Part shown: in pieces, positions 1 through 64,000 of the stretch
How the letters are laid out: every line of letters starts with the position of its first letter
Position numbering within the stretch: position 1 is the stretch's first letter
Source: Armatimonadota bacterium
GTDB lineage: Bacteria > Armatimonadota > Fimbriimonadia > Fimbriimonadales > Fimbriimonadaceae
DNA length: 64,000 nt
Reading direction: 5' to 3'
Assembly (NCBI GenBank): GCA_016223145.1
Contig: JACRPN010000008.1
Location: 119,179-183,178, forward strand
Notes under the pieces: model-generated
Seen by the model: only the letters and a program-made list of their open reading frames with translations
Database searches by the model: none
Told to the model about the DNA's origin: nothing
Translations under genes and position numbers: made by a program

Positions 1-266
1 TTGGTGCAGATGACGAAGAAGCGATCGGTGTCGATGGCTTTGCCCGGCCCAACGATGCGGTCCCACCAACCCGCGGCATTGCTGTCGCCGGTCAGGGCAT
101 GGCAGACCAGCACCGCATTGTCCCTGGCTTCGTTCAAGGTTCCCCAGGTTTGGTACGCCACCGTCACCGGCCCCCGTCCACACCTGAATCTGCCGATATC
201 TACAAACTGGCGCTCGTCGGCTTGCGGGGTGAGTCGCTCGTTCTCCTGAAAGAGGGCGGGGTCCAT
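1..266 (-). CDS. metX: homoserine O-acetyltransferase, 5' part only (cut by window edge)
   Basis: Reading the minus strand from an ATG at 266 gives an open frame that runs off the window edge without a stop. It encodes about 88 residues that match the N-terminus of MetX: a [20 protein letters not shown] stretch, then [12 protein letters not shown], then a [20 protein letters not shown]-like segment. MetX acetylates homoserine with acetyl-CoA in methionine synthesis. The nucleophile Ser of the alpha/beta hydrolase fold lies further on, outside the window, so MetX cannot be separated from a serine acetyl- or succinyltransferase relative by catalytic residues. No strong ribosome binding site precedes the ATG. 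The plus-strand open frame over the same bases is its antisense shadow. Confidence 0.85.
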
Positions 267-360
267 TTGGAGAGGGAAGGGTACCCGCGCGGTGGCGGTG
301 CATGAGGGTGGGGGAGGGTGCACCAGGATGAAGGATTGTGATCCGTTTGAAGGCGTCTCG

Positions 361-382
361 TGGGGCAGACTCTCAGTCTGCC
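361..382 (+). repeat. dispersed palindromic repeat, family A, copy 1
   Basis: The core GGCAGACTCTCAGTCTGCC is an imperfect palindrome (GGCAGACT / AGTCTGCC) preceded by TGG. The same element recurs at 2968-2989, inverted at 5970-5991, and inside a coding sequence at 19410-19432. It sits in the short gap between metX and the hydrolase gene. Confidence 0.85.
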
Positions 383-467
383 TTCGTGCCTTCGAAGAGT
401 GATGCAAAGCAAAAAAGCCATAGAGCCGAGTCGGTGCTCACTCGTCCGCATCCGGTAAAACGTCGCC

Positions 468-2924
468 ATGCTGGTCACGGCTCTACTCGTTGCGCTTCAC
501 ACGTCCCAAACGGCGGCTCCGCCAGAGATCCTGACCGAAGGTCTCGCCATTCGCGGCGTGGTGCGGTCTGGACGTATCCCGTTCCCGACAGACGCCATCC
601 AGCTTCAGCTTGCCGAGGGCAAGTGGAGCACGCCCAAGGCCGGCGACGAAGTAGAACTCGCGAGCGGCAGCAAGCAATCCTGGACCTCGTTCAAGGCTGA
701 CGCAAACGGCGCCATCAACCAGGGACCGTTTCAGGGCGGCTATGCGCTTTTCAACGTGGTTCGCGCTCAGCCCGAGATCGTCATTCTCGAAGCCTCGGGA
801 CATGGCGTCGCCTTGATCAACGGGGTGCCCAGGGCCGGCGACCCCTACGGCAACGGCTATCTCAAGCTCCCGATCCAACTGGAAACCGGCGCCAACACCC
901 TGCTCTTTGGCGCGGGGCGCGGCAATCTGAACGTGCGGCTTGTCAGGCCTTCGGTTCCCGCAAGCTTCAATATGGCGGACCTGACCGTGCCGGACCTCGT
1001 CGTTGGGCAAGGAGGCGAAATGCTGGCAGGCATCATTGTGATGAACGCGACCGCGTCCGAGATGTCCGGTCTTTCTGTGCAGACCCGGGTCGCCGGCGGC
1101 GCAAAGGTCACCACCGAAGTGCCCCCGATCCCACCGCTTGGGGTTTACAAGGTCCCGGTCAAGCTAAAAGTAGACGCGCCCACGGCGGAGGGCACCGCCG
1201 AAGCCACTTTTGCATTGGTGGGCCCCTCTGGGATGCTCGAGTTCCAGCGGGTGCCGCTTCGGGTTCGGAGCGTCAAGCAGACCCGCAAGGTCACCTTCCT
1301 TAGCGCGATCGACGGCAGCGTGCAGTATTACGGCTTGAACCCGGCGCAGACCCCTGGTATCGGAAAGTCTCTCATTCTTTCGCCGCATGGCGCGGGGGTC
1401 GAGGGTATCGGGCAGGCCGACGCCTATTCGGGCAAAGACTGGGCGCATTTGGCCGCTCCGACCAACCGACGCCCCTTCGGCTTTGATTGGGAGGATTGGG
1501 GCGAGGAGGACGCGATCGAGGTGCTCAAACACGCCCAGACCACACTTGCCACAGACCCGGCCAAGACCTACCTAACGGGCCACTCGATGGGTGGCCACGG
1601 TACCTGGCACCTGGGCGTCACCTACCCCAACCTCTTCGCCGCAATAGGCCCCAGCGCCGGTTGGGTGAGCTTCTTCAGCTATGCCGGATCGCCTCGAAGC
1701 GCCCCGACGAACCCGGTCGAAGAGATCTTCTACCGAGCGATGAACGGCAGCGATACGCTCGCCCAGAAGAAGAACTACTTGAACCAGGAGGTCTACATCC
1801 TCCACGGAGATGCCGACGACAACGTGCCGGTGCGGGAGGCCAGGACCATGAAGGAGCAACTCACCCAGATAGGCGCGAAATTCGGTTACCACGAGCAGCC
1901 GGGAGCGGGGCACTGGTGGGATGGCGACGCCGCGCCCGGGGCCGATTGTGTGGATTGGCCCCCGATGATGAAGCTCTTCCAGGATAGCGCCCTCAAGAAG
2001 CCCGCCGACGCCCTGTCCGTCAGCTTCTGCACGTTCGATCCGGCGCGATCGGGGCAATACCTCTGGGCTCGGATCGACTCCCAAAACATCCCTTACGGTC
2101 TGAGTTCCGTGGAACTGGCTCGCCAGCCGGGAAGAATCGTGGGGAAGACCGTGAATGTGAGGCGTTTGATCGTGGGCCCCGAGGCGATCGACCGCAGCGG
2201 GAGGGTGTTCATCGCCGAACTCGATGGGCAAAGCGTTTCCGCACCGCTGCCCACCGACCCCAAGGATGGCCTGGCTTACGAAATGGTGGACGACGCCTGG
2301 ATTTGCGCGGGCCCCGCGGGTACGACCGACGCCCCAAAGCGGCGCCATCAGTTCAAATCGGCGTTCCGCAACGGCGCGTGGCTCGTGTACGGCACCTCCG
2401 GAACCCCCGAGGAGAACGCCTGGTCACTGGCCAAAGCGCGGTTTGACGCGGAGCAGTTCGGCTATCGTGGCAACGGTGCGTTCCGCGTGATGAGCGACGC
2501 CGCGTTTCTGGCGACGCTCGATGATCCCTCGCAGACGCGCGATCGCAACGTGGTGCTCTATGGCAACAGCGAGACAAACCGGACCTTCAGTCGACTCTTG
2601 AAGGAGGCGCCGGTTCAGGTGAGGTCCGGCAAGCTGACGGTGGGCGAGAAGGAGCAGAAGGGCGTGGGGTTGGGGTGTCTGTTCGTCTACCCTCGGCCCG
2701 ACTCCAAGTTTGCGATGGTCGGCGTCGTGGCGGGGACGGGGCTGCAGGGCATGGCCGCAACAAACCGTCTGCCGTATTTCGTGTCGGGCGTTCAGTATCC
2801 GGACTGGTGTGTGTTCGACACGAAAGTGTACGCCTCGGGGTTATCGGGTGTGATCGGCGCGGGCTATTTCGACGACGACTGGGTGGTCCGCCTGCGCCAG
2901 TCCGCATGGAGAGACAGGCCCTAA
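468..2924 (+). CDS. secreted alpha/beta hydrolase (prolyl-oligopeptidase/esterase-like)
   Basis: The 818-residue protein starts with a short hydrophobic signal peptide (about residues 1-17). Residues about 20-270 look like beta-rich domains of the kind placed before secreted peptidase or esterase domains. The hydrolase core carries the nucleophile elbow GHSMGG with Ser373, a likely acid in HGDADDNVPV (about residues 446-455) and a likely base His482 in GAGHWWDG, in the usual order. The C-terminal 320 residues include a second region (VYGTSGTPEENAWSLAKARF) seen in large secreted hydrolases annotated as prolyl oligopeptidase family. It probably acts outside the cytoplasm on a peptide or ester; the substrate cannot be read from sequence. 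It is monocistronic, with repeat-rich gaps on both sides. Confidence 0.75.
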   Translation: MLVTALLVALHTSQTAAPPEILTEGLAIRGVVRSGRIPFPTDAIQLQLAEGKWSTPKAGDEVELASGSKQSWTSFKADANGAINQGPFQGGYALFNVVRAQPEIVILEASGHGVALINGVPRAGDPYGNGYLKLPIQLETGANTLLFGAGRGNLNVRLVRPSVPASFNMADLTVPDLVVGQGGEMLAGIIVMNATASEMSGLSVQTRVAGGAKVTTEVPPIPPLGVYKVPVKLKVDAPTAEGTAEATFALVGPSGMLEFQRVPLRVRSVKQTRKVTFLSAIDGSVQYYGLNPAQTPGIGKSLILSPHGAGVEGIGQADAYSGKDWAHLAAPTNRRPFGFDWEDWGEEDAIEVLKHAQTTLATDPAKTYLTGHSMGGHGTWHLGVTYPNLFAAIGPSAGWVSFFSYAGSPRSAPTNPVEEIFYRAMNGSDTLAQKKNYLNQEVYILHGDADDNVPVREARTMKEQLTQIGAKFGYHEQPGAGHWWDGDAAPGADCVDWPPMMKLFQDSALKKPADALSVSFCTFDPARSGQYLWARIDSQNIPYGLSSVELARQPGRIVGKTVNVRRLIVGPEAIDRSGRVFIAELDGQSVSAPLPTDPKDGLAYEMVDDAWICAGPAGTTDAPKRRHQFKSAFRNGAWLVYGTSGTPEENAWSLAKARFDAEQFGYRGNGAFRVMSDAAFLATLDDPSQTRDRNVVLYGNSETNRTFSRLLKEAPVQVRSGKLTVGEKEQKGVGLGCLFVYPRPDSKFAMVGVVAGTGLQGMAATNRLPYFVSGVQYPDWCVFDTKVYASGLSGVIGAGYFDDDWVVRLRQSAWRDRP

Positions 2925-2930
2925 AGCAGT

Positions 2931-2989
2931 GTGGAAGGGTGGAGGGATGGAAGGGTGAAGGGATCCGTGGGGCAGACTCTCAGTCTGCC
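2931..2989. repeat. 7-base-period tract followed by family A repeat, copy 2
   Basis: Bases 2931-2965 are purine-rich with GGAAGGG, TGGAGGG, GGAAGGG and TGAAGGG units at about 7-base spacing. Directly after comes a second perfect copy of the family A palindrome (2968-2989), identical to the one at 361-382. Nothing coding is seen here. Confidence 0.7.
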
Positions 2990-3039
2990 AAACGCGTCCC
3001 GACCCGAACCAATCGGCTACTGCAATTTCGCCGTTTCTC

Positions 3040-3069
3040 TTGTCAAATGAAAAACTATAGTGCTATGAT
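3040..3069 (+). promoter_or_regulatory. sigma70-type promoter of the HxlR-family gene
   Basis: TTGTCA at 3040-3045 and TATGAT at 3064-3069 are separated by 18 bases. TG stands one base before the -10 hexamer, giving an extended -10 element. Transcription would start about 30 bases before the ATG at 3107. This is the clearest promoter match in the first 10 kb. Confidence 0.65.
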
Positions 3070-3106
3070 CCTCTTGGAACTCACTTTGCGTGTTCACGGA
3101 GGAATC

Positions 3107-3592
3107 ATGACCGGCTTGAATTGCAATCCGACCCTGCTCTACGGCGGCCTGCCGATTTGCGCTCGCCAGATCGATGTCGTCCGAGAAGTGCGCGCCAGAT
3201 ACGGCGCCGACGAGAGCTTCGCGGAGGACCTTTTCGACCTGCTGGACCGTCGGTGGACCATCCATGTGATCCGCGTCCTCGCACAGGGCAAGAGGCGCTT
3301 CAGCGAAATCGCCTCGGCGAAGAGCATCAACTCGAACACGCTGGCCTGCCGGCTGAAGGAGCTTTCGCACGCGGGGCTTGTGGTCCGCGAGGTCCATTCC
3401 TACATTCCTCCGCACGTCGAGTACCGCCTGACCGTCAAGGGCAAGGAACTGGTCGAGGCGCTGGAAAAGGTCGGCGAGCTGGCGGAGAGGTGGGGGACGC
3501 TTCCCGAGATGCGCCGCGGCTTTGCGCTTGTGGCTGAAACGCGCCGGCCGATGCGTTCGGAGGCAAAGAAAGGGCCAAAGGGTGGGTATTGA
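3107..3592 (+). CDS. HxlR-family winged-helix transcriptional regulator
   Basis: The open frame extends upstream to 2675, but the start is set at ATG 3107 by a GGAGGA ribosome site at 3098-3103 and the promoter at 3040-3069. The 161-residue product contains the HxlR core: LLDRRWTIHVIRVLAQGKRR, then the recognition region SINSNTLACRLKELSHAGLV, then the wing EVHSYIPPHVEYRLTVKG. HxlR proteins bind DNA as dimers and often sense small molecules or redox-active electrophiles. Cysteines near the N-terminus (NCNP, ICAR) might serve sensing, but this is only a suggestion. No adjacent enzyme gene reveals its target. Confidence 0.85.
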   Translation: MTGLNCNPTLLYGGLPICARQIDVVREVRARYGADESFAEDLFDLLDRRWTIHVIRVLAQGKRRFSEIASAKSINSNTLACRLKELSHAGLVVREVHSYIPPHVEYRLTVKGKELVEALEKVGELAERWGTLPEMRRGFALVAETRRPMRSEAKKGPKGGY

Positions 3593-3759
3593 GTGAAGCG
3601 TCGTTGAGCCCAAAGGCGGCGGCGAGTCAAAGAGGAACAACGGGCCGGAAGGTGAAAGCGAAGGGCGTCGCCCTGGAATTGGGGATTACCCGCACGCCCG
3701 ACAAGCCCTGAAGGGGCGCAAGAGCCGCGTCGGCCCTTCAGGCATAGTGATGGGATGGT

Positions 3760-3801
3760 GGCGCCCAGATTCCAGGCCTTCGGCCGGCGCCGTGGTTTTT
3801 T
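3760..3801 (+). terminator. possible intrinsic terminator downstream of the HxlR gene
   Basis: GGCGCC at 3760-3765 can pair with GGCGCC at 3786-3791, enclosing a smaller GGCC-TTC-GGCC hairpin. A run of six T follows at 3796-3801. The inner CCAGGCCTTCGGCC resembles sequence at 52750-52765, so this may be a dispersed repeat doubling as a terminator. Confidence 0.4.
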
Positions 3802-3906
3802 CGGCAGGTTTGGCCTTCCGGTCCTTCGACCATGCCCGAGCGATGCGCGATGCTCGCTTTAGCCGGATCACGCCCACCTATGGTTCGAGAGACCAATGTG
3901 ACCGGA

Positions 3907-3971
3907 CGCAGGCTAAAGCCTGCGGCTACAGAACCTAACTAACACGATCGCAGGCTAAAGTCTGCGGCTAC
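3907..3971 (+). repeat. two direct copies of palindromic repeat family C
   Basis: Copies at 3907-3929 and 3949-3971 share a GCAGGCTAAAGCCTGCGG-type core followed by CTAC; the second copy has one change (AAGTCTGCGG). The GCGGCTAC end is also shared with family B, which suggests related termini. Confidence 0.75.
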
Positions 3972-4028
3972 TGACCAACGGGCACCCAACCCTCACCCCG
4001 GACCCCATCCCCCAATCCCCAACCCCCC

Positions 4029-4047
4029 TCAAAAGGTATCCTTTTGA
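4029..4047 (+). promoter_or_regulatory. perfect hairpin just upstream of aspS
   Basis: TCAAAAGG and CCTTTTGA form an 8-bp stem with a TAT loop, ending 7 bases before the aspS ATG at 4054. It could influence initiation of aspS translation or be a protein-binding dyad. No T-box or other aminoacyl-tRNA-synthetase leader features were recognised. Confidence 0.4.
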
Positions 4048-4053
4048 ACTCAA

Positions 4054-5868
4054 ATGAGCTTCCAACAGCGAACCCATGACTGTGGCGCACTGCGCCCCCA
4101 GCACGAAGGCCAGGCCGTCGTCATCAACGGCTGGGCCCATCGGGTCCGCGACCTTGGAGGGCTCTTCTTCGTCGACGTTCGCGACCGGACCGGTATTGTC
4201 CAGGCGTTCTTCGACCCCGCGAAGTTCTCGAACCTCGCCGAAATCCGCTCCGAAACCTGCCTCTCCATCCAGGGCGCCCTGCGCCATCGCAGCCCCGAAA
4301 CCGTGAACCCCAAGATGGCCACCGGCGAGGTGGAGCTGGTCGTCGAATCCTATCAGGTTCTTGGCCCCGCGAAACCGATCCCGTTCCCGGTCAGCGACGA
4401 GGAACAGATGGTGAGCGTCAACGAGGAATTGCGGATCAAGCACCGGTACCTCGACCTGCGCCGTCCCTCGATGTACCGCAAGCTCGCGGTCCGGGCTGGG
4501 GTGGTCACGGGCATCCGCAAATACCTCGACGAGCGGGGCTTCGTCGAGACCGAGACCCCCATCATCACCCGCTCGACGCCCGAGGGCGCACGCGACTATC
4601 TGGTGCCCTATCGCCTCGACCCCGGCAAGTTTTACGCCCTGCCGCAGAGTCCGCAGCAGTACAAGCAGCTCCTGATGGTTGCAGGGCTTGAGCGCTACTA
4701 CCAGATCTGCAAGTGCTTCCGCGACGAATCGCAGCGCGCTGACCGCCAGCCCGAATTCACGCAGCTCGATCTCGAGATGTCGTTCGTGACGCAAGAGGAT
4801 GTGCTCCAGGTGGCCGAAGGGCTGCTGCGCGAAGTCTGCAACGATGTGATCGCCAAGTTCGGGCTTGAAAAGGACCCTGTTGAGCCGTTCGCGAGGCTGA
4901 CCTACGCCGAGTCGATGGAGCGGTTCGGCTGCGACAAGCCCGACCTTCGGTTCGGTTTGGAGCTGTTTGATATCACCGACGCGGTCAAGGGCAGTGAGTT
5001 TGGCGTGTTTAAGTCTGTCGCTGCTTCAGGCGGCAAGATTCGGGGCGTTCGCTATCCCGGCGGGGCCTCGCTCTCGCGCAAGGATGTGGGCGATCTCGAA
5101 ACGATGGCCAAGGAATGGGGCGCCAAGGGCCTCGCCACGCTTTGGGTCGCGGATGGCGAGGGCGCGCTCTCGGCGCCGTGCGGGCTAAAGGTTCGAGGCT
5201 CGATCGCCAAGTTCTTCAAGCCGGAGGAGCTCGACGCGATTCTCAAGGTCGGTCATGCCGAGGATGGAGACCTGCTTTGCTTTGCCGCCGACACCTTTGA
5301 AGCGGGGAACAACGTGCTCTTTCGGCTTCGCAACGAGATTGGGTCCCGGTGCGGCCTGCGCGACAAGCGCAAGCTGGTGTTCTGCTGGGTCCTCGACTTC
5401 CCGCTTTTTGAGCGAGACGAGGAGACCGGCCGATGGTCGCCGAGCCACCACCCGTTCACGAGCCCGAAGTTCGAGCACTTGGATCGGTTGGAGAGCGACC
5501 CGGGGAGCGTGTTGGCCGACTGCTACGATGTGGTGTGCAACGGCACGGAGATGGCCAGCGGCTCGATCCGAATCCATCGACCCGACATCCAGTCGCGTGT
5601 GTTCTCGCTGCTGAACATCGATGAGCCGACCCAGAAGGATCGGTTCGGGCACATGCTCGAAGCGTTCCAGTTCGGAGCGCCCCCGCATGGAGGGATTGCC
5701 CCTGGCATCGACCGCATCGTGATGCACCTGCTCGATGAGGAGAACATCCGCGAGGTAATGGCGTTCCCGAAGATCGGCCCCGGGCTCGACCCCATGATGG
5801 GCGCCCCATCCGAAGTCGACGAGGCCCAGTGGGTGGAAATGGGCCTGCAGCTTAGGCCCAGGAAGTAG
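4054..5868 (+). CDS. aspS: aspartate--tRNA ligase
   Basis: The 604-residue protein has the length and layout of bacterial-type class II AspRS. An OB-fold anticodon-binding domain spans about residues 1-105 (INGWAHRVRDLGGLFFVDVR). Motif 1 is near ERGFVETETP. Motif 2 is YQICKCFRDESQRADRQPEF. A GAD insertion domain lies at about 290-410, and motif 3 is GIAPGIDRIVMHLL. It charges tRNA-Asp in the cytoplasm. Whether it is discriminating or also charges tRNA-Asn is unclear; an asparagine synthetase (asnA) is encoded at 40.1 kb, so free asparagine can be made without the tRNA-dependent route. It appears monocistronic. Confidence 0.95.
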   Translation: MSFQQRTHDCGALRPQHEGQAVVINGWAHRVRDLGGLFFVDVRDRTGIVQAFFDPAKFSNLAEIRSETCLSIQGALRHRSPETVNPKMATGEVELVVESYQVLGPAKPIPFPVSDEEQMVSVNEELRIKHRYLDLRRPSMYRKLAVRAGVVTGIRKYLDERGFVETETPIITRSTPEGARDYLVPYRLDPGKFYALPQSPQQYKQLLMVAGLERYYQICKCFRDESQRADRQPEFTQLDLEMSFVTQEDVLQVAEGLLREVCNDVIAKFGLEKDPVEPFARLTYAESMERFGCDKPDLRFGLELFDITDAVKGSEFGVFKSVAASGGKIRGVRYPGGASLSRKDVGDLETMAKEWGAKGLATLWVADGEGALSAPCGLKVRGSIAKFFKPEELDAILKVGHAEDGDLLCFAADTFEAGNNVLFRLRNEIGSRCGLRDKRKLVFCWVLDFPLFERDEETGRWSPSHHPFTSPKFEHLDRLESDPGSVLADCYDVVCNGTEMASGSIRIHRPDIQSRVFSLLNIDEPTQKDRFGHMLEAFQFGAPPHGGIAPGIDRIVMHLLDEENIREVMAFPKIGPGLDPMMGAPSEVDEAQWVEMGLQLRPRK

Positions 5869-5969
5869 CGGCCTCTCCACGCTGCTCGGAGTGATTCCAG
5901 ACTCCTGAGTCGCCATATCTGACCATCTTCCCATCCCACCATCCCTTCCTCCTGATCACCCGCGGCGTC

Positions 5970-5991
5970 GGCAGATTGAGAGTCTGCCCCA
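5970..5991 (-). repeat. family A palindromic repeat, copy 3 (inverted)
   Basis: GGCAGATTGAGAGTCTGCC followed by CCA is the reverse complement of the copies at 361 and 2968 with one substitution. It lies in the gap after aspS, preceded by a C/T-rich, roughly 7-base-period tract (5915-5950). Confidence 0.75.
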
Positions 5992-6044
5992 CGGGCTTCA
6001 CTCACACCTCGCTCATCCTCACGGATGCGTTCCCACTTCAATCC

Positions 6045-6090
6045 TTACAAAAATAGATATCTTTCAGAGGGATTCCATACGATTTTGTAA
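6045..6090. promoter_or_regulatory. AT-rich segment with 8-bp inverted repeat
   Basis: TTACAAAA (6045-6052) and TTTTGTAA (6083-6090) form an inverted repeat inside a stretch (6040-6140) that is much richer in A+T than its surroundings. It is the likely promoter/operator zone of the small membrane protein gene. No confident -35/-10 pair was identified. Confidence 0.4.
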
Positions 6091-6162
6091 ATAAAGAATG
6101 TCGCCTTCATGCCGTAACCTATCTATACAGAACCGGAAAGTGTTCTTAATCGAGGATTGATC

Positions 6163-6411
6163 ATGAGCAAAGTGCTTAAAGCGGAACTATTGGACGCCGA
6201 AATCCCCACCATCGAGACGGCAAAGGGCAAGACTTACGCCGGCATTGGCCTGGTCCTCTTGGGCCTGACGGGCATCTTCTTTGCGGCGATCACGGGTCTC
6301 GTTGCCGTTTTTCCGCTCGCGCTCTTCGCTCCGATCGCCGTCGTCGCCTTTGGCGTACTCGGCATCGTCATGGGCGCGTCCGACGCCTACAGTAATCATC
6401 ACCACCGGTAA
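6163..6411 (+). CDS. small two-helix membrane protein of unknown function
   Basis: The start is ATG 6163, preceded by GAGG at 6152-6155 with 7-base spacing; a TTG two codons earlier would overlap that site. The 82-residue product has a polar N-terminal 25 residues, two adjacent hydrophobic segments (about 28-50 and 52-72, GLVLLGLTGIFFAAI and LFAPIAVVAFGVLGIVMGA) and a short His-rich tail (NHHHR). No family was recognised. It stands alone between aspS and glf with an AT-rich upstream region, so it is probably separately transcribed. It could be an envelope-stress or accessory membrane protein, but nothing supports one role over another. Confidence 0.6.
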   Translation: MSKVLKAELLDAEIPTIETAKGKTYAGIGLVLLGLTGIFFAAITGLVAVFPLALFAPIAVVAFGVLGIVMGASDAYSNHHHR

Positions 6412-6582
6412 GCAGCCACCATCCCATCGGCTGCCCGCCAGTCGGCCGCTGCCCCGCGGCCGACCTGGCAACCGGTCTGCCAGGCACCGATCCTGGCAGT
6501 AAATAGAACGTCATCCCGCTAGCCTTCCCAGCAAATATGCCGATCATTCCAATAGGCGCGTCCCTTGCGCCATGAGGGTGGA

Positions 6583-7692
6583 TTGGCGTCATACGACTAC
6601 GTGATCGTCGGTGCGGGCTTCTTCGGCGCAACGTGCGCACACCAACTTGCCCGTCGCGGTCAAAGGGTCCTTGTGGTCGACCGCAGACCCCACCTGGGCG
6701 GGAACTGCTACACCGAAACCGTCGAGGGCATTCCGGTACATCGCTACGGCGCGCACATCTTCCACACGAACGACCAACGTCTCTGGGACTTCGTGAACAT
6801 GTTCGCCGACTTCCGGCCTTACTGCCACAGGGTCAAAGTCCGCCATAAAGACCAAATACTGTCCTTTCCGATAAACCTGCTCACACTGCATCAGCTTTGG
6901 GGGGTGACGACGCCACAGGAAGCAGAAACAGAACTTGCCGCGCGCCGGGAACCGGTGCAAGACCCGAGGAACATGGAAGAGTGGTGCCTCTCCGCCATAG
7001 GGCGGGATCTCTATGAGACGTTCATTCGCGGCTATACGAAGAAGCAGTGGGGAAGGGAGCCTGCCGATCTGCCGGCCAGTATCGTTCGCAGAATTCCGGT
7101 TAGGCTCAACTTTGACGACAGCTATTTCGACGATCGTTTTGTGGGAATACCTGTAGAAGGCTACACGCCGCTCTTCGAGCGCATGCTGGAGGGGATCGAT
7201 GTGGAGTTGGGCTGCGACTTCTTCGAGAACCGAAAGGAGCTTGAGCCCATGGGGCAGTTGATCTTCACCGGCATGATTGACGCCTATTTCGATTATCGAT
7301 TTGGTCCGCTGGAGTACCGATCGCTGCGCTTTGAAGACGAGCTTGTGGACGGAGATTATCAGGGCTGCTCCGTGGTGAACTACACCGATGCCGACGTGCC
7401 GTTTACACGGATCTTGGAGCACAAGCACTTTCACGGCGTGTACTCCAACAAGTCGATCATCACGCGAGAGTATCCAGACGCCTACTCCGTAGGAAAGGAG
7501 CCCTATTACCCGGTTGGCGACGAAGCCAACAGAGCCCTCTACGAACGCTATCGCCAACTCGAAACTTCCACTCTCTTCGGCGGTCGTTGTGGGCGCTATG
7601 TCTATTGGGATATGCACCAAGCCATCGGCGCTGCATTGACTCTGGTGGAGAAGCTCCACGGAAGCAGGAGGAACGAGCGAATAGCGGCGTAG
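6583..7692 (+). CDS. glf: UDP-galactopyranose mutase
   Basis: The product begins with the FAD-binding Rossmann motif VIVGAGFFGATCAHQLARRG and has the UGM signatures NCYTETVEGIPVHRYGAHIF, FHTNDQRLWDFV and SIVRRIPVR, with FTGMIDAYFDYRFG and EYPDAYSVGKEPYYPV later. UGM converts UDP-galactopyranose to UDP-galactofuranose for cell-surface glycans. The start is placed at TTG 6583, giving the MASYDYVIVGAG N-terminus usual for the family, with a GAGGGTGG ribosome site before it; an upstream in-frame TTG at 6565 is the alternative. The protein is about 369 residues, normal for the family. A glycosyltransferase gene follows 350 bases downstream, consistent with a surface polysaccharide role. Confidence 0.92.
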   Translation: MASYDYVIVGAGFFGATCAHQLARRGQRVLVVDRRPHLGGNCYTETVEGIPVHRYGAHIFHTNDQRLWDFVNMFADFRPYCHRVKVRHKDQILSFPINLLTLHQLWGVTTPQEAETELAARREPVQDPRNMEEWCLSAIGRDLYETFIRGYTKKQWGREPADLPASIVRRIPVRLNFDDSYFDDRFVGIPVEGYTPLFERMLEGIDVELGCDFFENRKELEPMGQLIFTGMIDAYFDYRFGPLEYRSLRFEDELVDGDYQGCSVVNYTDADVPFTRILEHKHFHGVYSNKSIITREYPDAYSVGKEPYYPVGDEANRALYERYRQLETSTLFGGRCGRYVYWDMHQAIGAALTLVEKLHGSRRNERIAA

Positions 7693-8042
7693 GCGACGAA
7701 TGACGGATGACGAATGATGGGTGTTGGATGTTGGATGTTGAAAGACCTTGAGCCAGATGAGTTCGAAGACTACAGCGAATCTCAAGAGTCGCTATTCCGC
7801 CCTTACAGGGCTCGATCGCAAACGGCCACCAGGTTCCAGGGCTTCGCCCTTCGCTTCAACATTTCGGCCCGTTGGGCCTCTGGAAACGACCTTTGAGATG
7901 GCTTCTATTATGGCCGACACCCTTAGTACCCGAAAACCGAGAACCAGAACACTTTAGCAACTGAGCACCCGACACCCATCGCACCTGCACACCTGACAAC
8001 CTGAAACCCTGAAGACCTCAACGCCGAGCACTACCAACTCCC
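7693..8042. repeat. gap with heptad tracts
   Basis: No gene is seen. Bases 7692-7742 read as successive 7-mers (GACGAAT GACGGAT GACGAAT, later GTTGGAT GTTGGAT). Bases 7966-8035 are a C/A-rich tract with ACCTGANA-type units of about 8 bases. Between them are imperfect palindromic words (CCAGGGCTTCGCCCT; GGCCCGTTGGGCC) that recur near 3773 and 52705-52765. Confidence 0.65.
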
Positions 8043-9740
8043 ATGAACATTATCTTAGCCACCGGTTCCGACTACAAGTATCTCCCCCGAATCTGGGCCT
8101 ATTTCGAGAGTATTGAAAAGCACTCGAAGGCCAAGCGCAACGTCGTTTTTGTTCCCGTACAGGGGGAGGAGGACTGGTTCACCCGCATCCGGTCGCTCGA
8201 CAAGATGGAATGGCGCCCGGTACCCGTCAAGCAGCTCAAGGCCAAAAACCCCAACAACTGCCTTCAGCATGGTGAGTTCCTGGCCTTCGACGATCCCGAC
8301 GGCGCCGACGACGACATCGTGATTTTCACCGACGGCGACATCGTGCTGCAGAGGTGGTTCACCGCCGACGAGCTCAAATGGCTCAGCACGCTGCCTGAGA
8401 ACGGTGTGGCGGTGGGGCTGAACGAGGGTCCCTGGGGCAGCCTGGCGCGCGAGATCCGCCTGCTGAACCCCCAATCGGATCTCGAGGCGATAAAGGGCGT
8501 GTTCCCCGGAGATTGGGACGCCATGCCGTGCTACAACACGGGCGTGCTGATCGCACGCCGGTCGGCCTATAGGAGTCTCTGCGAGGCCTATGTCCAGGCC
8601 TTTGCCAAAGTGGATGTCCTGCTCGGCCACTACGCCAAGCAGCAGTGGCTGCTTTCGTACCTCCTGGAGACGGGAAACTTCGAGGTCCGCAATCTGCCGG
8701 GCGAGATCCACACCCACGGTTGCCATCCGCTCCCACTCGAAGCGGCCCGAGTCGGAAACGAGCTTCACTTCAACGGGCGTCCGGTCATGTTTCGCCACAA
8801 CGTCGAGTTTGGGGTGGAAAAGGAGCGCACGGGCGCCTTTCGACACCACATCTATGGCTTGCAGCCGATCGCCACTGGGGCGCTCCAAACCGGCCCAGGA
8901 ATGGCGCAGACCGGGTCCGCGGAAGGCAATGTCAGGACCAGCGTGATCGTCTATTCGATGAACGGCTTCGCGCTCCTGACCGACTGCCTCAAGAGCATCC
9001 TGCCAACGCTCAGTGCGATCGACGAGCTGATCGTGGTGGACGATGGCTCGACGGACCAGAGCGCCGATCTGCTCCTCCAGCTTGAGACGGCGGATAGCAG
9101 AATTCGGGTTGTGCGGAGGCACAAAGAGGGCCGTTCGGCGTGCTGGAATGCGGGCGCGGCAGCGGGGAAGGGAAGCCTCCTGGTCTTCTGCGAGCCGGAC
9201 ACCCAGTTTGCACCGGGATGGCTCGATGCCCTTTGGGCGCATTCCCGAGGAGCGGCGGTTGGGGCGGTCTGCCCGCTGCTGGACCAGCCCGAGGGGCTTC
9301 AGAGCTTCCAACCGCACGTGCCCACCTGCATCACCGGCGAGTTCGGATTCGAGCAAGCGGCAGCGCTGATCGCCGAGTGGAACTGCGGGATGTCGTTCCC
9401 AGCTAAGCGTTTTGAGTCATCTTGTGTGGCCCTCCCCCGGCAGGCGTTTGATGTGATCGGGGGTTGGGACGGCGCTCTGGCCGATGAGGTCGGGGCTCTG
9501 GATGCCGCCCACAGGCTTTCCAGAGCAGGCTTCCAGATGAGGATTGCCAGTGACGTCATCGTCCGAGACCGTCTACCTTCAAAGGCGATCACGGAAGTGG
9601 CGGCGAGGCAGCTTTGGGAAAAGGTGGCCTGGGGGTGCCTGCCCGATCCCGCACCTCTTCAGGTCGAGATATGGGGCGCTGAAGTGTTGGGAGCGATTGA
9701 CTCCATCATCGAGACGGGAATGGTGAAGGCTGCGGCTTAG
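8043..9740 (+). CDS. two-domain glycosyltransferase (GT-A type plus GT2)
   Basis: The 565-residue protein carries two nucleotide-sugar transferase domains. Residues about 1-270 form a GT-A-like domain starting MNIILATGSDYKYLPRIWAY with a likely metal-binding DxD in IVIFTDGDIVLQ, resembling GT8-type enzymes more than GT2. Residues about 300-530 form a GT2 domain: SVIVYSMNGFALLTDCLKSI, then ELIVVDDGSTDQSADL, then a CEPDTQF segment at the DxD position. It probably adds two different sugars in surface glycan assembly, in line with the glf gene upstream. No membrane helices are evident, so it should act at the cytoplasmic face. Substrates are unknown. Confidence 0.8.
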   Translation: MNIILATGSDYKYLPRIWAYFESIEKHSKAKRNVVFVPVQGEEDWFTRIRSLDKMEWRPVPVKQLKAKNPNNCLQHGEFLAFDDPDGADDDIVIFTDGDIVLQRWFTADELKWLSTLPENGVAVGLNEGPWGSLAREIRLLNPQSDLEAIKGVFPGDWDAMPCYNTGVLIARRSAYRSLCEAYVQAFAKVDVLLGHYAKQQWLLSYLLETGNFEVRNLPGEIHTHGCHPLPLEAARVGNELHFNGRPVMFRHNVEFGVEKERTGAFRHHIYGLQPIATGALQTGPGMAQTGSAEGNVRTSVIVYSMNGFALLTDCLKSILPTLSAIDELIVVDDGSTDQSADLLLQLETADSRIRVVRRHKEGRSACWNAGAAAGKGSLLVFCEPDTQFAPGWLDALWAHSRGAAVGAVCPLLDQPEGLQSFQPHVPTCITGEFGFEQAAALIAEWNCGMSFPAKRFESSCVALPRQAFDVIGGWDGALADEVGALDAAHRLSRAGFQMRIASDVIVRDRLPSKAITEVAARQLWEKVAWGCLPDPAPLQVEIWGAEVLGAIDSIIETGMVKAAA

Positions 9741-9852
9741 GTGAACCTGGGCCCAGCTTCGGGCCTTGTGGCCGGGTCCGCAGCAAGGACCCAGAACCCA
9801 ACGACGCCGCTGCCCCGGCGGGCCACAGCCTGGCTCAGCCATACTCCAACCC

Positions 9853-11022
9853 GTGAAGCGCGTCGTCGTGCTCGGTTCCACCGGCAGCATCGGCACCCAG
9901 ACCCTGGACGTCATCTCCCAGCACCCTGAGCGGCTCAAGGTCGTGGGACTGGCCGCACGTTCGAACGAAGCCAAACTCCGCGAGCAGGCCGAGCGCTTCG
10001 GGGTGAGGCGCCTGGCGCTGTTCGAAGGGACCGTGGGACGAAGGGACGGAGGGACCACCGACCGCGAGCCACGAACCGCACGCCCTTGCACAGGCGACAT
10101 TCCCCGGGGCATGTCCGCGCTTGTCGATCTGGCCACCCTCCCTGAAGCCGACATCGTGGTGGTCAGCGTTGCCGGAGTGATCGGCCTCGAGCCCACCATC
10201 GCCGCGATCCATGCGGGCAAGCAGATTGCTCTCGCCAGCAAGGAAGTGCTCGTCGCGGCAGGCGAAATCGTGATGCCTCTGGTCCGCGAGAAAGGCGTGG
10301 CGATGACCCCCATCGATAGCGAGCACAGCGCGATCTTCCAGTGCCTTCAAGGCTATCGGTCAGACCAGATCCAGGAGCTGATCCTCACCGCAAGCGGCGG
10401 ACCGTTTCGCGGAAAGAAAACGTCCGAATTGACTCGAATCACGGCGAAAGAGGCCCTGAACCACCCCACCTGGAGCATGGGCGGAAAGATTACGATCGAC
10501 TCAGCGACCCTGATGAACAAGGGCCTCGAAACTATCGAGGCGCACTGGCTCTTTGGCACTTCGATCGACCGCGTAAAGGTCGTGATCCACCCCCAGAGCA
10601 TTGTCCATTCCCTGGTAAAGTTCACCGACGGCAGCGTGCTCGGGCAACTCGGCTGGCCCAACATGAGGCTGCCCATCCAGTACGCGCTCCTTTGGCCCGA
10701 GCGGCCGGAAAACTCCCTGCCGCCATGGTCGCCGCTGGACTCGCCAAACCTCACTTTTGAACCCGTTGATCACGAGACTTTCCCGTCTATCGGGCTCGCG
10801 ATTCAGGCGGCCAGGGCCGGTGGCACGATGCCATGTGTGATGAACGCCGCCAACGAAGAGGCCGCCAACGCCTTCTTGCGCGAGGAAATTGGGTTTTTGC
10901 AGATCGCCGAGTCCGTGCAGCTTGTGATGGAACGGCACTCTGCCCTGCCAGTGTCGCTGGAGTCGATCCTGCGGGCCGATGCATGGGCCAGACAAGCCTT
11001 TTGGGAGGCATTGCAGCGGTAG
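9853..11022 (+). CDS. dxr: 1-deoxy-D-xylulose 5-phosphate reductoisomerase
   Basis: DXR makes 2-C-methyl-D-erythritol 4-phosphate in the non-mevalonate isoprenoid pathway. GTG 9853 is chosen because it gives the usual MKRVVVLGSTGSIGTQTLDV N-terminus; the open frame extends upstream without family resemblance. Visible motifs are the NADPH site GSTGSIG, ALASKEVLVAAGEIV, the metal and substrate region PIDSEHSAIFQCL, TASGGPFRG, and HPTWSMGGKITIDSATLMNK. Length is 389 residues, normal for the family. Residues about 59-82 are low complexity and encoded by a repetitive GGGACGAAGGGACGG-like tract, unlike the flanking protein. It probably forms an operon with rseP, 107 bases downstream. Confidence 0.95.
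   Translation: MKRVVVLGSTGSIGTQTLDVISQHPERLKVVGLAARSNEAKLREQAERFGVRRLALFEGTVGRRDGGTTDREPRTARPCTGDIPRGMSALVDLATLPEADIVVVSVAGVIGLEPTIAAIHAGKQIALASKEVLVAAGEIVMPLVREKGVAMTPIDSEHSAIFQCLQGYRSDQIQELILTASGGPFRGKKTSELTRITAKEALNHPTWSMGGKITIDSATLMNKGLETIEAHWLFGTSIDRVKVVIHPQSIVHSLVKFTDGSVLGQLGWPNMRLPIQYALLWPERPENSLPPWSPLDSPNLTFEPVDHETFPSIGLAIQAARAGGTMPCVMNAANEEAANAFLREEIGFLQIAESVQLVMERHSALPVSLESILRADAWARQAFWEALQR
10028..10098 (+). repeat. low-complexity repetitive tract inside dxr
   Basis: The tract reads as AGGGACGG-like units followed by ACCGCGA/GCCACGA/ACCGCAC-like 7-mers. It stays in frame and encodes an Arg/Gly/Thr-rich segment (residues 59-82) at the variable loop before the conserved GMSALVDLATL region. 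Confidence 0.5.
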
Positions 11023-11129
11023 CTCTCGCCGCGTGTCGAATTGTCTTGCGGGCAAGCTTCCGAAAGTAGACCATTCAACCGGGTCCCTGCGACGCAAATC
11101 GTCTCCAAATTCGTACTAAGTGAAAGGCC

Positions 11130-12218
11130 ATGCAAGTCACCATCTTTGGCACCCTGTTCTTCCTCACCCTGATCACCGTCTTGGTGGCGGCGCACGAGCT
11201 TGGCCACTTCCTTTTTGCACGATGGTTCAAGATGGACGTCGAAGAGTTCGCCATCGGCCTGGGCAAGCCCAAATGGGTCTGGCTGAGGAAGGGCGACACC
11301 GAATACACCCTCAGGGCGTGGCCGCTCGGGGGCTTCGTGAGGGTGAAGGGCATGATGCCCGAGGAGGACGGCAGCGAAGTCAACATCGCCAACGGCTTCT
11401 ACAGCAAGCCCCCTTTCCAGAGGTTCATGGTCCTCTTCGCGGGGCCATTGTTCAGCGTGGTCGCAGGCGTGGCGCTCCTGACCGCGCTCTTCATGTCGGT
11501 CGGGGTGATGAAGCGCTCGCACGAGCCGGTCATCGGCTTCATGGCGAAGGACAAGGCTGGGTACCAAGCGGGCCTCAGGCCAGGAGACCGGATCGTCGCG
11601 GTGGAGGGCAAGCCCGTCAAGACTTTCTACGAGGTGATGACCATCGTGCGCGACCGCGCCAAGATGCCGACTGAGATCACTTACGTCCGCAAGGGAGTTC
11701 AGGCCGTAACGACGGCCACGCCAACCCTGGAGGACGGACCCGTTCTCAACGAAGACTTCGAGCCCACAGGCGACAGCCGCAAACAGGGAAAGCTCGGCAT
11801 GGGCCCGAATGCCGTCCCCGAAAAGGTGGGGATCGCCACTGCCTTTGTGAAGTCTGTCGAGTTGCCCTTCGTTATCGTGGGTCGGCTCGCCGGATCAGTC
11901 TTGCAGCCTTCTCGACTGAAGGATGAAGTGGGCGGGCCGATCGCCATCTTCCAGGCCGCGCAGGAAGGTGCCAAGAGCGGCATCCCCGACATGATCAGCA
12001 TGGCGGGCGTGCTCAGCATCAGCCTTGGGATCATCAATCTTCTGCCGGCGATGCCCATGGACGGCGGCCAGATGCTGGTTGCTTTCGTTGAGATGCTGCG
12101 CCGAGGACGAAGACTCAGCTTCAGGGTTCAGACCGTCCTACTCAACGTCGGCCTTTTGTTTGTCTCATTGTTGGTGCTGTCTGCAGTATTTCTGGACGTT
12201 AGCCGGCTGGTCAAATGA
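11130..12218 (+). CDS. rseP: site-2 metalloprotease of the RseP family
   Basis: The 362-residue membrane protease has HELGH in the first membrane segment (residues about 21-25, AAHELGHFLFARWF), a PDZ domain at about 140-200 (GLRPGDRIVAVEGKPV) and the second zinc-site motif NLLPAMPMDGGQML near residue 310 (canonical LDG is MDG here). A further hydrophobic segment lies at the C-terminus. RseP-type enzymes cleave membrane-anchored anti-sigma factors or remnant signal peptides within the inner membrane. Placement directly after dxr is common in bacterial genomes and supports the call. No anti-sigma factor gene is nearby. Confidence 0.93.
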   Translation: MQVTIFGTLFFLTLITVLVAAHELGHFLFARWFKMDVEEFAIGLGKPKWVWLRKGDTEYTLRAWPLGGFVRVKGMMPEEDGSEVNIANGFYSKPPFQRFMVLFAGPLFSVVAGVALLTALFMSVGVMKRSHEPVIGFMAKDKAGYQAGLRPGDRIVAVEGKPVKTFYEVMTIVRDRAKMPTEITYVRKGVQAVTTATPTLEDGPVLNEDFEPTGDSRKQGKLGMGPNAVPEKVGIATAFVKSVELPFVIVGRLAGSVLQPSRLKDEVGGPIAIFQAAQEGAKSGIPDMISMAGVLSISLGIINLLPAMPMDGGQMLVAFVEMLRRGRRLSFRVQTVLLNVGLLFVSLLVLSAVFLDVSRLVK

Positions 12219-12225
12219 CCAACCA

Positions 12226-12417
12226 GTGGGCCCTCCCGCCTCGCGGCGGAGGCCGCTAGATTCCCTCCTCTTGTCTCGCTCTGGCGAGAGAGGAGGAGGG
12301 TGCAGGGGGTGGCGGTTCCGGGGCCTGGAGCCCGGCCCTGTCGTCGGCAGGGCAATTCGGAGCAGCCTGGCAAGATAAGCCAGTGGGCCCTCCCGCCTTG
12401 CGGCGGAAGGGCCCACC
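12226..12417. repeat. two copies of a large GC hairpin (family H), possible terminator
   Basis: Copies at about 12226-12253 and 12383-12416 share GTGGGCCCTCCCGCC then GCGGCGGA. The second folds into a near-perfect stem (GTGGGCCC with GGGCCCAC, inner CCGCC with GGCGG, loop TTGC). They lie between the convergent rseP and subtilase genes, so they could terminate both. A short CTCTGGCGAGAG hairpin with GAGGAGG text sits between them. Confidence 0.6.
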
Positions 12418-12503
12418 TTTCCCCCTCACCATTGACCCCTCGTTGGTGATTCTGTTTGTAGCCCAGGCGTCTTGCCTGAGAGATCCTGTCCAGCTCTCAC
12501 GCT

Positions 12504-14189
12504 TTAGTTGGTGATTCCCGTCTTCCAGGAAACGCTGTCCACATACACCCAGCAGTTCTGGTTCGGCAGCATCGAGCCGAACGTCAACCGCGCCTTCATC
12601 TGGCCCGTGCCAGGCTGCATGAACCGGTTCGGATCGGCCGGGCTCACCGAAAACTCCTGATCGAAGCCGCCGAGCTGGCGCATATCTACGGTGGTCCAGG
12701 CGTTCGCCCAGTAGTCCCAAAGCTTGACTTGCGCCATCATCTGGCCGGTGGACCAGCCCTCCCACTGGAAGGTCAGCCTGCCCATCGAGGCGATCGTCGA
12801 CGTGCCGGTGACCGTGAGCGAGGGCTGGATGCGGTCGGTGTTGGCGCCCATGATGGCCCGGAAGCCGAACCATACGTCATCGGAAGCCTGAAGGTCGCCC
12901 AGCGAGCTGGTAGTGCGGACCGCCGAGAGGCTGGATGCAACCGGCGCGAAGCCGTACTGGTCGTAACTCGCACCCAGAGCTGCGGCTGCATCGACGCGAC
13001 CCCAACCCCAGTAAGTGTCATCCGGCCCGAGGCTCATGTGCTCGCAAGACTCCAGCAGAATCTGCTCGACCTGGCCCGCGGAGAGCCACGGGTTCGACGC
13101 CATGACGAGAGCGGCGACGCCCGCAGCGCAGGGCGCTGCGGCGCTCGTGCCGCTGAAAGAACCATAGGTTGAGTCGCCCGTCTTTGTGGTCGTCCAGAGC
13201 CCGACGCCCGGCGCGAATAGGTCCACGCCGCGGCCGAAGTTGCTCGAGGCTTCCTTTTGGTCGTTGGAATCCAGAGAGCCAACCACCGTGACCGTCAAAT
13301 GGTCGAAGCCATAGAGGTCGGCGTTCTCGTTGCCGGCGGACCAAAAGAGCAGCGCGTTGCGCTGCCGAGCATAGTTGCCTGCGGCGCCCACCGCCGCGCT
13401 GGCCACGCCCGAATAGCTGACTGAGATGATGCGCGCGCCATTGTCGGCAGCCCACTTCACGCCCTGACAGATGGCATAGGTCGTGGTTGAGCCGTTCGAG
13501 TTGTTCGTCACGCGGACCGGCATCAGCTTCAAGTTCCAGCTAAGGCCGGAAACGCCCATGCCGTTGTTGCCCGCCGCCACGGCGATACCAGCAGACTTGG
13601 TTCCGTGCCCATTAATGTCGGAGACGTCGCCCCCAAGCCACTGCGGAAGGTTGCTGGCAGAGTTAAAGCCCGGAACCATGAGTGGCGCAAGGTCTTCGTG
13701 GCTCGAGCGCACACCGGTATCGCAGACCGCAACGGTCACCGACCCATTGCCCTGGAAATAGTCCCATGCCAGCGGTGCATGAACCTTGTTCAGGTGCCAC
13801 TGGTTGTTGAAGAGCGGATCGTTCGGCGTCGAGGCGGGGTAGACGATCCAGTCCGGCTCGACGTATTCGAAGTTGCCCGTGCGGAGCAAAGCGTCGGCGG
13901 CGCTGGACTCGTTCATGCCGCGAGGCACCCGCACCAGAAAATCGTCGGTCTCGGCGCTGTGCGCCACCGTGTAGGGTGCGATCATCTGGATCGCCGCCTG
14001 GCGGTTGGCCTGGAGGTACTGGACTCCGCGGTTGGTGCGGACCGCCGCAACGTCCTGTTTCGGGTGGGCGATGAGGCGTCCCGAAAACTCCCGCACGCCT
14101 TTGATCGCCTGGAACGGCTGATCCAGTCCGTTTTCTGCCAATGATAATGATGCAAGCGCTGCTGCGCAGCCAAGCCAGAGTATCCGCAT
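12504..14189 (-). CDS. secreted subtilisin-like serine protease (S8)
   Basis: The start is ATG 14189, with GGAAGG placed correctly upstream; the frame opens five codons earlier at a TTG that would overlap this site. The 561-residue protein has a signal peptide (RILWLGCAAALASLSLAE), an S8 propeptide-like region to about residue 115, and a complete catalytic triad: Asp157 in VAVCDTGV, His195 in NGHGTKSAG and Ser349 in GTSAAAP. The oxyanion region is near SAGNENAD. Residues about 415-561 form a C-terminal beta-rich extension of unknown role, possibly for substrate binding. It is an exported protease for protein degradation or processing. Upstream and divergent lies hppD. Confidence 0.9.
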   Translation of the reverse strand: MRILWLGCAAALASLSLAENGLDQPFQAIKGVREFSGRLIAHPKQDVAAVRTNRGVQYLQANRQAAIQMIAPYTVAHSAETDDFLVRVPRGMNESSAADALLRTGNFEYVEPDWIVYPASTPNDPLFNNQWHLNKVHAPLAWDYFQGNGSVTVAVCDTGVRSSHEDLAPLMVPGFNSASNLPQWLGGDVSDINGHGTKSAGIAVAAGNNGMGVSGLSWNLKLMPVRVTNNSNGSTTTYAICQGVKWAADNGARIISVSYSGVASAAVGAAGNYARQRNALLFWSAGNENADLYGFDHLTVTVVGSLDSNDQKEASSNFGRGVDLFAPGVGLWTTTKTGDSTYGSFSGTSAAAPCAAGVAALVMASNPWLSAGQVEQILLESCEHMSLGPDDTYWGWGRVDAAAALGASYDQYGFAPVASSLSAVRTTSSLGDLQASDDVWFGFRAIMGANTDRIQPSLTVTGTSTIASMGRLTFQWEGWSTGQMMAQVKLWDYWANAWTTVDMRQLGGFDQEFSVSPADPNRFMQPGTGQMKARLTFGSMLPNQNCWVYVDSVSWKTGITN

Positions 14190-14305
14190 ATGAGCACCTT
14201 CCAAATGGGCTTTTCCACTTAGAATCTCGGTTTTTCACTGGCACCCTGTCAGGGATGCGGTTACTGGTTATTTTTGGGGCGAAATGTGGAATGGGGCCCC
14301 GGTTC

Positions 14306-14402
14306 TTGAGCCCCTCCTTGTTTTGGTATGTGGATGGGCAAGGGGTTTGAAGCCACCTCCTCGTTTTGGTTCGCAAATACGGAGGGGGTTGGGGGGTGGA
14401 GA
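14306..14402. repeat. hairpin repeat family D, copy 1 (double)
   Basis: This is a CCCCTCC...GTTTTGGT...GCAAGGGG arrangement followed by CCTCCTCGTTTTGGTTCGC, then GGAGGGGGTTGGGGGGTGG. The two arms pair to a long hairpin around a TTCG-containing loop. Related elements are at 23975, 32787, 41240, 53872 and within mazG at 57345. Confidence 0.65.
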
Positions 14403-14486
14403 CATAACTCCGAGTCCCTTTATCCGTTGTCCCCCTGTCCCTGCGCCCTGATATACTCTCCAGTCAAGAATCCCAGGAGAACGATG

Positions 14487-15575
14487 ATGTCTCACGATCC
14501 GTTTCCCATCCGCCGCATCGACCATATCCGACACTATGTGGGCAACGCCCGCCAGTCGGCTTACTTCTATCAGCACACCTTCGGGTTCCACATCACCGGC
14601 TATCACGGCCTGGAAACCGGCCTGAAGCACGAGGTGGACTACCTGCTGGAACAGAACGACGTGCGCCTGCTCTTTACGGCGCCGGTCCGCCCCGGCCACC
14701 CGATCGCCGAAAAGCTGGCGATCCACGGCGATTTTGTGCAGGATATCGCTTTTGAGGTTGACGACGTCGATTGGTCGTGGAAAGCGGCCACCGATCGCGG
14801 CGCGGAGTCTTGGCGCGAGCCCTATTGGCTGGAGGACGACAACGGCAAGGTGCGCATCGCCAGCATCAAGACCTATGGCGACACGGTGCACACGCTTATC
14901 AATCGCGACAAGTTCAGCGGCCACTTCTTGCCTAAAATGAAGCAGGTGGACCGGCCCGGCGACCCCATCGGCCTGATCGAAGTGGACCACTGCGTGGGCA
15001 ACGTCGAGCTGGGGAAGATGAATACGTGGGTGAAATGGTACGAGGACGTGCTCGGCTTTAAGAACCTGATCAGCTTCGACGACAAGGACATTTCGACCGA
15101 GTACACGGCGCTGATGTCGAAAGTGATGGCCAACGGCAACATGCGCGTGAAGTTCCCGATCAACGAGCCGGCCCAGGGCAAAAAGAAGAGCCAGATCGAC
15201 GAGTATCTCGAGTTCTTCGGGGGCCCCGGCTGCCAGCATGTGGCGCTTCGCACCGATGACATCATCTACACGGTTTCGAGGCTCATGGCGCGCGGAATCC
15301 AGTTCCTGCCTGTACCCAAGACCTATTACGACATGCTGCCGGATCGGGTTGGGAGGATCGACGAGGACATCGACGTGCTCGCGGAACTTGGGGTTTTGGT
15401 GGACCGCGACGACGAGGGGTACCTGCTGCAGATCTTCACGAAGCCGATCACGGACCGCCCGACGCTGTTTTACGAGATCATCCACCGCAAGGGCGCGAAG
15501 AGCTTTGGCAAGGGCAACTTCAAAGCCCTTTTTGAGAGCATTGAGCGCGAGCAAGCCCTCCGCGGGACGCTGTAG
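14487..15575 (+). CDS. hppD: 4-hydroxyphenylpyruvate dioxygenase
   Basis: HPPD converts 4-hydroxyphenylpyruvate to homogentisate in tyrosine breakdown. The product (about 362 residues) has two vicinal-oxygen-chelate halves. The C-terminal half carries the iron ligands: His in IEVDHCVGNVELGKM, His in GPGCQHVALRTDDI and Glu in FYEIIHRKGAKSFGKGNF. The C-terminal GKGNFKALFESIEREQALRG is the classic HPPD ending. AGGAGA at 14475-14480 favours ATG 14487 over the adjacent ATG 14484. No other homogentisate-pathway gene is in the window. It is monocistronic and convergent with a PEP-CTERM gene. Confidence 0.95.
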   Translation: MSHDPFPIRRIDHIRHYVGNARQSAYFYQHTFGFHITGYHGLETGLKHEVDYLLEQNDVRLLFTAPVRPGHPIAEKLAIHGDFVQDIAFEVDDVDWSWKAATDRGAESWREPYWLEDDNGKVRIASIKTYGDTVHTLINRDKFSGHFLPKMKQVDRPGDPIGLIEVDHCVGNVELGKMNTWVKWYEDVLGFKNLISFDDKDISTEYTALMSKVMANGNMRVKFPINEPAQGKKKSQIDEYLEFFGGPGCQHVALRTDDIIYTVSRLMARGIQFLPVPKTYYDMLPDRVGRIDEDIDVLAELGVLVDRDDEGYLLQIFTKPITDRPTLFYEIIHRKGAKSFGKGNFKALFESIEREQALRGTL

Positions 15576-15628
15576 GGCCCGCCGCGCTCAAGCGACCTTC
15601 GCGCGTTTTGGGAGTGCGCGGGTCTGGC

Positions 15629-16258
15629 TTAAGCCCTTATCTTCCTGCGGAGACAAAGGAAGCCAAGTGCAAGTGCCGCAAACGTCGCTGGCTCCGGCAC
15701 GGGCCCGGTGAAGCTGATATCGTCCAGCACAAAGTCATTGCCATCGCCAAAGCTGACCAGATCGTAGACGTAGAGTTCGGCCGATGTCGTGGTAGCGACC
15801 CAGGTGCCTGAGACCTCGTTCCATAGGCCCGTGGTTGCTGACAATGCCTCGGCCACCACCATGTCTCCGTTGACCATCAGCTTGAGCGACGCTGGATGGA
15901 ATGAATAAGCGGACGCTCCCCAAACGGTGTAGGTGTAGGTCTCGCCTAGTTGCAGCCCTGAGACACTCTGATGCCAGACCTCATCTCCGGAAGACAGCGA
16001 GCCATTGGCGATGAACATATGGCCGAATCCCGACGTGTGGTCTCCAAAAGACGCCCAAGCGGTGTGGTTGTCGACCGGATCGTCGTCCACGGTGTAGGTT
16101 CCTGCACTGTGAAGGTCGTCCAGATTGGCGTCATGGAACACGTAGTCCGACGAGAAGAGAACGTTGCCGCTTTCGAAGCTCCCATTGGAAACGAAGTCTG
16201 CTGCATCGGCCAAGGTGGCCGCTGCAAACATCGCGGTAAGTGCAATCAAGGTTCTCAT
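15629..16258 (-). CDS. PEP-CTERM sorted exported protein
   Basis: The start is ATG 16258, with AAGGAGA upstream; a longer frame includes that ribosome site and is rejected. The 209-residue product has a signal peptide (RTLIALTAMFAAATLADA), a beta-sandwich body of carbohydrate-binding-module type (FVSNGSFESGNV near the start, then GTWVATTTSAELYVYD) and a C-terminal sorting signal: VPEPATFAALALGFLCLRRK, that is PEP, a hydrophobic helix and a basic tail. Exosortase systems recognise such tails, anchoring or exporting the protein with the extracellular polymer. No exosortase gene lies in the window. It is the first of three PEP-CTERM proteins here. Confidence 0.88.
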   Translation of the reverse strand: MRTLIALTAMFAAATLADAADFVSNGSFESGNVLFSSDYVFHDANLDDLHSAGTYTVDDDPVDNHTAWASFGDHTSGFGHMFIANGSLSSGDEVWHQSVSGLQLGETYTYTVWGASAYSFHPASLKLMVNGDMVVAEALSATTGLWNEVSGTWVATTTSAELYVYDLVSFGDGNDFVLDDISFTGPVPEPATFAALALGFLCLRRKIRA

Positions 16259-16504
16259 CTGATTCTCCTTTGTCATCCGGGCCGCACCGGGCGGATGAAA
16301 TACGTGACCCAGTGGGCATGTGTATATAGTTGTCTGCGAGCATTGCATTTGTGACACTTTGGCGGAGCCAATCGACAGAAGGCCAGAACCTGGTACCACC
16401 CGTTACCCTCGCGGCCGGATCACCGGCACCAATCTCCAGCTCCATCTCCACCCCTGGCTCCGCCTTGGCTTGTGTCGGACAGTGCCAGGGATGTCGATGG
16501 GCTG

Positions 16505-17002
16505 CTAGCGGCTCTCTGCCAGCCGTTCCAACGGGAACGGCGGCATCGCAAGTGGCCGTACAGCGATGCTCATCAGGAGCGTCGGGTTGTCGTCCGCTGC
16601 AATCCGGTTGCTGCTGAGCGCGCCGCACTCCCGGCAGCGGTGCACGATGGCCCATTCGCCACCCTTGCGCACCCAGACGGAGATCGGTTCCATGATCGCG
16701 CCGCAAGTGGCGTCGCGATCTCCAGGAACGTCGTCGAGGTGAACGCTGTGCATGCAGTTCGGGCAGTGGTTTCGGTGGCGGCTTCCCGCGCCGTCCCAAG
16801 CGGCGAAAGCGCCGCATTGACGGCAGGTGAAGCCGTCGATCAGGTCTTGATGCCCCGCTCCTTTCAGGCGGGTCATCCAGATGTCGAGTGGGGCGGATTC
16901 GCCGCCCTCCTTTCGCTCGCGGTGACGGAGCTTGGCCGCGCGCTTTCGCAGCCGGCGCAGCTCGTCAGGCGAGTTGGTGCTGTGGTTCTTCTTTGTCTTC
17001 AA
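16505..17002 (-). CDS. RNHCP-domain zinc-binding protein
   Basis: The 165-residue protein contains the RNHCP motif in GSRHRNHCPNCMHSVHLDDV, preceded by FTCRQCGAF and followed by HRCRECGALSSNRI. This gives three CxxC pairs that likely hold zinc. The family is widespread, small and of unknown function; its ribbons suggest nucleic-acid or ribosome contact. The only possible start is TTG 17002, because a stop lies nine codons upstream and no other start precedes the conserved region. The N-terminal 40 residues are rich in Lys and Arg. A possible tiny leader frame lies upstream on the same strand (17115-17177). Confidence 0.8.
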   Translation of the reverse strand: MKTKKNHSTNSPDELRRLRKRAAKLRHRERKEGGESAPLDIWMTRLKGAGHQDLIDGFTCRQCGAFAAWDGAGSRHRNHCPNCMHSVHLDDVPGDRDATCGAIMEPISVWVRKGGEWAIVHRCRECGALSSNRIAADDNPTLLMSIAVRPLAMPPFPLERLAESR

Positions 17003-17326
17003 TGGGTTTCCAAATGCGTCGGTCCGTCAGGCACGCGTGAAGGCGCGCAGTGGATGAGGGATGGCGCATGGCCGCTCTTCGGCGGCGATGGAACCCGGGA
17101 ATGCCGGGCGCGGATCAGGCCGCGACGAAGAGGGGCATGCAATCGAAGACGGCAAGAACTGCTTTAGACATAGACATGCTTCCTCCAGGTTTTTCGACTC
17201 GTTTGAGACGACGGGGAGGACTATACCCGGTTCGTCCGAGCGAGATAGGTCCAAAAGGACCCTTTTGCCTCAGACGTTCACTCGGCGCAAGCGGTCCTGC
17301 AGCCCCTGCCTCAGGTACAAAGGGCC
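17003..17326. other. divergent intergenic region with candidate leader ORF and hairpin
   Basis: This region separates the minus-strand RNHCP gene from the plus-strand GH95 gene. It contains a possible 20-codon minus-strand leader frame (17115-17177) and a compact dyad at 17248-17267 (GGTCC-AAAA-GGACC, overlapping CAAAAGG...CCTTTTG, similar to the hairpin before aspS). No clear promoter hexamers were identified. Confidence 0.45.
17115..17177 (-). CDS. candidate 20-residue leader peptide
   Basis: A GGAGGA site lies immediately upstream of two in-frame ATG codons (17177 and 17171), followed by a 20-codon frame ending at TGA 17115. It encodes a mostly hydrophobic peptide (MSMSKAVLAVFDCMPLFVAA). 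The ribosome site is the best match in this region and would be wasted without an ORF. It lies about 110 bases upstream of the RNHCP gene on the same strand, so it could be a leader peptide or a decayed gene start. Confidence 0.3.
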   Translation of the reverse strand: MSMSKAVLAVFDCMPLFVAA

Positions 17327-19639
17327 ATGCTGGGCCTCTACCTCGCTATGGCCTCTACGCCCTTCCAGCCCCAAGCCAATCGCTACCCAGACCCCCGCTC
17401 CGACCTCGTTCTGAAGGCGCCGATCGAGCGTTGGGACGAGGGTATCCCTCTGGGTAACGGCATGATGGGGCTGCTTCTCTGGGGAGGCGGCAACAAGATC
17501 AACGTATCTTTGGATCGAGGCGATCTTTGGGACCAGCGCACGCCAGACACCCTCAAGGATCCAGGCTGGACCTACGCCAATATGCAGAAGCTGGTGGCGG
17601 CCAAGAACCACGCGGAGCTGGTGCGCCTGTTCGATGCGCCCTACGACAACATCCCCTACCCCACCAAGCTGCCGGCGGGAAGGGTGGAACTCGAACTGCA
17701 AGAGGATTTTCAGGCGAGCCAATTCGGATTGGACCTCTCGAAGGGGCTAGGAAGCGTGGAGGGGGGAGCTGTCGGGAGCTTGACGGCATTCGTGTGCGCC
17801 GGCGAGCCGGTGGCGATCCTTGCCGTTCCCTGCCCAGGATCGGCCCGCTTGATTCCACCGGCGGGTGTGGCGAGTTTGGGCTACGCGCAGGCCAAGTGGG
17901 GAGCGGAAGGAGCGCTTCAGTGGTATGTCCAAGAGGCCGCCCAAGGCTTCAAATATTGCGTCATGCTCGGCGCCGTCGCCGAAGGCAACGCGGGCATGCT
18001 TGTGGCGACGATCGCTACCAGCGCCGAGTCCAAAGACCCCGTTGCGCTCGCCCGGAAGAGGGTTGAAGCGGGCCTCAAAGAGGGCTATTTCAAACGATTG
18101 GAGGCCAGTGAGACATGGTGGCGCAGGTTCTGGGCCACCTCGTCGGTCCAAATCCCTGACCCCAAGCTCCAGAAGCACTACGACTTCGTGAAGTACCTGT
18201 ACGGCGCGGGCTCCCGGAAAGGCGCGCCGCCCATGCCGCTTCAAGGGGTATGGACCGCTGACGAGGGCGGGCTGCCGCCCTGGAAGGGCGACTACCACAA
18301 CGACCTGAACACCCAGATGACCTACCTTGCCTACCACTCCGCGGGGCTGAGGGAGTCGGGCGAGGCGTGGCTGGACTTTCTCTGGAAGCTCCTGCCGGAA
18401 TTCAAGCGGTTCGCGAAGAGCTTTTATGGCGTCGAAGGCGCGGTCGTGCCGGGCGTCATGACCCTCGACGGCAAACCGATGGGCGGCTGGGGGATGTACT
18501 CGCTCTCGCCGACCAACGGCGCGTGGGTCGCGCAGAGCTTCTATCTGCACTGGCGCACCACGATGGACCACAAGTTCCTGAAAGAGCGGGCGTACCCATG
18601 GTGCAAGGAGATCGGTACTGCGTTAATGGGCCTATTGAAGCCCGACAAGAACGGCGAGCTAAAGCTGCCGCTTTCAAGCTCACCGGAAATTCACGACAAC
18701 TCGCTGGCGGCTTGGCTCAAGCCCAATTCGAACTACGATCAGGCTCTGATGATGTGGCTCTTCGAGGCGCTCGCGTCGATGGCGGAGGAACTCAAGCTCA
18801 GCACCGAAGCCGACGGATGGCATCGAGCCGCCGCCGGGCTGGGTGGGTTCTACCACGATAGCGACGGCAGCCTGACCTTTGCTCGCGGCGAGCCGTTCAA
18901 CGAATCGCATCGGCATTTCTCCCACGCGATGGCCATCCATCCGCTGGGGATTTTCAGCGCGGACGATCCGAAAGGAAAGGCAATCGTCAACGGCACGATC
19001 GACGACATCCTCAAGCAGGGCACAGCCTGGTGGTGCGGCTACAGCTTCTCCTGGATGGCGTGCATGCTCGCCCAAGCCCACCGCGCGGAGGAAGCGCTGA
19101 AGTACCTGAAGGACTACGAGCGCGCGTTCATCCTTCGCAACGGCTTCCATGCCAATGGCGACCAGACCAAATCGGGCCTGAGCAACTTCACTTACCGGCC
19201 GTTCACGCTTGAAGGCAACTTCCTGGCGATGCAGGCCGTTCAGCTCATGCTGCTGCAGAGCGACGGCGGCACGGTCAACGTATTCCCAGCGGTCGCCAAG
19301 GAATGGCAGGACTGTGAGTTCCACGACCTGCGCGCCGAGGGAGGGTTCAAGGTCTCGGCCAAGCGCCAGCACGGCATCACGGTGTGGGTGAAGGTCGAAT
19401 ATGCCCCTGTGGGGCAGACTCTCCAGTCTGCCTCCTCTGGAACCCTTACTCTCCGGGACCCCTTTGGCGGCCAATCACCCACCTGGAACCGCAAAGACGT
19501 CAAGCTCGACGGTCCAGATTACGTGGTCACGCTCAAGAAGGGCCAGGTCTTGGAGGGAAGGGCAAGCCCGGAAGATCCGCGACTTCTATTCCCAAACCCT
19601 CACGACCAAACACGCCCCCGGCTTCAACGTCGCATATAG
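17327..19639 (+). CDS. GH95-like glycoside hydrolase (alpha-L-fucosidase family)
   Basis: The 770-residue protein has the GH95 layout: an N-terminal beta domain (APIERWDEGIPLGNGMMGLL), an (alpha/alpha)6 barrel (YHNDLNTQMTYLAYHSAGLR) and a C-terminal beta domain. NDLNTQM matches the Asn-x-Asn catalytic region, and SSSPEIHDNS matches the segment holding the catalytic Glu. The usual FQIDGNFG motif is FTLEGNFL here, putting Glu where the general-base Asp normally is. GH95 enzymes release alpha-L-fucose or alpha-L-galactose. No clear signal peptide is seen. A family A repeat lies in frame at residues 695-702. Its 3' end overlaps the convergent GH27 gene by 54 bases. Confidence 0.8.
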   Translation: MLGLYLAMASTPFQPQANRYPDPRSDLVLKAPIERWDEGIPLGNGMMGLLLWGGGNKINVSLDRGDLWDQRTPDTLKDPGWTYANMQKLVAAKNHAELVRLFDAPYDNIPYPTKLPAGRVELELQEDFQASQFGLDLSKGLGSVEGGAVGSLTAFVCAGEPVAILAVPCPGSARLIPPAGVASLGYAQAKWGAEGALQWYVQEAAQGFKYCVMLGAVAEGNAGMLVATIATSAESKDPVALARKRVEAGLKEGYFKRLEASETWWRRFWATSSVQIPDPKLQKHYDFVKYLYGAGSRKGAPPMPLQGVWTADEGGLPPWKGDYHNDLNTQMTYLAYHSAGLRESGEAWLDFLWKLLPEFKRFAKSFYGVEGAVVPGVMTLDGKPMGGWGMYSLSPTNGAWVAQSFYLHWRTTMDHKFLKERAYPWCKEIGTALMGLLKPDKNGELKLPLSSSPEIHDNSLAAWLKPNSNYDQALMMWLFEALASMAEELKLSTEADGWHRAAAGLGGFYHDSDGSLTFARGEPFNESHRHFSHAMAIHPLGIFSADDPKGKAIVNGTIDDILKQGTAWWCGYSFSWMACMLAQAHRAEEALKYLKDYERAFILRNGFHANGDQTKSGLSNFTYRPFTLEGNFLAMQAVQLMLLQSDGGTVNVFPAVAKEWQDCEFHDLRAEGGFKVSAKRQHGITVWVKVEYAPVGQTLQSASSGTLTLRDPFGGQSPTWNRKDVKLDGPDYVVTLKKGQVLEGRASPEDPRLLFPNPHDQTRPRLQRRI
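19410..19432 (+). repeat. family A palindromic repeat inside the GH95 gene, copy 4
   Basis: The core GGCAGACTCTCCAGTCTGCC is the family A palindrome with one extra C in its centre relative to the intergenic copies. It is read in frame as GQTLQSAS within the C-terminal beta domain. Confidence 0.85.
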
Positions 19640-21511
19640 CCCAGTGGAGATCGTCCGAATGTCCTTCTGCCGCCACAGGTCCCGGACCCGGAGCTTCTTC
19701 CCGCTCAAGTAGCCCAACTCCTTCCACGTCGCGGAGACGGTCCGCTCCACTTCCCCAAAGTTGAACAGCCCGATCGCCGTCGAGCCGTCGGCCAGCGGCT
19801 TCTGCAGCACCCACTCTTCGTCGGTCGCGCGCAAGACCTTGGCCTGCCTGCCCAACGGGTCCTGATCGACGGAGATCATCTCGGCGTTGCAGAGCACGCT
19901 CAATGTGAACGGGTCCAGCCGCTCCATGTCCCCCGAGAAGATCAGCGGCGCCGCCATCAGGCACCACATGCCCATGTAGCTGTACTGCTCGGCAGGGGGG
20001 ATCGTGCACTTGCGGCGTCCCAGCGGCGAGCTGTCCCCGATCCATCCGATCAGCAGATAGTCGGGGTCGTTCCAGTGGCCCGGTTTCGCGTAGGGCCAGA
20101 GCCTCGCATTGGCGAACGCCACATCTCGCCAGGAGCTCATGTTGCCGAGGTCTCCGGTCGTGCGCCAGCAGTTGCCACGGGTCTCCGCGCCCCACTTCCA
20201 AACGTCTCCCATGCCGTATTGGCACAGGTTGTAGACCACGTCGCGATCGAGGCCCTTCAGGATCTCGCCCATCTGGGCGTAGGGCTTCTTCAGGCGTTCG
20301 ATGCCCGTGCCGGTGGCCACGTTCTCATAGCTGCACCAGTCGTATTTCAGGAAGTCGAAGCCCCATCGAGCAAAGGTCTCGGTGTCTTGGCGTTCGTGCT
20401 GCCAGGCCCCCGTGAAGCCCGCGCAGGTCCAAGGTCCCGGCGAGGTGTAGATGCCCGCAAGCAGGCCCTTCGAGTGAATGTAGCTTGTCAAGGCGGGCAT
20501 GTCGGGGAACTTGTCGTTGCAGAGCACCGTGCCGCTCTCATCGCGCAGGGGCGCTTCGCGCTGCGTCCTTGGCCAGCAGTCGTCGATGTTCACGTATTGA
20601 TAGCCGAAGTCCGCCATGCCGCTCTTGACCATCGCATCGGCGGCGGCGCGCATCGCCTTATCGGTCACCCGTCCGTAATGGATGTACCAGGAGTTCCAGC
20701 CCATCGGGGGCGTCAGCGCGAGCGTGTCTCCGACCTTCAGGCTGAGCGACTTCTGGTCAAGTCCCTTCGCGTTCCGAGCCGACAAGCGCAGCCGGTAGGT
20801 CCCCTTTTGCGCGGGAGTCCTTCCTGAGAGGAATCCAGTGGAAGCGTCCAAGATGAGGCCTTTGGGAAGTCCCTGGGCCGAGAACCGCATGGGTCGTACG
20901 CCGGTCGCTGGAATTCGGTAGAGGAAGGGCTTTCCTGGCGTGCAGCCGATGACGGGCGCGGTGTTGAGGCGCGGGGACTTTGGGGGCGGCGGCGTGAGGA
21001 TGACCTCCTTTTCATCTGGCTCCCCAAGGGCAGCGGGTCTGGCTCCACTGAAAGTGAAGGTGGGTTCGATGAAGTCCACGTGGTCGTAGTCGATGCCGTC
21101 GTTGGCGCCGGAGGCCACCAAGATGAAATCCTTGACGCCGCCGAGCTTCAGGTCAACCTGCGCGGGCGGCGCACCGCCCTTCAACGTGCCCGAGTCGAAG
21201 GCCACCTTGCCATCCAGGTAGACCCGAACGCGGATCGAACCACGCCCTTGGGTTTCGTCATCCACCCCGATGAGGCACCGAAACGAGGTCGCCTTGCCGT
21301 CCAGCCTCAGACGGAGCCGGGACGCGGCATGGGTGCCGATGCCGGCCGTGTAGACCTTGCCGCCAACGGTGAGCGGCTTGTCTTCGATCGAGCGTCCGAC
21401 GCGGACCTTGCCCCAGCCCACGGTCATTTTGGAAAGGTCGAGATCGGAAAGGGAGCAAGTATCGATCGGCTGGAGGAGGGGGGCGACGAGCGCCAGTGTC
21501 AGGGCGACCAT
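19586..21511 (-). CDS. secreted NPCBM-GH27 alpha-galactosidase
   Basis: The 641-residue protein begins with a signal peptide (VALTLALVAPLLQ). An NPCBM-type carbohydrate-binding domain spans about 20-150 (VGGKVYTAGIGTHAASRLRL and GIDYDHVDFIEP), and an Ig-like putative-sugar-binding domain about 190-260 (YRIPATGVRPMRFSAQGLPK). The GH27 barrel runs from LTPPMGWNSW: nucleophile Asp in FLKYDWCSYE, acid/base Asp in WRTTGDLGNM. LIFSGDMERL leads into the C-terminal beta-sandwich. It removes terminal alpha-galactose from extracellular glycans. It is convergent with, and overlaps, the GH95 gene, consistent with shared substrates. Confidence 0.92.
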   Translation of the reverse strand: MVALTLALVAPLLQPIDTCSLSDLDLSKMTVGWGKVRVGRSIEDKPLTVGGKVYTAGIGTHAASRLRLRLDGKATSFRCLIGVDDETQGRGSIRVRVYLDGKVAFDSGTLKGGAPPAQVDLKLGGVKDFILVASGANDGIDYDHVDFIEPTFTFSGARPAALGEPDEKEVILTPPPPKSPRLNTAPVIGCTPGKPFLYRIPATGVRPMRFSAQGLPKGLILDASTGFLSGRTPAQKGTYRLRLSARNAKGLDQKSLSLKVGDTLALTPPMGWNSWYIHYGRVTDKAMRAAADAMVKSGMADFGYQYVNIDDCWPRTQREAPLRDESGTVLCNDKFPDMPALTSYIHSKGLLAGIYTSPGPWTCAGFTGAWQHERQDTETFARWGFDFLKYDWCSYENVATGTGIERLKKPYAQMGEILKGLDRDVVYNLCQYGMGDVWKWGAETRGNCWRTTGDLGNMSSWRDVAFANARLWPYAKPGHWNDPDYLLIGWIGDSSPLGRRKCTIPPAEQYSYMGMWCLMAAPLIFSGDMERLDPFTLSVLCNAEMISVDQDPLGRQAKVLRATDEEWVLQKPLADGSTAIGLFNFGEVERTVSATWKELGYLSGKKLRVRDLWRQKDIRTISTGLYATLKPGACLVVRVWE

Positions 21512-21569
21512 GCCCTCATGTTATCCGCCTGATGATCGCCAAGTCTTGCAGGAAATCTATACAAAAAAG

Positions 21570-21600
21570 AACGCCGAGCCGCTCAGCGGCTCGGCGTTTT
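21570..21600 (-). terminator. bidirectional intrinsic terminator
   Basis: GCCGAGCC and GGCTCGGC pair around a GCTCAGC loop, and the stem extends through AACGCC/GGCGTT. Read on the minus strand it is followed by CTTTTTT, suiting the end of the Cys-rich protein gene at 21624. On the plus strand it ends in TTTT. Confidence 0.85.
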
Positions 21601-21623
21601 CATGACGATTGGAAGTGACTAGG

Positions 21624-22070
21624 TCAGACCTTGACGCCCTTGCCGATTTTGACTTTGCTGGCGACCTTCTGGACGTTGCCCACAAACTCGCCCTTCTTGA
21701 CCAAGGCTTCGCGTGCCTTACCTGCGGAGTCCTCGCAGCCGAAGTAAGCGTAGCCCTTGCCCACCACGAACAGCTTGAACTTGGCAAGTTCGTTGGCGTT
21801 GTTGCAGCAGCCGGGATCGCCGACCTTCATCGGCTTGGCGGCGGTGGACTTGCAGCACTCGTCGTCAGCCATCTGGGCCTTGGCGGCGTCCTTGCAGTCC
21901 GTGCACTCATCGCCTGCGGCCTTGGCCTTGGGGGTCGACTTGGCCTGAGCGGCCTTGGCTTCCTTTGCCTTGGGAGAGGGCGCCTTTTCGGCGCAGCAGT
22001 CGGCCTGCTGGGCTGCGGCGAACGCCATCAGGCTCATTGCAGCGACAAGAGTCATCAAGAACTTGGTCAT
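21624..22070 (-). CDS. cysteine-rich secreted protein, possibly metal-binding
   Basis: ATG 22070, preceded by AGGAGC, gives 148 residues; the longer frame has no family support. A signal peptide (LMTLVAAMSLMAFAAAQQ) leads to a Cys-rich, Lys/Ala-rich region with CC or CxxC pairs: ADCCAEK, ECTDCKD, DECCKS and PGCCNN. A small conserved-looking domain follows (LFVVGKGYAYFGCEDSAGKA, then VGNVQKVASKVKI) that recalls secreted heavy-metal or YHS-like domains. Ten cysteines in a small exported protein suggest disulfides or metal (copper or zinc) binding in the periplasm. It is monocistronic with its own strong terminator. No definite family was recognised. Confidence 0.65.
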   Translation of the reverse strand: MTKFLMTLVAAMSLMAFAAAQQADCCAEKAPSPKAKEAKAAQAKSTPKAKAAGDECTDCKDAAKAQMADDECCKSTAAKPMKVGDPGCCNNANELAKFKLFVVGKGYAYFGCEDSAGKAREALVKKGEFVGNVQKVASKVKIGKGVKV

Positions 22071-22190
22071 AGTAAATTTGCTCCTCATCGAGAGAGATGA
22101 TTGACAATACCACGAACACACTTCGCCCACCAGGGGTTCCAGAGACGATGTTTTTGTCAAGATTGAGGACCTGGCAAGATTGCCTTGTGC

Positions 22191-23009
22191 TTATCCCTTG
22201 ATTGCGCCGGCGAGCATCGTTTCGTGGATCTTGTCGCGAAAGATCCAGTACACAATCAGCACCGGGGTCATGACGATCACTAGTCCCGCAAAGAGCGCGC
22301 CCCAGTCGGATTGGTAGTGCTGCACCTGCGCCAGGTCATAGATGCCGAGCGGCAGTGTGCGGTTTTCAGCGCCGGGCAGCAGAACCAGCGCCAGTCCAAA
22401 TTCGTTCCAGAGCCCGATCGCGTTGAAGATCCCTACCACCACGATGCCGGGCCGGACCAGGGGGAACATGATCGACCAGAACGTGCGCGCGTGGCCGCAG
22501 CCGTCGATCTGGGCAGCCTCCATGAGATCGTTCGGCAATGCCTGGAAAAAACCGGTCATCACGAATACCGTGAACGAGAGCGAATAAGCGACGTATACAA
22601 GAACCAGTCCGTAAAGATTATCATAGAGATGCAGACTGTGCATCAGGAAGTACAGCGGCACGATCACCAGGAAATTGGGGAACATCATGCCGCCGAGGAA
22701 ACCGCCAAACAGTACGCCCGAGCCTTTGAACCGATATTTGGCGAAAACGTAAGCCGCCATCGAGCCGATCGGAACCAGGATGACGAGCGTTCCCAGGCAG
22801 ACCTTGAGCGAGTTGAAGAAGGCCCGCCCCAGACCCGCCTCGGTCCAGGCCGTCTGGTAGTTCGCCCACTTCAGTTGCTTGGGGAGCCCCCAAACGCTGG
22901 AAAAGACCTCGACGCTCTCTTTGAACGAGTCGAGAAGGATCCAAACCAGCGGCACGACGACCGCCAGCGCGAACAGAAGGAGCGCCACCTTGGACGTCAC
23001 GTTCTTCAT
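22191..23009 (-). CDS. carbohydrate ABC transporter permease, MalG type
   Basis: The 272-residue inner-membrane protein has six predicted helices and the permease EAA loop in MEAAQIDGCGHARTFWSIMFPLVRPG, which contacts the ATPase. The family match is CUT1-type MalG: MAAYVFAKYRFKG and GLWNEFGLALVLLPG, ending IHETMLAGAIKG. It imports oligosaccharides together with the partner permease, whose gene overlaps its start by 4 bases (ATGA). No substrate-binding protein or ATPase is encoded beside it, so those parts must be elsewhere or shared. Confidence 0.92.
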   Translation of the reverse strand: MKNVTSKVALLLFALAVVVPLVWILLDSFKESVEVFSSVWGLPKQLKWANYQTAWTEAGLGRAFFNSLKVCLGTLVILVPIGSMAAYVFAKYRFKGSGVLFGGFLGGMMFPNFLVIVPLYFLMHSLHLYDNLYGLVLVYVAYSLSFTVFVMTGFFQALPNDLMEAAQIDGCGHARTFWSIMFPLVRPGIVVVGIFNAIGLWNEFGLALVLLPGAENRTLPLGIYDLAQVQHYQSDWGALFAGLVIVMTPVLIVYWIFRDKIHETMLAGAIKG

Positions 23010-23893
23010 GCCCGGGCTCCCTCAGGGTTCTTTCTGAAGAGAAAGAGCAGCAGCCCGCTGATGCCCATCACGATGATGAAGTTGGCCACGGCGAGCGCGG
23101 TGGCGTAGCCGAACTGGAAGTTGGTGAAGCCTTGCTCGTAGAGGTAAGTCAGAAGGGTTTCGGTCGCTCGGTCCGGACCGCCACGGGTCATCAGGAAGGG
23201 CAGCGCAAAGATGTTCATCACGTTGATGGCCACATAGACGACTGCGACCTTGCGGATCGACCAAAGCAACGGCCAAGTGATCGTCCAGAACCTATAAAGC
23301 CCTTTCGCACCGTCGAGCTCGGCCGCCTCGTAGACCTCAGCGGCGATGCCGTTCAGTCCAGCAGAGAACAGCATCACGTAGAACCCGAGCGCGTACCAGA
23401 TGAAGGCGATACCAACGGCCGGGAGAGCGAGCGACGCGTCGCCGAGCCAGCCGTGCTCGGGCGTCGGCGCATGGATCGCGTGGAGCCCGGCATCCACCAG
23501 CCCGAAGCTGGGGTTATAAAGAAACATCCACAGCACCGCCACGATGACCATCGAAATGACCTGGGGAAACAGATAGACCGAACGGAGAAGCTTGGAGATG
23601 CGCCCCTTGGTCTGCATTCCGTGGGCGAGCGCAATGCCGAGGAGGATCAGAGAACAGCCCGCGAAGCCCAGGAGCCAGAGGTTGTTTTTGAGCGCGCGCC
23701 AGAAGACATCGTCGTTCCAGAGGCGTTCAAAATTGTCCAATCCTACAAAGGTCTTCTTGGAGGAAACGCCGCGCCAACGGTACATTGAGAGCGCGAACGC
23801 CTGCGCCAACGGGTAGACGACGAATAGCCCATAAAACGCCACGGCTGGGGCGAGAAACGAGGCGATGAACAGGTTGCGTCGACGGATGTTCAC
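23006..23893 (-). CDS. carbohydrate ABC transporter permease, MalF type
   Basis: The 295-residue inner-membrane permease begins NIRRRNLFIASFLAPAVAFY, typical of the MalF/UgpA group. It has an EAA loop (EVYEAAELDGAKGLYRFWTI) followed by TWPLLW, and ends in a basic tail. It is the first gene of a two-gene unit with the MalG-type permease and probably forms the transmembrane heterodimer for oligosaccharide uptake. The nearby GH27 and GH95 genes suggest galactose- or fucose-containing products as cargo, but this is inference. Confidence 0.92.
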   Translation of the reverse strand: MNIRRRNLFIASFLAPAVAFYGLFVVYPLAQAFALSMYRWRGVSSKKTFVGLDNFERLWNDDVFWRALKNNLWLLGFAGCSLILLGIALAHGMQTKGRISKLLRSVYLFPQVISMVIVAVLWMFLYNPSFGLVDAGLHAIHAPTPEHGWLGDASLALPAVGIAFIWYALGFYVMLFSAGLNGIAAEVYEAAELDGAKGLYRFWTITWPLLWSIRKVAVVYVAINVMNIFALPFLMTRGGPDRATETLLTYLYEQGFTNFQFGYATALAVANFIIVMGISGLLLFLFRKNPEGARA

Positions 23894-23974
23894 GGGCAGG
23901 CGAGCTCAGAGCATTATGGCCCAGCGCCCGTCTGCGGATCACTCTGCGCCCCTCCCTTGGTTTTCGCCCTGAAC

Positions 23975-24035
23975 GGACGAAGCCCCCTCCTCGTCTTCGC
24001 GCAGCGAAAATGAGGAGGGGGTTGGGGGTGGAGGC
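23975..24035. repeat. hairpin repeat family D, copy 2
   Basis: CCCCCTCCTCGTCTTCGCGC pairs with GCGAAAATGAGGAGGGGG to make a long stem, followed by TTGGGGGTGGAGG. It lies between the MalF-type permease and the next minus-strand gene and could act as a terminator. Confidence 0.75.
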
Positions 24036-24048
24036 TGTCCGCCTCCCC

Positions 24049-24870
24049 TTACCTCTTCGCGGGCAAGAACTCAAGCGACCAGTGGTCGCGGCCCGAGCCG
24101 CCGTCCAACGAGAACTGCACCCAGTCGCCGTTACGGGCGTCCACATCCATCCAGCCGTCCCCCGTGCAGGCGCGGTCGCCGAATCCGCGGGTCACAGTCA
24201 GCCTGAGCCGTCCATTGACGTTGGTCCAGGTTCCCGAAACACGGTCGTTGCGATCGCCCCAAAAGGAGATCTCGAACCGACCATCGCGGTCGACCTTGAC
24301 GTGGGCTCGCTTGAGCACGGCGAAGCCGCGATAGAACTCGTAGCGGCCGCGCGAGTCATGGGTCCGACTGATCGAGATGGGCCCGCGATAGGTTCTTGGG
24401 TCGTTGTATCGGTCCTCGTCATAGCGACCAGGCCTGTTGTTCGGGCGGCTGTCGAACCGGACGCCCTTGCGGGCGAATTCGAGCCGGAAGCGGTCTCGGC
24501 CAGAGGTTCCCGAGAGGCTCACCACGTCGAAGGTGTCTCCTCGGCCGAGCTCGACGTAGCCGGCGCCTTCGGCGCGCCGCCGGTTCATCTCGTCGATGCG
24601 CAGCCGCACGCGGTCTCGTCCGTCGTTGCGCCAAGTCCCTTCAAACGTAATCGTCTCATCGCGAAGTTGCTTGATCTGCATGGAGCCGTCGGAATGGAGA
24701 ATCACCGATAGCCGGTCCACATCGATGGGCCTGCGGCCCTCGATTGTGATCCATCCCTTGCCGTCTTCCTTCGCGTTCATCTCGCGAATCCATGCCAGCG
24801 CGCTCCCAGCGGAAAGCAGCAGCGCGAGGGCTATGGCTGTTTTTGCCAAAGGCTGGTTGTGTCTCATCAT
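24049..24870 (-). CDS. secreted protein with two similar beta-rich halves, function unknown
   Basis: The start is ATG 24870, with TAGGTG just upstream. The 273-residue product has a signal peptide (KTAIALALLLSAGSALAW). Two related halves follow (about 35-140 and 155-273), each with alternating strands: GTWRNDGRDRVRLRIDEM then TSGRDRFRLEFARKG in the first; GTWTNVNGRLRLTVTRGFGD then GSGRDHWSLEFLP in the second. The halves suggest an internal duplication of a small beta-barrel. The middle (RPNNRPGRYDEDRYNDPRTY) is polar and Arg/Tyr-rich. No known family was recognised. It is preceded by a repeat-filled gap and is probably monocistronic. Confidence 0.65.
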   Translation of the reverse strand: MMRHNQPLAKTAIALALLLSAGSALAWIREMNAKEDGKGWITIEGRRPIDVDRLSVILHSDGSMQIKQLRDETITFEGTWRNDGRDRVRLRIDEMNRRRAEGAGYVELGRGDTFDVVSLSGTSGRDRFRLEFARKGVRFDSRPNNRPGRYDEDRYNDPRTYRGPISISRTHDSRGRYEFYRGFAVLKRAHVKVDRDGRFEISFWGDRNDRVSGTWTNVNGRLRLTVTRGFGDRACTGDGWMDVDARNGDWVQFSLDGGSGRDHWSLEFLPAKR

Positions 24871-25366
24871 GTTCACCTAATGGTTCGCCCTTCCCTGATC
24901 GTCTGATGGGCTGGACGGTGTGCATTTGCTTTGACGAACCGGGGCCCCATTTGGATCATTAGGTCCTAAAGAGGCCCGCTGATACAGCCCGACTGCTCGG
25001 GTTCCGTGCCGGCGTTGACAGTTCAGGGGCTCCACTCGGGATGAATGAAATCGGGTAGCCGCCGGTTCCGTGCCGGCGTTGGCAGTCTAGGAGCTTCACT
25101 CGGGATGAATGAATTCGGGTAGCCGCCGGTTCCGTGCCGGCGTTGACAGTTCAGGGGCTCCACGCCAGGTCCGCAGATTTTCCGCAAAGAGCGCAGAGGG
25201 GTGCTCATGGGCTCTGTGGACGTTCGCGTTAGGAGAGCTCCCAGGCGTCCTCAGGATCTGCTCTGCGTCCTCTGCGAGAGAGTCTCAAGACCGGAGTCCA
25301 CGCAATGCCGCGATAAGAACGCCATAAGGACCGGCGCTGAGAGACCTAGACCTGCAATGAAACGGG
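24871..25366. other. noncoding gap with tandem family B array and GCGTCCTC-type text
   Basis: No gene is supported. The gap holds the 64-base tandem array (25000-25162). It then has GCGTCCTC/CTCTGCG-type words and GCAAAGAGCGCAGAGG (25163-25295), which resemble the intergenic text at 50770-51010. Confidence 0.65.
25000..25162 (-). repeat. tandem array of a 64-base unit carrying family B palindrome
   Basis: GGTTCCGTGCCGGCGTTG begins at 25000, 25064 and 25128, giving an exact 64-base period and about 2.5 copies. Each complete unit contains the palindrome CGCCGGTTCCGTGCCGGCG and a GAATGAA-rich spacer. The copies differ at a few positions. Confidence 0.9.
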
Positions 25367-27316
25367 TCATTTCGGCCCGCGCAACAACCGCAGGCCATTG
25401 AGGATGACCAGGACCGTCGATCCCTCATGCCCGACCACCGCCAAGGGCAGCATCAGGTTGTTGTGGCCGCCCGAAAGCTTTGCAAAGGCAAAGGTCCCAA
25501 TGGCCAGGGTCAGGATCATCGCGGTCGAGAAGATCAGGTGTGCCTTGATGATGCCGCCGGTCATTCGGCCAAGCTTGACCAGCGATGGCAGTGACTCCAG
25601 CCGGTCGTGCATCAGCACGATGTCGGCGGCATTGAGCGCGACGTCGCTGCCCAGGCCCCCCATCGCGACGCCCACATGGCTGGCCGCGAGCACCGGAGCG
25701 TCGTTGACCCCGTCGCCGACCATCATCACCCGTCGGCCCTCCGCCATCATCTTCTCAACGATCTCGGCCTTCTCTTGGGGCATCAGCCCCGCATGAACGG
25801 CGTCCAGCGGCAAATCCGCGGCGACCGCGTCGGCAGTGTGCTGGGTGTCGCCGGTCACCATCGCCAGATGCTTGACGCCAAGGCTCCGCAGTTCCTGGAG
25901 CACCGCCTTGGCGGCCGGCCTGGGCTCGTCACGAAGCCCGAGTGCGGCGAGATTTCCGTCGTGTTCGAGCACAACGACGGTCAGGCCCATCTCATGCAGT
26001 TCCTCGATGTGAGGAATGAACTCCTTTGAGAGCCCGCCAGGCTGCGATTCGAAGAACCGGCGCTGGCCGATCTTGACCTTGTGCCCCTCGACTGTCGCCG
26101 TGACGCCAAGGCCAGGGTGAGCCGTTTGTTCGCTGGCCTCAGGGACCTCGATACCCGCCTCGCGCGCGGCATGAACGATGGCTTCGGCGACCGGGTGCGT
26201 GCTGTATTGCTCCGCAGAAGCTGCCACGCGAAGGGAGAACAGGGCTTGATCCGAGAAGCCGCCCTTGCCATGCCAGCACGCCTCCTCTTCCTTGCAGGCG
26301 CCGCCCCCACCCACCGTCGTGGCCGTCGGAGCGCATACGCAAATCTCGACCAGTTTGGGCCTTCCCAGGGTCAGAGTCCCGGTCTTGTCGATGGCGATGG
26401 CGTCGACCCGGGCCACTTCCTCGATGAACGCTCCGCCGCGTATCAAGAGCCCGTGCCGTGCGGCCCAAGCTAGGGCGCTGAGCGTACTCGCCGGCGTCGA
26501 GATGACCAGTGCGCAGGGGCTGAGCGCCACCAGGAGCGTGAGCGCCGCGTAGAGCGCATCGGATTGGGCCTGCCCAAGCCAGACGCGAACCAAGTATGAG
26601 AGAACAAAGGCGCCGATGACGAAGAACGTGTACCTCTGGCCGAACCAGTGGCTGATCCGCTCGCCGCTGGCCTTATGCTCCTGGGCCTCTTGCACCAGGT
26701 CCACGATCTTCTCTAGGGTGGTGTCCCCAAGAGCCGCCGTAACCGTGACGGTGATGATCCCGTCGAGGTTCTGAGTGCCCGCGAGAACGCGATCCCCGAC
26801 GCTCCGGCTGACCGGTTCTGATTCCCCGGTCATAGCAGACTGGTTTACCGACGTAACGCCAGAAACAACCTCGCCGTCCACGGGGATCTGCTCGAACGCA
26901 GGCACTCGAACCACGTCCCCAACCTGGAGGTCTTTGACCGCGACGACTTCCTCACCGTCCGCACCCAAACGAATGGCGGAGTCTGGGCGAAGTTTGACCA
27001 GGCCCTCGATCGCCGACTTTGTGCGCGCCATCGCATAGGATTCAAGGGTGCTGGACAGGCTGAAGAGGAAGAGCAGGACGGCCGCTTCGATGACGTGCCC
27101 TACAGCCACAGAACCGATGGCGGCGAACACCATCAGGAAGTTCACGTCGATACTTCGGTCCTTCACCGACCCATAAGCTGCTTTGAGCGCGAAATAGGAG
27201 CCAAACGCCGCGCTGAGGTAAGGGAGGATGGAGTCCGGAAGGAAGATGGACGCCACCAGCGTCAGGCCGCAGAGGGAAGTCAACACGCTCTGCAGGTTCT
27301 TCAGCCAGCCCATCAT
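25367..27316 (-). CDS. heavy-metal-translocating P-type ATPase (P1B, Zn/Cd/Pb-like)
   Basis: The 649-residue pump has the P1B signatures: SPC in the transport helix (LLVALSPCALVIST), phosphorylation site DKTGTLTLG, actuator TGES, nucleotide-site HP in QYSTHPVAEAI, and the MVGDGVNDAPVLA hinge. SPC with no CPC suggests a P1B-4-like or related metal specificity (Co, Zn, Cd or Fe); exact cargo is uncertain. There is no N-terminal HMA domain or His-rich tail. Instead a Cys/His-rich insertion (ICVCAP, GGGGACKEEEACWHG) follows the phosphorylation site. It exports metal across the inner membrane. It is divergent from divIVA. Confidence 0.92.
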   Translation of the reverse strand: MMGWLKNLQSVLTSLCGLTLVASIFLPDSILPYLSAAFGSYFALKAAYGSVKDRSIDVNFLMVFAAIGSVAVGHVIEAAVLLFLFSLSSTLESYAMARTKSAIEGLVKLRPDSAIRLGADGEEVVAVKDLQVGDVVRVPAFEQIPVDGEVVSGVTSVNQSAMTGESEPVSRSVGDRVLAGTQNLDGIITVTVTAALGDTTLEKIVDLVQEAQEHKASGERISHWFGQRYTFFVIGAFVLSYLVRVWLGQAQSDALYAALTLLVALSPCALVISTPASTLSALAWAARHGLLIRGGAFIEEVARVDAIAIDKTGTLTLGRPKLVEICVCAPTATTVGGGGACKEEEACWHGKGGFSDQALFSLRVAASAEQYSTHPVAEAIVHAAREAGIEVPEASEQTAHPGLGVTATVEGHKVKIGQRRFFESQPGGLSKEFIPHIEELHEMGLTVVVLEHDGNLAALGLRDEPRPAAKAVLQELRSLGVKHLAMVTGDTQHTADAVAADLPLDAVHAGLMPQEKAEIVEKMMAEGRRVMMVGDGVNDAPVLAASHVGVAMGGLGSDVALNAADIVLMHDRLESLPSLVKLGRMTGGIIKAHLIFSTAMILTLAIGTFAFAKLSGGHNNLMLPLAVVGHEGSTVLVILNGLRLLRGPK

Positions 27317-27432
27317 CCAGAAGGTGGCACAAAGTTGTCGGGTCGGTCAAGTTGGGGTGGGGTTCCATCTTTGGAGCACCGCCGCTTCTCTCGCATAATG
27401 ACCTTGGGGCAAGAACCCCCTGAGGACGAGCG

Positions 27433-28026
27433 ATGGAGAGAATGAACCCGGAAGAACTGAATTCAGGTTCGTTTCCGCGCGCCTTCAGGGGATACGATCG
27501 CGCTTCCGTAGACGCGCTTCTGGCCCGCGCTTCCGCCGAGTATTCGGTGCTAGTACGGGATTTAGCCCAGCTAAACGACCGGGTTTTGGAGCTTGAGGCC
27601 GGCCTCGCCGCCTACCGAGCAAGGGAGGAGAGCATCTCGGCGGCCATCGTCAGCGCCCAGCAGACCGCAGAGTCCATTCACGAGCAAGCCAAGCGTCAAG
27701 CTCAGGCGATCTTGGAGGACGCACGAAAGAGGGCCGAAGAACAGGAAGCTCGCCTGCAGAAGCGCTTGAACGAGCTTCGCTGGGAATACGAGAAGCTCTC
27801 CATCCAGCAGCGGAACTGCGTCGAGAGCTTCCGGTCGCTTCTCGAAGACCACTTGGAATCTCTGGCCGGCGACCCGCGGGCGAAGCCTCCTCCACAGCCG
27901 ACGAACGGCGCCGCCGCGCTATTGGCAAAGGCCCCCGAGCCGGACCTGCCAACCGAAGCGGTGAAGCCCGAGCCAGACGCGGTCCCCGAGGTCGGGCTCG
28001 CCCCGGAAGGGGAGCCGGCAGAATAG
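27433..28026 (+). CDS. DivIVA-domain coiled-coil protein
   Basis: ATG 27433 has GAGGA six bases upstream. The 197-residue protein begins with the DivIVA lipid-binding motif (SFPRAFRGYDRASVDALLAR) and continues as a coiled coil to about residue 145 (RAREESISAAIVSAQQTAES, ARKRAEEQEARLQKRLNEL). It ends in a Pro/Glu-rich tail. DivIVA proteins gather at curved membrane and organise septum or pole growth. DUF167 follows two bases after its stop, a pairing seen in division-linked clusters of other bacteria. The symbol is left empty because DivIVA and its shorter paralogues cannot be separated here. Confidence 0.85.
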   Translation: MERMNPEELNSGSFPRAFRGYDRASVDALLARASAEYSVLVRDLAQLNDRVLELEAGLAAYRAREESISAAIVSAQQTAESIHEQAKRQAQAILEDARKRAEEQEARLQKRLNELRWEYEKLSIQQRNCVESFRSLLEDHLESLAGDPRAKPPPQPTNGAAALLAKAPEPDLPTEAVKPEPDAVPEVGLAPEGEPAE

Positions 28027-28027
28027 A

Positions 28028-28309
28028 ATGGCCAAGTCCGAACCTAACGAGGCGTCGCTCAACGTGAAGGTGGCCCCTCGTGCCTCCAGAACCCAAGTGT
28101 CCCTTCAGCCCGATGGTTCTGTCAAAGTGTGGGTCACCGCGCCGCCTGCCGACGGGCAAGCCAACGAAGCCGTCATCGAGGCTCTTTCAAGAGCGCTTTC
28201 GACGGCAAAATCGAACCTGGAGATCACGCGCGGGCATTCAGGCAGGGACAAAATCGTGAAGGTCTTGGGGTTGTCCGCCGCAGAGGTCCAGCGGCGGCTC
28301 TCGGACTAG
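28028..28309 (+). CDS. DUF167 (YggU-like) family protein
   Basis: The 93-residue protein is the normal size for DUF167 and matches its core: LNVKVAPRASRTQVS, then VWVTAPPADGQANEAVIEAL, then ITRGHSGRDKIVKV. Structures of the family are small alpha/beta folds; the function is not settled. It starts two bases after the DivIVA-domain gene ends, so the two are almost certainly co-transcribed. The next gene begins 25 bases later. Confidence 0.92.
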   Translation: MAKSEPNEASLNVKVAPRASRTQVSLQPDGSVKVWVTAPPADGQANEAVIEALSRALSTAKSNLEITRGHSGRDKIVKVLGLSAAEVQRRLSD

Positions 28310-28333
28310 GGTCAAAGGTACACTTCGCCCCAC

Positions 28334-30199
28334 ATGAAGGTTGCCGTACTCCCGTTCAACGCTGCCGAAGGCGCGCGTCCCGCGCTTGGCCGGCAGTTTG
28401 TCAATTTTGCCTGCGACACCATCCGTACGGCCACCGGGACCGAGGAAATCCACCCCGTCAGCTTTCTCACGCAGATCGAGGGTGAGGACGGCGCGCGAGC
28501 GGCCTATGTGAACATCGCCGACACGCTCCTGGAGGGCGATTGGCTGAAGCAGATGTTCGATCAGTCGGACGTCTCGCGCATCGTGGACGGGATGATCTCC
28601 ACCAGGGACGCGGGCTACGAGCTTCGCCTGAGGGTCCACGATCGGGGCGTCGATGAGCCTAGAAGTGACCGCACCGTGCCGTTCGAAGCCTCCGGGGTCT
28701 TCGACGTTCTGCGCGACGTGCTGAACACCATCGCCGGCGCAGCCGAAATCGAGCTTCCCGCCGAGCTGAAGACCGACCTCGACTTCGGCACCGACAGCGG
28801 CGACGTGTTTCTCAAGTTCCTTGAGGGCTACGACGCTTTGCTCTACATCCAGCAGACTCAAGGGCGCGTGGCCAGGGAGTTCGATCCGCAGCCTGCGATC
28901 GACTTGCTTCTCGAAGCCTCCCAAGCCGATCCCGACTTCCTGGGCTCCTATGAGGCGCTCATCCAGCTCTGCCGCCTGTGCGCACAGCATCGGATGGGCA
29001 AGTTCGAGCTGATCGAGGAGTCTCTGAAGAAGGCGGTCGCGCTCGCGAGCGACGATTTTCGGGCTCACTTCGCGCTCGGCGAGGTCTACCAGTCCGTCAA
29101 CGATGCGAACCGCGCCGCCGATGCCTATGAGAAAGCTGTCCAGCTTTCGCCCGAGGAGCCCGCGCTTTACACTCGGCTCGGCATGGCGCAGATGGCGCTG
29201 AACATGCCCGTCAACGCCGAGCGCAACTTCCGCAAGGCCGTTGAGATGGAGGGCGAGGACAAACCGACGCTTGATTATCTGGCGATGGTGCTCGCCCAAA
29301 CCAACCGCGCCCACGATATCCCCAACCTCTGGAAGGAGCAGCTTGAGCGAAGGCCGGAGGACGCGCAATCCCACGCCAAATATGCGATGAGCCTGATGCA
29401 GGCCGGACGCAAGGAGGATGGCGAGAAAGCGTTCGAGGAGGCACTGACGAGGGCCTCGGACCCGACGTTGGTCAAGCGCTACTATGCACCGCACCTCGTC
29501 GAAAAGGGCGACCTGGACCGGGCGATGGACTTCTATGAGGACTGTTTGGACGTCGTCGCCACTGATGTGCCGCTGCTGCTGGAATACGCCCAAACCCTCC
29601 AGAAGGCCGGCCGGGATTTCGAGATTCCCAAGGTCTTGCGCGATGCGCTCGCCTGCAATCCGGACCCCGACACCCGCGCGAACATCCTGGCCTGGCTGAT
29701 CGAGATCGAGCAGCCCAAACGGGTCGAGGCCGTGGAGATGGCGCGGAAGAAGATGGATGAGGGCGACTTTGCGGGCGCGCTCGGGCTCATTAAGCCCATG
29801 CGAAACTGGCTGGCGGATTACTGGAAGATGTGGTTCCTGATGTCGGCGGCGTGCAACCGGTTGGCCCTGCAATCCGCCGGATCGGACGATGCCGGTGAGC
29901 ACGCGCGAGAGGCGGAAGAGGCCGCGATGAAGCTACTCGACCTCTTCCCGGGCTTCGAACCAGGGTATGCCGAAGCCTGCACCGCGATGCACTCTCAGTC
30001 GCGGAACGAGGAAGCGTACAACCTGATGCGCTTCGCGGCCCAGAAGCACCCGCAGTCCCCGACGATCTTCGCTCAACTGGCGCTCGCGGCGCACTGGAAT
30101 GGCAACCGGGAGGAAGCGATCGGACTGAAGCGTCAGCTTCGGGAGGCGCTGGGCCCGAACGAAGAGCTCGAGAACGCGTTGGCCGAGATTCCAGATTGA
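28334..30199 (+). CDS. large tetratricopeptide-repeat protein
   Basis: The 621-residue protein has no clear signal peptide. Residues about 1-150 form an N-terminal domain (VAVLPFNAAEGARPALGRQF) that recalls the nucleotide-binding-fold region before TPRs in adenylate-cyclase-like or TolB-type proteins. From about residue 190 to the end there are many 34-residue TPR-like units (AHFALGEVYQSVNDANRAAD, then LYTRLGMAQMALNMPVNAER). TPR arrays hold protein partners, so a scaffold or assembly role is likely; the partner is unknown. It overlaps the following ferredoxin reductase gene by one base (TGATG), indicating translational coupling. Confidence 0.8.
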   Translation: MKVAVLPFNAAEGARPALGRQFVNFACDTIRTATGTEEIHPVSFLTQIEGEDGARAAYVNIADTLLEGDWLKQMFDQSDVSRIVDGMISTRDAGYELRLRVHDRGVDEPRSDRTVPFEASGVFDVLRDVLNTIAGAAEIELPAELKTDLDFGTDSGDVFLKFLEGYDALLYIQQTQGRVAREFDPQPAIDLLLEASQADPDFLGSYEALIQLCRLCAQHRMGKFELIEESLKKAVALASDDFRAHFALGEVYQSVNDANRAADAYEKAVQLSPEEPALYTRLGMAQMALNMPVNAERNFRKAVEMEGEDKPTLDYLAMVLAQTNRAHDIPNLWKEQLERRPEDAQSHAKYAMSLMQAGRKEDGEKAFEEALTRASDPTLVKRYYAPHLVEKGDLDRAMDFYEDCLDVVATDVPLLLEYAQTLQKAGRDFEIPKVLRDALACNPDPDTRANILAWLIEIEQPKRVEAVEMARKKMDEGDFAGALGLIKPMRNWLADYWKMWFLMSAACNRLALQSAGSDDAGEHAREAEEAAMKLLDLFPGFEPGYAEACTAMHSQSRNEEAYNLMRFAAQKHPQSPTIFAQLALAAHWNGNREEAIGLKRQLREALGPNEELENALAEIPD

Positions 30200-31188
30200 T
30201 GGAAACCAAGGATGTCACGATCATCGGCGGAGGCCCAGTCGGGCTCTTCGCCGCCTTCTATGCGGGCATGCGCGGGCTCAGCGTACGCATCGTGGACAGC
30301 CTCCCCGAACTGGGAGGCCAGTTGACGGCGCTGTATCCGGAGAAGTACGTCTTCGATATGCCCGGCTTTCCGAAGGTCCTCGCCAAAGACCTCGCCGCAG
30401 GTATGGCGCAGCAGGGCCGGTCGTTTCATCCGGAAGTCCTGCTCGAAGAAACCGTTCGCAGGCTCTCTGCCAATGAGGACGGCTACATTCTGACGACGGC
30501 TTCTGGCCAAGAACTGGGCACGCGTACGCTCATCATCGCGGCTGGCGCAGGCGCCTTCACCCCTACCAAGGTCGGCGTGGACCGTGAGGAGCACTTCGAG
30601 GGCCGTGGGCTGACTTATGGGGTGCGCGACAAAGCCTCACTCGAAGGCAAAGTCGTGGCCATCGTCGGCGGAGGCGATAGCGCGTTCGACTGGTGCCTCA
30701 ATCTCCTCGGGCACGCCAAGTCGATTACCCTGGTCCACCGGCGCGACGTGTTCCGCGCGCTGGAGGACAGCGTCGAAAAGGTCCAGGCTTCCGATGTGGC
30801 GATGAAGCTCTGGAGCGTGATCACGGAGCTTCACGGCGAAGACCGCCTGGAGGCGGTGACAGTTCAAAACAAGCAGTCCGGTGAAACTGAAAGACTGCCC
30901 CTCGATGCCCTCGTGGTCACCATCGGATTCAAGTCCTCGCTCGGACCCATCTTGGACTGGGGCCTGGAGCTTGAGAAGCAGCAGATCAAGGTGAGCCCCA
31001 TCACGAAGGAGACCAACTTGCCGGGGGTGTTCGCGGTAGGGGATGTCTGCACCTATGAAGGCAAGCTGAAGCTGATTGCGACGGGTGTCGGCGAGGCGGT
31101 TTCGGCGGTCTGCCACGCCAAGCAGAGGCTCGATCCCTCCGCCAAGCTCTTTCCGGGCCATAGCTCAGATATGGAGCTTGGGCTGTAG
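30199..31188 (+). CDS. ferredoxin/flavodoxin--NADP+ reductase, thioredoxin-reductase-like type
   Basis: ATG 30199 overlaps the preceding stop by one base; a TTG three bases earlier is the less likely alternative. The 329-residue flavoprotein has an FAD motif (IIGGGPVGLFAAFYAGMRGL), LGGQL and PEKYVFDMPGFP near the flavin, and the NADPH motif VAIVGGGDSAFDWCL. The C-terminal motif is LPGVFAVGDVCTYEGKLKLI. No CxxC redox pair follows the NADPH motif (SAFDW instead), separating it from thioredoxin reductase and fitting the YumC-type FNR. It moves electrons between NADPH and ferredoxin or flavodoxin in the cytoplasm. Confidence 0.9.
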   Translation: METKDVTIIGGGPVGLFAAFYAGMRGLSVRIVDSLPELGGQLTALYPEKYVFDMPGFPKVLAKDLAAGMAQQGRSFHPEVLLEETVRRLSANEDGYILTTASGQELGTRTLIIAAGAGAFTPTKVGVDREEHFEGRGLTYGVRDKASLEGKVVAIVGGGDSAFDWCLNLLGHAKSITLVHRRDVFRALEDSVEKVQASDVAMKLWSVITELHGEDRLEAVTVQNKQSGETERLPLDALVVTIGFKSSLGPILDWGLELEKQQIKVSPITKETNLPGVFAVGDVCTYEGKLKLIATGVGEAVSAVCHAKQRLDPSAKLFPGHSSDMELGL

Positions 31189-31373
31189 CTTGGATGGGGA
31201 GTGAGGGGATGAAGAGAGGAGGGGACGAGCCAAGGGTTTTTGACCCAGGAATAGCCAGTAGCCGGTGTATTCGCTCCTCATCCCTTCATCCCATTATCGC
31301 CTCACGAGGGCAAGTCCCAAACATGTCGCAACCCAGACCTGTCTGGGGCCGTAATTCCCCTCCGGGCTCCGCA

Positions 31374-31382
31374 TGATATAAT
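31374..31382 (+). promoter_or_regulatory. extended -10 promoter of the PspA-family gene
   Basis: TGATATAAT combines a TGn extension (31374-31376) with a perfect TATAAT (31377-31382). The -35 region (31354-31359) is poor, as is usual with an extended -10. A short ATGCCG/CGGCAT hairpin lies at the likely transcript start. The gene starts 44 bases downstream. Confidence 0.65.
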
Positions 31383-31425
31383 GCCGACGGCATTGCGGTA
31401 GCCGTTTCGCATCCAGGTGTAACGA

Positions 31426-32253
31426 ATGAAAAGATTCTGGCGCTGGCTCACGGGCCTCTTCCACAAGACGATGGATCGGTTGGAGGACCCGGACATCATG
31501 CTCGATCAGGCGAAGCGTGAGATGCAAGAGGGCCTCATCGCCAACCGTGAACGGGCCGTCCAGGCCATCGCCCAAAAGAACAAGCTGCAATACGAACTGG
31601 ACATGGCGCAGAAGCGCTCGGTCGAGCTTGAAAAGAAGGCCATCATGGCCCTGCAACAGGGCAACCGAGACCTCGCCCGCCAGTTTGTGCGTGAAAAGGC
31701 CGGCAACGATTCGGTTCTTGGCAACCTGCAAACCTCCTATGACCAGGCCTGTCAGGCCGTGGAGGCCGTCAAGGTGGCAGTCAAGCGGCAAGAGGAAGAG
31801 GTTCGTCGCAAGACCGCCGAGGCCCTGGCACTCAAGGCCCAATGGAAGCAGGCTCAGATTCAAAGCTCGATCACCAAAGCGCTGGAAGGCCTGACCTTCG
31901 AGAACCAGTTCGAGACGTTCGGCGCTGCGGCCGAGAAGATTCGCGATGCCCAAGCCGAGGCTGCCGCGCGGCAAGAGATGTTCGGTTCCAGCCTTCAGGG
32001 CAAGATCATGGCGATGGAAGACCAAGCCATGGACTACGAGGCCGAAGAGCAATTGCAGGCGCTGGAAGCCAAGGTGGCTGCCAAGAACCAGCCGGCGGCC
32101 CAGGCACAGGAGCAGGTCGCAGAACAAACGGTTTCCGTGGGAGAGGGTGGCGCGCCCCCTGTGGATGGCGCTCCGGCCGCGCCCGAAGTGGCCGAGTCGG
32201 ACCTCGACAGGCAGCTCCAGGAGCTTGAGAAGCGCATGAAGCCGGGCGGCTGA
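31426..32253 (+). CDS. PspA/IM30 (Vipp1) family membrane-stress protein
   Basis: The 275-residue protein has the PspA plan: an amphipathic N-terminal helix (KRFWRWLTGLFHKTMDRLED), DPDIMLDQAKREMQEGLIAN, and coiled-coil helices to about residue 215. PspA/IM30 proteins form rods and rings that remodel or patch the inner membrane. After about residue 220 there is a Gln/Ala/Pro-rich linker and a final short helix (DLDRQLQELEKRMKPGG), longer than in E. coli PspA and reminiscent of the extra C-terminal helix of Vipp1. No PspF or PspC homologue is adjacent. It is expressed from its own extended -10 promoter. Confidence 0.92.
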   Translation: MKRFWRWLTGLFHKTMDRLEDPDIMLDQAKREMQEGLIANRERAVQAIAQKNKLQYELDMAQKRSVELEKKAIMALQQGNRDLARQFVREKAGNDSVLGNLQTSYDQACQAVEAVKVAVKRQEEEVRRKTAEALALKAQWKQAQIQSSITKALEGLTFENQFETFGAAAEKIRDAQAEAAARQEMFGSSLQGKIMAMEDQAMDYEAEEQLQALEAKVAAKNQPAAQAQEQVAEQTVSVGEGGAPPVDGAPAAPEVAESDLDRQLQELEKRMKPGG

Positions 32254-32358
32254 GGTGCTCGTCCAGCTGAATTAGGACATATAAGGCTTATAGGACCGAT
32301 AGGTCTTGTAGGGGTGCAAGCCTAACAGGCCTTATTCAACTCCTGTACAATCCACTCC
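32254..32358. repeat. short gap with TATAGG-type repeats
   Basis: Bases 32275-32335 contain recurring ATAAGGCTTATAGGACC/ATAGGTCTTATAGGGG words with mirror-like symmetry and a spacing of 7 to 10 bases. This is AT-richer than the flanks. Nothing coding is seen. Confidence 0.5.
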
Positions 32359-32742
32359 ATGACGATTACAGGAGTGGGTACCGCCATATGTCAGGTGGAG
32401 GACATGGACCGTTCTGTCGCGTTCTATCGCGACCTGCTCGGCTTGAGGGCCGAATATGTGACTCCCTATTGGTCCAGCGTGTTTGCGGGCTCGTTTCGCA
32501 TCGGGCTGCATCCTGCGTTCGAGGGTTCGACTTTGCCGTTTGCGGAGCCGGGCAAAGGCTGGACCGTGGTGCTCTCAGTGGACGACATCGCCGGCTTGCG
32601 GGCGAAGCTCGAAGCTGCTGGAGTTTCGATTCGAGGCGACTACCACGACACGCCCGGCGGAGTGATCCTCAACTTCGTCGATCCAGACGGGCACAACTTG
32701 CAGGCCATGCAGGAAGGGGCGAAGGCCGCGGAGCTGAAGTGA
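32359..32742 (+). CDS. vicinal-oxygen-chelate (glyoxalase/bleomycin-resistance-like) protein
   Basis: The 127-residue single-domain VOC protein matches the fold: VGTAICQVEDMDRSVAFYRD at the start, VVLSVDDIAGLRAKLEAAGV in the middle and ILNFVDPDGHNLQAM at the end. A metal-binding Glu is often found where FVDPDGHNLQAM lies. Such proteins include glyoxalases, epimerases and antibiotic-binding proteins; specificity cannot be inferred from this sequence. It is isolated between repeat-rich gaps. Confidence 0.85.
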   Translation: MTITGVGTAICQVEDMDRSVAFYRDLLGLRAEYVTPYWSSVFAGSFRIGLHPAFEGSTLPFAEPGKGWTVVLSVDDIAGLRAKLEAAGVSIRGDYHDTPGGVILNFVDPDGHNLQAMQEGAKAAELK

Positions 32743-33004
32743 AGGGATGAGGTGGTGAAGAGATGATGGGATGATGGGAATGTCTCCACCCCCAACCCCC
32801 TCCTTCCCGACACGTCGGGACTCGGAAGCATTTACGAACCAAAACGAGGAGGGGGCTCCGGAATCGCGCGTCGCCTCTCACCTTGCGCCTCTCGCCTCAT
32901 CTCCCCTCCCTGTCACCTCATCCCCTCCCCTCATCTTTCAAAATCCCTGGGCCATAGGGATAATCTGGGACTTACCGGCGTTCCATAATAGAAGAAGGCA
33001 TCTC
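32743..33004. repeat. gap with heptad tracts and family D hairpin, copy 3
   Basis: GATGAGG/GATGGGA-type 7-base units (32745-32785) lead into CCACCCCCAACCCCCTCC, a GACACGTCGGGAC loop region and ACGAGGAGGGGGCTCC (32787-32862). Then comes a C/T-rich tract with CCTCTCACC/CCTCATC units (32866-32940). Confidence 0.65.
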
Positions 33005-33391
33005 ATGCTGTCGCTCATTCCTGCCGTTTTGCTGCTGATCTTGCAGGGGCCCGCGGGCCTCGAGCAATCGCGCTTTGACGGCAAGCTCGCCGAAGCGCTG
33101 CGAGTTTGGGCGGCGAAGCACTCCGTGCGCGCGCCTTCGTGTCTGTCCGAGCTTGTTGAGCAAGGCGGCCCAGAACTCGAATCTCTCCTCCAAATCGGGC
33201 AGGAATCGCCCGAATTCTCACGCTTCCTGGCCGAGGTCTTTCAGTTCGTGGCTTGCGAGGCGAGGCCCCTGGACACGCCCGATGCCCCCATCGTTCAGCG
33301 CAGCGCCCCGCCACCTTTCGAGCGTTGCCAAGGCGAGCCCTCACAAGGCTTCCTGAAGTCCGGCCGCACCCGCGACGGCCCCTCGGCTTAG
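33005..33391 (+). CDS. hypothetical small exported protein
   Basis: ATG 33005 follows GAAGAAGG. The 128-residue product starts with a hydrophobic segment (MLSLIPAVLLLILQGPAG) that could be a signal peptide. A polar helical region follows (FDGKLAEALRVWAAKHS, then PEFSRFLAEVFQFVACEARP), with a Pro-rich disordered tail. No family was recognised. It could be a genuine exported protein or chance coding; the signal-like start and the absence of dispersed repeats favour a gene. Confidence 0.4.
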   Translation: MLSLIPAVLLLILQGPAGLEQSRFDGKLAEALRVWAAKHSVRAPSCLSELVEQGGPELESLLQIGQESPEFSRFLAEVFQFVACEARPLDTPDAPIVQRSAPPPFERCQGEPSQGFLKSGRTRDGPSA

Positions 33392-33502
33392 CCCTAAAAA
33401 GGGCTTCAAGGACGTTCACGCGGCGCTTCGTCCGCGCCCAATGCGGCTGGGATGCCGCCCCATCCGGAACCTAGGTTCCAACCCCGATTTCAAGGCATTG
33501 CC

Positions 33503-36500
33503 ATGGTTCAATATCTGCGAAAAATGTTTGATACATCCAAGAAGGATGTAGAGGCGTTGTATCCGGTCGTCGATCAGATCAATGCGTTCGAGCCCGCCTT
33601 GGAGGGGCTCACCGACGATCAGCTCAGGGCCAAGACCGACGAGTTTCGGGACCGCCTCAAATCCGGCGCGACCCTAGACGACATCCTTCCTGAAGCTTTT
33701 GCCGCCGTTCGCGAAGCCAGCAAGCGCACCCTCGGCATGAGGCACTTCGACGTCCAGATGATGGGCGGCATCGTGCTGCACAACGGCCGCATCTCTGAGA
33801 TGAAGACTGGTGAAGGCAAGACCCTCGTCGCCACGCTCGCAATGTATCTGAACGCCATCGATGGCCAGGGCTCGCACCTTGTCACGGTCAACGACTACCT
33901 CGCCCGACGCGACGCCGTCTGGATGGGCCCGATCTACCATGCCCTGGGCCTCACCGTTGGCATCATCCAGGGCCAAAGCGAGGATTCCGACGAACTCGGC
34001 GGCAGCTACCTTTATACGCCCGGCGCCGACGTGGCGGGCGACCCGCGCTACGTCAACCTCGTGCCGTGCGAGCGCCGCCAGGCCTATCTCTGCGACATCG
34101 TCTACGGCACCAACCACGAGTACGGATTCGACTATCTGCGCGACAACATGGCGTTCCAGAAGGAGCATCTCGTGATGCGCCAGCTCAACTTCGCCATCGT
34201 CGACGAGGTGGACTCGATCCTGATCGACGAAGCCCGAACGCCCCACATCATCAGCGGCCCCTCGAACGACGACGTCAGCTACTACAAGATGATCGATGAA
34301 GTGGTCAAGAAGCTGCAGCCGGAGATTCACTTTACGGCGCAGAAGAAGGACCACCAGGTCTCCATGACCGAAGAGGGCATGGACTACGTGGAAGAGCTGA
34401 TGGACGTGGACAACATGGCCAACGACCCCAAGCTCATGCACCACGTGAACGCGGGCGTGAAGGCCTATGCGCTCTTCGATAAGGACGTGGACTACGTCGT
34501 ACGCGGAAGGGAAGTGGTGCTCGTGGACGACAACACCGGCCGCCTGATGTTCGGCCGCCGGCTGTCGGACGGCCTGCACCAGGCGCTCGAAGCGAAAGAG
34601 GGTGTTCCCGTTCAACGAGAGAGCCAAACCGTCGCGGTCATCACCTTCCAGAACCTATTCCGCCTCTACGACAAGCTCGCCGGCATGACCGGTACCGCCA
34701 AGACGGAAGAGGACGAGTTTCGAAAGATCTATGGCCTGGACGTGGTCACCATCCCCACGCACCGCGACATGATCCGAACGGACCACCCGGACATCATTTA
34801 CAAGACGCTCGAAGCCAAGTTCCGGGGCATTGCCTGGGAGATCATGCGGCTGTTCGTCAAGCAGCAGCCGGTGCTCGTGGGCACGCGCTCGATCGAGATG
34901 TCGGAACGCGTTTCGGCCCGGCTGACCAGCGAAATGCTGCAAAAGATGGTGCTCGCTTCCAAGCTGCGCTGGCATTCCGAGGTCAAGAAGGACATGCCGA
35001 AAGACCTCAAGACGGATGCGGCCAAGCTGATCGAGCAAGACCTTGATGCGGTTTCGGTTAAGGAGTTTGGCGCGATCCTGGTCAAGATGGGCCAGAGCGG
35101 CGACCCTCTATCCGCCGAGGTCATGGATTGGGCGCTGAAAGAGTTCGAGCTCACCTCGGACAACAAGGAGTATTGGGACGAGGCGATCAGAAAGGGCATC
35201 CCGCACAGCGTTTTGAACGCGAAGTTCCACGAGAGGGAGGCGTTGGTCATCGCCGAAGCGGGCCGGAAGGGCCAGATTACGATCGCCACCAACATGGCAG
35301 GTCGAGGCGTAGACATTCTGCTGGGTGGGCGCATCTTCGACGAGCAGATCGACCTCGCTCGCAAATCGAAGGGCGACGTCGAACTCGAATCGGGCGCCGG
35401 TGGCGGGTTCCGACGTGGCGGCAACACCGAGCGCGCAGCCCCCCCGCTTCCCCTGGATGACCAAGAGCGGCGAGGCCTCGCCGAAGAGGTCCGCAAGCTC
35501 GGCGGACTCTACATTCTGGGCACCGAGCGCCACGAGGCCAGGCGCATCGACAACCAGCTTCGCGGCCGATCGGGCCGTCAGGGCGACCCGGGCGAGAGTC
35601 GGTTCTTCGTATCGCTGGAAGACATGCTCTGGAAGATCTTCAACGCGAACATGCTCGAAAATCCGCTGCTGAAGGCTTGGCCGCCGATGGAGCAGGTGGA
35701 CGCCAAGTTCCTATCCGGAATGATCCGCAAAACCCAAGAAAGGATCGAGCATCACTTCTTCGAGGCTCGAAAGCACGTGTTGGAGTACGACGACGTGCTG
35801 AACGCCCAGCGCGAGAAAATCTACTCGATGCGCCGCGACATCCTGATGGGCAAGCATGTGCGTGAAGACCTTCAGGGCTACATCGACCAGATGGTCGTCG
35901 ACGTGGTGCACGGCTGCTTCACGTACGATGAGAATCAGGCGCGCCAAGCATTCGACTTCGACACGCTCTATTCGGAGCTCAACGAGCTTTTCCCACTCGT
36001 GGACTACGCAACCGTGGACGAGCTGAAGGAATTGGGGCCGGGCGACGCCTTGGACCGGCGTTGCATCGAACTGGCGCACCAGGCCTATGAAGACAAGGCC
36101 AACAGCCTTGGCGAAGACGTCATGGGCTGGTTAGAGCAGCACGTCATGCTTCGCGCTGTGAATGACAAGTGGATGGACCACCTGCAGATGGTGGACTACA
36201 TTCGCGAGGGCATCGGCCTGCGCGGCTACGGCCAGGTGGACCCGCTGATCGCCTACAAGCGCGAGACGTTCGACCTCTTCGAGGGCACGCTCAGACAGAT
36301 CAGGGAGCAGGCGGTTCGAATGATCTATCACGCGAACGTGCAGGTCAACCAAGAGCAGCCCCAACAGCCGCAGGAAGCTGCGCCGCAGATGCAACGCATC
36401 GACGATGCAGACCTCGCAGCCGGCGACGTGGCTCAAGCCATCACCGGATCTCGCAGCGTAGCCGCCGGTTCCATGCCGGCGACGAGCGGCGACCTTTCGC

Positions 36501-36607
36501 GGGTTGACTGGAAGAAGGTCGGCCGGAACGACCCTTGCCCCTGCGGCAGCGGAAAGAAGTTCAAGGCCTGTCACTACCACGAGATGCGGTCGCAGGGCAT
36601 CATCTAG
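33503..36607 (+). CDS. secA: protein translocase ATPase SecA
   Basis: SecA drives preproteins through SecYEG using ATP. ATG 33503 gives a 1034-residue protein starting MVQYLRKMFDTSKKDVEALY. It contains Walker A MKTGEGKTLVATLAMYLN, the DEVDSILIDEARTPHIISGP motor and preprotein-crosslinking region, RESQTVAVITFQNLFRLYDK, AGRGVDILLGG, and GTERHEARRIDNQLRGRSGR (helicase motif VI area). The C-terminal SEC-C zinc domain DPCPCGSGKKFKACH binds SecB or ribosomes in homologues. The frame is unbroken, but residues about 986-993 in the linker before SEC-C are encoded by a family B repeat. A strong hairpin follows the stop. Confidence 0.97.
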   Translation: MVQYLRKMFDTSKKDVEALYPVVDQINAFEPALEGLTDDQLRAKTDEFRDRLKSGATLDDILPEAFAAVREASKRTLGMRHFDVQMMGGIVLHNGRISEMKTGEGKTLVATLAMYLNAIDGQGSHLVTVNDYLARRDAVWMGPIYHALGLTVGIIQGQSEDSDELGGSYLYTPGADVAGDPRYVNLVPCERRQAYLCDIVYGTNHEYGFDYLRDNMAFQKEHLVMRQLNFAIVDEVDSILIDEARTPHIISGPSNDDVSYYKMIDEVVKKLQPEIHFTAQKKDHQVSMTEEGMDYVEELMDVDNMANDPKLMHHVNAGVKAYALFDKDVDYVVRGREVVLVDDNTGRLMFGRRLSDGLHQALEAKEGVPVQRESQTVAVITFQNLFRLYDKLAGMTGTAKTEEDEFRKIYGLDVVTIPTHRDMIRTDHPDIIYKTLEAKFRGIAWEIMRLFVKQQPVLVGTRSIEMSERVSARLTSEMLQKMVLASKLRWHSEVKKDMPKDLKTDAAKLIEQDLDAVSVKEFGAILVKMGQSGDPLSAEVMDWALKEFELTSDNKEYWDEAIRKGIPHSVLNAKFHEREALVIAEAGRKGQITIATNMAGRGVDILLGGRIFDEQIDLARKSKGDVELESGAGGGFRRGGNTERAAPPLPLDDQERRGLAEEVRKLGGLYILGTERHEARRIDNQLRGRSGRQGDPGESRFFVSLEDMLWKIFNANMLENPLLKAWPPMEQVDAKFLSGMIRKTQERIEHHFFEARKHVLEYDDVLNAQREKIYSMRRDILMGKHVREDLQGYIDQMVVDVVHGCFTYDENQARQAFDFDTLYSELNELFPLVDYATVDELKELGPGDALDRRCIELAHQAYEDKANSLGEDVMGWLEQHVMLRAVNDKWMDHLQMVDYIREGIGLRGYGQVDPLIAYKRETFDLFEGTLRQIREQAVRMIYHANVQVNQEQPQQPQEAAPQMQRIDDADLAAGDVAQAITGSRSVAAGSMPATSGDLSRVDWKKVGRNDPCPCGSGKKFKACHYHEMRSQGII
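36458..36481 (-). repeat. family B palindromic repeat inside secA
   Basis: GTAGCCGCCGGTTCCATGCC then GGCG differs by one base from copies at 25055 and 25119. It is in frame and encodes VAAGSMPA in the flexible linker between the helical scaffold and the zinc domain. Confidence 0.85.
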
Positions 36608-36619
36608 GGACCCTCGCGA

Positions 36620-36656
36620 ACGCATGCCCCGGAGCCATTGGCTCCGGGGCATGCGT
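36620..36656. terminator. strong hairpin between secA and the convergent PEP-CTERM gene
   Basis: ACGCATGCCCCGGAGCC pairs perfectly (17 bp) with GGCTCCGGGGCATGCGT across an ATT loop. No long T-run follows, so it may act as a bidirectional terminator of lower efficiency or as an RNA-stabilising hairpin. Confidence 0.7.
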
Positions 36657-36697
36657 CTATTGGAGGTTCCGAGCTTTAGGGCCGTTAGCCCACGGGC

Positions 36698-37348
36698 TTA
36701 CTTGCGTCGTTTTCGGGCGAACGCAAGAACGCCAATGCCCAGCACCGCCAGGCTCCCCGGCTCAGGGACCGGCACGCAGATCGTGCCGAAGCAGAAGTTG
36801 TCCATCCAGGCGCCGTTCTGAGAGTTGCTGCCGCCGTTCCACTCGAAGTGCCAGGTCTCAGACTCCGGTTGAGGGATGATGTAGCCGTTACGGGTCTGGC
36901 GAATCCACCCACCGCCGATGTCAACCTGGCTATCGTCTGTGAAGACAATCTGCTCTCCGCCAGGAGTGGTCAGGTTTCCGCCAAATCCGGAGTTGCCGTC
37001 GACGTACCAGTCCACCTGAACCCAGAACAACTTTTTGCGATGGCTGTCTCGACTGTTCGGGATGAACAGGTCGAGATTTGCGGTTTCTCCAGGGGGCGCT
37101 CCAATCACACCTTGGTGGTTGGTGACCTGGTCTGCCCAGAAAATGCTGCCGCTCATGTTGGGAGTTCCGAACGGATTCCACAAGATGGACGCCACGTTGA
37201 TCGACGTCGAGCTGTTGAACTCAAGGCAAAGCGCGGTGTCATCTGGGCCTTGCATGTTAAACCACGACGGAGGATTCACCTGAGCCACTGCGGATGACGC
37301 TGCGAAGAGCGCAGCTCCTATGCTCGCAATCAAGTTGATGCGTTTCAT
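36698..37348 (-). CDS. PEP-CTERM sorted exported protein
   Basis: The start is ATG 37348, with AAGGAGTG eight bases upstream; a GTG nine bases earlier would overlap that site. The 216-residue protein has a signal peptide (KRINLIASIGAALFAASSAVA), a beta-rich body with Trp-rich strands (SWFNMQGPDDTALCLEF, then VQVDWYVDGNSGFGGN) and the C-terminal signal VPEPGSLAVLGIGVLAFARK followed by RRK. It is likely anchored or released through an exosortase encoded elsewhere. The next gene upstream is another PEP-CTERM protein on the same strand. Confidence 0.9.
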   Translation of the reverse strand: MKRINLIASIGAALFAASSAVAQVNPPSWFNMQGPDDTALCLEFNSSTSINVASILWNPFGTPNMSGSIFWADQVTNHQGVIGAPPGETANLDLFIPNSRDSHRKKLFWVQVDWYVDGNSGFGGNLTTPGGEQIVFTDDSQVDIGGGWIRQTRNGYIIPQPESETWHFEWNGGSNSQNGAWMDNFCFGTICVPVPEPGSLAVLGIGVLAFARKRRK

Positions 37349-37585
37349 TTCACTCACTCCTTTTCAGGCTCATCGCCTGAAAGCGCACTACCTTGCGATG
37401 CGCCGCTGTCACCCCGATCGGCTCACTGCGTGCGGCGCACATGTAGCGCCCTCAACCTAGTAATTGTCCGTGGGGCGCGGAATTGTGACAATTTAGTAAA
37501 GATTGAGTCGGGTTGTGGCTCATAAGGCGGCGGCCCGAGGTCTTCCTCGGGCCGCCAGGGCCATCCTGCCTCCGCAGGGCTCTCG

Positions 37586-38371
37586 TTATCGTCGCTTTCG
37601 AAGGGCAAGGGCTGCCAGGCCCGCGAACGCCAGTAGCGTCGTCGGCTCGGGAACCACCAAGAGCTTGTCCTTGCTCATCAGGAATTCCTCGTTCGGACCG
37701 AGCTCGAAGACCCACTGGAACCCGAACGTCGCGTCTCCCACATGGAAGTTGTTCGCAGGGTTCAGCATGTATCCGGGAGTGCCCGTGATGTCGTTCCGAA
37801 GCCCTGCGAAGCCGCGAACTTCTTTGAAGGTCGCCGGTGGCGCCGTCACTACTTCAGCATTGATGGCGATGTTGCCATCCCATTGCTTGATAGCGTGATC
37901 GCCCATGATTTGAGCCGTGTCCGGCCCAATCGTCTGGTTGAGATCAAAGTCGTCGTACTCGATCAGGTCGAAGTAGGCGGTCTGCCCACTTACGTTTTGT
38001 ACAAGGACGCTTTCAGCAAGGTCAGCCGTCAGGAGCCCTCCGGTCAAGTAGTAGCTGACCTCGATGTGCACTCCAAACCCATCGTAATAGAACACGGCGA
38101 GATTGGCCAGCGGATGGATGTACCCGGTGAACCCGAGATCGCCGAGCGAGTGAAACACGTCATTGGGGCTGGTACGGAAGAAGTACCGCTCCTCATAAAG
38201 GTGGTCCTTCCCGCCTAGCAGCCAGGTGTAGGCCATGCCTGCATCTGCACCGTTGTCGGCGAGTTCGACGGTGGATCCTGATGTGGCCAGGGTCACCACG
38301 GAAAGTGATTGGGCGGCGAGGACGCCGATGGCGGCCATCGTCGCGAATGACAGGCGCAATGCCCTCTTCAT
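37586..38371 (-). CDS. PEP-CTERM sorted exported protein
   Basis: ATG 38371 has a near-perfect AAGGAGG site upstream, so the longer frame to 38485 is rejected. The 261-residue protein has a signal peptide (RALRLSFATMAAIGVLAAQS) and a beta-rich domain (YFFRTSPNDVFHSLGDLGFT, then QTAYFDLIEYDDFDLNQT). It ends in the sorting signal VPEPTTLLAFAGLAALALRK followed by RR. The body resembles proteins with a GlyGly/PEP tail of unknown function. Together with the gene at 36698 it forms a same-strand pair, separated by about 240 bases. Confidence 0.9.
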   Translation of the reverse strand: MKRALRLSFATMAAIGVLAAQSLSVVTLATSGSTVELADNGADAGMAYTWLLGGKDHLYEERYFFRTSPNDVFHSLGDLGFTGYIHPLANLAVFYYDGFGVHIEVSYYLTGGLLTADLAESVLVQNVSGQTAYFDLIEYDDFDLNQTIGPDTAQIMGDHAIKQWDGNIAINAEVVTAPPATFKEVRGFAGLRNDITGTPGYMLNPANNFHVGDATFGFQWVFELGPNEEFLMSKDKLLVVPEPTTLLAFAGLAALALRKRR

Positions 38372-38596
38372 TTTTCTGCCTCCTTTTGGCCGAAGAAACC
38401 CGGTTGGAACGATCCAACCGAGCGGTGAAGCCCAAACGGCTTCGAGGTTCATCGTAATCCTAGAAAGGTCCAGCGATACTGCCAATAAAAGTACGGAATC
38501 TTGGGCATATAGAGATGCGGCCTGATCCTAGACTCGTGCCCATAGTCCACTCCTGGGACATGGTACTGAAGTACAGATTTCCAGTTGATAGCAGAG

Positions 38597-39922
38597 TCAG
38601 CCTAGCTTTCGCTTCAAGTACTCAACCAGGGTCTCCGAGATGCTCGGGTTCAGGGTGCCCGCCTGCCCCCAAGTCGACTGGCTGTCTCGCTGCGAGGTGG
38701 TCTTTCGGAACAGATGGTCCGAGCCTGTGAGCAACTTGAACTCGCCGGAGCCCGCCCGGCGAGCGTTCGCGGCTGCCGCAATGCGCTCGTGATCGTCCCT
38801 GCCGCAGAGGAAGTCGTTCTCGCAGTAGATCGCCAGCACGTCCGCGCTCACCCCCGCCCAGGCTTTGGGAAGGTTCGTCTGCGCGAGTTCGCGGAAGAAA
38901 GGGATGCCGACACCGGAGTAGGTCTCACCGTCGGGGATATTGCCGCGCTGCCAGGCGGCCATTTCCGGGTGCTTTTCGACCATTTCCTTGGCGCTCATGC
39001 CCTCGTTGAAGAGGTAGTGCACGGCCTTGATGGAATCGCGTTCTGCCTGATCAAGCTGCTCCGGCGCCATGCCGCCCAACTCCGCCTGACGGCGCGAGTT
39101 CTCAAGCATGTACTCGCCCCAGGTCTTGATAAGCGTGCCGGTTACGATCACCGCCTTCACCGGCTCCTCGGAGGCGACGATCGGGCCGAAGCAGCCGCCC
39201 ATGCTGTGGCCGAAAATGGCGATGCGGTCCTTGTCCACAAAGTCCAGGGTCTTGGCAAGCCTGAGCGCCTGAAGGTAAGCGTCCTTTTCAACACCGAAAC
39301 CGAGGTCCTTGTAAACCGGTCCCTCACTGTCGCCTTGTCCCGGTTTATCGATGCGCACGGTCACAAATCCGGCCTGAACGGCGGGTTGCAGCACCGACGT
39401 GGCAAACGCATAGAGTGAGGAGAACGAGGCGTCTAGCGTGTAGGCGCCGATGCCTCCGATGTAAAAGAGACAGGGAAACTTGCCCGGCCCTTTGGGTTTG
39501 TTGATGATCACGCGGATGCGTTTTCCCTGGCTAAGGACTTGGTCGTAAATCACGTCGACGTCAGTCTCGGTCTGCTTGGGGCGAGGGGCGATTTTGGCCG
39601 AGACGGCGCCGGGCTTGTCCTTGCGCAGATATTCGATCTTGAGCGCATCGCCCTCCCTCATGCCGCGGACGGCGTTGGCGAGGTGCTGGGGTGTGGCGAC
39701 GGCGGTCCCGTTGACGGAGGTCAAGATGTCGCCGACTTGGAGCTTGAGGGCCTCACCGGAGCCTCCCGGAAGGAGCCTCACGACCTTGGCGCCCTTGCCA
39801 CCTTCTGCAGCTTGGGTCTGCAGCCCGAGGAAGCCCGACCGCTTGAGGGGTTCCCCGCGCTCCACTTGGGCGGCAGCCAGAGCCGAAAGGACGAGAAGTG
39901 CAAGCGGAAGCAAGCGTTTCAT
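38597..39922 (-). CDS. secreted PDZ-alpha/beta-hydrolase
   Basis: The 441-residue protein has a signal peptide (KRLLPLALLVLSALAAAQ). A PDZ domain spans about 28-110 (GFLGLQTQAAEGGKGAKVV, then KLQVGDILTSVNGTAVATPQ). The alpha/beta hydrolase domain contains GHSMGG, with the nucleophile Ser near residue 240 (RIAIFGHSMGGCFGPIVASE). Late acid and His candidates lie in AIYCENDFLCGRDDHERI and LLTGSDHLFR. The PDZ-hydrolase fusion suggests binding of peptide C-termini or assembly with membrane partners. It likely hydrolyses esters or peptides in the periplasm. It is monocistronic. Confidence 0.8.
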   Translation of the reverse strand: MKRLLPLALLVLSALAAAQVERGEPLKRSGFLGLQTQAAEGGKGAKVVRLLPGGSGEALKLQVGDILTSVNGTAVATPQHLANAVRGMREGDALKIEYLRKDKPGAVSAKIAPRPKQTETDVDVIYDQVLSQGKRIRVIINKPKGPGKFPCLFYIGGIGAYTLDASFSSLYAFATSVLQPAVQAGFVTVRIDKPGQGDSEGPVYKDLGFGVEKDAYLQALRLAKTLDFVDKDRIAIFGHSMGGCFGPIVASEEPVKAVIVTGTLIKTWGEYMLENSRRQAELGGMAPEQLDQAERDSIKAVHYLFNEGMSAKEMVEKHPEMAAWQRGNIPDGETYSGVGIPFFRELAQTNLPKAWAGVSADVLAIYCENDFLCGRDDHERIAAAANARRAGSGEFKLLTGSDHLFRKTTSQRDSQSTWGQAGTLNPSISETLVEYLKRKLG

Positions 39923-40005
39923 CTTCGGGCAGTTTACGCGAGTGCGCGGATTGACGGTTCCGGCCCAGAATTACTGTTGTAGGAGTGGATGTGCTGGTGA
40001 ATCTT

Positions 40006-40025
40006 TACGTTAACGTATGTAATAT
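40006..40025 (+). promoter_or_regulatory. perfect 12-bp palindrome overlapping a promoter-like -10 before asnA
   Basis: TACGTTAACGTA (40006-40017) is a perfect dyad. TAATAT follows at 40020-40025 and could be a -10 element; a convincing -35 is absent. A regulator bound here would block the promoter of asnA, which starts about 75 bases downstream. Confidence 0.45.
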
Positions 40026-40098
40026 AGCACTTTGATCCTTAGAACAACACCATAACGGTCCACCGAGGAAGGCAATCCAGGGTAAACACAGAGCTGCA

Positions 40099-41238
40099 AT
40101 GGCGCAAACTCTGTCGAACAAGACGGCGGATCTCGCCGGTCCGGGCATCAGCACGTACGAAGAGATCGAACGCATCCTTCCCACCGATTACCGCTCCCTG
40201 CTGTCTCCCAAAGAGACCCAGATCGCCGTCGCCGCCGTCAAGCGGTACATCGAGGACGGCATGTGCAAGGAGCTCAACCTCATTCGCGTCGAGGTCCCGC
40301 TCATCGTGGACAAGGACAGCGGCGTCAACGACTATCTGGACCGCGACGGCTCGCGCACGCCGATTGATTTCCCATGCGGGCTCGGCCTGGAGAAGCGCAT
40401 CGAGGCGCAGGTCGTGCAGGCGGCCACGAAGTGGAAGCGTATGGCGCTGAAGACCTTCGGCATGGACGTCGGCGAGGGCCTGATCACCGACATGCGCGCC
40501 GTGCGCAAGGACTACTTCCTCGACCACGACCACAGCGCGTATGTCGACCAGTGGGACTGGGAGCGCGTGATGACCGCCGACCAGCGCAACCTGGACTTCC
40601 TCACCGACATCATCCAGAAGATCTGGAAGGTGCTTCGCGGCGCCGAGAAGTTTGCGCTCGAGATGTATCCGCAGCTCAAGGACCCGCGATACCCCGAGCT
40701 GCCCGACGAGCTGAAGTTCCTGCACGCCGAGGAGATTCTGGACATGTATCCGGACCTGCCCCGCAAGCAGCGCGAGACGCAGATCTTGCAGAAATATCCG
40801 GCGGTGTTCATCTACGGGATCGGTTACGTGCTGAACGACGGGTATCCGCACGAGATGCGCGCGGCGGATTATGACGATTGGGTCACGCCGACCGTCAGCA
40901 AAGACGGCCGCCCAATGCACGGCCTGAACGGCGACATCCTGGTCTGGAACCCGGTGACCAAACGCCGGCACGAGCTTTCCTCGATGGGAATCCGCGTGAC
41001 CAAGGACACGCTGAGGGAGCAGCTCAAGATCACGGGCCAGGAGGACTTCCTGAAGCTGCCCTACCACCAGGCGATCCTGAACGACCAGATCCCATTGAGC
41101 ATCGGCGGCGGCATCGGGCAGTCAAGGGTGCTCATGCTGCTGCTGCGCAAGGCGCACCTGGGCGAGGTCAGCGTGACCGTGTGGCCGAAGCAACTAAGGG
41201 ACATCTGCGAGAAGAAGAACATCTACGTGATTCAGTAG
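40099..41238 (+). CDS. asnA: aspartate--ammonia ligase (asparagine synthetase A)
   Basis: AsnA makes asparagine from aspartate, ammonia and ATP. The 379-residue protein is a little longer than E. coli AsnA (330) and shows its class II synthetase-like core: LNLIRVEVPLIVDKDSGVND, TPIDFPCGLGLEKRIEAQVV, AVRKDYFLDHDHSAYVDQWD, and the C-terminal IGGGIGQSRVLMLLL (motif 3-like). An insertion between about residues 185 and 240 is the main length difference. It is monocistronic, preceded by a dyad that may be an operator. Confidence 0.95.
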   Translation: MAQTLSNKTADLAGPGISTYEEIERILPTDYRSLLSPKETQIAVAAVKRYIEDGMCKELNLIRVEVPLIVDKDSGVNDYLDRDGSRTPIDFPCGLGLEKRIEAQVVQAATKWKRMALKTFGMDVGEGLITDMRAVRKDYFLDHDHSAYVDQWDWERVMTADQRNLDFLTDIIQKIWKVLRGAEKFALEMYPQLKDPRYPELPDELKFLHAEEILDMYPDLPRKQRETQILQKYPAVFIYGIGYVLNDGYPHEMRAADYDDWVTPTVSKDGRPMHGLNGDILVWNPVTKRRHELSSMGIRVTKDTLREQLKITGQEDFLKLPYHQAILNDQIPLSIGGGIGQSRVLMLLLRKAHLGEVSVTVWPKQLRDICEKKNIYVIQ

Positions 41239-41372
41239 GTCTCCCTCTCCAACCCCTCCCTCAGTTTCGCTTCGCAAAACCAAGGGAGGGGCTCATCTCG
41301 CCTCGCCCCTTGTGGGAGAGGCTGGTGCCTGCCCCGGTTCAAACGGGGAGCTGCGCAAACCAAGGGAGGGGC
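41239..41372. repeat. hairpin repeats of families D and E
   Basis: CCAACCCCTCCCTCAG, TTTCGCTTCGCAAAAC and AAGGGAGGGGCTCATC form a stem-loop (41248-41301). CGCCTCGCCCCTTGTGGGAG follows, then a second AAGGGAGGGGCTCATC (about 41361-41376). It may terminate asnA. Confidence 0.6.
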
Positions 41373-42083
41373 TCATCCCCACGGACTCTGGTAGTTCGTG
41401 ATGATGTGCTTGCCGTGCTCGATGTTCCGAGGCGAGCACACCAGATACCGGCAGAGCTCGGCGATGTCCTCGACGCGCATCATGCGCTCAAGCACATCGT
41501 CGGTTTCCAGCGCTTGCCAAAGAGGCGTATCCACTGATCCCGGGCATACGGAGAGAACTCTTATGCCGTGCGGCTTGCCCTCGATCGTGAGGACTTCCGA
41601 AAGCCCGTTGAGGCCGTGCTTGCTGGCGCAATAGGCCGAGCAGCCGCTGAAGCCCTGGCTTCCGGCGATCGAGCTGACCTGGACGATCTGGCCCTTTGAT
41701 TCTTTGAGGTGCGGCCACGCGGCCTTGGAGAAGAGGAACGCCCCGCGCAGGTTCGTGTCGTGGATGGCGTCCCACTGTTCGGTGCTTGTCTCTTCAAACG
41801 GGACCGACTGGAAGATGCCGGCGTTGTTGACCAGGATGTCGAGCCTGCCGAACTGCTGCACCACCCGAGCCACCGTCCTCTCGACCTGCGATGCCTCCCG
41901 GACGTCGCAAACCAGGCAGAGCGAATCGGTTATCAACCGATCGGCAACCTCGGCGAGGGGCTCGGCCCTTCGACCGCAAAGGACGATCTTCACACCCTCC
42001 TCTGCAAGCACAAATGCAATCGCGGCGCCAATACCCGTCCCACCGCCCGTCACCAGAGCTACCTGGCCATCCAGCCTCAACAT
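41373..42083 (-). CDS. short-chain dehydrogenase/reductase
   Basis: ATG 42083 is preferred because it gives the normal MLRLDGQVALVTGGGTGIGA start; the frame opens 19 codons earlier. The 236-residue SDR has the nucleotide motif TGGGTGIGAAIA, NNAG in ILVNNAGIFQSV, catalytic Ser in VSSIAGSQ and the YxxxK pair in AYCASKHGLN. The SVCPGSVDTPLW loop is typical of classical SDRs. Cofactor (NAD or NADP) and substrate cannot be read safely; an Arg in LCGRRAEPL hints at NADPH. It lies alone between asnA and the multiheme cytochrome. Confidence 0.9.
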   Translation of the reverse strand: MLRLDGQVALVTGGGTGIGAAIAFVLAEEGVKIVLCGRRAEPLAEVADRLITDSLCLVCDVREASQVERTVARVVQQFGRLDILVNNAGIFQSVPFEETSTEQWDAIHDTNLRGAFLFSKAAWPHLKESKGQIVQVSSIAGSQGFSGCSAYCASKHGLNGLSEVLTIEGKPHGIRVLSVCPGSVDTPLWQALETDDVLERMMRVEDIAELCRYLVCSPRNIEHGKHIITNYQSPWG

Positions 42084-42267
42084 AGGCGGCAGGGTACCCG
42101 TGGACGAGCCAAGCGATGCAGCTAGCGTGACTCCCTCCACCCAACAGCGCAGGCACGGAACCCTGAATCATCGGGGCAAGCTCGGCGGAAACGGTGCTCA
42201 TCTCCTCATCGCCTCATCCCACCAAGTTCCGCCGACCCGCCCTTCCTCACTTCCACTCTCCCCCCAA

Positions 42268-42307
42268 CAAAAAAAAAGGGGTGGAGCGCCGGGGCAGGCG
42301 CCCACCC
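42268..42307 (-). terminator. intrinsic terminator of the heptaheme cytochrome gene
   Basis: On the minus strand GGGTGGGCGCC pairs with GGCGCTCCACCC around a TGCCCC loop and is followed by nine T. It lies just downstream of the cytochrome stop codon. Confidence 0.85.
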
Positions 42308-42343
42308 ATAGGATCAAAGGAGGGTTGTCAGTAGGCTCGCCGA

Positions 42344-43534
42344 TCAGTCATCGTCGCGCCGATGGAAGAAGGCGTGCTCCGGCTGCTTGGTGTGGCAAAC
42401 CGTACACTTGTTGATGGTGCCGGCGTAGCCCTGCTTGGCGATGGCCTGCACGTTGTCGCGCGGGTTCGTCGAAGGCGTGATCGCATGGGGCGATCCGTGG
42501 CAGGAGGCGCAAAGGATCCCGCCGTGGCCCTTCGACTCTTTGAACAGCTTGCCTGGCTCCTCATATTCGTGGCCAGGCACGTTGTGGCAATCGCCACACT
42601 TGGGGTTATCGCGCCAAGGGACTCGGCTCGGGTCGCCCACCATGGCCATGCTGCCGTGGCAGGAATTGCAGTTCATGCCGCGAGCGGAGTGGTTGTCGCG
42701 CAAGCACTGCGTCTGGGGGCCAGGATGGCACGCGTAGCATGCATTGGCAAGCTTCGTCCCGGCCATTCGCGTCGCATGAGAAGCGTGCATGGCACTGGAC
42801 AGCGTCGAGACGCCCTGGGCGCCAGGTGCTCCGAGCGCAGGATCGGCATGGCACTTGGCGCAAAGCACCGGCTGCTGGTTGATCAGGTTGGTTCCGTGCT
42901 TGGCGTCGTGCTTCTTCAGGATGTCGATCTCCGGGTGGAGGGTCGCCCCACCGTGGCAAAGATCGCACCGGATCTCCCACGACACTGGGACTACCGGTTG
43001 CGCCGAGGCCACGACCGAGCCGTTGAACGTCACTTGGATCTTTGCAAGCTGGTAGGGGTCGAGTCTTCCAGTATCGAGCAAGGGCGTGATCGGGATGCCG
43101 GGGGCCCAGAAGTCGCCGTTTCCGGTCTTGGCCATCTTGCCAGAGAGCCCGGTGCCGAAGAGCCCGATGTCGTTGGGAAGGTCGACGCCGAAGAGGGGCA
43201 CGTCGTACTTCCAGAAGTTGGTCTTGGTGCTCGACTTGGTGTTGCCGGGCATGGAGTAGCGGACGGTGACGTCGCTGGTCATGACCTCTGGGCTCTCGCC
43301 GCGCCGGACCACCTGCGCGTGGACGAAGTTGGCGGGCGGCAGAATACAGAGTTTGGAGAAGTCCTGGTTCATGCAGTGCATGCCCAGGTCGTTGAAGCCG
43401 AACACGACAAAGGTCTCGGCGGCGGGAGCATTGGGCGGAATGCCGCCCACGGCCGCCCCCCACACACCCAAGGTTGCGAGGGTCACCAGTGAGGTGATGA
43501 TGAGGCGTCTCTTTCGATGTGGAGCAGAACGCAT
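42344..43534 (-). CDS. exported heptaheme c-type cytochrome
   Basis: GGAGGAC lies upstream of ATG 43534. The 396-residue protein has an N-terminal signal anchor (RRLIITSLVTLATLGVWGAA). A roughly 150-residue non-heme domain follows (VVFGFNDLGMHCMNQDFSK). Seven CxxCH heme sites come next: CDLCH, CAKCH, CYACH, CNSCH, CGDCH, CASCH and CTVCH. One more Cys-His arrangement (QCLRDNH) departs from the motif. It probably carries electrons in the periplasm, for example to oxidised nitrogen or other acceptors. The N-terminal domain with GMHCMN is seen in cytochromes of unknown role. It has its own strong terminator. Confidence 0.85.
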   Translation of the reverse strand: MRSAPHRKRRLIITSLVTLATLGVWGAAVGGIPPNAPAAETFVVFGFNDLGMHCMNQDFSKLCILPPANFVHAQVVRRGESPEVMTSDVTVRYSMPGNTKSSTKTNFWKYDVPLFGVDLPNDIGLFGTGLSGKMAKTGNGDFWAPGIPITPLLDTGRLDPYQLAKIQVTFNGSVVASAQPVVPVSWEIRCDLCHGGATLHPEIDILKKHDAKHGTNLINQQPVLCAKCHADPALGAPGAQGVSTLSSAMHASHATRMAGTKLANACYACHPGPQTQCLRDNHSARGMNCNSCHGSMAMVGDPSRVPWRDNPKCGDCHNVPGHEYEEPGKLFKESKGHGGILCASCHGSPHAITPSTNPRDNVQAIAKQGYAGTINKCTVCHTKQPEHAFFHRRDDD

Positions 43535-43784
43535 GGATTGTCCTCCGATGTGAAAGGGAGGACCAGGATCGCCGCGCTGATACGAAAATGAATCTGGACA
43601 ATTGGATCAAGATTGAAAGACAAGTTTGAGTCGCCCTGTGCAGGTTCAATTCACAGGCTAGCCGAAAGAAACTGATAGCGAGGGGCGGCCCATCGGGCTG
43701 ACCTGTTGGAGCGAAGGACGCAGACCTGGTTAGGAGTACATTGCCTGCTTAGGCTCGTAAGGCCGCTCTACAAGCCACGAATTT
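43535..43784. other. intergenic region, nothing recognised
   Basis: No repeat family, terminator or open frame is evident. It should hold the promoter of the heptaheme cytochrome gene, but no convincing hexamers are seen. Confidence 0.4.
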
Positions 43785-44660
43785 CTACCCTCTGATGCGC
43801 CAACGCGCATCCGACAGACTTCCATCCCACCAATCCGCGTCGATTATGGTGTACCCCTTGGGTACTTCGGCGTCTCCTCGTTCATAGACGTGAATTCGGG
43901 TTATCCGTGGAGGGTTGTCCCGGCTGTCTTGGCGTCCTGTCTTTGGACCAGGATAGTCCTCGGCCCAGAAGCCACTGCTGGAGTCTCGGAAACTCGATTC
44001 TGAACGGATCTTCCACTTCCCCTTTCCCTCGATTGCAGCCCTTATGCGAGGCCCGGCAGATACAATCGGCTCCTTGATGACCCACAGCATTCTGTAGCCC
44101 ACAGCGGCTGAGGCGATCTGGCGATGAAACGAATCCGGTGGACGTGAGGTCTCGGCAAGTGGCGGGTACGTCGCGCGCCTGGGGAGTTTCAGGCCGTTCT
44201 TCGCTGGAGTGGGCCAGTTCCTTGGCATTGGCCCCACGTAGAGCGGTCGCTCATAGATCACGATCGTCGAGTAGGAATCGCGATCTTCAGTTTCCGTTCG
44301 GGAACCCGTTGGTTCTTGCCGGGTCACAAGCCGGCCCGCTGACGTACTCACCGCCATGAACCGGTCAGACAGGACCCGGGTGCCATGAACGACTCTTCCG
44401 TCCGATGACTCGAGTTCGACAACTGCAAACTCTTGTGAGAGCGCCTTATTCACATGAGCGAGGGGCTTCTTGAGGACGAACGTGGAGCGAACGGAGCTAT
44501 AACCCCGATAGGAGTCGCTTCCGCAGTTGGAGACAACAACGGGTAGTTCCTTTGCCACGCTCGGAACCCAGGTGGGCCGATAGCCCAACACTCTGTCTCT
44601 GGGCGGCCAGCCCGTATCCTGACCAGAGACAACCGCCAGCAGGAATAGAATTGCGATCAT
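43785..44660 (-). CDS. hypothetical exported protein
   Basis: The 291-residue product has a short signal peptide (IAILFLLAVVSGQD). An alpha/beta-looking body follows, with aromatic and Pro-rich segments (GYRPTWVPSVAKELPVVVS, then STIVIYERPLYVGPMPRNWP) and a C-terminal WWDGSLSDARWRIRG. No family is recognised. It has ordinary codon use, no dispersed repeats and normal spacing to both neighbours, so it is probably a real gene. The next minus-strand gene upstream encodes an ADP-ribosylglycohydrolase. Confidence 0.6.
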   Translation of the reverse strand: MIAILFLLAVVSGQDTGWPPRDRVLGYRPTWVPSVAKELPVVVSNCGSDSYRGYSSVRSTFVLKKPLAHVNKALSQEFAVVELESSDGRVVHGTRVLSDRFMAVSTSAGRLVTRQEPTGSRTETEDRDSYSTIVIYERPLYVGPMPRNWPTPAKNGLKLPRRATYPPLAETSRPPDSFHRQIASAAVGYRMLWVIKEPIVSAGPRIRAAIEGKGKWKIRSESSFRDSSSGFWAEDYPGPKTGRQDSRDNPPRITRIHVYERGDAEVPKGYTIIDADWWDGSLSDARWRIRG

Positions 44661-44729
44661 GCTGATTACTCCACAAAACCTGACGATTCACCAAACTCCA
44701 AGTTCGAATGAAGAAAGGTGACAAATAGG

Positions 44730-46079
44730 TCATGATTCTCTTCTGGTTAGCTCCATCGTCCTTTCCGCCATTCCCTTAATGCTCACGCGGTGATAGCCCT
44801 GAACCCCCGTTTCCAGGGTGTCGTGCAGGGGCTCGGTCCACTGTTTCGGAAGCTTGGACGCTCCCTGCATCGCGCCTAACACCGAACCCGAGGTCGCGCC
44901 GTTGCAGTCGGTGTCGAAGCAGGTCTCCACGGCCAGGCAGAGGGTCCTGCCGAAGTCGCCTTCGCCCCAGAGCAGGGCAATAGCCACGATCATCGCGTTC
45001 GAGATTGTGTGGCACCAGTCGTGCGAGCGGGTCTCGTCCCACTCGGTGTGGATGCGCCGCTGAGCTTCCGAGGCGTCGATACCCTCTCCATGCCAGGCGA
45101 TGACGCGCCTGAGGGCATCCGCAAGCCGCGATTTCTGCGGAATGCACGCCAGGCCCGCCTCGATGGCTCCTTGGGGCGATTCGGCGGTAAACGCCGCCGC
45201 GATCATCGCGGCCGCCCACATCTCGCCGTAGATGCCGTTCTTCACGTGGCTGATGCTCGCATCGCGCCAGGCGAACTCGGCGGCTTTCCACGGCTCGCCG
45301 GGATTGGCGTAACCCCAGAAGTCCGCCCGAATCTGGGCTCCGATCCACTCACGATAGGGATTGCGAAAGCTCGCCGAAGCAGGCGGCAGCACGCCATTGA
45401 CGAAGTTCTTGTACGCCACGCGTTCGGCGGTGCAAACGTGCAGGATCGGGATGTCGGACATCCAGAACTGCGCCACCTGGTCTGGCGTGAAGTCGCGCCC
45501 ATAGCGCCTCAATATCTCGAACCCGCTGACCGTGTAGTTCAGGTCGTCGTCTTCGGGCATCTCGCGATGGTCGTCGATCCAGAAACGTCGTCCAGCAACA
45601 CCGTGCTTCGTTCTGATCTCCTCGGATGGCCCTTTCGAGATGTAACCGCGGAGCGGCCACTGGCCCGTGTCCTTCAAAAAGCCCTCCATCGTCGGTCTAC
45701 GCCAACCTTCGGTGACCTTGCCGAGCATGCACCCACAGCACCGCCCGAGCCAGGTGCCGTGGAGCCGGTCGAGGTCGAGGCCTGAGGTCCGAGGTCCGAG
45801 GTCCGAGGTCGGGACTGGCATTGCGCACTCGTCTCGGATGTTCTGCAGGTCGTTGGGCTCCACAAACGGGTAGCCCTCCCGTATCGGCTCAGTCTGAATC
45901 GCATCCAAAAGTGCTTCGGCACGGCGTTGGTCGGGTTCTTCCTGGCTCAAGAGGGAGTCAAACTCGGCCACAAAGGGTGAGAGATCAATCCCTTCCTGCT
46001 CCGCCTGCAGGCGTTCGGTCAGGAGGTCGTCGCGAGAAAGGTACAGCCACGTGCGGTCCACTTTGCCATCATGGCCCAC
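44730..46079 (-). CDS. ADP-ribosylglycohydrolase family protein with N-terminal extension
   Basis: Residues about 100-449 match the ADP-ribosylglycohydrolase fold: LDRLHGTWLGRCCGCMLGKV at its start, a DDDLNYTVSGFEIL metal motif and the second metal site CFDTDCNGATSGSVLGAMQG. Such enzymes remove ADP-ribose from proteins, DNA or small molecules using two magnesium ions. Residues 1-90 form an extra helical region (YLSRDDLLTERLQAEQEGID) joined by a linker. Bases 45783-45815, coding for residues about 89-99, are three GGTCCGA heptamers matching intergenic text at 50.4 kb. Arg-modified proteins are the commonest target of this family; the actual target here is unknown. Confidence 0.85.
   Translation of the reverse strand: MGHDGKVDRTWLYLSRDDLLTERLQAEQEGIDLSPFVAEFDSLLSQEEPDQRRAEALLDAIQTEPIREGYPFVEPNDLQNIRDECAMPVPTSDLGPRTSGLDLDRLHGTWLGRCCGCMLGKVTEGWRRPTMEGFLKDTGQWPLRGYISKGPSEEIRTKHGVAGRRFWIDDHREMPEDDDLNYTVSGFEILRRYGRDFTPDQVAQFWMSDIPILHVCTAERVAYKNFVNGVLPPASASFRNPYREWIGAQIRADFWGYANPGEPWKAAEFAWRDASISHVKNGIYGEMWAAAMIAAAFTAESPQGAIEAGLACIPQKSRLADALRRVIAWHGEGIDASEAQRRIHTEWDETRSHDWCHTISNAMIVAIALLWGEGDFGRTLCLAVETCFDTDCNGATSGSVLGAMQGASKLPKQWTEPLHDTLETGVQGYHRVSIKGMAERTMELTRRES
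45783..45815 (-). repeat. GGTCCGA heptamer tract inside the ADP-ribosylglycohydrolase gene
   Basis: GAGGTCC units repeat three times in a row with a 7-base period. In the gene's frame they encode a PTSDLGPRTSGL segment linking the N-terminal extension to the catalytic domain. The same unit makes up noncoding DNA at 50391-50515. Confidence 0.85.
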
Positions 46080-46272
46080 CGCCGTCGGCTTTGGCTGTTA
46101 GGGCTTTGGCTTGGGATCCGCCATTCGCATCGCGCATCGCATGTCGCCACAACCGTACTCCTCACCCGGTCCCGTAAGGCGCGGGATCTTCGGTTCGCTG
46201 CGCTCCCCGATGGAACCGGGGCAAGCACCGACCTCTCCCGGGGGGGGGCGAGGTGGCTCCGCTGCTTTGCCG
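46080..46272. repeat. short gap with heptad-like and family E-like text
   Basis: GCCATTC/GCATCGC/GCATCGC units (46120-46142) and a stretch resembling an inverted family E element (TTCGGTTCGCTGCGCTCCCC, then GACCTCTCCCGGGGGGGGG) fill the gap. Confidence 0.5.
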
Positions 46273-47238
46273 TCAGGGCTTGGCGACCCAGCCGTACTCC
46301 ACCAGCTGCCGGTCAAAGGTGCCGTCGTCATAGAGGTCGAGGAGCGCATAGGCCGGCTTGAATTCCTGGTTCGGCCCGGTCCACCATCCCCCGCTCACCG
46401 CGCCATTGCAGGCGTAAGTCACTCCCAGATACTCCAGACGGTCGCCGAGGTGGATGTGCCCGCTCACACAGAGCTTGACGTTGGGGTGCTTGGCGAAGAG
46501 GTCTTTGAGCGGCTTCGCGTCGGCATGCATCGAGGAAATGGAAACGGAGTGGGCGCCGTCTTTGACCACATTGCTGCCAAGGAGTGTGCACACCGCTGCA
46601 ATAGGGATGTGTGAGACGACCAGAACGGGACGAGACAAGGGGATAGTCGCCAGGTCGGCCTTCAGCCAGTCGAACTGCTCCGGGTCCAGTCCCGCCACAT
46701 AGCCGTTGCCCTCTTTGGGCTGGATGCTGTCGAGGATGACGAAGTGCCACGGCCCCTTGTCGAAGCTGTGATAGGACCGCTCGTATTCCAGGACGTCGAG
46801 GGTGTAACGCTTGCCAAAGAGCGGGTCGGTTTTGAATCGCTCGCGAGCGCCCCAGCCAAAGACGTCATGGTTGCCAAAGCAGTAGTGGCTTTCGACGTGG
46901 CTGTTGGCCTTGTGCACGCTCTTGAACAGGTCCCACTGAAGTTTCACCCGGTCACGGTCGGCGGTGAGCGCGTCCATGATGTTGTCGCCGCCATAGACCA
47001 CGAGGTCCGGCTTCTGCTCCATCGCGTGCTTCAAGCACATTTCCATGCCCTCTGCGGCATGAAGCTCAGGTTGGAGGTGGATGTCGGTGAGGTGCGCCAC
47101 CCGCAAGGATCGTTTGCGTTGGGGCGAACGGCCGAACTGGGCCAGGGAATTCGCTGGAGTCAGGGCGCAAAGTGCGCCCGCGCCCGCAACTTTCAAGAAG
47201 GAGCGTCTGCTCGAAGGGGATTGTCGGCCGTCTTTCAC
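46273..47238 (-). CDS. Tat-exported calcineurin-like metallophosphoesterase
   Basis: The 321-residue protein begins with a twin-arginine signal (SSRRSFLKVAGAGALCALTP), so it is exported folded, probably with its metals. All metallophosphoesterase motifs are present in order: AHLTDIHLQ (D-x-H), VYGGDNI (GDN), FGNHDVFGW (GNHD), SHIPIAA and SGHIHLGD (GHxH). Such enzymes hydrolyse phosphomonoesters or diesters with two metal ions. The substrate is unknown. Its start lies next to the protein-free region at 47.2-48.4 kb. Confidence 0.92.
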   Translation of the reverse strand: MKDGRQSPSSRRSFLKVAGAGALCALTPANSLAQFGRSPQRKRSLRVAHLTDIHLQPELHAAEGMEMCLKHAMEQKPDLVVYGGDNIMDALTADRDRVKLQWDLFKSVHKANSHVESHYCFGNHDVFGWGARERFKTDPLFGKRYTLDVLEYERSYHSFDKGPWHFVILDSIQPKEGNGYVAGLDPEQFDWLKADLATIPLSRPVLVVSHIPIAAVCTLLGSNVVKDGAHSVSISSMHADAKPLKDLFAKHPNVKLCVSGHIHLGDRLEYLGVTYACNGAVSGGWWTGPNQEFKPAYALLDLYDDGTFDRQLVEYGWVAKP

Positions 47239-47439
47239 GGCATCGAATTCGACCGTGCTCCCTCCTTTCCCTTTTCAGGGAAGAAGGAGAACAGTCGTTG
47301 GAACAGCCCTAGACTTTGGCTGCGCCTCGGCCACTCTTTGACGGCATTATCGTTTCGCCGTTTTGTCCGCCTGGCCCGTTGTGAGCCGTAACCAGGCAAG
47401 CGCCTCAGCCGCCGACTTTTTTCAGAGGTTCGGCTCCCT

Positions 47440-48240
47440 CTATCGCACAAAACTGTTATGCCGCTTCCGACGGCCGAGGGCAGCTAACCCCCGCTGAATC
47501 CCGGCTACGGGAAACACCGCGCTTTCACGACTCTACGTCAGGGACCTTGCGAGATCCCTCACGCTCCTCCCTGGCCGAAGCCGGAGGAAAAAGGCTGCTT
47601 TCATCTTGTGCGGGCCGCTCTTTCGCTTTGCAGGCGAATCCGGACTCGAACCGGAGACCTATCGCTTATTAGGCGACTGCTCTATCCACTGAGCTATTCA
47701 CATGTTGCTCGAACGACGCGCGCGGCCTGGCGTTCCGTACCTTGTTAGGCACAAAATGCGCCGCGCCATTCTGCCCTTCCCCGTACCGCGGGTACCGGAC
47801 GATCGTCCCGGACGGCGTGCCCCGATGTCATCGGAACCCGAAACCCGAGCGACTGGAATGAAGCTCTACCGGCGGAACGGTCGAACAAACATCCCTACTC
47901 TTCGGCTCTCACCCCTGAGCCCTTCGCGGGAGCCTTGCGAGGAGCGATCCTCGCGCGGACCTCTGCACTTGCCGTCGGTCCTAAGCTCCGGCCTTCAGGA
48001 TCAACCCCCGACTTGCGGTTCGGAGGTCTGAGGAGCCTCAGCTTGCATAGCGGTCCCCACCTTGCGATGAGGCGGCCGGGATGAGCGCCCGACCCTTTCA
48101 CGACGTTACCGCCGCTTACCCTTAGCCTGGGCCATGCCCCAGGGCGCTTCCGACGAGAGGTCCGAAGACCACCCATCCGAAGCGGCAAGAATGTTTGACG
48201 AGGCTTGTGCGATTTTGTTCACGACGAATTTCAAGAATGT
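47440..48240 (-). ncRNA. candidate large structured RNA (novel class), minus strand
   Basis: The 1.1 kb between two divergent genes contains no credible protein but is packed with compact hairpins that read best on the minus strand. Two have the stable C(UUCG)G loop: 48159-48170 (GGTC-TTCG-GACC) and 47566-47587 (CCTCCGGC-TTCG-GCC...GGAGG). A 28-base hairpin at 47536-47563 has ten Watson-Crick or wobble pairs and a UCGCAA loop. Others lie at 48126-48143, 48028-48041, 47939-47952, 47904-47921 and 47783-47834. TCGCAAGG occurs three times and GTCGTGAAAG twice on this strand. A complete tRNA cloverleaf is embedded at 47631-47703. The ends are not defined. It is not rRNA, RNase P RNA or tmRNA by motif. 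The layout recalls GOLLD or ROOL giant RNAs, which also associate with tRNAs. Confidence 0.45.
47631..47703 (-). tRNA. tRNA-like cloverleaf, anticodon AAU (Ile?), atypical
   Basis: On the minus strand all four arms form: acceptor ATGTGAA/TTCGCCT (one U-C mismatch at pair 2-71), D arm GCTC-AGTGGATA-GAGC, anticodon arm GTCGC-CTAATAA-GCGAT, variable loop AGGTC, T arm TCCGG-TTCGAGT-CCGGA. The anticodon reads AAU, where bacteria normally use GAU for isoleucine. CCA is not encoded and the discriminator is G. The structure is complete, but the odd anticodon, the acceptor mismatch and its place within a hairpin-rich region suggest a tRNA-like domain or degenerate tRNA rather than a standard decoding tRNA. 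Confidence 0.65.
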
Positions 48241-48374
48241 GGTGTTCTGCCTGGCAAGTCGCCGCACCCAAGCCTAACTCGCAGGTGAGGGCTCCCGATT
48301 TGGCCAGGATCGCGGGGCAAAAGGTGCGCGACTTTTCAGCAGGAATACCGGGGCTCCTGCAGAATCCGTAGCGC

Positions 48375-50384
48375 ATGAATCGAACAGTCAAATTCCTTGG
48401 CGGGTGCCTCCTCATCCTGTCGCTTGCGAATGCCGGATTTTCCCAATCGAAGCTGCTGACGCGCGACACGTTCTTCGAGATGGAATCGGTCGGCAGCCCG
48501 CAGATCTCCCCCGACGGCACCAGCGTCCTGTTTACGCGAACCGGCATTGACAAAGTCAAGGACTCCTCGGCGAGCAACCTCTGGATCACCGATGCCAAAG
48601 GCGAGCGAACCCGGCAGCTGACGGAGGGCGGCTGGCGGGACAGCGGCCCTGTCTGGTCGCCCGATGGCAAGCGCATCGCGTTCCTCTCGGATCGGGACGG
48701 CACGACCCAGCTTTATGTAATGTGGCTGGACACGCGCGAGATCGCCAAGCTCACCAACAGCGAACGCACGCCGGGCGGCGTGGTCTGGTCGCCAGACGGC
48801 AGGCAACTCGCCTACACCCAGTTTGAGCCCGACCGCGATCCGATCCTGGCGATCAAGCTGCCCGAGCGGCCCGCCGGGGCCACATGGGCGAAACCTCCGA
48901 CGCTGGTGAATCGGCTCTCCTGGGGGCAAGATGGCGTTGGGCCAACTCAACCGGGAACGAGCCAGATCTATGTGCTCGACGCCATTCTTGGCGGCACGCC
49001 ACGCAAGGTAACGAGCGGGGCTTTCTCCTTCGGTTCGCCAAGTTGGTCCAAGGACGGCAAGACCCTGTTCGCCTCGGCCACCAAGGTGCCGGACGATGAC
49101 TGGACTAAGGGAGCGGGCGAGATCTATGCCATCGAGGCACAGACCGGGGCGATGTCCGCGCTCACCGATCGCAAGGGCCCCGACAGCGGTCCCACGGTCT
49201 CCCGGGACGGCAAATGGATCGCCTACACGGGATTCGATCACAAGGACTTCACGAGCCACCTTTCGAGCCTTTACTTGATGGACACGAAAGGCGCCGGGAA
49301 GAAGGTGCTCGCCACAGGCCTGCCCAACTCACCGTCAGGGGCGACGTGGGCGCCCGACAGTTCGGGCGTTTACTTCCTGATGGGCAAAGAGGGCAGCACC
49401 AACCTCTGGTTCGTCTCGCTCGAGGGCAAGATCTCGGAGATCACCAAGGGTGTCCAGCAGCTCGGAGGTTTTTCGCTCTCCGACAATGGAACCGTCGCGA
49501 CGGTCCGTTCGACCTTCACGAATCCCGGAGTCTTGAGCGTGTTCAGCCTTCGGCGTGCGAGCGATATGCTGGAGTTGGTCGACGTCAACAAGGACGTGCT
49601 GTCGGGGGTCAGTCTCTCTACGGCGGAGGAGCTTTGGGCGACCTCGAAAGACGGCCTGAAAGTTCAAGGCTGGCTCGTCAAGCCCGCCAATTATCAGGAA
49701 GGGAAGAAGTTCCCGCTGGTGCTCTGGATTCACGGGGGGCCTTGGTCGATGTACGGCATCGGCTGGAGTTGGCCGTTCCAGAACTGGGCCGCAGAGGGCT
49801 ACGGCGTCCTCTTTACGAACCCACGCGGCAGCACGGGCTACGGCCAGGACTTCGTGAACGGCATCCAATACAGCTATCCGGGCAAGGACTATGACGACCT
49901 GATGGCCTGTGTGGACGCGGCCGTGGCGAAGGGATGGGTCGACCCAAAGAACCTCTTCGTCTGCGGGGGGAGCGGGGGCGGGTGCCTCACCGCCTGGATT
50001 GTAGGGCACACCGACCGGTTCGCCGGGGCGTGCGCGATGCGCCCGGTGATTGACTGGATCTCCTTCAACGGGACCACCGACGGAGGACGGTTCTGGTACG
50101 ACCAGTTCGAGAAGCTGCCCTGGGAGGACCCCACGGACCATCTGAAGCGCTCGCCGCTCACGTACGTCAGCAACGTGGTGACGCCGACGATGGTGATGAC
50201 CGGCGAGGCCGACCTGAGGACGCCGATCTCGCAGAGCGAGGAGTTCTATCGGGCAATGAAACTCTTGAAGAAGGACACGCTGCTGGTGCGGATGCCTGAT
50301 GAGTTCCACGGCTGGCGCCGGCCGAGCCATCAATTGATGCAGCAGCTTTATCTGATGGCGTGGTTCGAGAAGCACAAGAGGTGA
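48375..50384 (+). CDS. secreted S9 family peptidase (acylaminoacyl/dipeptidyl peptidase type)
   Basis: The 669-residue protein has a signal peptide (VKFLGGCLLILSLANAGFS). A beta-propeller spans about 40-410 with repeated WSPDGK-type blades (GPVWSPDGKRIAFLSDRDGT, then GGVVWSPDGRQLAYTQ). The C-terminal alpha/beta-hydrolase domain has the nucleophile Ser in VCGGSGGGCLTAWIVGHTDR (usual GGSYGG), the acid Asp in TGEADLRTPI and His in PDEFHGWRRP. Such enzymes cleave short peptides admitted by the propeller. It acts in the periplasm or outside. It is monocistronic; a repeat-rich gap follows. Confidence 0.9.
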   Translation: MNRTVKFLGGCLLILSLANAGFSQSKLLTRDTFFEMESVGSPQISPDGTSVLFTRTGIDKVKDSSASNLWITDAKGERTRQLTEGGWRDSGPVWSPDGKRIAFLSDRDGTTQLYVMWLDTREIAKLTNSERTPGGVVWSPDGRQLAYTQFEPDRDPILAIKLPERPAGATWAKPPTLVNRLSWGQDGVGPTQPGTSQIYVLDAILGGTPRKVTSGAFSFGSPSWSKDGKTLFASATKVPDDDWTKGAGEIYAIEAQTGAMSALTDRKGPDSGPTVSRDGKWIAYTGFDHKDFTSHLSSLYLMDTKGAGKKVLATGLPNSPSGATWAPDSSGVYFLMGKEGSTNLWFVSLEGKISEITKGVQQLGGFSLSDNGTVATVRSTFTNPGVLSVFSLRRASDMLELVDVNKDVLSGVSLSTAEELWATSKDGLKVQGWLVKPANYQEGKKFPLVLWIHGGPWSMYGIGWSWPFQNWAAEGYGVLFTNPRGSTGYGQDFVNGIQYSYPGKDYDDLMACVDAAVAKGWVDPKNLFVCGGSGGGCLTAWIVGHTDRFAGACAMRPVIDWISFNGTTDGGRFWYDQFEKLPWEDPTDHLKRSPLTYVSNVVTPTMVMTGEADLRTPISQSEEFYRAMKLLKKDTLLVRMPDEFHGWRRPSHQLMQQLYLMAWFEKHKR

Positions 50385-51055
50385 GGGGAAGAAGGTCCGG
50401 GGTCCGAGGTCTGAGGCCCGGGGGGCTAACGGACTCATTCCGTATCGCGCATCGCGTGTCGCTCCTGAAGGTCTGAGGTCTGAGGTCCGGGGTCCGGGGT
50501 GCGGGGCCTGAGGCCTGAGCCAGAGAACCACCTCGCCCCTTGGGGAGAGGCGGTGATCGAAGTGAACCGGGTGAGGGGGCATTTAAACCCAACTTCTTCG
50601 TTTCGGAACCTCCACCCCTAACCTCCTCCCCCTATCGCTTCGCGACAGGGTGAGAGGGCGTTTCTCACCTCGCCCCTTGGGGAGAGGCGGTGAACGAAGT
50701 GAACCGGGTGAGGGGGGTGCTCAACGAGTCTGAGACGCTGGTTCGCCGGCACGGAACCGGCGGCTACGGTCCAACGTCTGCGCCCTCTGCGGACCTCGGC
50801 GTCTCTGTGTGAAAGCACTTGGACGAAGGCTCGCCGGCACGGAACTGCGACCTGCCGAGGCAGGCGACACGGCCACCAACCAGACACCTGCGTCCACTGC
50901 GCTACCCTGCGTCCATTGCGAGAATGCTCCAAGCTCGCCGGCACGGAACCGGCGGCTACCGAATAGCCCTGCGCGCCCTGTGGACCTCCGCGTCCTCCGC
51001 GTGAAAGCCCCAATGAAGCCGCGCCCGGCATAATGAGAGCGTCACCGAGGACGCC
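50385..51055. repeat. repeat-dense noncoding region (heptads, families B, E, F)
   Basis: No gene is supported in these 670 bases. In order: GGTCCGA/GGTCTGA heptamers (50391-50515), family E elements with CTTGGGGAGAGGCGGTGA and GAACCGGGTGAGGGGG (50525-50579 and 50660-50716), family B palindromes at 50744-50767, 50832-50855 (degenerate) and 50936-50959. These alternate with CTGCGTCC/TGCGCC/GTGTGAAAGC text (family F). The units are shared with 25000-25295 and 61000-61050. Confidence 0.85.
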
Positions 51056-52666
51056 ATGAAGAAGCCTTTCGTCAGCATCGCCGTTGCCGGAGCCGCCATC
51101 AGCGGAGCGCAAGTTGCCGTGATCCCACAACCCAGTTCCATCCAACCTGCAGAAGGGTCTTTCGAACTCAACCAGTCCACGCGGATCGCGGTGAACAAGG
51201 ACACGGAGGCCGTTGGCGAATTCGCTCGCAGCTACTTCGCGCCGGCAACCGGCTTCGACATGCCGTTAACCCGAGAGACCGGCCCAAACACCATCGACCT
51301 GAAGCTCGACAAGCGACTGTCTGGGCTTGGCGATGAGGGGTATCGGCTCACCGTCAAAAAGGATCGGATCGAGGTTCGCGCGCTCAAGCCCGTGGGCGTC
51401 TTCTACGGCATCCAGACCCTGCGCCAGCTTTTCCCGGCAGACATTTTTCGGAAGGCGCCTGCCTCGCGGAGTTCGTGGACCGTGGGTTGCGTGCACATCG
51501 AGGACAGCCCTCGGTTCGGGTGGCGCGGCGCGATGATCGACTCCGCCCGGCACTTCATGCCCAAAGAGTTCGTGCTGAAATACCTGGACGTTATGGCGTT
51601 CCACAAGCTGAATCGCTTCCATATCCACCTCACCGACGACACCGGATGGCGCATCGAGATTAAACGGTTCCCCGGGCTGACGGGGCGCAGTTCGGGCTCG
51701 GATTTCTCGGAGATGAACCCAAAGGGGGCGACTCGCTCCATCAATCAGAAGCCTGGCGGCTACTACACCCAAGACGACATTCGCGAAATCGTGGCCTACG
51801 CGGCCAAGCGATTTATCACGGTCATCCCCGAGATCGAAATGCCCGGACATGCCAAGGCCGCCATCGACGCTTACCCCGAGCTCGGCAACCTCTCGCAGAT
51901 TCTCCAATTCGGCGATAAGTCCAAGTCTGGTATCTGGAACAACGTTTTCAATGTGGAAGACGATACGATCAAGTTTTTGAAACAAGTGCTGGATGAAGTG
52001 ATGGAGTTGTTTCCATCTCAGTGGATCCATATCGGAGGCGACGAGGTAGACAAAACGCCCTGGAAAAGCAACCCCAAGGCGCAAGAGAAGATGGCCTCAG
52101 TCGGGGCAAAGGACGAGCACGAACTGCAAAGCTGGTTCGTGAAGCAGTTCGATGATTATCTCTCCTCGAAAGGGCGAAGGCTGATCGGTTGGGACGAGAT
52201 CCTGGAGGGCGGGCTCGCCCCCAAGGCCACGGTGATGTCGTGGCGAGGGATGGATGGCGGCATCGCCGCGGCCAAGGCCAAGCACGAGGTGGTGATGGCC
52301 CCGACCACCTACACCTACCTCGACTACTATCAAAGCAAGGACACAAAGGCAGAACCCAAGGCGATCGGCGGCTTCCTGCCGCTCGAAGTGGTCTACCGCT
52401 TCGAGCCTGTGCCTGCAGAGCTATCCGCAGAAGAGGCAAAGTTCATCCTGGGCGGACAGTTCCAACTCTGGACCGAGTTTATCCCTCACCCCAAACACCT
52501 GGAGTACATGACCTTCCCGCGGGGCTGCGCGGTGGCCGAGGTGGTGTGGTCGAAAAAGGAGCTTCGGAACTACCCGGACTTCCTCGTTCGGCTCAATGCC
52601 CAACTCGAGCGGTTCAGGATCATGGACGTCAACTATCGGGCTCTGGATGGTCCCGGGGGGAAGTAG
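51056..52666 (+). CDS. secreted GH20 beta-N-acetylhexosaminidase
   Basis: The 536-residue protein starts with a short signal peptide (KKPFVSIAVAGAAISGAQV). It has an N-terminal GH20b domain (PQPSSIQPAEGSFELNQSTR) and the GH20 barrel: RGAMIDSARHFMPKEFVLKY, FHIHLTDDTGWRIEIKRFPG, and the catalytic Asp-Glu pair in HIGGDEVDKTPWKSN. Conserved VMSWRGMDGG and WTEF segments follow. It releases terminal GlcNAc or GalNAc from chitin fragments or glycoconjugates by substrate-assisted catalysis. It belongs with the other glycosidases in this window. Confidence 0.95.
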   Translation: MKKPFVSIAVAGAAISGAQVAVIPQPSSIQPAEGSFELNQSTRIAVNKDTEAVGEFARSYFAPATGFDMPLTRETGPNTIDLKLDKRLSGLGDEGYRLTVKKDRIEVRALKPVGVFYGIQTLRQLFPADIFRKAPASRSSWTVGCVHIEDSPRFGWRGAMIDSARHFMPKEFVLKYLDVMAFHKLNRFHIHLTDDTGWRIEIKRFPGLTGRSSGSDFSEMNPKGATRSINQKPGGYYTQDDIREIVAYAAKRFITVIPEIEMPGHAKAAIDAYPELGNLSQILQFGDKSKSGIWNNVFNVEDDTIKFLKQVLDEVMELFPSQWIHIGGDEVDKTPWKSNPKAQEKMASVGAKDEHELQSWFVKQFDDYLSSKGRRLIGWDEILEGGLAPKATVMSWRGMDGGIAAAKAKHEVVMAPTTYTYLDYYQSKDTKAEPKAIGGFLPLEVVYRFEPVPAELSAEEAKFILGGQFQLWTEFIPHPKHLEYMTFPRGCAVAEVVWSKKELRNYPDFLVRLNAQLERFRIMDVNYRALDGPGGK

Positions 52667-52859
52667 AAATACGGGACAAAAGGACAAATGGACATCCGGA
52701 TAGGCCCCTCGGGCCTGAGCCAACGTTCTGATGCCGCGGCCCCCAATCCAGGCCTTCGGCCTTCGTGCGACAGGTCTGTTCTACGTGCCAGAACCTCACC
52801 CAAGTCGAACCACACATCGTGCTCCAATCGCTCCATTTCGGGTAACCCTTCCATTAACC
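52667..52859. repeat. short gap with palindromic words
   Basis: GGCCCCTCGGGCC (52703-52716) and CCAGGCCTTCGGCC (52749-52763) resemble words at 7864 and 3773. No start with GH130 similarity is seen before 52860. Confidence 0.5.
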
Positions 52860-53870
52860 ATGTCCAGCGTCAAAGTCGTCGGTTCTGCCATTCCAAACCT
52901 CCCCTGGGAGGATCGCCCAAGCTCCCAGAGTGGCCAAAGCCAGGGGGACTTCGGCCGGCCCGTGTGGCGCTACAGCAAGAACCCGATCATCCCGCGCGAC
53001 GCGACTCCTAGCTCGAACAGCATCTTCAACAGCGCCGCCGTGTCGTTCGAGGGCAAGTTCGCGGGAGTGTTCCGCTGCGACAGCCGCCGCCGCGAGATGG
53101 TGCTTCATGCCGGCTTCAGCGACGACGGCTACAAATGGAACCTCGACCATGAACCGATCCAGTGGAAGTACGCCGACCCGGAGATCGAGCCGCCGCAATA
53201 CGGCTATGATCCGCGCGTCTGCTGGATCGAGGACCGCTACTGGGTGACCTGGTGCAGCGGATTTCACGGGCCCAGCATAGGGATCGGCTACACGACAGAC
53301 TTCAAGTGCTTCACGATGCTGGAGACGGCGCTCATGCCGTTCAACCGAAACGGCGTGCTGTTTCCGAGGAAGATCGGCGGGCGGTACATGATGCTCAGCC
53401 GCCCCAGCGACAACGGGCACACGCCGTTCGGCGAGATTTTCCTTTCTCAGAGCGAAGACATGATCCACTGGGGCCGCCACCGGTGGGTGATGCGCCAGAA
53501 GCAGCCTTGGGAGAGCACGAAGATTGGCGCCGGTCCCGTGCCGATCGAGACCAGTGAGGGCTGGCTGATGTTCCACCACGGCGTGCTCACAAGCTGCAAC
53601 GGCTATGTCTATAGCTGGGGCGCCGTGCTGCTCGATCTGGACAAGCCCTGGAAGGTGGTCGCCCGCTGTGCGCCGTACCTGATCTCGCCTCAGATGCCCT
53701 ACGAATGTGTCGGCGATGTGCCGAACGTGACCTTCCCGTGCGCGGCGCTCTGCGACGCGCCGAGCGGCAAGGTGGCAGTCTACTATGGCGGCGCGGACAC
53801 GGTGACCTGCCTGGCGTTCGGCTACGTGCAGGAAATCGTGGAGTACATCAAGGCGAATAGTGAGGTTTGA
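52860..53870 (+). CDS. GH130 family glycoside phosphorylase/hydrolase
   Basis: The start is ATG 52860; the open frame extends 43 codons upstream without family character. The 336-residue protein shows the five-blade propeller motifs of GH130: [78 protein letters not shown] and [20 protein letters not shown]. The catalytic Asp is expected in the first part of the domain. GH130 enzymes mostly phosphorolyse or hydrolyse beta-mannosides, including those of N-glycan cores. No signal peptide is seen, so it acts in the cytoplasm on imported disaccharides, fitting the sugar ABC permeases. Confidence 0.93.
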
Positions 53871-53871
53871 G

Positions 53872-53927
53872 GAAAGCCCCGCCCTCGTTTTGGTTCGTAA
53901 ATGAGGGAGGGGTTGGGGAGGGAGATG
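53872..53927. repeat. hairpin repeat family D, copy 5
   Basis: GCCCCGCCCTCGTTTTGGTT and GAGGGAGGGGTTGGGGAGGG form the family D stem-loop with a TTCGT loop. It lies just downstream of the GH130 gene. Confidence 0.7.
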
Positions 53928-54004
53928 CGACCGAGCGAACCCGCCTCCGGTAAAATGAACCCTCCGAGCGACGGGGCGCGGCCGCCGTAGCGCGGCATAT
54001 TCCC

Positions 54005-54742
54005 ATGAAAATCCTTGTCCCCGTCAAACGCGTACCTGACCCCTATGCCAAGGTGCGCGCGCTTCCCGATGGCAGCGGGCTCGACCTCTCCTCGATCAAG
54101 TGCGAGATCAATCCCTTCGACGAAATCGCCCTCGAAGAGGCCGTTCGCATCAAAGAGCGCGACCCAAGCGCTGAGGTGGTCGCCGTTTCGATCGGTGGTG
54201 GGGAGAGCGAAGAGCAGCTCCGCAAGGCACTCGCCATCGGGGCCGACTCGGCCATTCTGATCGAATCTCCAAGCAAGTTTGATTCTGCCGGCGTGGCGGG
54301 CGAACTCGCAGCCTTGGCAAGCGAGTTGAAGCCTGACCTGATCCTCATGGGCAAGCAGGGCACCGACGACGACAACGCGCAGGCGGGCCCGATGCTCGCC
54401 GCCAAGCTCGGCTGGCCCCAGGCCACGTTCGCCTCGAAAATCGAGATTGGCGGGGGCAAGGCGACGGTGACGCGCGAAACCGATGACGGTTCGGAGACCC
54501 TGGAGCTTCCACTCCCATGCGTCATCACCGCAGATCTTCGACTCAACGAGCCGCGGTATGTGGCCCTGCCCGGCATCATCAAGGCGCGCAGCAAGCCTCT
54601 CGAAAGGCGCCCCTCCACGACAAATCCGACCCCAATGACGAGGAGCTTACGTTTCGAAGCGCCGCCCCCACGGGCGGCGGGCCGAAAGGTCGGGTCGGTC
54701 GATGAACTCGTCGCCGCGCTCAAGGATAGGGGGTGCCTCTGA
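54005..54742 (+). CDS. etfB: electron transfer flavoprotein subunit beta
   Basis: The 245-residue protein matches EtfB: KILVPVKRVPDPYAKVR at the start, CEINPFDEIALEEAVRIKER, and LILMGKQGTDDDNAQAGPML, which bears the AMP/FAD-contact region. With EtfA it carries electrons from acyl-CoA and other flavin dehydrogenases to the quinone pool. No ETF-quinone oxidoreductase is in the window. Its stop overlaps the etfA start by one base (TGATG), so the two are translationally coupled. Residues about 205-225 (RSLRFEAPPPRAAG) are a somewhat longer, Pro-rich stretch than usual. Confidence 0.95.
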   Translation: MKILVPVKRVPDPYAKVRALPDGSGLDLSSIKCEINPFDEIALEEAVRIKERDPSAEVVAVSIGGGESEEQLRKALAIGADSAILIESPSKFDSAGVAGELAALASELKPDLILMGKQGTDDDNAQAGPMLAAKLGWPQATFASKIEIGGGKATVTRETDDGSETLELPLPCVITADLRLNEPRYVALPGIIKARSKPLERRPSTTNPTPMTRSLRFEAPPPRAAGRKVGSVDELVAALKDRGCL

Positions 54743-55629
54743 TGTCCAAGACGCTCTTGATCGCTTTTCAGGGTTCGGACTCCCAACGCGCCGCCGCCTT
54801 CGGGCAGTCTCTGGGGCAGCCCTACGACATCCTCGTGCTCAACGGCAAACCGGAGCTGGGAACCGGCGCCTCGCGGCTCATGGCTGCAGGGCTCTCGGAG
54901 GCCCCACTTGCTGATGCCCTAGCGCCGGCCCTCGCCGAGATCGCCAAGGGATATAGCCACGTTGCTGCGCTGACCTCCATGCAAGCCAAGGACGTTTTGC
55001 CGCGGATGGCGGCGCTTATGGGAGCGCCCATGATCACCGACGTGGCCGAGACCGTATCCGCAACCGTCTTCAAGCGCCCGGTGGTTGCCGGTTCACTCGT
55101 CGAGACCGTCGAGGTCCTGCAAATTCCTGTCGTGCTCACGTTCCGCTCGGCGGGCTATGCTTTTTCGCCTGGCGCCGAACCTACCCCGGAGTCAGTCAGC
55201 CTTTCTTTGGCCGGCGCCACCAAGCGGATCGCGTCGTCCGGAAAGCATGGCGGCAGACCCGATCTCTCGCAGGCCCGCGTCGTCGTAAGCGGTGGCAGGC
55301 CGCTCAAAGACGCCGCCACGTTCGAGCAGGTGATCGGGGGCCTTGCTGACGCGCTCGGAGGCGCCGTCGGCGCGACGCGCGCCGCAGTGGACAGCGGAAT
55401 CGCGCCGAACGAGCTTCAGGTGGGCCAGACAGGCAAGATCGTTGCGCCGGAGCTTTACATTGCGGCAGGAATCTCGGGGTCCACCCAGCACATGGCGGGC
55501 ATCAAGGACAGCAAGACGATCGTCGCGATTAACACCGACGCCCAAGCTCCTATATTCGAAATTGCGGATCTCGGGCTCGTGATGGACCTCTACCAGGCGA
55601 TTCCTGAGCTCAGGAGTAAGCTGGGATAG
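54742..55629 (+). CDS. etfA: electron transfer flavoprotein subunit alpha
   Basis: ATG 54742 overlaps the etfB stop. The 295-residue protein has the FAD-binding C-terminal domain: VVVSGGRPLKDAATFEQVIG, GATRAAVDSGIAPNELQVGQ, and APELYIAAGISGSTQHMAG followed by KTIVAINTDAQAPIFEIADL. This is standard EtfA length and order. EtfA holds FAD and passes electrons to the membrane in beta-oxidation or amino-acid catabolism. The next gene follows after about 100 bases. Confidence 0.96.
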   Translation: MSKTLLIAFQGSDSQRAAAFGQSLGQPYDILVLNGKPELGTGASRLMAAGLSEAPLADALAPALAEIAKGYSHVAALTSMQAKDVLPRMAALMGAPMITDVAETVSATVFKRPVVAGSLVETVEVLQIPVVLTFRSAGYAFSPGAEPTPESVSLSLAGATKRIASSGKHGGRPDLSQARVVVSGGRPLKDAATFEQVIGGLADALGGAVGATRAAVDSGIAPNELQVGQTGKIVAPELYIAAGISGSTQHMAGIKDSKTIVAINTDAQAPIFEIADLGLVMDLYQAIPELRSKLG

Positions 55630-55735
55630 CGGTTCGAGTATCCTCAATCGTCGGCGTTTGGGATCACTTCACGCGGTCCCGTTCGTTTGATAACATGGAG
55701 TACTCGCCTTCGCGCGGGGTCCTGTGGAGGCCTGG

Positions 55736-56707
55736 TTGCTAAAGTCCGTCTTTCTCGTCGTCGCCGTCGCCGTTTCGTCCCTTGGCCTCGGCCAGATCGA
55801 CCCGGCGCGGGTCATCGCCGTTGTCAATGGTGAGGAAATCAAGGCCGCCGAGTACTACCGCTACATGGAGTACATGGACCTCAAGGAGCCCTACTCCAGG
55901 TTCCGAAACATGATCTTCAACTTTCCGGCGGGCTTCCTGGCGCTCGACCAACTCATGACCCAGCGCATGATGACGCAGCTTGCAAAGGCACGCAACGCGG
56001 TGCCTTCCGAGCCCGAAGTCAACGCCGAACTTCAGAACTACCTTGCCGACTTCCCGGAAACCGTCAAGGACTGGAAGGACAAGGGCCGCACCGACGCAGA
56101 GCTCAAAGACCGGGTGCGGTTCGACCTGCTTTCGTTCAAGCTTCAAACCCAGGGGATCACCGTCACCGACCTCGAGGTGGAGAAGCACTACAAGGACAAT
56201 CTGGCCTCATTCACCACACCCAAGCTCTATAAGCTGAGGGTCATCGTGGCGACGGACGCCGGCACACGGGACAAGGTGGACGCCGAGCTCAAGGCAGGAA
56301 AGGCCTTCGCCGAGGTGGCGCGCCAATACAGCGACGACATCTCTCGAGTGAGCGGCGGCGAATATGGCTCAGTCGCCCTGACGACGCTGCCCGAGCCGAT
56401 CGCCAAGGCCATCCAGGCCACACGCATCGGCGAATCGACCGGGTGGGTCGAGTTCCAGAAGAACTCGGTACGTTTCTACCTCGATGACGTGACCCCCGAG
56501 AAGGTCGCGACGCTGGATGCCAGGCTCAAGCGGACAATACGCAAGAACCTCATGCTGACCAGCGGGCGCGTGAAAATCGACCTTGGAAAACTCCTCGGCG
56601 AGTTCCGGCTGAAGTCCAAAGTCGACATCAAACAGAAGGACTTTGCCTCGATCTACGCCAAGCTGATGGAGGTCCAAAGCACTGCCAAGACGGGCTCCGG
56701 GGGTTGA
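55736..56707 (+). CDS. exported PpiC/SurA-like peptidyl-prolyl isomerase/chaperone
   Basis: The start is taken as TTG 55736 because GGAGG ends five bases upstream; the GTG at 55724 overlaps that site. The 323-residue product has a signal peptide (KSVFLVVAVAVSSLGLGQI). A SurA-N-like helical domain spans about 25-145 (VIAVVNGEEIKAAEYYRYME). A parvulin-type domain follows (SFTTPKLYKLRVIVATDAG, then GKAFAEVARQYSDDISRVSG). It ends in a helical tail. The fold is a periplasmic chaperone or isomerase assisting exported proteins. Its stop overlaps the mazG start by one base. The catalytic parvulin residues look only partly kept. Confidence 0.8.
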   Translation: MLKSVFLVVAVAVSSLGLGQIDPARVIAVVNGEEIKAAEYYRYMEYMDLKEPYSRFRNMIFNFPAGFLALDQLMTQRMMTQLAKARNAVPSEPEVNAELQNYLADFPETVKDWKDKGRTDAELKDRVRFDLLSFKLQTQGITVTDLEVEKHYKDNLASFTTPKLYKLRVIVATDAGTRDKVDAELKAGKAFAEVARQYSDDISRVSGGEYGSVALTTLPEPIAKAIQATRIGESTGWVEFQKNSVRFYLDDVTPEKVATLDARLKRTIRKNLMLTSGRVKIDLGKLLGEFRLKSKVDIKQKDFASIYAKLMEVQSTAKTGSGG

Positions 56708-57633
56708 TGGCGCCAGAACCCGGCTCCGATCTCGCCCTTGATTCTCAGACAGGCCAGGAACTGGCGCGGCTCGTCGCCATCGTGGACCGCCTGCTCGGCC
56801 CGGGCGGCTGCCCGTGGGACCAGGAACAGACCCACGAGACGTTGAAGCGCCACCTGCTGGAGGAGTGCTATGAGGTCTTTGACGCCATCGACTCCGGCGA
56901 TCCAGACAAGCTGCGAGAGGAACTCGGCGACCTCCTGCTGCAGCCGATCATGCACGCGCAGATGGAAGCGAGGGACGGGCGGTTCTCGTCTCGGGATGTT
57001 GCCGCGTCGATCTGTGAGAAGCTGATCCGGAGGCACCCGCACGTGTTCGGGCCCCTAAGAGTCGAGGACGCCGACGAGGTCCTGAGGAACTGGGACAGGA
57101 TCAAACAAGAAGAAAAGTCGGGCGAACCTGCGTCGATCTTGGAGGGCGTTCCAAAGAGCCTTCCGGCGTTGCACAGGGCCTTTGAGGTCAGCAAGCGCGC
57201 AGCAAGGGTGGGGTTCGAGTGGCCCGATCTGGACGCCGTATTCGCCAAGCTGGACGAAGAGGTCGCGGAGCTGAAGGAGGCGATCCGCCAATCTGCCTCT
57301 CCCCTTGAGGGAGAGGTCGGTGAGCGAAGCGAACCGGGTGAGGGGGAAGGTCCCCCACCCAAACCCTACCCTCATTTCGGCGAGCCGAAACAAGGAAGGG
57401 GCTCCTCAGATGCCATCGCTGCGGAAATCGGCGACCTGCTCTTCACCGCTGTCAACATCGCTCGCTGGACAGGCGTGGAGCCTGAGGAGGCGCTGAGGCA
57501 GATGGTGCTCAGGTTCGAGTCCAGGTTCAGAGCGATGGAGGTGGCGACGACGAAGCCGCTTCGTGAACTGTCGCCGAAGGAATGGGACGGCCTCTGGGAG
57601 CGGGCCAAGTCGGCTGAGGCCTCTTTCGAGTGA
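56707..57633 (+). CDS. mazG: nucleoside triphosphate pyrophosphohydrolase MazG
   Basis: ATG 56707 overlaps the previous stop (TGATG). The 308-residue protein has both MazG halves: LLGPGGCPWDQEQTHETLK with LLEECYEVFDAID and ELGDLLLQPIMHAQM, then WPDLDAVFAKLDEEVAELKE and EIGDLLFTAVNIARW. MazG hydrolyses NTPs to monophosphates in nucleotide housekeeping and stringent control. E. coli MazG is 263 residues. The extra length is mostly residues about 197-234, encoded by an in-frame insertion of dispersed repeats (57296-57408) placed exactly between LKEAI and the second EIGDLL motif. Confidence 0.95.
   Translation: MAPEPGSDLALDSQTGQELARLVAIVDRLLGPGGCPWDQEQTHETLKRHLLEECYEVFDAIDSGDPDKLREELGDLLLQPIMHAQMEARDGRFSSRDVAASICEKLIRRHPHVFGPLRVEDADEVLRNWDRIKQEEKSGEPASILEGVPKSLPALHRAFEVSKRAARVGFEWPDLDAVFAKLDEEVAELKEAIRQSASPLEGEVGERSEPGEGEGPPPKPYPHFGEPKQGRGSSDAIAAEIGDLLFTAVNIARWTGVEPEEALRQMVLRFESRFRAMEVATTKPLRELSPKEWDGLWERAKSAEASFE
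57296..57408 (+). repeat. compound repeat (families E and D) inserted in frame in mazG
   Basis: CTCTCCCCTTGAGGGAGAGG then GGTGAGCGAAGCGAACCGGG (family E) is followed by CCCACCCAAACCCTACCCTC ... GGAAGGGGCTCCTC (family D). The same modules occur in noncoding DNA at 50525, 50660, 41248 and 53872. Here they are read as a SPLEGEVGERSEPGEGEG-like peptide without a stop. Confidence 0.9.
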
Positions 57634-57664
57634 CGGCCAAATGGGCATCAAGTAACATCCATTC

Positions 57665-58750
57665 ATGCTCGCTGCACTAGCCGGTCTGCTTGTGACGGCC
57701 AAGGACCAACCGATCCTGGTCGATCTAGCCGGCGAGACGTCGCGCCAGATCGTCGTGGACCGCCAGCAGGGCCAATATCTGGGGCACGTCAGTACCCTTC
57801 TGCTTGAGGACCAGAGGACAATTCTCGCCGTGTATCCAAGGGGACATGGCCGGGGAGCAATCGTCTTCAAGAGGAGCCCAGACGGCGGAAAGACATGGAG
57901 CTCTCGCCTACCGTTGCCTGAGAACTGGGCGACCAGCCTTGAAACACCCACGATCCACCGGGTCATCGATCCCAAATCGGGAAAGAAGCGCCTCATCGTC
58001 TGGTCTGGTCTCTATCCTGCGCGGCTCGCCGCAAGCGAGGACGATGGCCGCTCTTGGAGTCCGCTAAGGCCCGCAGGAGATTGGGGAGGCATCGTGGTCA
58101 TGGGTTCGGTCGAGCGCCTAAAGAACGGTGATTACGCTGCCTGGTTCCACGACGACGGACGGTTCTTTTCCAACTCGGGCAAAGCCACGAAGACCTTCTC
58201 GCTCTACCAGACGCTGTCGCACGATGGCGGCCTCACTTGGGCCTTTCCCAAGGCCATCTGGTCTGGCTCGGAGTTGCACCTATGTGAACCAGGCGTCATC
58301 CGCTCTCCAAAGGGAGAGCAGATCGCGATGCTGCTCAGAGAGAACCGCCGCACTGGGCGCAGCTATCTGATGACCTCGAACGACGAGGCCAAGTCTTGGT
58401 CAGAGCCCAAGGCTCTGGCCTGGGACTTGACCGGCGATCGCCACACCCTGCGCTACGCTGCCGACGGCCGACTGGTCGCCGTGTTCCGCAGCATGGCGGA
58501 CGATGCCTGGAAGGGCGACTTTGTGGCCTGGGTGGGACGCTACGAAGATCTTTCCGCCGCCAAGCCAGGGGATTTCCGAGTACGACTGCTCGACAACAAG
58601 GACAGTTGGGACTGCGGCTATCCAGGGTTGGAGCGGGTCTTCGACGGGGCCTTCGTGGCCACGACCTATGGGCATTGGGACAAGGGAGAGGAGCCGTACA
58701 TCGTGAGCGTGCGCTTTCGGCTGAAGGACCTTGTCACCAAGGACCGATAA
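57665..58750 (+). CDS. sialidase-like BNR/Asp-box protein
   Basis: The 361-residue protein has a short signal-like N-terminus (MLAALAGLLVTAKDQ) and a six-bladed-propeller pattern with Asp-boxes: SPDGGKTWSSR, SEDDGRSWSP, SHDGGLTWAF and SNDEAKSWSE. RSPKGEQIAMLLRENRRTG carries Arg residues that could serve the sialic-acid-type arginine cluster. Such proteins include exo-sialidases and other glycoside-binding propellers. The Tyr/Glu nucleophile pair was not confirmed, so catalysis is uncertain. It follows mazG by 31 bases and could be in the same transcript. Confidence 0.75.
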   Translation: MLAALAGLLVTAKDQPILVDLAGETSRQIVVDRQQGQYLGHVSTLLLEDQRTILAVYPRGHGRGAIVFKRSPDGGKTWSSRLPLPENWATSLETPTIHRVIDPKSGKKRLIVWSGLYPARLAASEDDGRSWSPLRPAGDWGGIVVMGSVERLKNGDYAAWFHDDGRFFSNSGKATKTFSLYQTLSHDGGLTWAFPKAIWSGSELHLCEPGVIRSPKGEQIAMLLRENRRTGRSYLMTSNDEAKSWSEPKALAWDLTGDRHTLRYAADGRLVAVFRSMADDAWKGDFVAWVGRYEDLSAAKPGDFRVRLLDNKDSWDCGYPGLERVFDGAFVATTYGHWDKGEEPYIVSVRFRLKDLVTKDR

Positions 58751-58843
58751 CTTAGGAGGGCGTCGTTCGCGGTCCTGGCAGGCCCTGCCCGATGGGACCC
58801 GGCCATGTCAAAATAGTCCGTGCAGAACGTCGACGGAGCCGCC

Positions 58844-60061
58844 ATGCAAACCACCCACACCGAATCCCTATCACAGCACCACATCGAGCTCACAGAGCGC
58901 TGGGCAGCGCACAACTATCACCCGTTGCCCGTGGTGATCGTCGAAGGGAAGGGTGCGTGGGTCACCGATGCCGACGGCAAGAGATACCTAGATTGCCTAT
59001 CGGGATACAGCGCGCTCAATTGGGGCTACTCGCCGGAGCGTTTCCTCAAGACGGCGCACGAACAGCTAGACAAACTAACTTTAACGAGCCGCGCCTTCAT
59101 GAACGATCAGCTTGGCGTGTTCTGTGAGCACCTTGCCAAGTTTTGTGGCAAAGAGGCGGTCCTCCCGATGACGACCGGCGCCGAGGCCGTCGAAACGGCG
59201 ATAAAGTTGAGCAGACGTTGGGGCTACGAGAAGAAAGGCGTGCCGGAAGGGAAAGCAGAGATCATTACCTTCGAGCGAAACTTCGCCGGCCGCACGACCA
59301 CGATCGTGAGCTTCGCGGACCCGGGTGAGGCCAAACAGAACTTCGGACCCTACACCGACGGTTTCGCTAGGGTTCCATATGGAGATTTGGAGGCGGTGTT
59401 GGGCGCCATTACGCCGAACACCGTGGCCGTGCTGATCGAGCCGATCCAGGGCGAGGGCGGTGTCAACATCCCGCCACCCGGATACATGAAGGCGCTTCGC
59501 GAGGCTTGCACTCGCGAAAATGTCCTACTGATCGCCGACGAGATTCAGACCGGATTCTGCAGGACCGGCAAAGTCTTCGCCTGTGAGCACGAGGGTATCG
59601 AACCGGATCTCATCTTGATGGGTAAGGCGCTCGGCGCCGGGATCACGCCGATCTCTGCGGTCGCTGCCAACTGGGACGTGATGGAGGTCTTCCGGCCAGG
59701 TTCTCACGGGAGCACCTATGGAGGCAACCCCCTTGCCTGCGCCGTTGCGATCGACGTGCTCCGATACATCGAGGAGGAGCACCCCGAGCGCCGCGCCACG
59801 GAGCTCGGCGATTGGCTCATGGCCGAACTGCGCACCCAAAGCTTCCGCAAGGTCAAGGAGGTTCGGGGCCGGGGCCTCATGATCGGCGTGGAGATCAGGC
59901 AAGAGTTCGGGAAGGCGTATCCGATTTGTGAAGAACTGGCCTCGCTGGGAGTCCTAACCAAGGACACCCGGAGTTCCACCATGCGCCTGACACCGCCGCT
60001 GATGATCGAGAAGTCCGACCTGGAGTGGGCCCTTGATCAGCTCGCCAAGGTCCTGGACTAG
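58844..60061 (+). CDS. rocD: ornithine--oxo-acid aminotransferase
   Basis: ATG 58844 has GGAG seven bases upstream, so the GTG 58820 extension is rejected. The 405-residue class III PLP enzyme has YLDCLSGYSALNWGYSPER, the MTTGAEAVETAIKLSRRWGY helix, LIEPIQGEGGVNIPPPGYMK, ADEIQTGFCRTGK, and the PLP lysine in ILMGKALGAGITP. The Tyr and Gly-rich N-terminal region (HNYHPLPVVIVEGKGAWVTD) is typical of ornithine aminotransferase. It converts ornithine to glutamate semialdehyde, for proline or glutamate. An acetylornithine transaminase is less likely on these motifs. Confidence 0.93.
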   Translation: MQTTHTESLSQHHIELTERWAAHNYHPLPVVIVEGKGAWVTDADGKRYLDCLSGYSALNWGYSPERFLKTAHEQLDKLTLTSRAFMNDQLGVFCEHLAKFCGKEAVLPMTTGAEAVETAIKLSRRWGYEKKGVPEGKAEIITFERNFAGRTTTIVSFADPGEAKQNFGPYTDGFARVPYGDLEAVLGAITPNTVAVLIEPIQGEGGVNIPPPGYMKALREACTRENVLLIADEIQTGFCRTGKVFACEHEGIEPDLILMGKALGAGITPISAVAANWDVMEVFRPGSHGSTYGGNPLACAVAIDVLRYIEEEHPERRATELGDWLMAELRTQSFRKVKEVRGRGLMIGVEIRQEFGKAYPICEELASLGVLTKDTRSSTMRLTPPLMIEKSDLEWALDQLAKVLD

Positions 60062-60206
60062 CCTTGGCAACTGCCTCGTTTTCGACGTTAGGGCAAGGTT
60101 GCCGATCACATTCGCCGAACCCAACGGGCCTCTTCAGGAGTCAAACCGCTAGGAGGCCGGGCGTGGGCGGAGAACAATCTGCGCCATAATCCGGTCCGAG
60201 TTCGAA

Positions 60207-60905
60207 ATGCGTCATTCCTGGCCCGTTCTGTTTCCGTTGTTGTGCCTCCTGGCTCTGCTGCTTCTCGGATGTGGCGGCGGCGGAAGCCCCAGCCCTGGCG
60301 GTGGCGTATCGATCTCCCTAACTCCAACCTCCGCGACCGTGGGTCCCAACGGCCAAGTGGACTTTGTCGCGACCGTGACGGGATCCGCGAATCAAGAGGT
60401 TTCCTGGTCGGCGCCCACGGGCAGCTTCAACGCGACGGGCGTGGGCAAGGCGACCTACACGGCGAGCACACTCAGCACCACGGTGACAGCCGCCAGCATT
60501 GCGGACCCCACCAAGTTCAAGACCGCCAGCGTGACCGTCGTGGCAAACCAGGCAACCCTCAAGGGGCGCGTTCAGCAGAACGACACCGCCGGCGGCATCT
60601 CGGGCGTGGTGATCGACTTCTACAACATCGGCGGAACGGTCATCGGCACGGCCACGACCAACGCCTCGGGCAATTTCACGCTGGCGATCGATCCGTCCGC
60701 GGTGACCTTCCAACTCCGCCCAGCGAGCATCTCAAGCGGCTACTACAAGGCATACAAGTACAACGTCAAGCACTACACTCCCCTGGAGTTGGCCTGCCGA
60801 GCGCCGATTCCCACGCTGACCGCAGGCACGACGACCAATCTGGCCACACCGATCGTCCTGTCTCGAACGTATGAAGCCCCTCCACCCCCGCCGGACGGGT
60901 GCTAG
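60207..60905 (+). CDS. exported lipoprotein with Ig-like and carboxypeptidase-regulatory-like domains
   Basis: The N-terminus has a lipobox (LCLLALLLLGCGGGGSPSPG), so Cys at about residue 22 is probably acylated. Residues about 35-110 resemble a bacterial Ig/Big domain (SISLTPTSATVGPNGQVDF, then GVGKATYTASTLSTTVTAA). Residues about 115-180 resemble a carboxypeptidase regulatory-like fold (ATLKGRVQQNDTAGGISGVV, then GTATTNASGNFTLAIDPSAV). It may be a surface-attached binding protein; the ligand is unknown. The frame ends in a Pro-rich tail with Cys. Confidence 0.78.
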   Translation: MRHSWPVLFPLLCLLALLLLGCGGGGSPSPGGGVSISLTPTSATVGPNGQVDFVATVTGSANQEVSWSAPTGSFNATGVGKATYTASTLSTTVTAASIADPTKFKTASVTVVANQATLKGRVQQNDTAGGISGVVIDFYNIGGTVIGTATTNASGNFTLAIDPSAVTFQLRPASISSGYYKAYKYNVKHYTPLELACRAPIPTLTAGTTTNLATPIVLSRTYEAPPPPPDGC

Positions 60906-61218
60906 GGAGCGCTGATTGGTGGCACGGGATACTTGGAGGCTGTGGCAGCCTGCTTTTGGACCTCTCGCAAAGAGGCCAAGGCGCAAAGGAACGCGAAGCC
61001 GGGAGCCCCTCACCCCCGTTCACTTCGTTCACGGACCCTCTCCCACGATGGGCGAGGGGGTACAGCGCCTCATGCGTCTTTCGGCCCTCGTCATCCGAAA
61101 GTCGTAAATCGTAAACTCCGATTCGTCATCCGACAATCGCCACTCGACATTCGTCATTCGAAAATCGTAATTCGTAGTTTCCGAATCGTCTTTCGTCAAT
61201 CGTCAATCGTCAATCCCT
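60906..61218. repeat. repeat-rich gap (family E-like and CGTCAAT heptads)
   Basis: An inverted family E-like module (CCCCTCACCCCCGTTCACTT, then GTTCACGGACCCTCTCCC) occupies 61006-61052. A striking CGxxxxT 7-base-period tract covers 61080-61217: CGACATT CGTCATT CGAAAAT CGTAATT ... CGTCAAT CGTCAAT CGTCAAT. Nothing coding is seen. Confidence 0.85.
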
Positions 61219-62454
61219 TCACTCCTTCGGCATTCGGATCCAAGCGACGATCTGCTTGATCCTCTCGGCGCCCAGACCCTTAAAGCCAGGCATCTTGCTG
61301 GAAGGGCGAACGCTGTCAGGCTTTGTGATGAACCTCTCCAGCCAGACCGGGTCCGGGTTTCGCGCAGCGAGCTTGCGCAGGTTCGGATAGGGCCCAGCGC
61401 CCTCGCCGTTCTTTCCGTGGCACCCTGTGCACCCCGCCTTGGAGAACACTTCGAAGCCCTTCGCGGCCATCTCGGCATCCGGTTTCTCGGTGTCGCCACT
61501 GCGCGGCACGCCCGTCGAAAGGCTGATTTCGACGTCCTGGTTGCCGGTCAGGGGCGCGGTCCTCCCGCCGAAGAGGGCCGCCGAGACGCCAAAGAAGGCC
61601 ACAAACGCAAACAGCGTCACCCGGCAAGCGCCTATCGGCCACTTCTTGCCGATCCAGGGCAGAAGCACCAGAAAGCAGCCAAGCAACCCGGGCACGAGCG
61701 CCGCCCCGATCCATCCTTGGTGCAGCCATGCGTCGGTGGCCTTCAGCGCGCCGTGCATCGGCCAGGCGTACCAGCTCACGGTCGCGGTCTGCATCGCGAA
61801 ATCATCCGGGGTGGCGGCAAAGCCGGTTGGCGCGCCCAAGAGAATTCCCAGCGCCGCCGCCATCGCCGCCGGAAAGAACGCGATCCAGGCGGTTCCCTTC
61901 AACTTCCAGCTTCCCGGAAGCAGCAGCAGGGCGCCCAGCCCAACGAGGCACGGCAGCACCCATCGGTGCGCGAAATACCAGCCCGCAAGCGTCGGTTCGC
62001 CAAGGGCCGAGCCTTGGAGAAGAAACTCAGAGGCCGTGGGCCCCATGATCGGCAGGCGGTAGGCGACTCCCGCCTCGGCGATGGCGGTCTGAACGTCGTG
62101 ACGGTCCATCGGGAGCAGGTTGCCGGTGACTTGCAGCAAAAACGCCCCCATCGCCACCATCAAGCTCGCATACCAGACCCGAGCGCTCTCCTTGAACCTC
62201 CCGGACCACGCGAGCGCGAGAACGGTCAGCGCCGAAAGTGCCAGCAGAAGTGCCGAGCCCCAAAAGTGGACGCCGACAAGCCAACGCGTGAGCGCCTCGT
62301 TCCGCATTTGGGAGACGCTCTCGTGCGCCCCCGCCACGTTGGGCGTGTACCTGGAGTGAAGCAGCACGCCAAGCCCCACTTGAAGCAGGACAAGGACGAT
62401 CAGGCTTTGAGATAGGCCCTTGGCGAAGGCGTTAGTTTTGGGTTCGTCGGGCAC
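61219..62454 (-). CDS. cytochrome b6-like protein fused to a cytochrome c domain
   Basis: The 411-residue protein has an N-terminal membrane domain like the four-helix part of cytochrome b/b6 (TRWLVGVHFWGSALLLALSA; GWYFAHRWVLPCLVGLGALL). More helices lead to about residue 300. A periplasmic c-type domain follows at about 335-411, with heme site CTGCH and probable axial Met in SSKMPGFKGLG. His63 and His163 occupy the positions of one b-heme pair; the second pair (14 residues further in each helix) is Thr77 and Leu177. So it may hold one b heme and one c heme. No Rieske protein or b6 partner lies beside it. It probably passes electrons from quinol or cytochrome to a periplasmic acceptor. Confidence 0.75.
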   Translation of the reverse strand: MPDEPKTNAFAKGLSQSLIVLVLLQVGLGVLLHSRYTPNVAGAHESVSQMRNEALTRWLVGVHFWGSALLLALSALTVLALAWSGRFKESARVWYASLMVAMGAFLLQVTGNLLPMDRHDVQTAIAEAGVAYRLPIMGPTASEFLLQGSALGEPTLAGWYFAHRWVLPCLVGLGALLLLPGSWKLKGTAWIAFFPAAMAAALGILLGAPTGFAATPDDFAMQTATVSWYAWPMHGALKATDAWLHQGWIGAALVPGLLGCFLVLLPWIGKKWPIGACRVTLFAFVAFFGVSAALFGGRTAPLTGNQDVEISLSTGVPRSGDTEKPDAEMAAKGFEVFSKAGCTGCHGKNGEGAGPYPNLRKLAARNPDPVWLERFITKPDSVRPSSKMPGFKGLGAERIKQIVAWIRMPKE

Positions 62455-62655
62455 GTGGCGATCTCCAGGAAAGAGACGGTCTGAGCGCCCGTAGGGTCAC
62501 TCAAAGCCGATATTCTCGCCGAGCAAGAGGGCAGGATGGGTACGAAGCCCCACCAATACGTCACTTTTGGGCCATAGTGGCAAACCCGCCCCCTACCCCC
62601 ATCAGTAGTACAATCAGTAAAACCTACCGACCGTGTGGGCGGCTGGGGTATTCGA

Positions 62656-63945
62656 GTGAGGTCAGAACTAGAAGGCGGCGCGAACGAGGGCTCGCAACAA
62701 TTCGGCGAGCAGAACGTCGAGCAGATGCTCCTGCTCGCCGAACGTCTGCGCGCGGAGCACGGCGGCGACCTGGACGATTCGGTCATCCTCGCGGTCTCCG
62801 AAGCCTGCAACCTGCCTCCAGCATACGTTCGGCTCATCATCAACCGCCTGCCCGACAAGAAGAAGGGAAGCCTCTTCCAGAGGTTGAGAAAGGGTTTCCT
62901 TGCCCTGGAGACCGATGATCGAAGGTATGTGATTGCAGGCACCCTGGGAGCGCTCATTGCCGCCCTAAACATCGCGGGTCTGAAGCTCCAGGACCAATGG
63001 GGGCTCTTTGACACCCTGTCGCTGATTCTCCTTGGCGTCGGGCTCTGGAACAGCGCCGTTAGCCCCAATTCCCGGACGGCGGCGTTCGCGGGCGGTCTGT
63101 TGGGGCTGTCCTTTTTCATCATGCGGTCGGTGTTCGCGATGGCTCTGCGACTAACCAACGTCCAGTTCGCCACGCCTCTGTTCATCCCGTTCGGTCTCGG
63201 TGGCATGCTCGCCGGCATCATCGTCCATCGCTTTGCGAACGCGAACCGCCAGAAGCTGGGCCTTCAAGACCCCCAAGAGGAGCGCCAGCAGCTCCTAAGG
63301 CAATTGGTGGAGCTACAGGACAAGCTCCGCGAGGGCGAGCAGAGCATGACGTTTCTGAGCCTCGACATCGTAGGCTCGACGAAGATGAAGGAATACGCTG
63401 ACCCGCTCAGCGTCGAATTCACCTTCACGGAGTACCACAAGTTCTGCGACATGGCGGCGAGGCGGTTCGGCGGAAGGGTGCACTCCACAGCGGGCGACGG
63501 CGTCACCTGCGCGTTCCAGCATCCCCAGCAGGCTTTCCAGTCCGCAAGGTTCATCCAGGCGGGCCTGGTCGAACTCAACGCGTTCCGCAACAAGATCGGC
63601 GTGCCGATCGTGCTCCGCGCCGGGATTCACACCGGGACGGTCGTCGCTCCGCCGGGCCAAGACATCTCCAAGATCAACTTTTCACACGTGATCGATATTG
63701 CCGCCCACCTGCAGAAGACGGCCCCTCCCGGAGGCGTTGCCATCAGCGAGGACGCAGCGAAAATGCTGCCTGGAGGCGTAACGGCCGTAGGGTCTGACCA
63801 GGTCGAGGCTTCCGGTGTTGCCGGCCGCGTTTGGAGCCCCAGAGTCGTCGCGGCCGACGGCGCCCAGCCTCCGCCGATACCGCCTCAAGCGGCGCCTCCA
63901 CCTTTCGATCTCGACACCCAGGGCACGAGCCTGGAAGGCGCGTAA
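62656..63945 (+). CDS. membrane protein with class III nucleotidyl cyclase homology domain
   Basis: GTG 62656 is preferred over 62635 because of the GGGG seven bases before it; certainty is low. The 429-residue protein has an N-terminal helical region (QNVEQMLLLAERLRAEHGGD), three or four membrane segments (about 95-205) and a coiled-coil linker (EERQQLLRQLVELQDKLREG). The cyclase homology domain follows at about 225-390: FLSLDIVGSTKMKEYADPLS, GRVHSTAGDGVTCAFQHPQQ, then GQDISKINFSHVIDIAAHLQ. Both metal-binding Asp positions are kept. The usual Lys before TxGDG is Ser, and the Asn and Arg of the VNxAAR motif are Asp and His, so activity may be altered or absent. A Pro-rich tail ends the protein. 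Confidence 0.75.
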   Translation: MRSELEGGANEGSQQFGEQNVEQMLLLAERLRAEHGGDLDDSVILAVSEACNLPPAYVRLIINRLPDKKKGSLFQRLRKGFLALETDDRRYVIAGTLGALIAALNIAGLKLQDQWGLFDTLSLILLGVGLWNSAVSPNSRTAAFAGGLLGLSFFIMRSVFAMALRLTNVQFATPLFIPFGLGGMLAGIIVHRFANANRQKLGLQDPQEERQQLLRQLVELQDKLREGEQSMTFLSLDIVGSTKMKEYADPLSVEFTFTEYHKFCDMAARRFGGRVHSTAGDGVTCAFQHPQQAFQSARFIQAGLVELNAFRNKIGVPIVLRAGIHTGTVVAPPGQDISKINFSHVIDIAAHLQKTAPPGGVAISEDAAKMLPGGVTAVGSDQVEASGVAGRVWSPRVVAADGAQPPPIPPQAAPPPFDLDTQGTSLEGA

Positions 63946-64000
63946 CGGACGCGATGCGCGATAGGCGATACGCGATGTGCGATACGCGATACGCGATGGG
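63946..64000. repeat. GCGATAC heptad tract at the window end
   Basis: GCGATGC GCGATAG GCGATAC, then GCGATGT, GCGATAC, GCGATAC: units of 7 bases with small changes, running off the window. It is the same kind of period-7 DNA as at 61080 but with a different unit. Confidence 0.85.

Follow-up and report, generated by a model that had tools for sequence, protein, structure and literature searches.

Which RNA is encoded at positions 47440-48240 of the window, and what is it doing on a bacterial chromosome? The window is the whole 64,000-nt stretch of Armatimonadota DNA that was analysed. From its letters alone the block had been described as a candidate giant non-coding RNA, rich in structure, that is read from the minus strand and has a tRNA embedded in it; GOLLD was named as a lead, and a new class was suggested. 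All of these points hold except the last, which is contradicted by a full-length match to the GOLLD model (RF02032) in the window and in seven relatives.

In a permissive Rfam cmscan of the region, the minus strand from 47771 to 47305 aligns with GOLLD over model positions 1-416 of 416, with a score of 103.6 bits and an E-value of 7.4e-28. The window copy scores under the RF02032 gathering cut-off of 150 bits, which is a curation threshold and no biological feature. The same holds for all Armatimonadota copies, those of the relatives having 78.7-118.1 bits. Because 103.6 bits is below this curated cut-off, GOLLD is silent at default Rfam settings, and at gathering thresholds the tRNA alone (56.8 bits) is reported in the block. 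The Rfam check that the preliminary description called for does name the block, at permissive settings only. The E-value of the window copy is far better than the 1e-5 cut-off employed in PMC12286853, and membership of the block in the known GOLLD class is regarded as practically certain. A new giant RNA class unrelated to GOLLD is scarcely credible: the lack of a GOLLD match at the Rfam gathering threshold speaks for it, and it is ruled out by the full-length GOLLD matches in eight genomes, the window genome included, with E-values of 1e-20 to 1e-32; the control genomes gave none. The same permissive scan gave no match to ROOL, which is likewise a giant cage-forming RNA often found near tRNAs (PMC12286853) but is distinct in sequence and structure.

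The whole gene is taken to be about 883 nt long (48187-47305, minus strand). Homology to the seven relatives starts and stops sharply at 48146 and 47304. The 3′ end is set by the GOLLD model together with this homology, and the likely 5′ end near 48187 is placed by a promoter-like motif. The RNA therefore extends about 135 nt past the low boundary of 47440 given earlier, and the former limits were slightly off. Two domains are distinguished. The GOLLD 3′ domain (47305-47771) has all 416 model positions and carries a tRNA-like domain within its linker. The 5′ or cap domain (47772-48187, about 416 nt) is kept in the relatives and covaries strongly; it comprises helices 1 and 3-17 of A1, the majority of them with two-sided changes.

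Seven complete chromosomal copies were aligned to assess the structure, and their consensus has 242 pairs. Two-sided changes are found in 112 of these pairs, compared with 51.5 +/- 4.7 in shuffles, and none of 500 shuffles reached as high a number. Paired cells amount to 95.2% vs 83.6% in shuffles; it should be noted that this alignment also supplied the structure, which favours the paired percentage, and that the number of two-sided changes carries more weight. The covariation signal is destroyed when the partner is slid by one to three columns. Substitutions are nearly even across codon positions (0.248/0.245/0.286), and indels are mostly of 1-2 nt, most of them frame-breaking. A coding sequence is ruled out by the near absence of codon periodicity and by these indels. 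Covariation, the lack of codon periodicity and the frame-breaking indels together show that the chromosomal copies are maintained as RNA. Absence of covariation and a conserved protein frame had been named beforehand as observations that would speak against a structured RNA, and neither appeared. The block is non-coding, highly structured and read from the minus strand, as was proposed.

The sequence words pointed out earlier are all present on the minus strand: three of TCGCAAGG (47545-47552, 47933-47940 and 48060-48067), two of GTCGTGAAAG (47522-47531 and 48095-48104), and two closed C(UUCG)G hairpins, GGTCTTCGGACC at 48159-48170 and GGCTTCGGCC at 47573-47582. The latter caps a 3′-domain hairpin (helix 26 of A1) that has 9 pairs, 4 of them with two-sided changes, and 100% of cells paired. 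The former lies in a 5′ hairpin at 48145-48186, outside the counted structure, whose sequence varies among relatives and whose hairpin, judged by eye from the alignment, seems to be kept. The preliminary description could not match the motifs of GOLLD or ROOL. When aligned to the GOLLD consensus, the TCGCAAGG word at 47545-47552 is GOLLD's own CGCAA hairpin loop (helix 27 of A1, 12 pairs, 5 with two-sided changes).

The genes on both sides of the RNA are ordinary chromosomal neighbours. A calcineurin-like phosphoesterase with a Tat signal (46273-47238, minus strand; Pfam PF00149) lies on one side and a prolyl oligopeptidase family S9 peptidase (48375-50384, plus strand; Pfam PF00326 and PF07676) on the other. 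The remaining window neighbours are an ADP-ribosylglycohydrolase, glycosidases, a dehydrogenase and similar genes. Ten window proteins were scanned against PHROGs for phage functions, and gave only metabolic or unassigned matches. The one tRNA call in the whole window is the tRNA inside GOLLD, and there is no tRNA cluster. This differs from the usual GOLLD setting, i.e., a phage or prophage and often nearby tRNA genes. The identifiable genes near GOLLD in four of the relatives (G013, G016, G014 and G051) are likewise ordinary. GOLLD sites differ between genera, and flanking genes are common to the sister pair G013 and G040 only. What is new is that these GOLLDs stand alone amid housekeeping genes, at unrelated chromosomal sites. 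Elsewhere in the window, a 1051-aa protein (33452-36607, plus strand) matches PHROG 32805, whose function is unknown, with an E-value of 6e-242.

Upstream of the RNA is an ECF-sigma-like promoter motif on the minus strand (48222-48197), consisting of GTGAAC (48222-48217), a spacing of 16 nt, and CGTC (48200-48197). GGAACTT (-35) and CGTC (-10) are among the known elements of ECF-sigma promoters (PMC3397946), and the window sequence has the GGAAC-like -35, the CGTC -10 and the 16-17 nt spacing of a predicted ECF-sigma promoter. The arrangement GAAC-N16/17-CGTC is found upstream of six of the eight chromosomal GOLLD copies, the other two having no ECF-like motif. The strict form GGGAAC-N17-CGTCKA occurs at 0-3 sites per genome, and in four genomes one such site is that at GOLLD. 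Since the motif was noticed only after inspection of the alignment, it is counted as good but not conclusive. A scan for a sigma-70 promoter or a simple terminator found none.

Taken as a whole, a cage-type GOLLD that is maintained by the host and carries a non-decoding tRNA-like domain is a somewhat better than even reading of these data. The comparison is with GOLLD env-38, which was solved by cryo-EM as a closed homo-14-mer cage with the linker inside (PMC12286853); GOLLD assembles into such a cage by way of kissing loops. Its 5′ region, structured and less conserved, is of 420 nt, and its linker, at 3′-region positions 77-118, faces the cage interior (PMC12286853). The window RNA resembles it in having the whole 3′-domain model, a total length over 800 nt and a tRNA-bearing linker at the same place (the tRNA is at 3′-region positions 69-141); the 5′ domains, about 416 vs 420 nt, are likened by length. 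Unlike env-38, the window RNA scores under the Rfam cut-off, belongs to a G+C-rich Armatimonadota lineage, stands alone amid host genes, has an ECF-like promoter motif and shows the tRNA-like domain in all copies that were examined.

In published work, GOLLDs are said to be phage- and prophage-encoded (PMC12286853), and the window copy could be a leftover of a decayed prophage, a remnant without host function. A divergent GOLLD in genome G060 does lie within a phage-like island (G060:C5:383001-442500; L050, L131-L132) that has an endolysin, a collagen-like tail fibre, HNH endonucleases, AlaRS and GluRS catalytic fragments and a nicotinate phosphoribosyltransferase. The distribution is also patchy, at unrelated chromosomal sites: full-length GOLLD is found in 8 of 291 genomes of the phylum, including the window genome, all in the one family Fimbriimonadaceae, with an additional copy in G040 that is cut by a contig end, and none in 14 control genomes. 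So patchy a spread is odd for a useful host gene and counts against one. Against a remnant stand a structure kept by compensatory change across genera, the absence of phage genes among the neighbours scanned, a promoter-like motif common to most copies, and a pairwise divergence comparable in magnitude to that of RNase P RNA in these genomes. Such a remnant is considered unlikely.

Movement of GOLLD within the family, on its own or along with a small element, would account for unrelated sites across genera, with flanks common to the sister pair alone; its persistence would then be due to mobility and not to host benefit. An empty site in relatives could not be demonstrated, since genomes of the same genus lack the flanking genes and in the other genomes these are non-adjacent, and this non-adjacency also agrees with mobility. 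On the other hand, there are no terminal repeats around the window RNA, the scanned neighbours include no recombinase, and although GOLLD identities follow those of RNase P RNA only loosely, there is no sign of recent transfer. Mobility is considered unlikely, and somewhat less probable than a remnant. The RNase P RNA gene of the window genome, which lies outside the window (G000:C5:341716-342148, minus strand; L127), has an apparent insert of ~110 nt in the form of a long imperfect inverted repeat. The insert is absent from the seven relatives; the gene is 433 nt long vs 308-322 nt, and its model score is 129 vs about 240-260 bits.

The tRNA-like domain in the linker (47631-47703, minus strand; 47630-47703 by ARAGORN) is a complete cloverleaf with the anticodon AAU, and the full tRNA cloverleaf claimed for this block is real by both ARAGORN and the Rfam tRNA model (56.8 bits). 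It falls in the unpaired stretch of the GOLLD model. The window copy has standard stems, with one acceptor mismatch, and a 7-nt anticodon loop, and CAA replaces CCA. A cloverleaf is found at the same linker site in nine of nine copies, i.e., in all chromosomal copies and in that of G060. The tRNA gathering score is exceeded in six of the seven relatives; the cloverleaf of L051 is seen by manual reading alone, as is the weaker one of G060. The tRNA-bearing linker of GOLLD and the pseudo-tRNA of mycobacterial GOLLD are, like GOLLD itself, already known. The Mycobacterium GOLLD is similar to that of the window in being chromosomal and in having a non-standard tRNA within its gene, but is located in a cluster of 32 tRNAs held to have been acquired horizontally from phage (PMC6582537), whereas the window has no tRNA cluster.

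Could the embedded sequence be a working tRNA-Ile(AAU) gene, with GOLLD as its carrier or precursor and release by RNase P and RNase Z? The cloverleaf is a good one, the copies of G013 and G051 encode CCA after a paired acceptor stem, and published GOLLD linkers sometimes contain tRNAs (PMC12286853). Yet the nine copies display nine different anticodon loops, two of them of 8 nt and two without U33, and T-loops are lost or altered in some copies. The window copy lacks the CCA that is encoded by 44 of 44 distinct host tRNAs, and the host already has a tRNA-Ile(GAU). Furthermore, the tRNA of Mycobacterium GOLLD was called a pseudo-tRNA, and its expression was not detected (PMC6582537). A decoding role is very improbable.

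The stems of the cloverleaf are kept with many two-sided differences among copies in a manual parse. These differences alone do not prove one inherited domain, because the parse is manual and unrelated tRNAs would show differences of the same appearance. Different tRNAs could also have been inserted independently of one another at a tolerant site, the tRNA-like domains being functionless in themselves; none of the copies is a close match to any one host tRNA from which it might have originated. The sisters G013 and G040 differ in the anticodon stem by a compensatory double change of C-G to U-A and in the loop by one inserted base, which fits selection on the fold without selection on decoding.

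For a host-maintained GOLLD, the following sequence of events may be envisaged. GOLLD would have become a gene that stands alone on the chromosome of its bacterial host. Its transcription, on the minus strand, would begin at an ECF-sigma-type promoter near 48.2 kb and reach about 47.3 kb. By homology, the RNA would assemble into a homo-oligomeric cage like the solved 14-mer. As the linker in which the tRNA-like domain sits faces the interior of the cage, many such domains would be displayed inside each cage. There they may serve, with no decoding, as a decoy or holding site for tRNA-recognising partners under envelope or other stress; this capture of partners is a tentative and rather doubtful step. 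Among the cargo that has been suggested for GOLLD are tRNAs or ribosomes. A fuller version, also thought unlikely, is that of a domesticated phage RNA cage, put under a host stress sigma factor and equipped with an interior tRNA mimic, with selection acting on the fold of the mimic but not on its decoding identity, that captures tRNA-binding proteins or ribosomal factors in stress. Studies of GOLLD normally treat it as a phage RNA. Copies that lie on a chromosome and have no phage neighbours make a cage role testable apart from phage growth, and the candidate stress promoter and the interior-facing tRNA-like domain point to tRNA recognition as a cargo hypothesis.

In the literature searched, the coverage of which leaves many journals outside, no report was found of stand-alone, prophage-free Armatimonadota GOLLDs or of an ECF-type GOLLD promoter. 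The E-value cut-off of the 2025 GOLLD survey would catch such sequences if the genomes were included, and they may therefore sit uncommented in its data. A search of IMG/VR with an exact 3′-domain pattern gave no close phage relatives. Phage BLAST matches, among those listed, covered the tRNA segment only. Three IMG/VR contigs recovered with a looser 3′-domain pattern are not GOLLD. Most records that carry the GOLLD pattern bear the names Fimbriimonadaceae, Fimbriimonadia or Chthonomonas. One record, JADZEW010000013.1 (L059), is titled Methanoregulaceae archaeon and carries the GOLLD found in the bacterial family of G013; it is probably a mislabelled bin.

Follow-up and report, generated by a model that had tools for sequence, protein, structure and literature searches.

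How does an enzyme gene come to contain, between two of its catalytic motifs, DNA of a kind that is otherwise scattered as short palindromic repeats, and what becomes of this DNA in the protein? The question is raised by mazG in a 64,000-nucleotide stretch (the window) from an Armatimonadota bacterium of the Fimbriimonadaceae. The open reading frame at 56707-57633 (+) encodes an insert-bearing nucleoside triphosphate pyrophosphohydrolase of 308 amino acids, with matches to Pfam MazG (PF03819, E 3.7e-37), to NCBIfam NF007113 (288.6 bits, cut-off 208) and TIGR00444 (likewise above cut-off), and to E. coli MazG (3cra, E 1.1e-54). An initial annotation had seen in it a compound of two repeat modules, and here we report that both are present, module A scoring 79 bits and module B 63 bits with their own family models. 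The parts are arranged as follows:

57294-57401, + strand: inserted stretch in mazG, 108 nt or 36 codons, borders good to within a few codons
57293-57347, + strand: module A, a palindromic repeat (model R1, 79 bits)
57296-57316, + strand: first hairpin of module A, CCTCTCCC-CTTGA-GGGAGAGG
57318-57336, + strand: second hairpin of module A, CGGTGAGCGAAGCGAACCG, with the core GCGAAGC at 57324-57330
57350-57403, - strand: module B, an inverted palindromic repeat (model R2, 62.9 bits)
57336-57360, + strand: joint of A and B, where GGGTGAGGGGG pairs with CCCCCACCC in the fold of 57291-57411

Module A is thus followed, after a spacing of 2 bases, by module B in inverse orientation. As had been proposed, the compound lies between the LKEAI and EIGDLL motifs, that is, between the catalytic ExxE (LKEAI) and ExxD (EIGD) motifs of the second MazG domain, and so between the two helices that bear the catalytic residues of this domain. 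The frame stays open across 57290-57411, with neither stop nor frameshift, as the initial annotation had it, and the inserted DNA encodes the peptides ASPLEGEVGER and SEPGEGEGPPPKPYPHFGEPK.

Comparison with other MazG proteins speaks to whether this loop is native. MazG is present in 59 of the 61 genomes searched, this one counted among them. The matches nearly always break off around residue 196 and pick up again around residue 233, and hardly any DNA separates the two parts, which is the clean gap that an insertion had been expected to leave. In an alignment of 108 sequences spanning Armatimonadota to Firmicutes the loop has 12 amino acids in 71 sequences and 48 here, giving a gain of 36 codons, one residue short of the earlier estimate of about 37. 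The same loop written in unrelated codons in distant MazG proteins would have spoken for an ancestral feature; instead the other long loops, of 36 amino acids in Schlesneria and 23 in Paenibacillus alvei, are unrelated to the insert in sequence. Two distant groups with unrelated longer loops of their own indicate that this site tolerates changes in length. The alignments thus identify the loop in this mazG as an insertion and not as an ancestral feature. The alignment shows no variation in the columns of the catalytic residues E185, E188, E240 and D243, and an AlphaFold model built on a 30-sequence alignment (mean pLDDT 85) places residues 199-227 below pLDDT 50, flanked by the intact helices 175-197 and 233-255. 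With its frame kept open, the insert probably ends up in the protein as an additional floppy loop.

Each module is about 55 bp long and the compound about 110 bp. The compound (57291-57411) folds better than its shuffles, with z ~ -3.1 for RNA and DNA alike. Among copies of module A, 97.8% of cells are paired and 16 cells are changed on both sides, against 3.6 in shuffles (0 of 500 shuffles reach this), and the covariation collapses once the partner is slid; for module B 93.5% are paired, with 8 double changes against 2.4 in shuffles. Compensatory changes in the second hairpin of A include CGG/CCG, CCG/CGG and CAG/CTG. In 84 regular copies of A this hairpin has a GNA triloop in 72 and a fully paired three-base stem, of several pair types, in 71. 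Single-stranded DNA with a GNA triloop, like the heptamer d(GCGAAGC), is exceptionally stable, and an intermediate of folded DNA is favoured for this reason. An Rfam scan of 50000-59000 gave no match even at E 1.

Further copies occur in the window:

50528-50580, + strand: module A, intergenic
50665-50717, + strand: module A, intergenic
61005-61060, - strand: module A, intergenic, variant CCGTGAACGAAGTGAACGG
53875-53926, + strand: module B, intergenic
41239-41293, - strand: module B, intergenic
23981-24035, + strand: module B, intergenic
14351-14403, + strand: module B at the 5' end of a predicted gene, whose true start may lie downstream
32782-32857, - strand: module B, its hairpin holding a third, nested palindrome, CTTCCGAGTCCCGACGTGTCGGGAAG

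Covariance models run over the 3.87 Mb genome, a draft of 97% completeness, found at least 148 copies of A and at least 95 of B at E <= 0.001, or together some 250 dispersed copies; the modules that the initial annotation had wished to see counted are hence not a product of chance. Copies of A or B also stand at the contig ends C4:236453, C20:99006, C22:151722 and C17:17 of the host genome (G000), so that the repeats probably break the assembly and these counts are minima. The listed copies (n=243) comprise 183 between genes, 49 in genes and 11 at gene ends. The earlier view that the modules are seen elsewhere only in gaps therefore holds for the window and fails for the genome, where 20% of listed copies lie inside predicted genes. 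Between genes, 72 copies are in convergent and 21 in divergent gaps, and the elements lie mostly downstream of genes, at their 3' ends. An A falls within 150 bases of a B 18 times among the listed copies, where about one such case is expected under random placement and where a shared preference for gaps explains part of the excess.

The distribution among relatives is patchy. Of the two congeners one has no copy of module A and the other 2, while G019 (a genome of another genus) has 43 and G013 and G016 have 19 each; module B has 45 in G019, 26 in G013 and 24 in G012. Like these four genomes, G018 belongs to the Fimbriimonadaceae in which A or B is abundant. In a sample of the phylum, A was detected at E <= 1e-4 in 12 of 151 genomes, and a search for A on plasmids of other bacteria found none. 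In G019 the A-type elements, whose stems carry compensatory changes (CTGTGAACGAAGTGAACAG), likewise occur within predicted genes without breaking the frame. One of these genes (L382, C3:508031-510685) reads like uvrA, a name given by eye only.

mazG is one of 32 genes in which 40 of the 49 in-gene copies have coding signal on both sides, as called by a codon model trained on the window with repeats masked; the model is simple and its requirement for an open frame is partly circular. NCBIfam names most of these genes: TrmD, PheT, XerC/D, HemW, Era, biotin carboxylase, 6-phosphogluconate dehydrogenase, UbiE/MenG, AlaRS, IleRS, LeuRS, GlnRS, AcnA (aconitase), RdgB, a DnaE-like protein and others, with two of the in-gene stretches (g14 and g15) belonging to a single gene, alaS. 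For all 13 conserved genes tested, the genome holds just one copy and that one bears the insert; for XerC and AccC there are clearly distinct paralogues besides. The relatives' matches for these 13 genes break at the insert, and the gap is clean also for XerC, AlaRS, IleRS, Gnd, MenG, LeuRS and others; in the two relatives compared nothing matched GlnRS. By alignment, XerC with its one A has a net gain of 19 codons, AlaRS with A and inverted B, as in mazG, one of 44, IleRS one of 39 and Gnd one of 42. With 31 further genes bearing a like insert, in addition to the clean gap, the copy number and the covarying hairpins, the RPE-like in-frame insertion first suggested for mazG is supported.

Some sites do not appear to be simple additions when their sequences are aligned, namely those of PheT and AcnA and the C-terminal copy in AlaRS. 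PheT gains 8-9 and AcnA 14-16 codons, which is below the length of one element, so that either part of a native loop has been replaced or the aligner has shared columns between loop and element. At the C-terminal copy of B in AlaRS (L264, alaS, C11:137623-137678) about 50 native codons are missing relative to relatives, which suggests either an element-associated in-frame deletion or a collapse of the assembly; the missing codons include a CGGTHV-like motif of the editing domain. Other repeats may be translated as well. A further dispersed module, read as LHPQPPPPIASRQGEG or similar, adjoins B inserts at L235, L311, L333 and L257 (g08, g27, g30 and g13), DEGTEGQ and SDPSDKSD stretches resemble other translated repeats, and a glycosidase-like protein (L176:3-2567, g01) has tandem GSVPASKGFAPVAAGLQPASG units that look like translated palindromes of another family.

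Copies are strongly depleted from genes, which hold 20% of those listed against 83% coding DNA in the genome. When the remaining copies were passed through the filter for coding signal on both sides, along one strand, one frame-shifted case was retained, against 10 of 43 in-frame cases, indicating that broken genes are rare. The frames themselves are used unevenly: two of the five open frames of A account for 20 of 23 in-gene copies, with the peptide TSPLxGEVGERSEPGEG encoded 13 times, PSPGS.. 7 times and others once each. Depletion and frame bias together fit the removal of harmful insertions, and the frame bias is also compatible with a target preference.

Based on these observations, we consider it very likely, leaving the identity of the mover aside, that dispersed palindromes were inserted into mazG and the other genes and are carried there as near-neutral passengers. 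In this reading A and B are two families of short non-autonomous palindromes, similar to REPs and RPEs, that would spread as folded single-stranded DNA and be moved or copied in trans by some enzyme. Insertions that break a gene would be lost, and those that bring 3n stop-free bases into a flexible surface loop could persist as translated passengers.

It might be argued instead that the inserts are adaptive, the hairpin or the Glu/Pro/Ser/Gly-rich loop having taken on a part in regulation or in protein interaction across many genes. Stable hairpins could affect mRNA, and the concentration of A peptides in two of five open frames would be in keeping with such a role; the same bias is expected, however, if the other frames are harmful, and the functions of the genes and the sites of insertion are unrelated, copies are depleted from genes, the loops are predicted to be disordered and the inserts are absent from all relatives compared. 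We regard recruitment as improbable. Some yeast mitochondria have hairpin elements that are bypassed, and strong hairpins within essential genes invite the thought that ribosome skipping or RNA removal keeps the inserts out of the proteins. Stops and frameshifts would then be tolerated, yet they are nearly absent (the one frame-shifted against ten in-frame cases), and the frames used are biased, making this reading very improbable. That mis-assembly or binning joined repeats into genes is scarcely credible: several copies do stand at contig ends, but random mis-joining cannot yield in-frame inserts in 32 genes with matching halves on both sides.

A different kind of alternative concerns the mover, and holds that A and B are ordinary REPs with degenerate tags that owe their movement to RAYT transposases encoded in this genome. 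Of its 12 Y1_Tnp genes, two or more are flanked by GTAG-tagged palindromes (GTAGCCGCCGGTTCCGTGCCGGCG, GTAGCCCAGGCGTCTCGCCTGGG), and a loop like GAGCGAAGCGAA lies near one RAYT (L152). Against this, A and B bear neither a GTAG nor a CGTC tag and are near no RAYT, so that we think this alternative unlikely. In the form in which RAYT genes are flanked by A or B it was rejected, as no copy of either lies within 1.5 kb of the 12 Y1 transposase genes; nor was any transposase bracketed by two copies in the stretches fetched around them. The GTAG palindromes beside Y1 genes point instead to ordinary REP/RAYT pairs that coexist with A and B. These RAYT-flanking palindromes were seen at L157 and L156 (G000 C10:37844-38113 and C9:2795-2971), and the family of GTAGCCGCCGGTTCCGTGCCGGCG recurs in the window at 25054-25142, 36457-36482, 50743-50768 and 50935-50960. 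A 64-nt tandem repeat at 25000-25191, in three copies (91% and 66% identical to the first), also holds a GTAG palindrome.

Returning to dispersed-palindrome insertion, the claim that the repeat is mobile draws on how many copies there are, how patchily they are distributed and how they nest; the search for a mobilising enzyme turned up none. Our leading guess for the mover, a tentative one, is a Y1/HUH transposase acting in trans. Long copies of A and B hold further palindromes at fixed positions in their hairpins. CTTCCGAGTCCCGACGTGTCGGGAAG is found in B and in the first hairpin of A, the second hairpin of A can hold GCCTGCCCCGGTTCCATCGGGGA or TCGAAGATCCCGCGCCTTACGGGAC, and in one case a B replaces the first hairpin of an A (nesting loci L241:1475-1553, L246, L205, L174, L209, L255, L216 and L312, and 32782-32857 in the window). 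It is conceivable, though we rather doubt it, that the Fimbriimonadaceae harbour modular palindromes that invade genes and insert into, or replace, one another's defined hairpins, A with its conserved GNA triloop among them. If true, such a system would point to an undescribed mobilisation of single-stranded DNA in which hairpins are the targets and essential coding sequence is colonised at scale.

Colonisation of genes by selfish in-frame palindromes, best known in Rickettsia, thus extends to an Armatimonadota genome of 3.9 Mb, where 32 genes or more are affected, with AlaRS, IleRS, LeuRS, GlnRS and PheT among the housekeeping genes. How new disordered protein segments arise and what moves the repeats can now be tested in another lineage, which offers many independent cases. 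Such inserts would be overlooked by automatic annotation, or the loops read as native sequence.

Several known systems invite comparison. As recounted in PMC2229807 and PMC10969869, the RPEs of Ogata et al. 2000, 2002 are dispersed palindromes, many of them in frame inside conserved genes, and an RPE-bearing Gmk, a protein that was tested, is translated and active (PMC2229807). A and B resemble RPEs in this behaviour, which is what was compared. They differ in length, at ~55 bp against RPE units of 105-146 bp (PMC2229807), in their unrelated phylum and in forming two families often side by side. GTAG/CGTC REPs are short palindromes that often form dimers of opposite orientation and lie between genes that converge or run in one direction (Di Nocera et al. 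2013, PMC3733652); some occur inside genes in Opitutus, Xanthomonas, Thauera and others, including tRNA synthetases, most often in Opitutus terrae and R. conorii, with uvrA among the targets in O. terrae (PMC3733652). A and B are likewise short palindromes, some in tRNA synthetase genes, but their consensus has no GTAG at the hairpin foot and no CGTC at either end, they flank no RAYT gene at the 12 Y1_Tnp loci, unlike GTAG REPs, and their copies contain nested palindromes, unlike either REP type. In the literature searched, no report links REPs with Armatimonadetes. The terminal inverted repeats of TIRYT/RAYT genes have a GGGGWSAS motif, can be self-complementary and form dimers (PMC3733652); some copies of A hold GGGGAGAG or GGGGTGAG, which match this motif, whereas here none of the Y1 transposase genes stands between two copies of A or B. 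In-frame fusion to ORFs is also known for ERIC, RU-2/YPAL and Correia elements (107-168 bp), most of which show MITE traits, target-site duplication for example (PMC2229807). A and B are shorter, and like them are small, non-autonomous and open to translation within a protein; set against MITEs they are palindromic, and neither a target-site duplication nor an empty site was seen at the nucleotide level, the nearest relatives being too diverged for the junctions to be read. Their copy number, covarying hairpins and frame-keeping copies absent from orthologues place A and B among in-frame intragenic palindromes in general, a kind already known from the RPEs of Rickettsia and the intragenic REPs of Opitutus and others. 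What is new is the lineage, the two families without tags and the compound they form side by side, together with the nesting and the count of essential genes affected: in-frame insertion, known from Rickettsia and a few other bacteria, is extensive in this genome and involves new repeat families.
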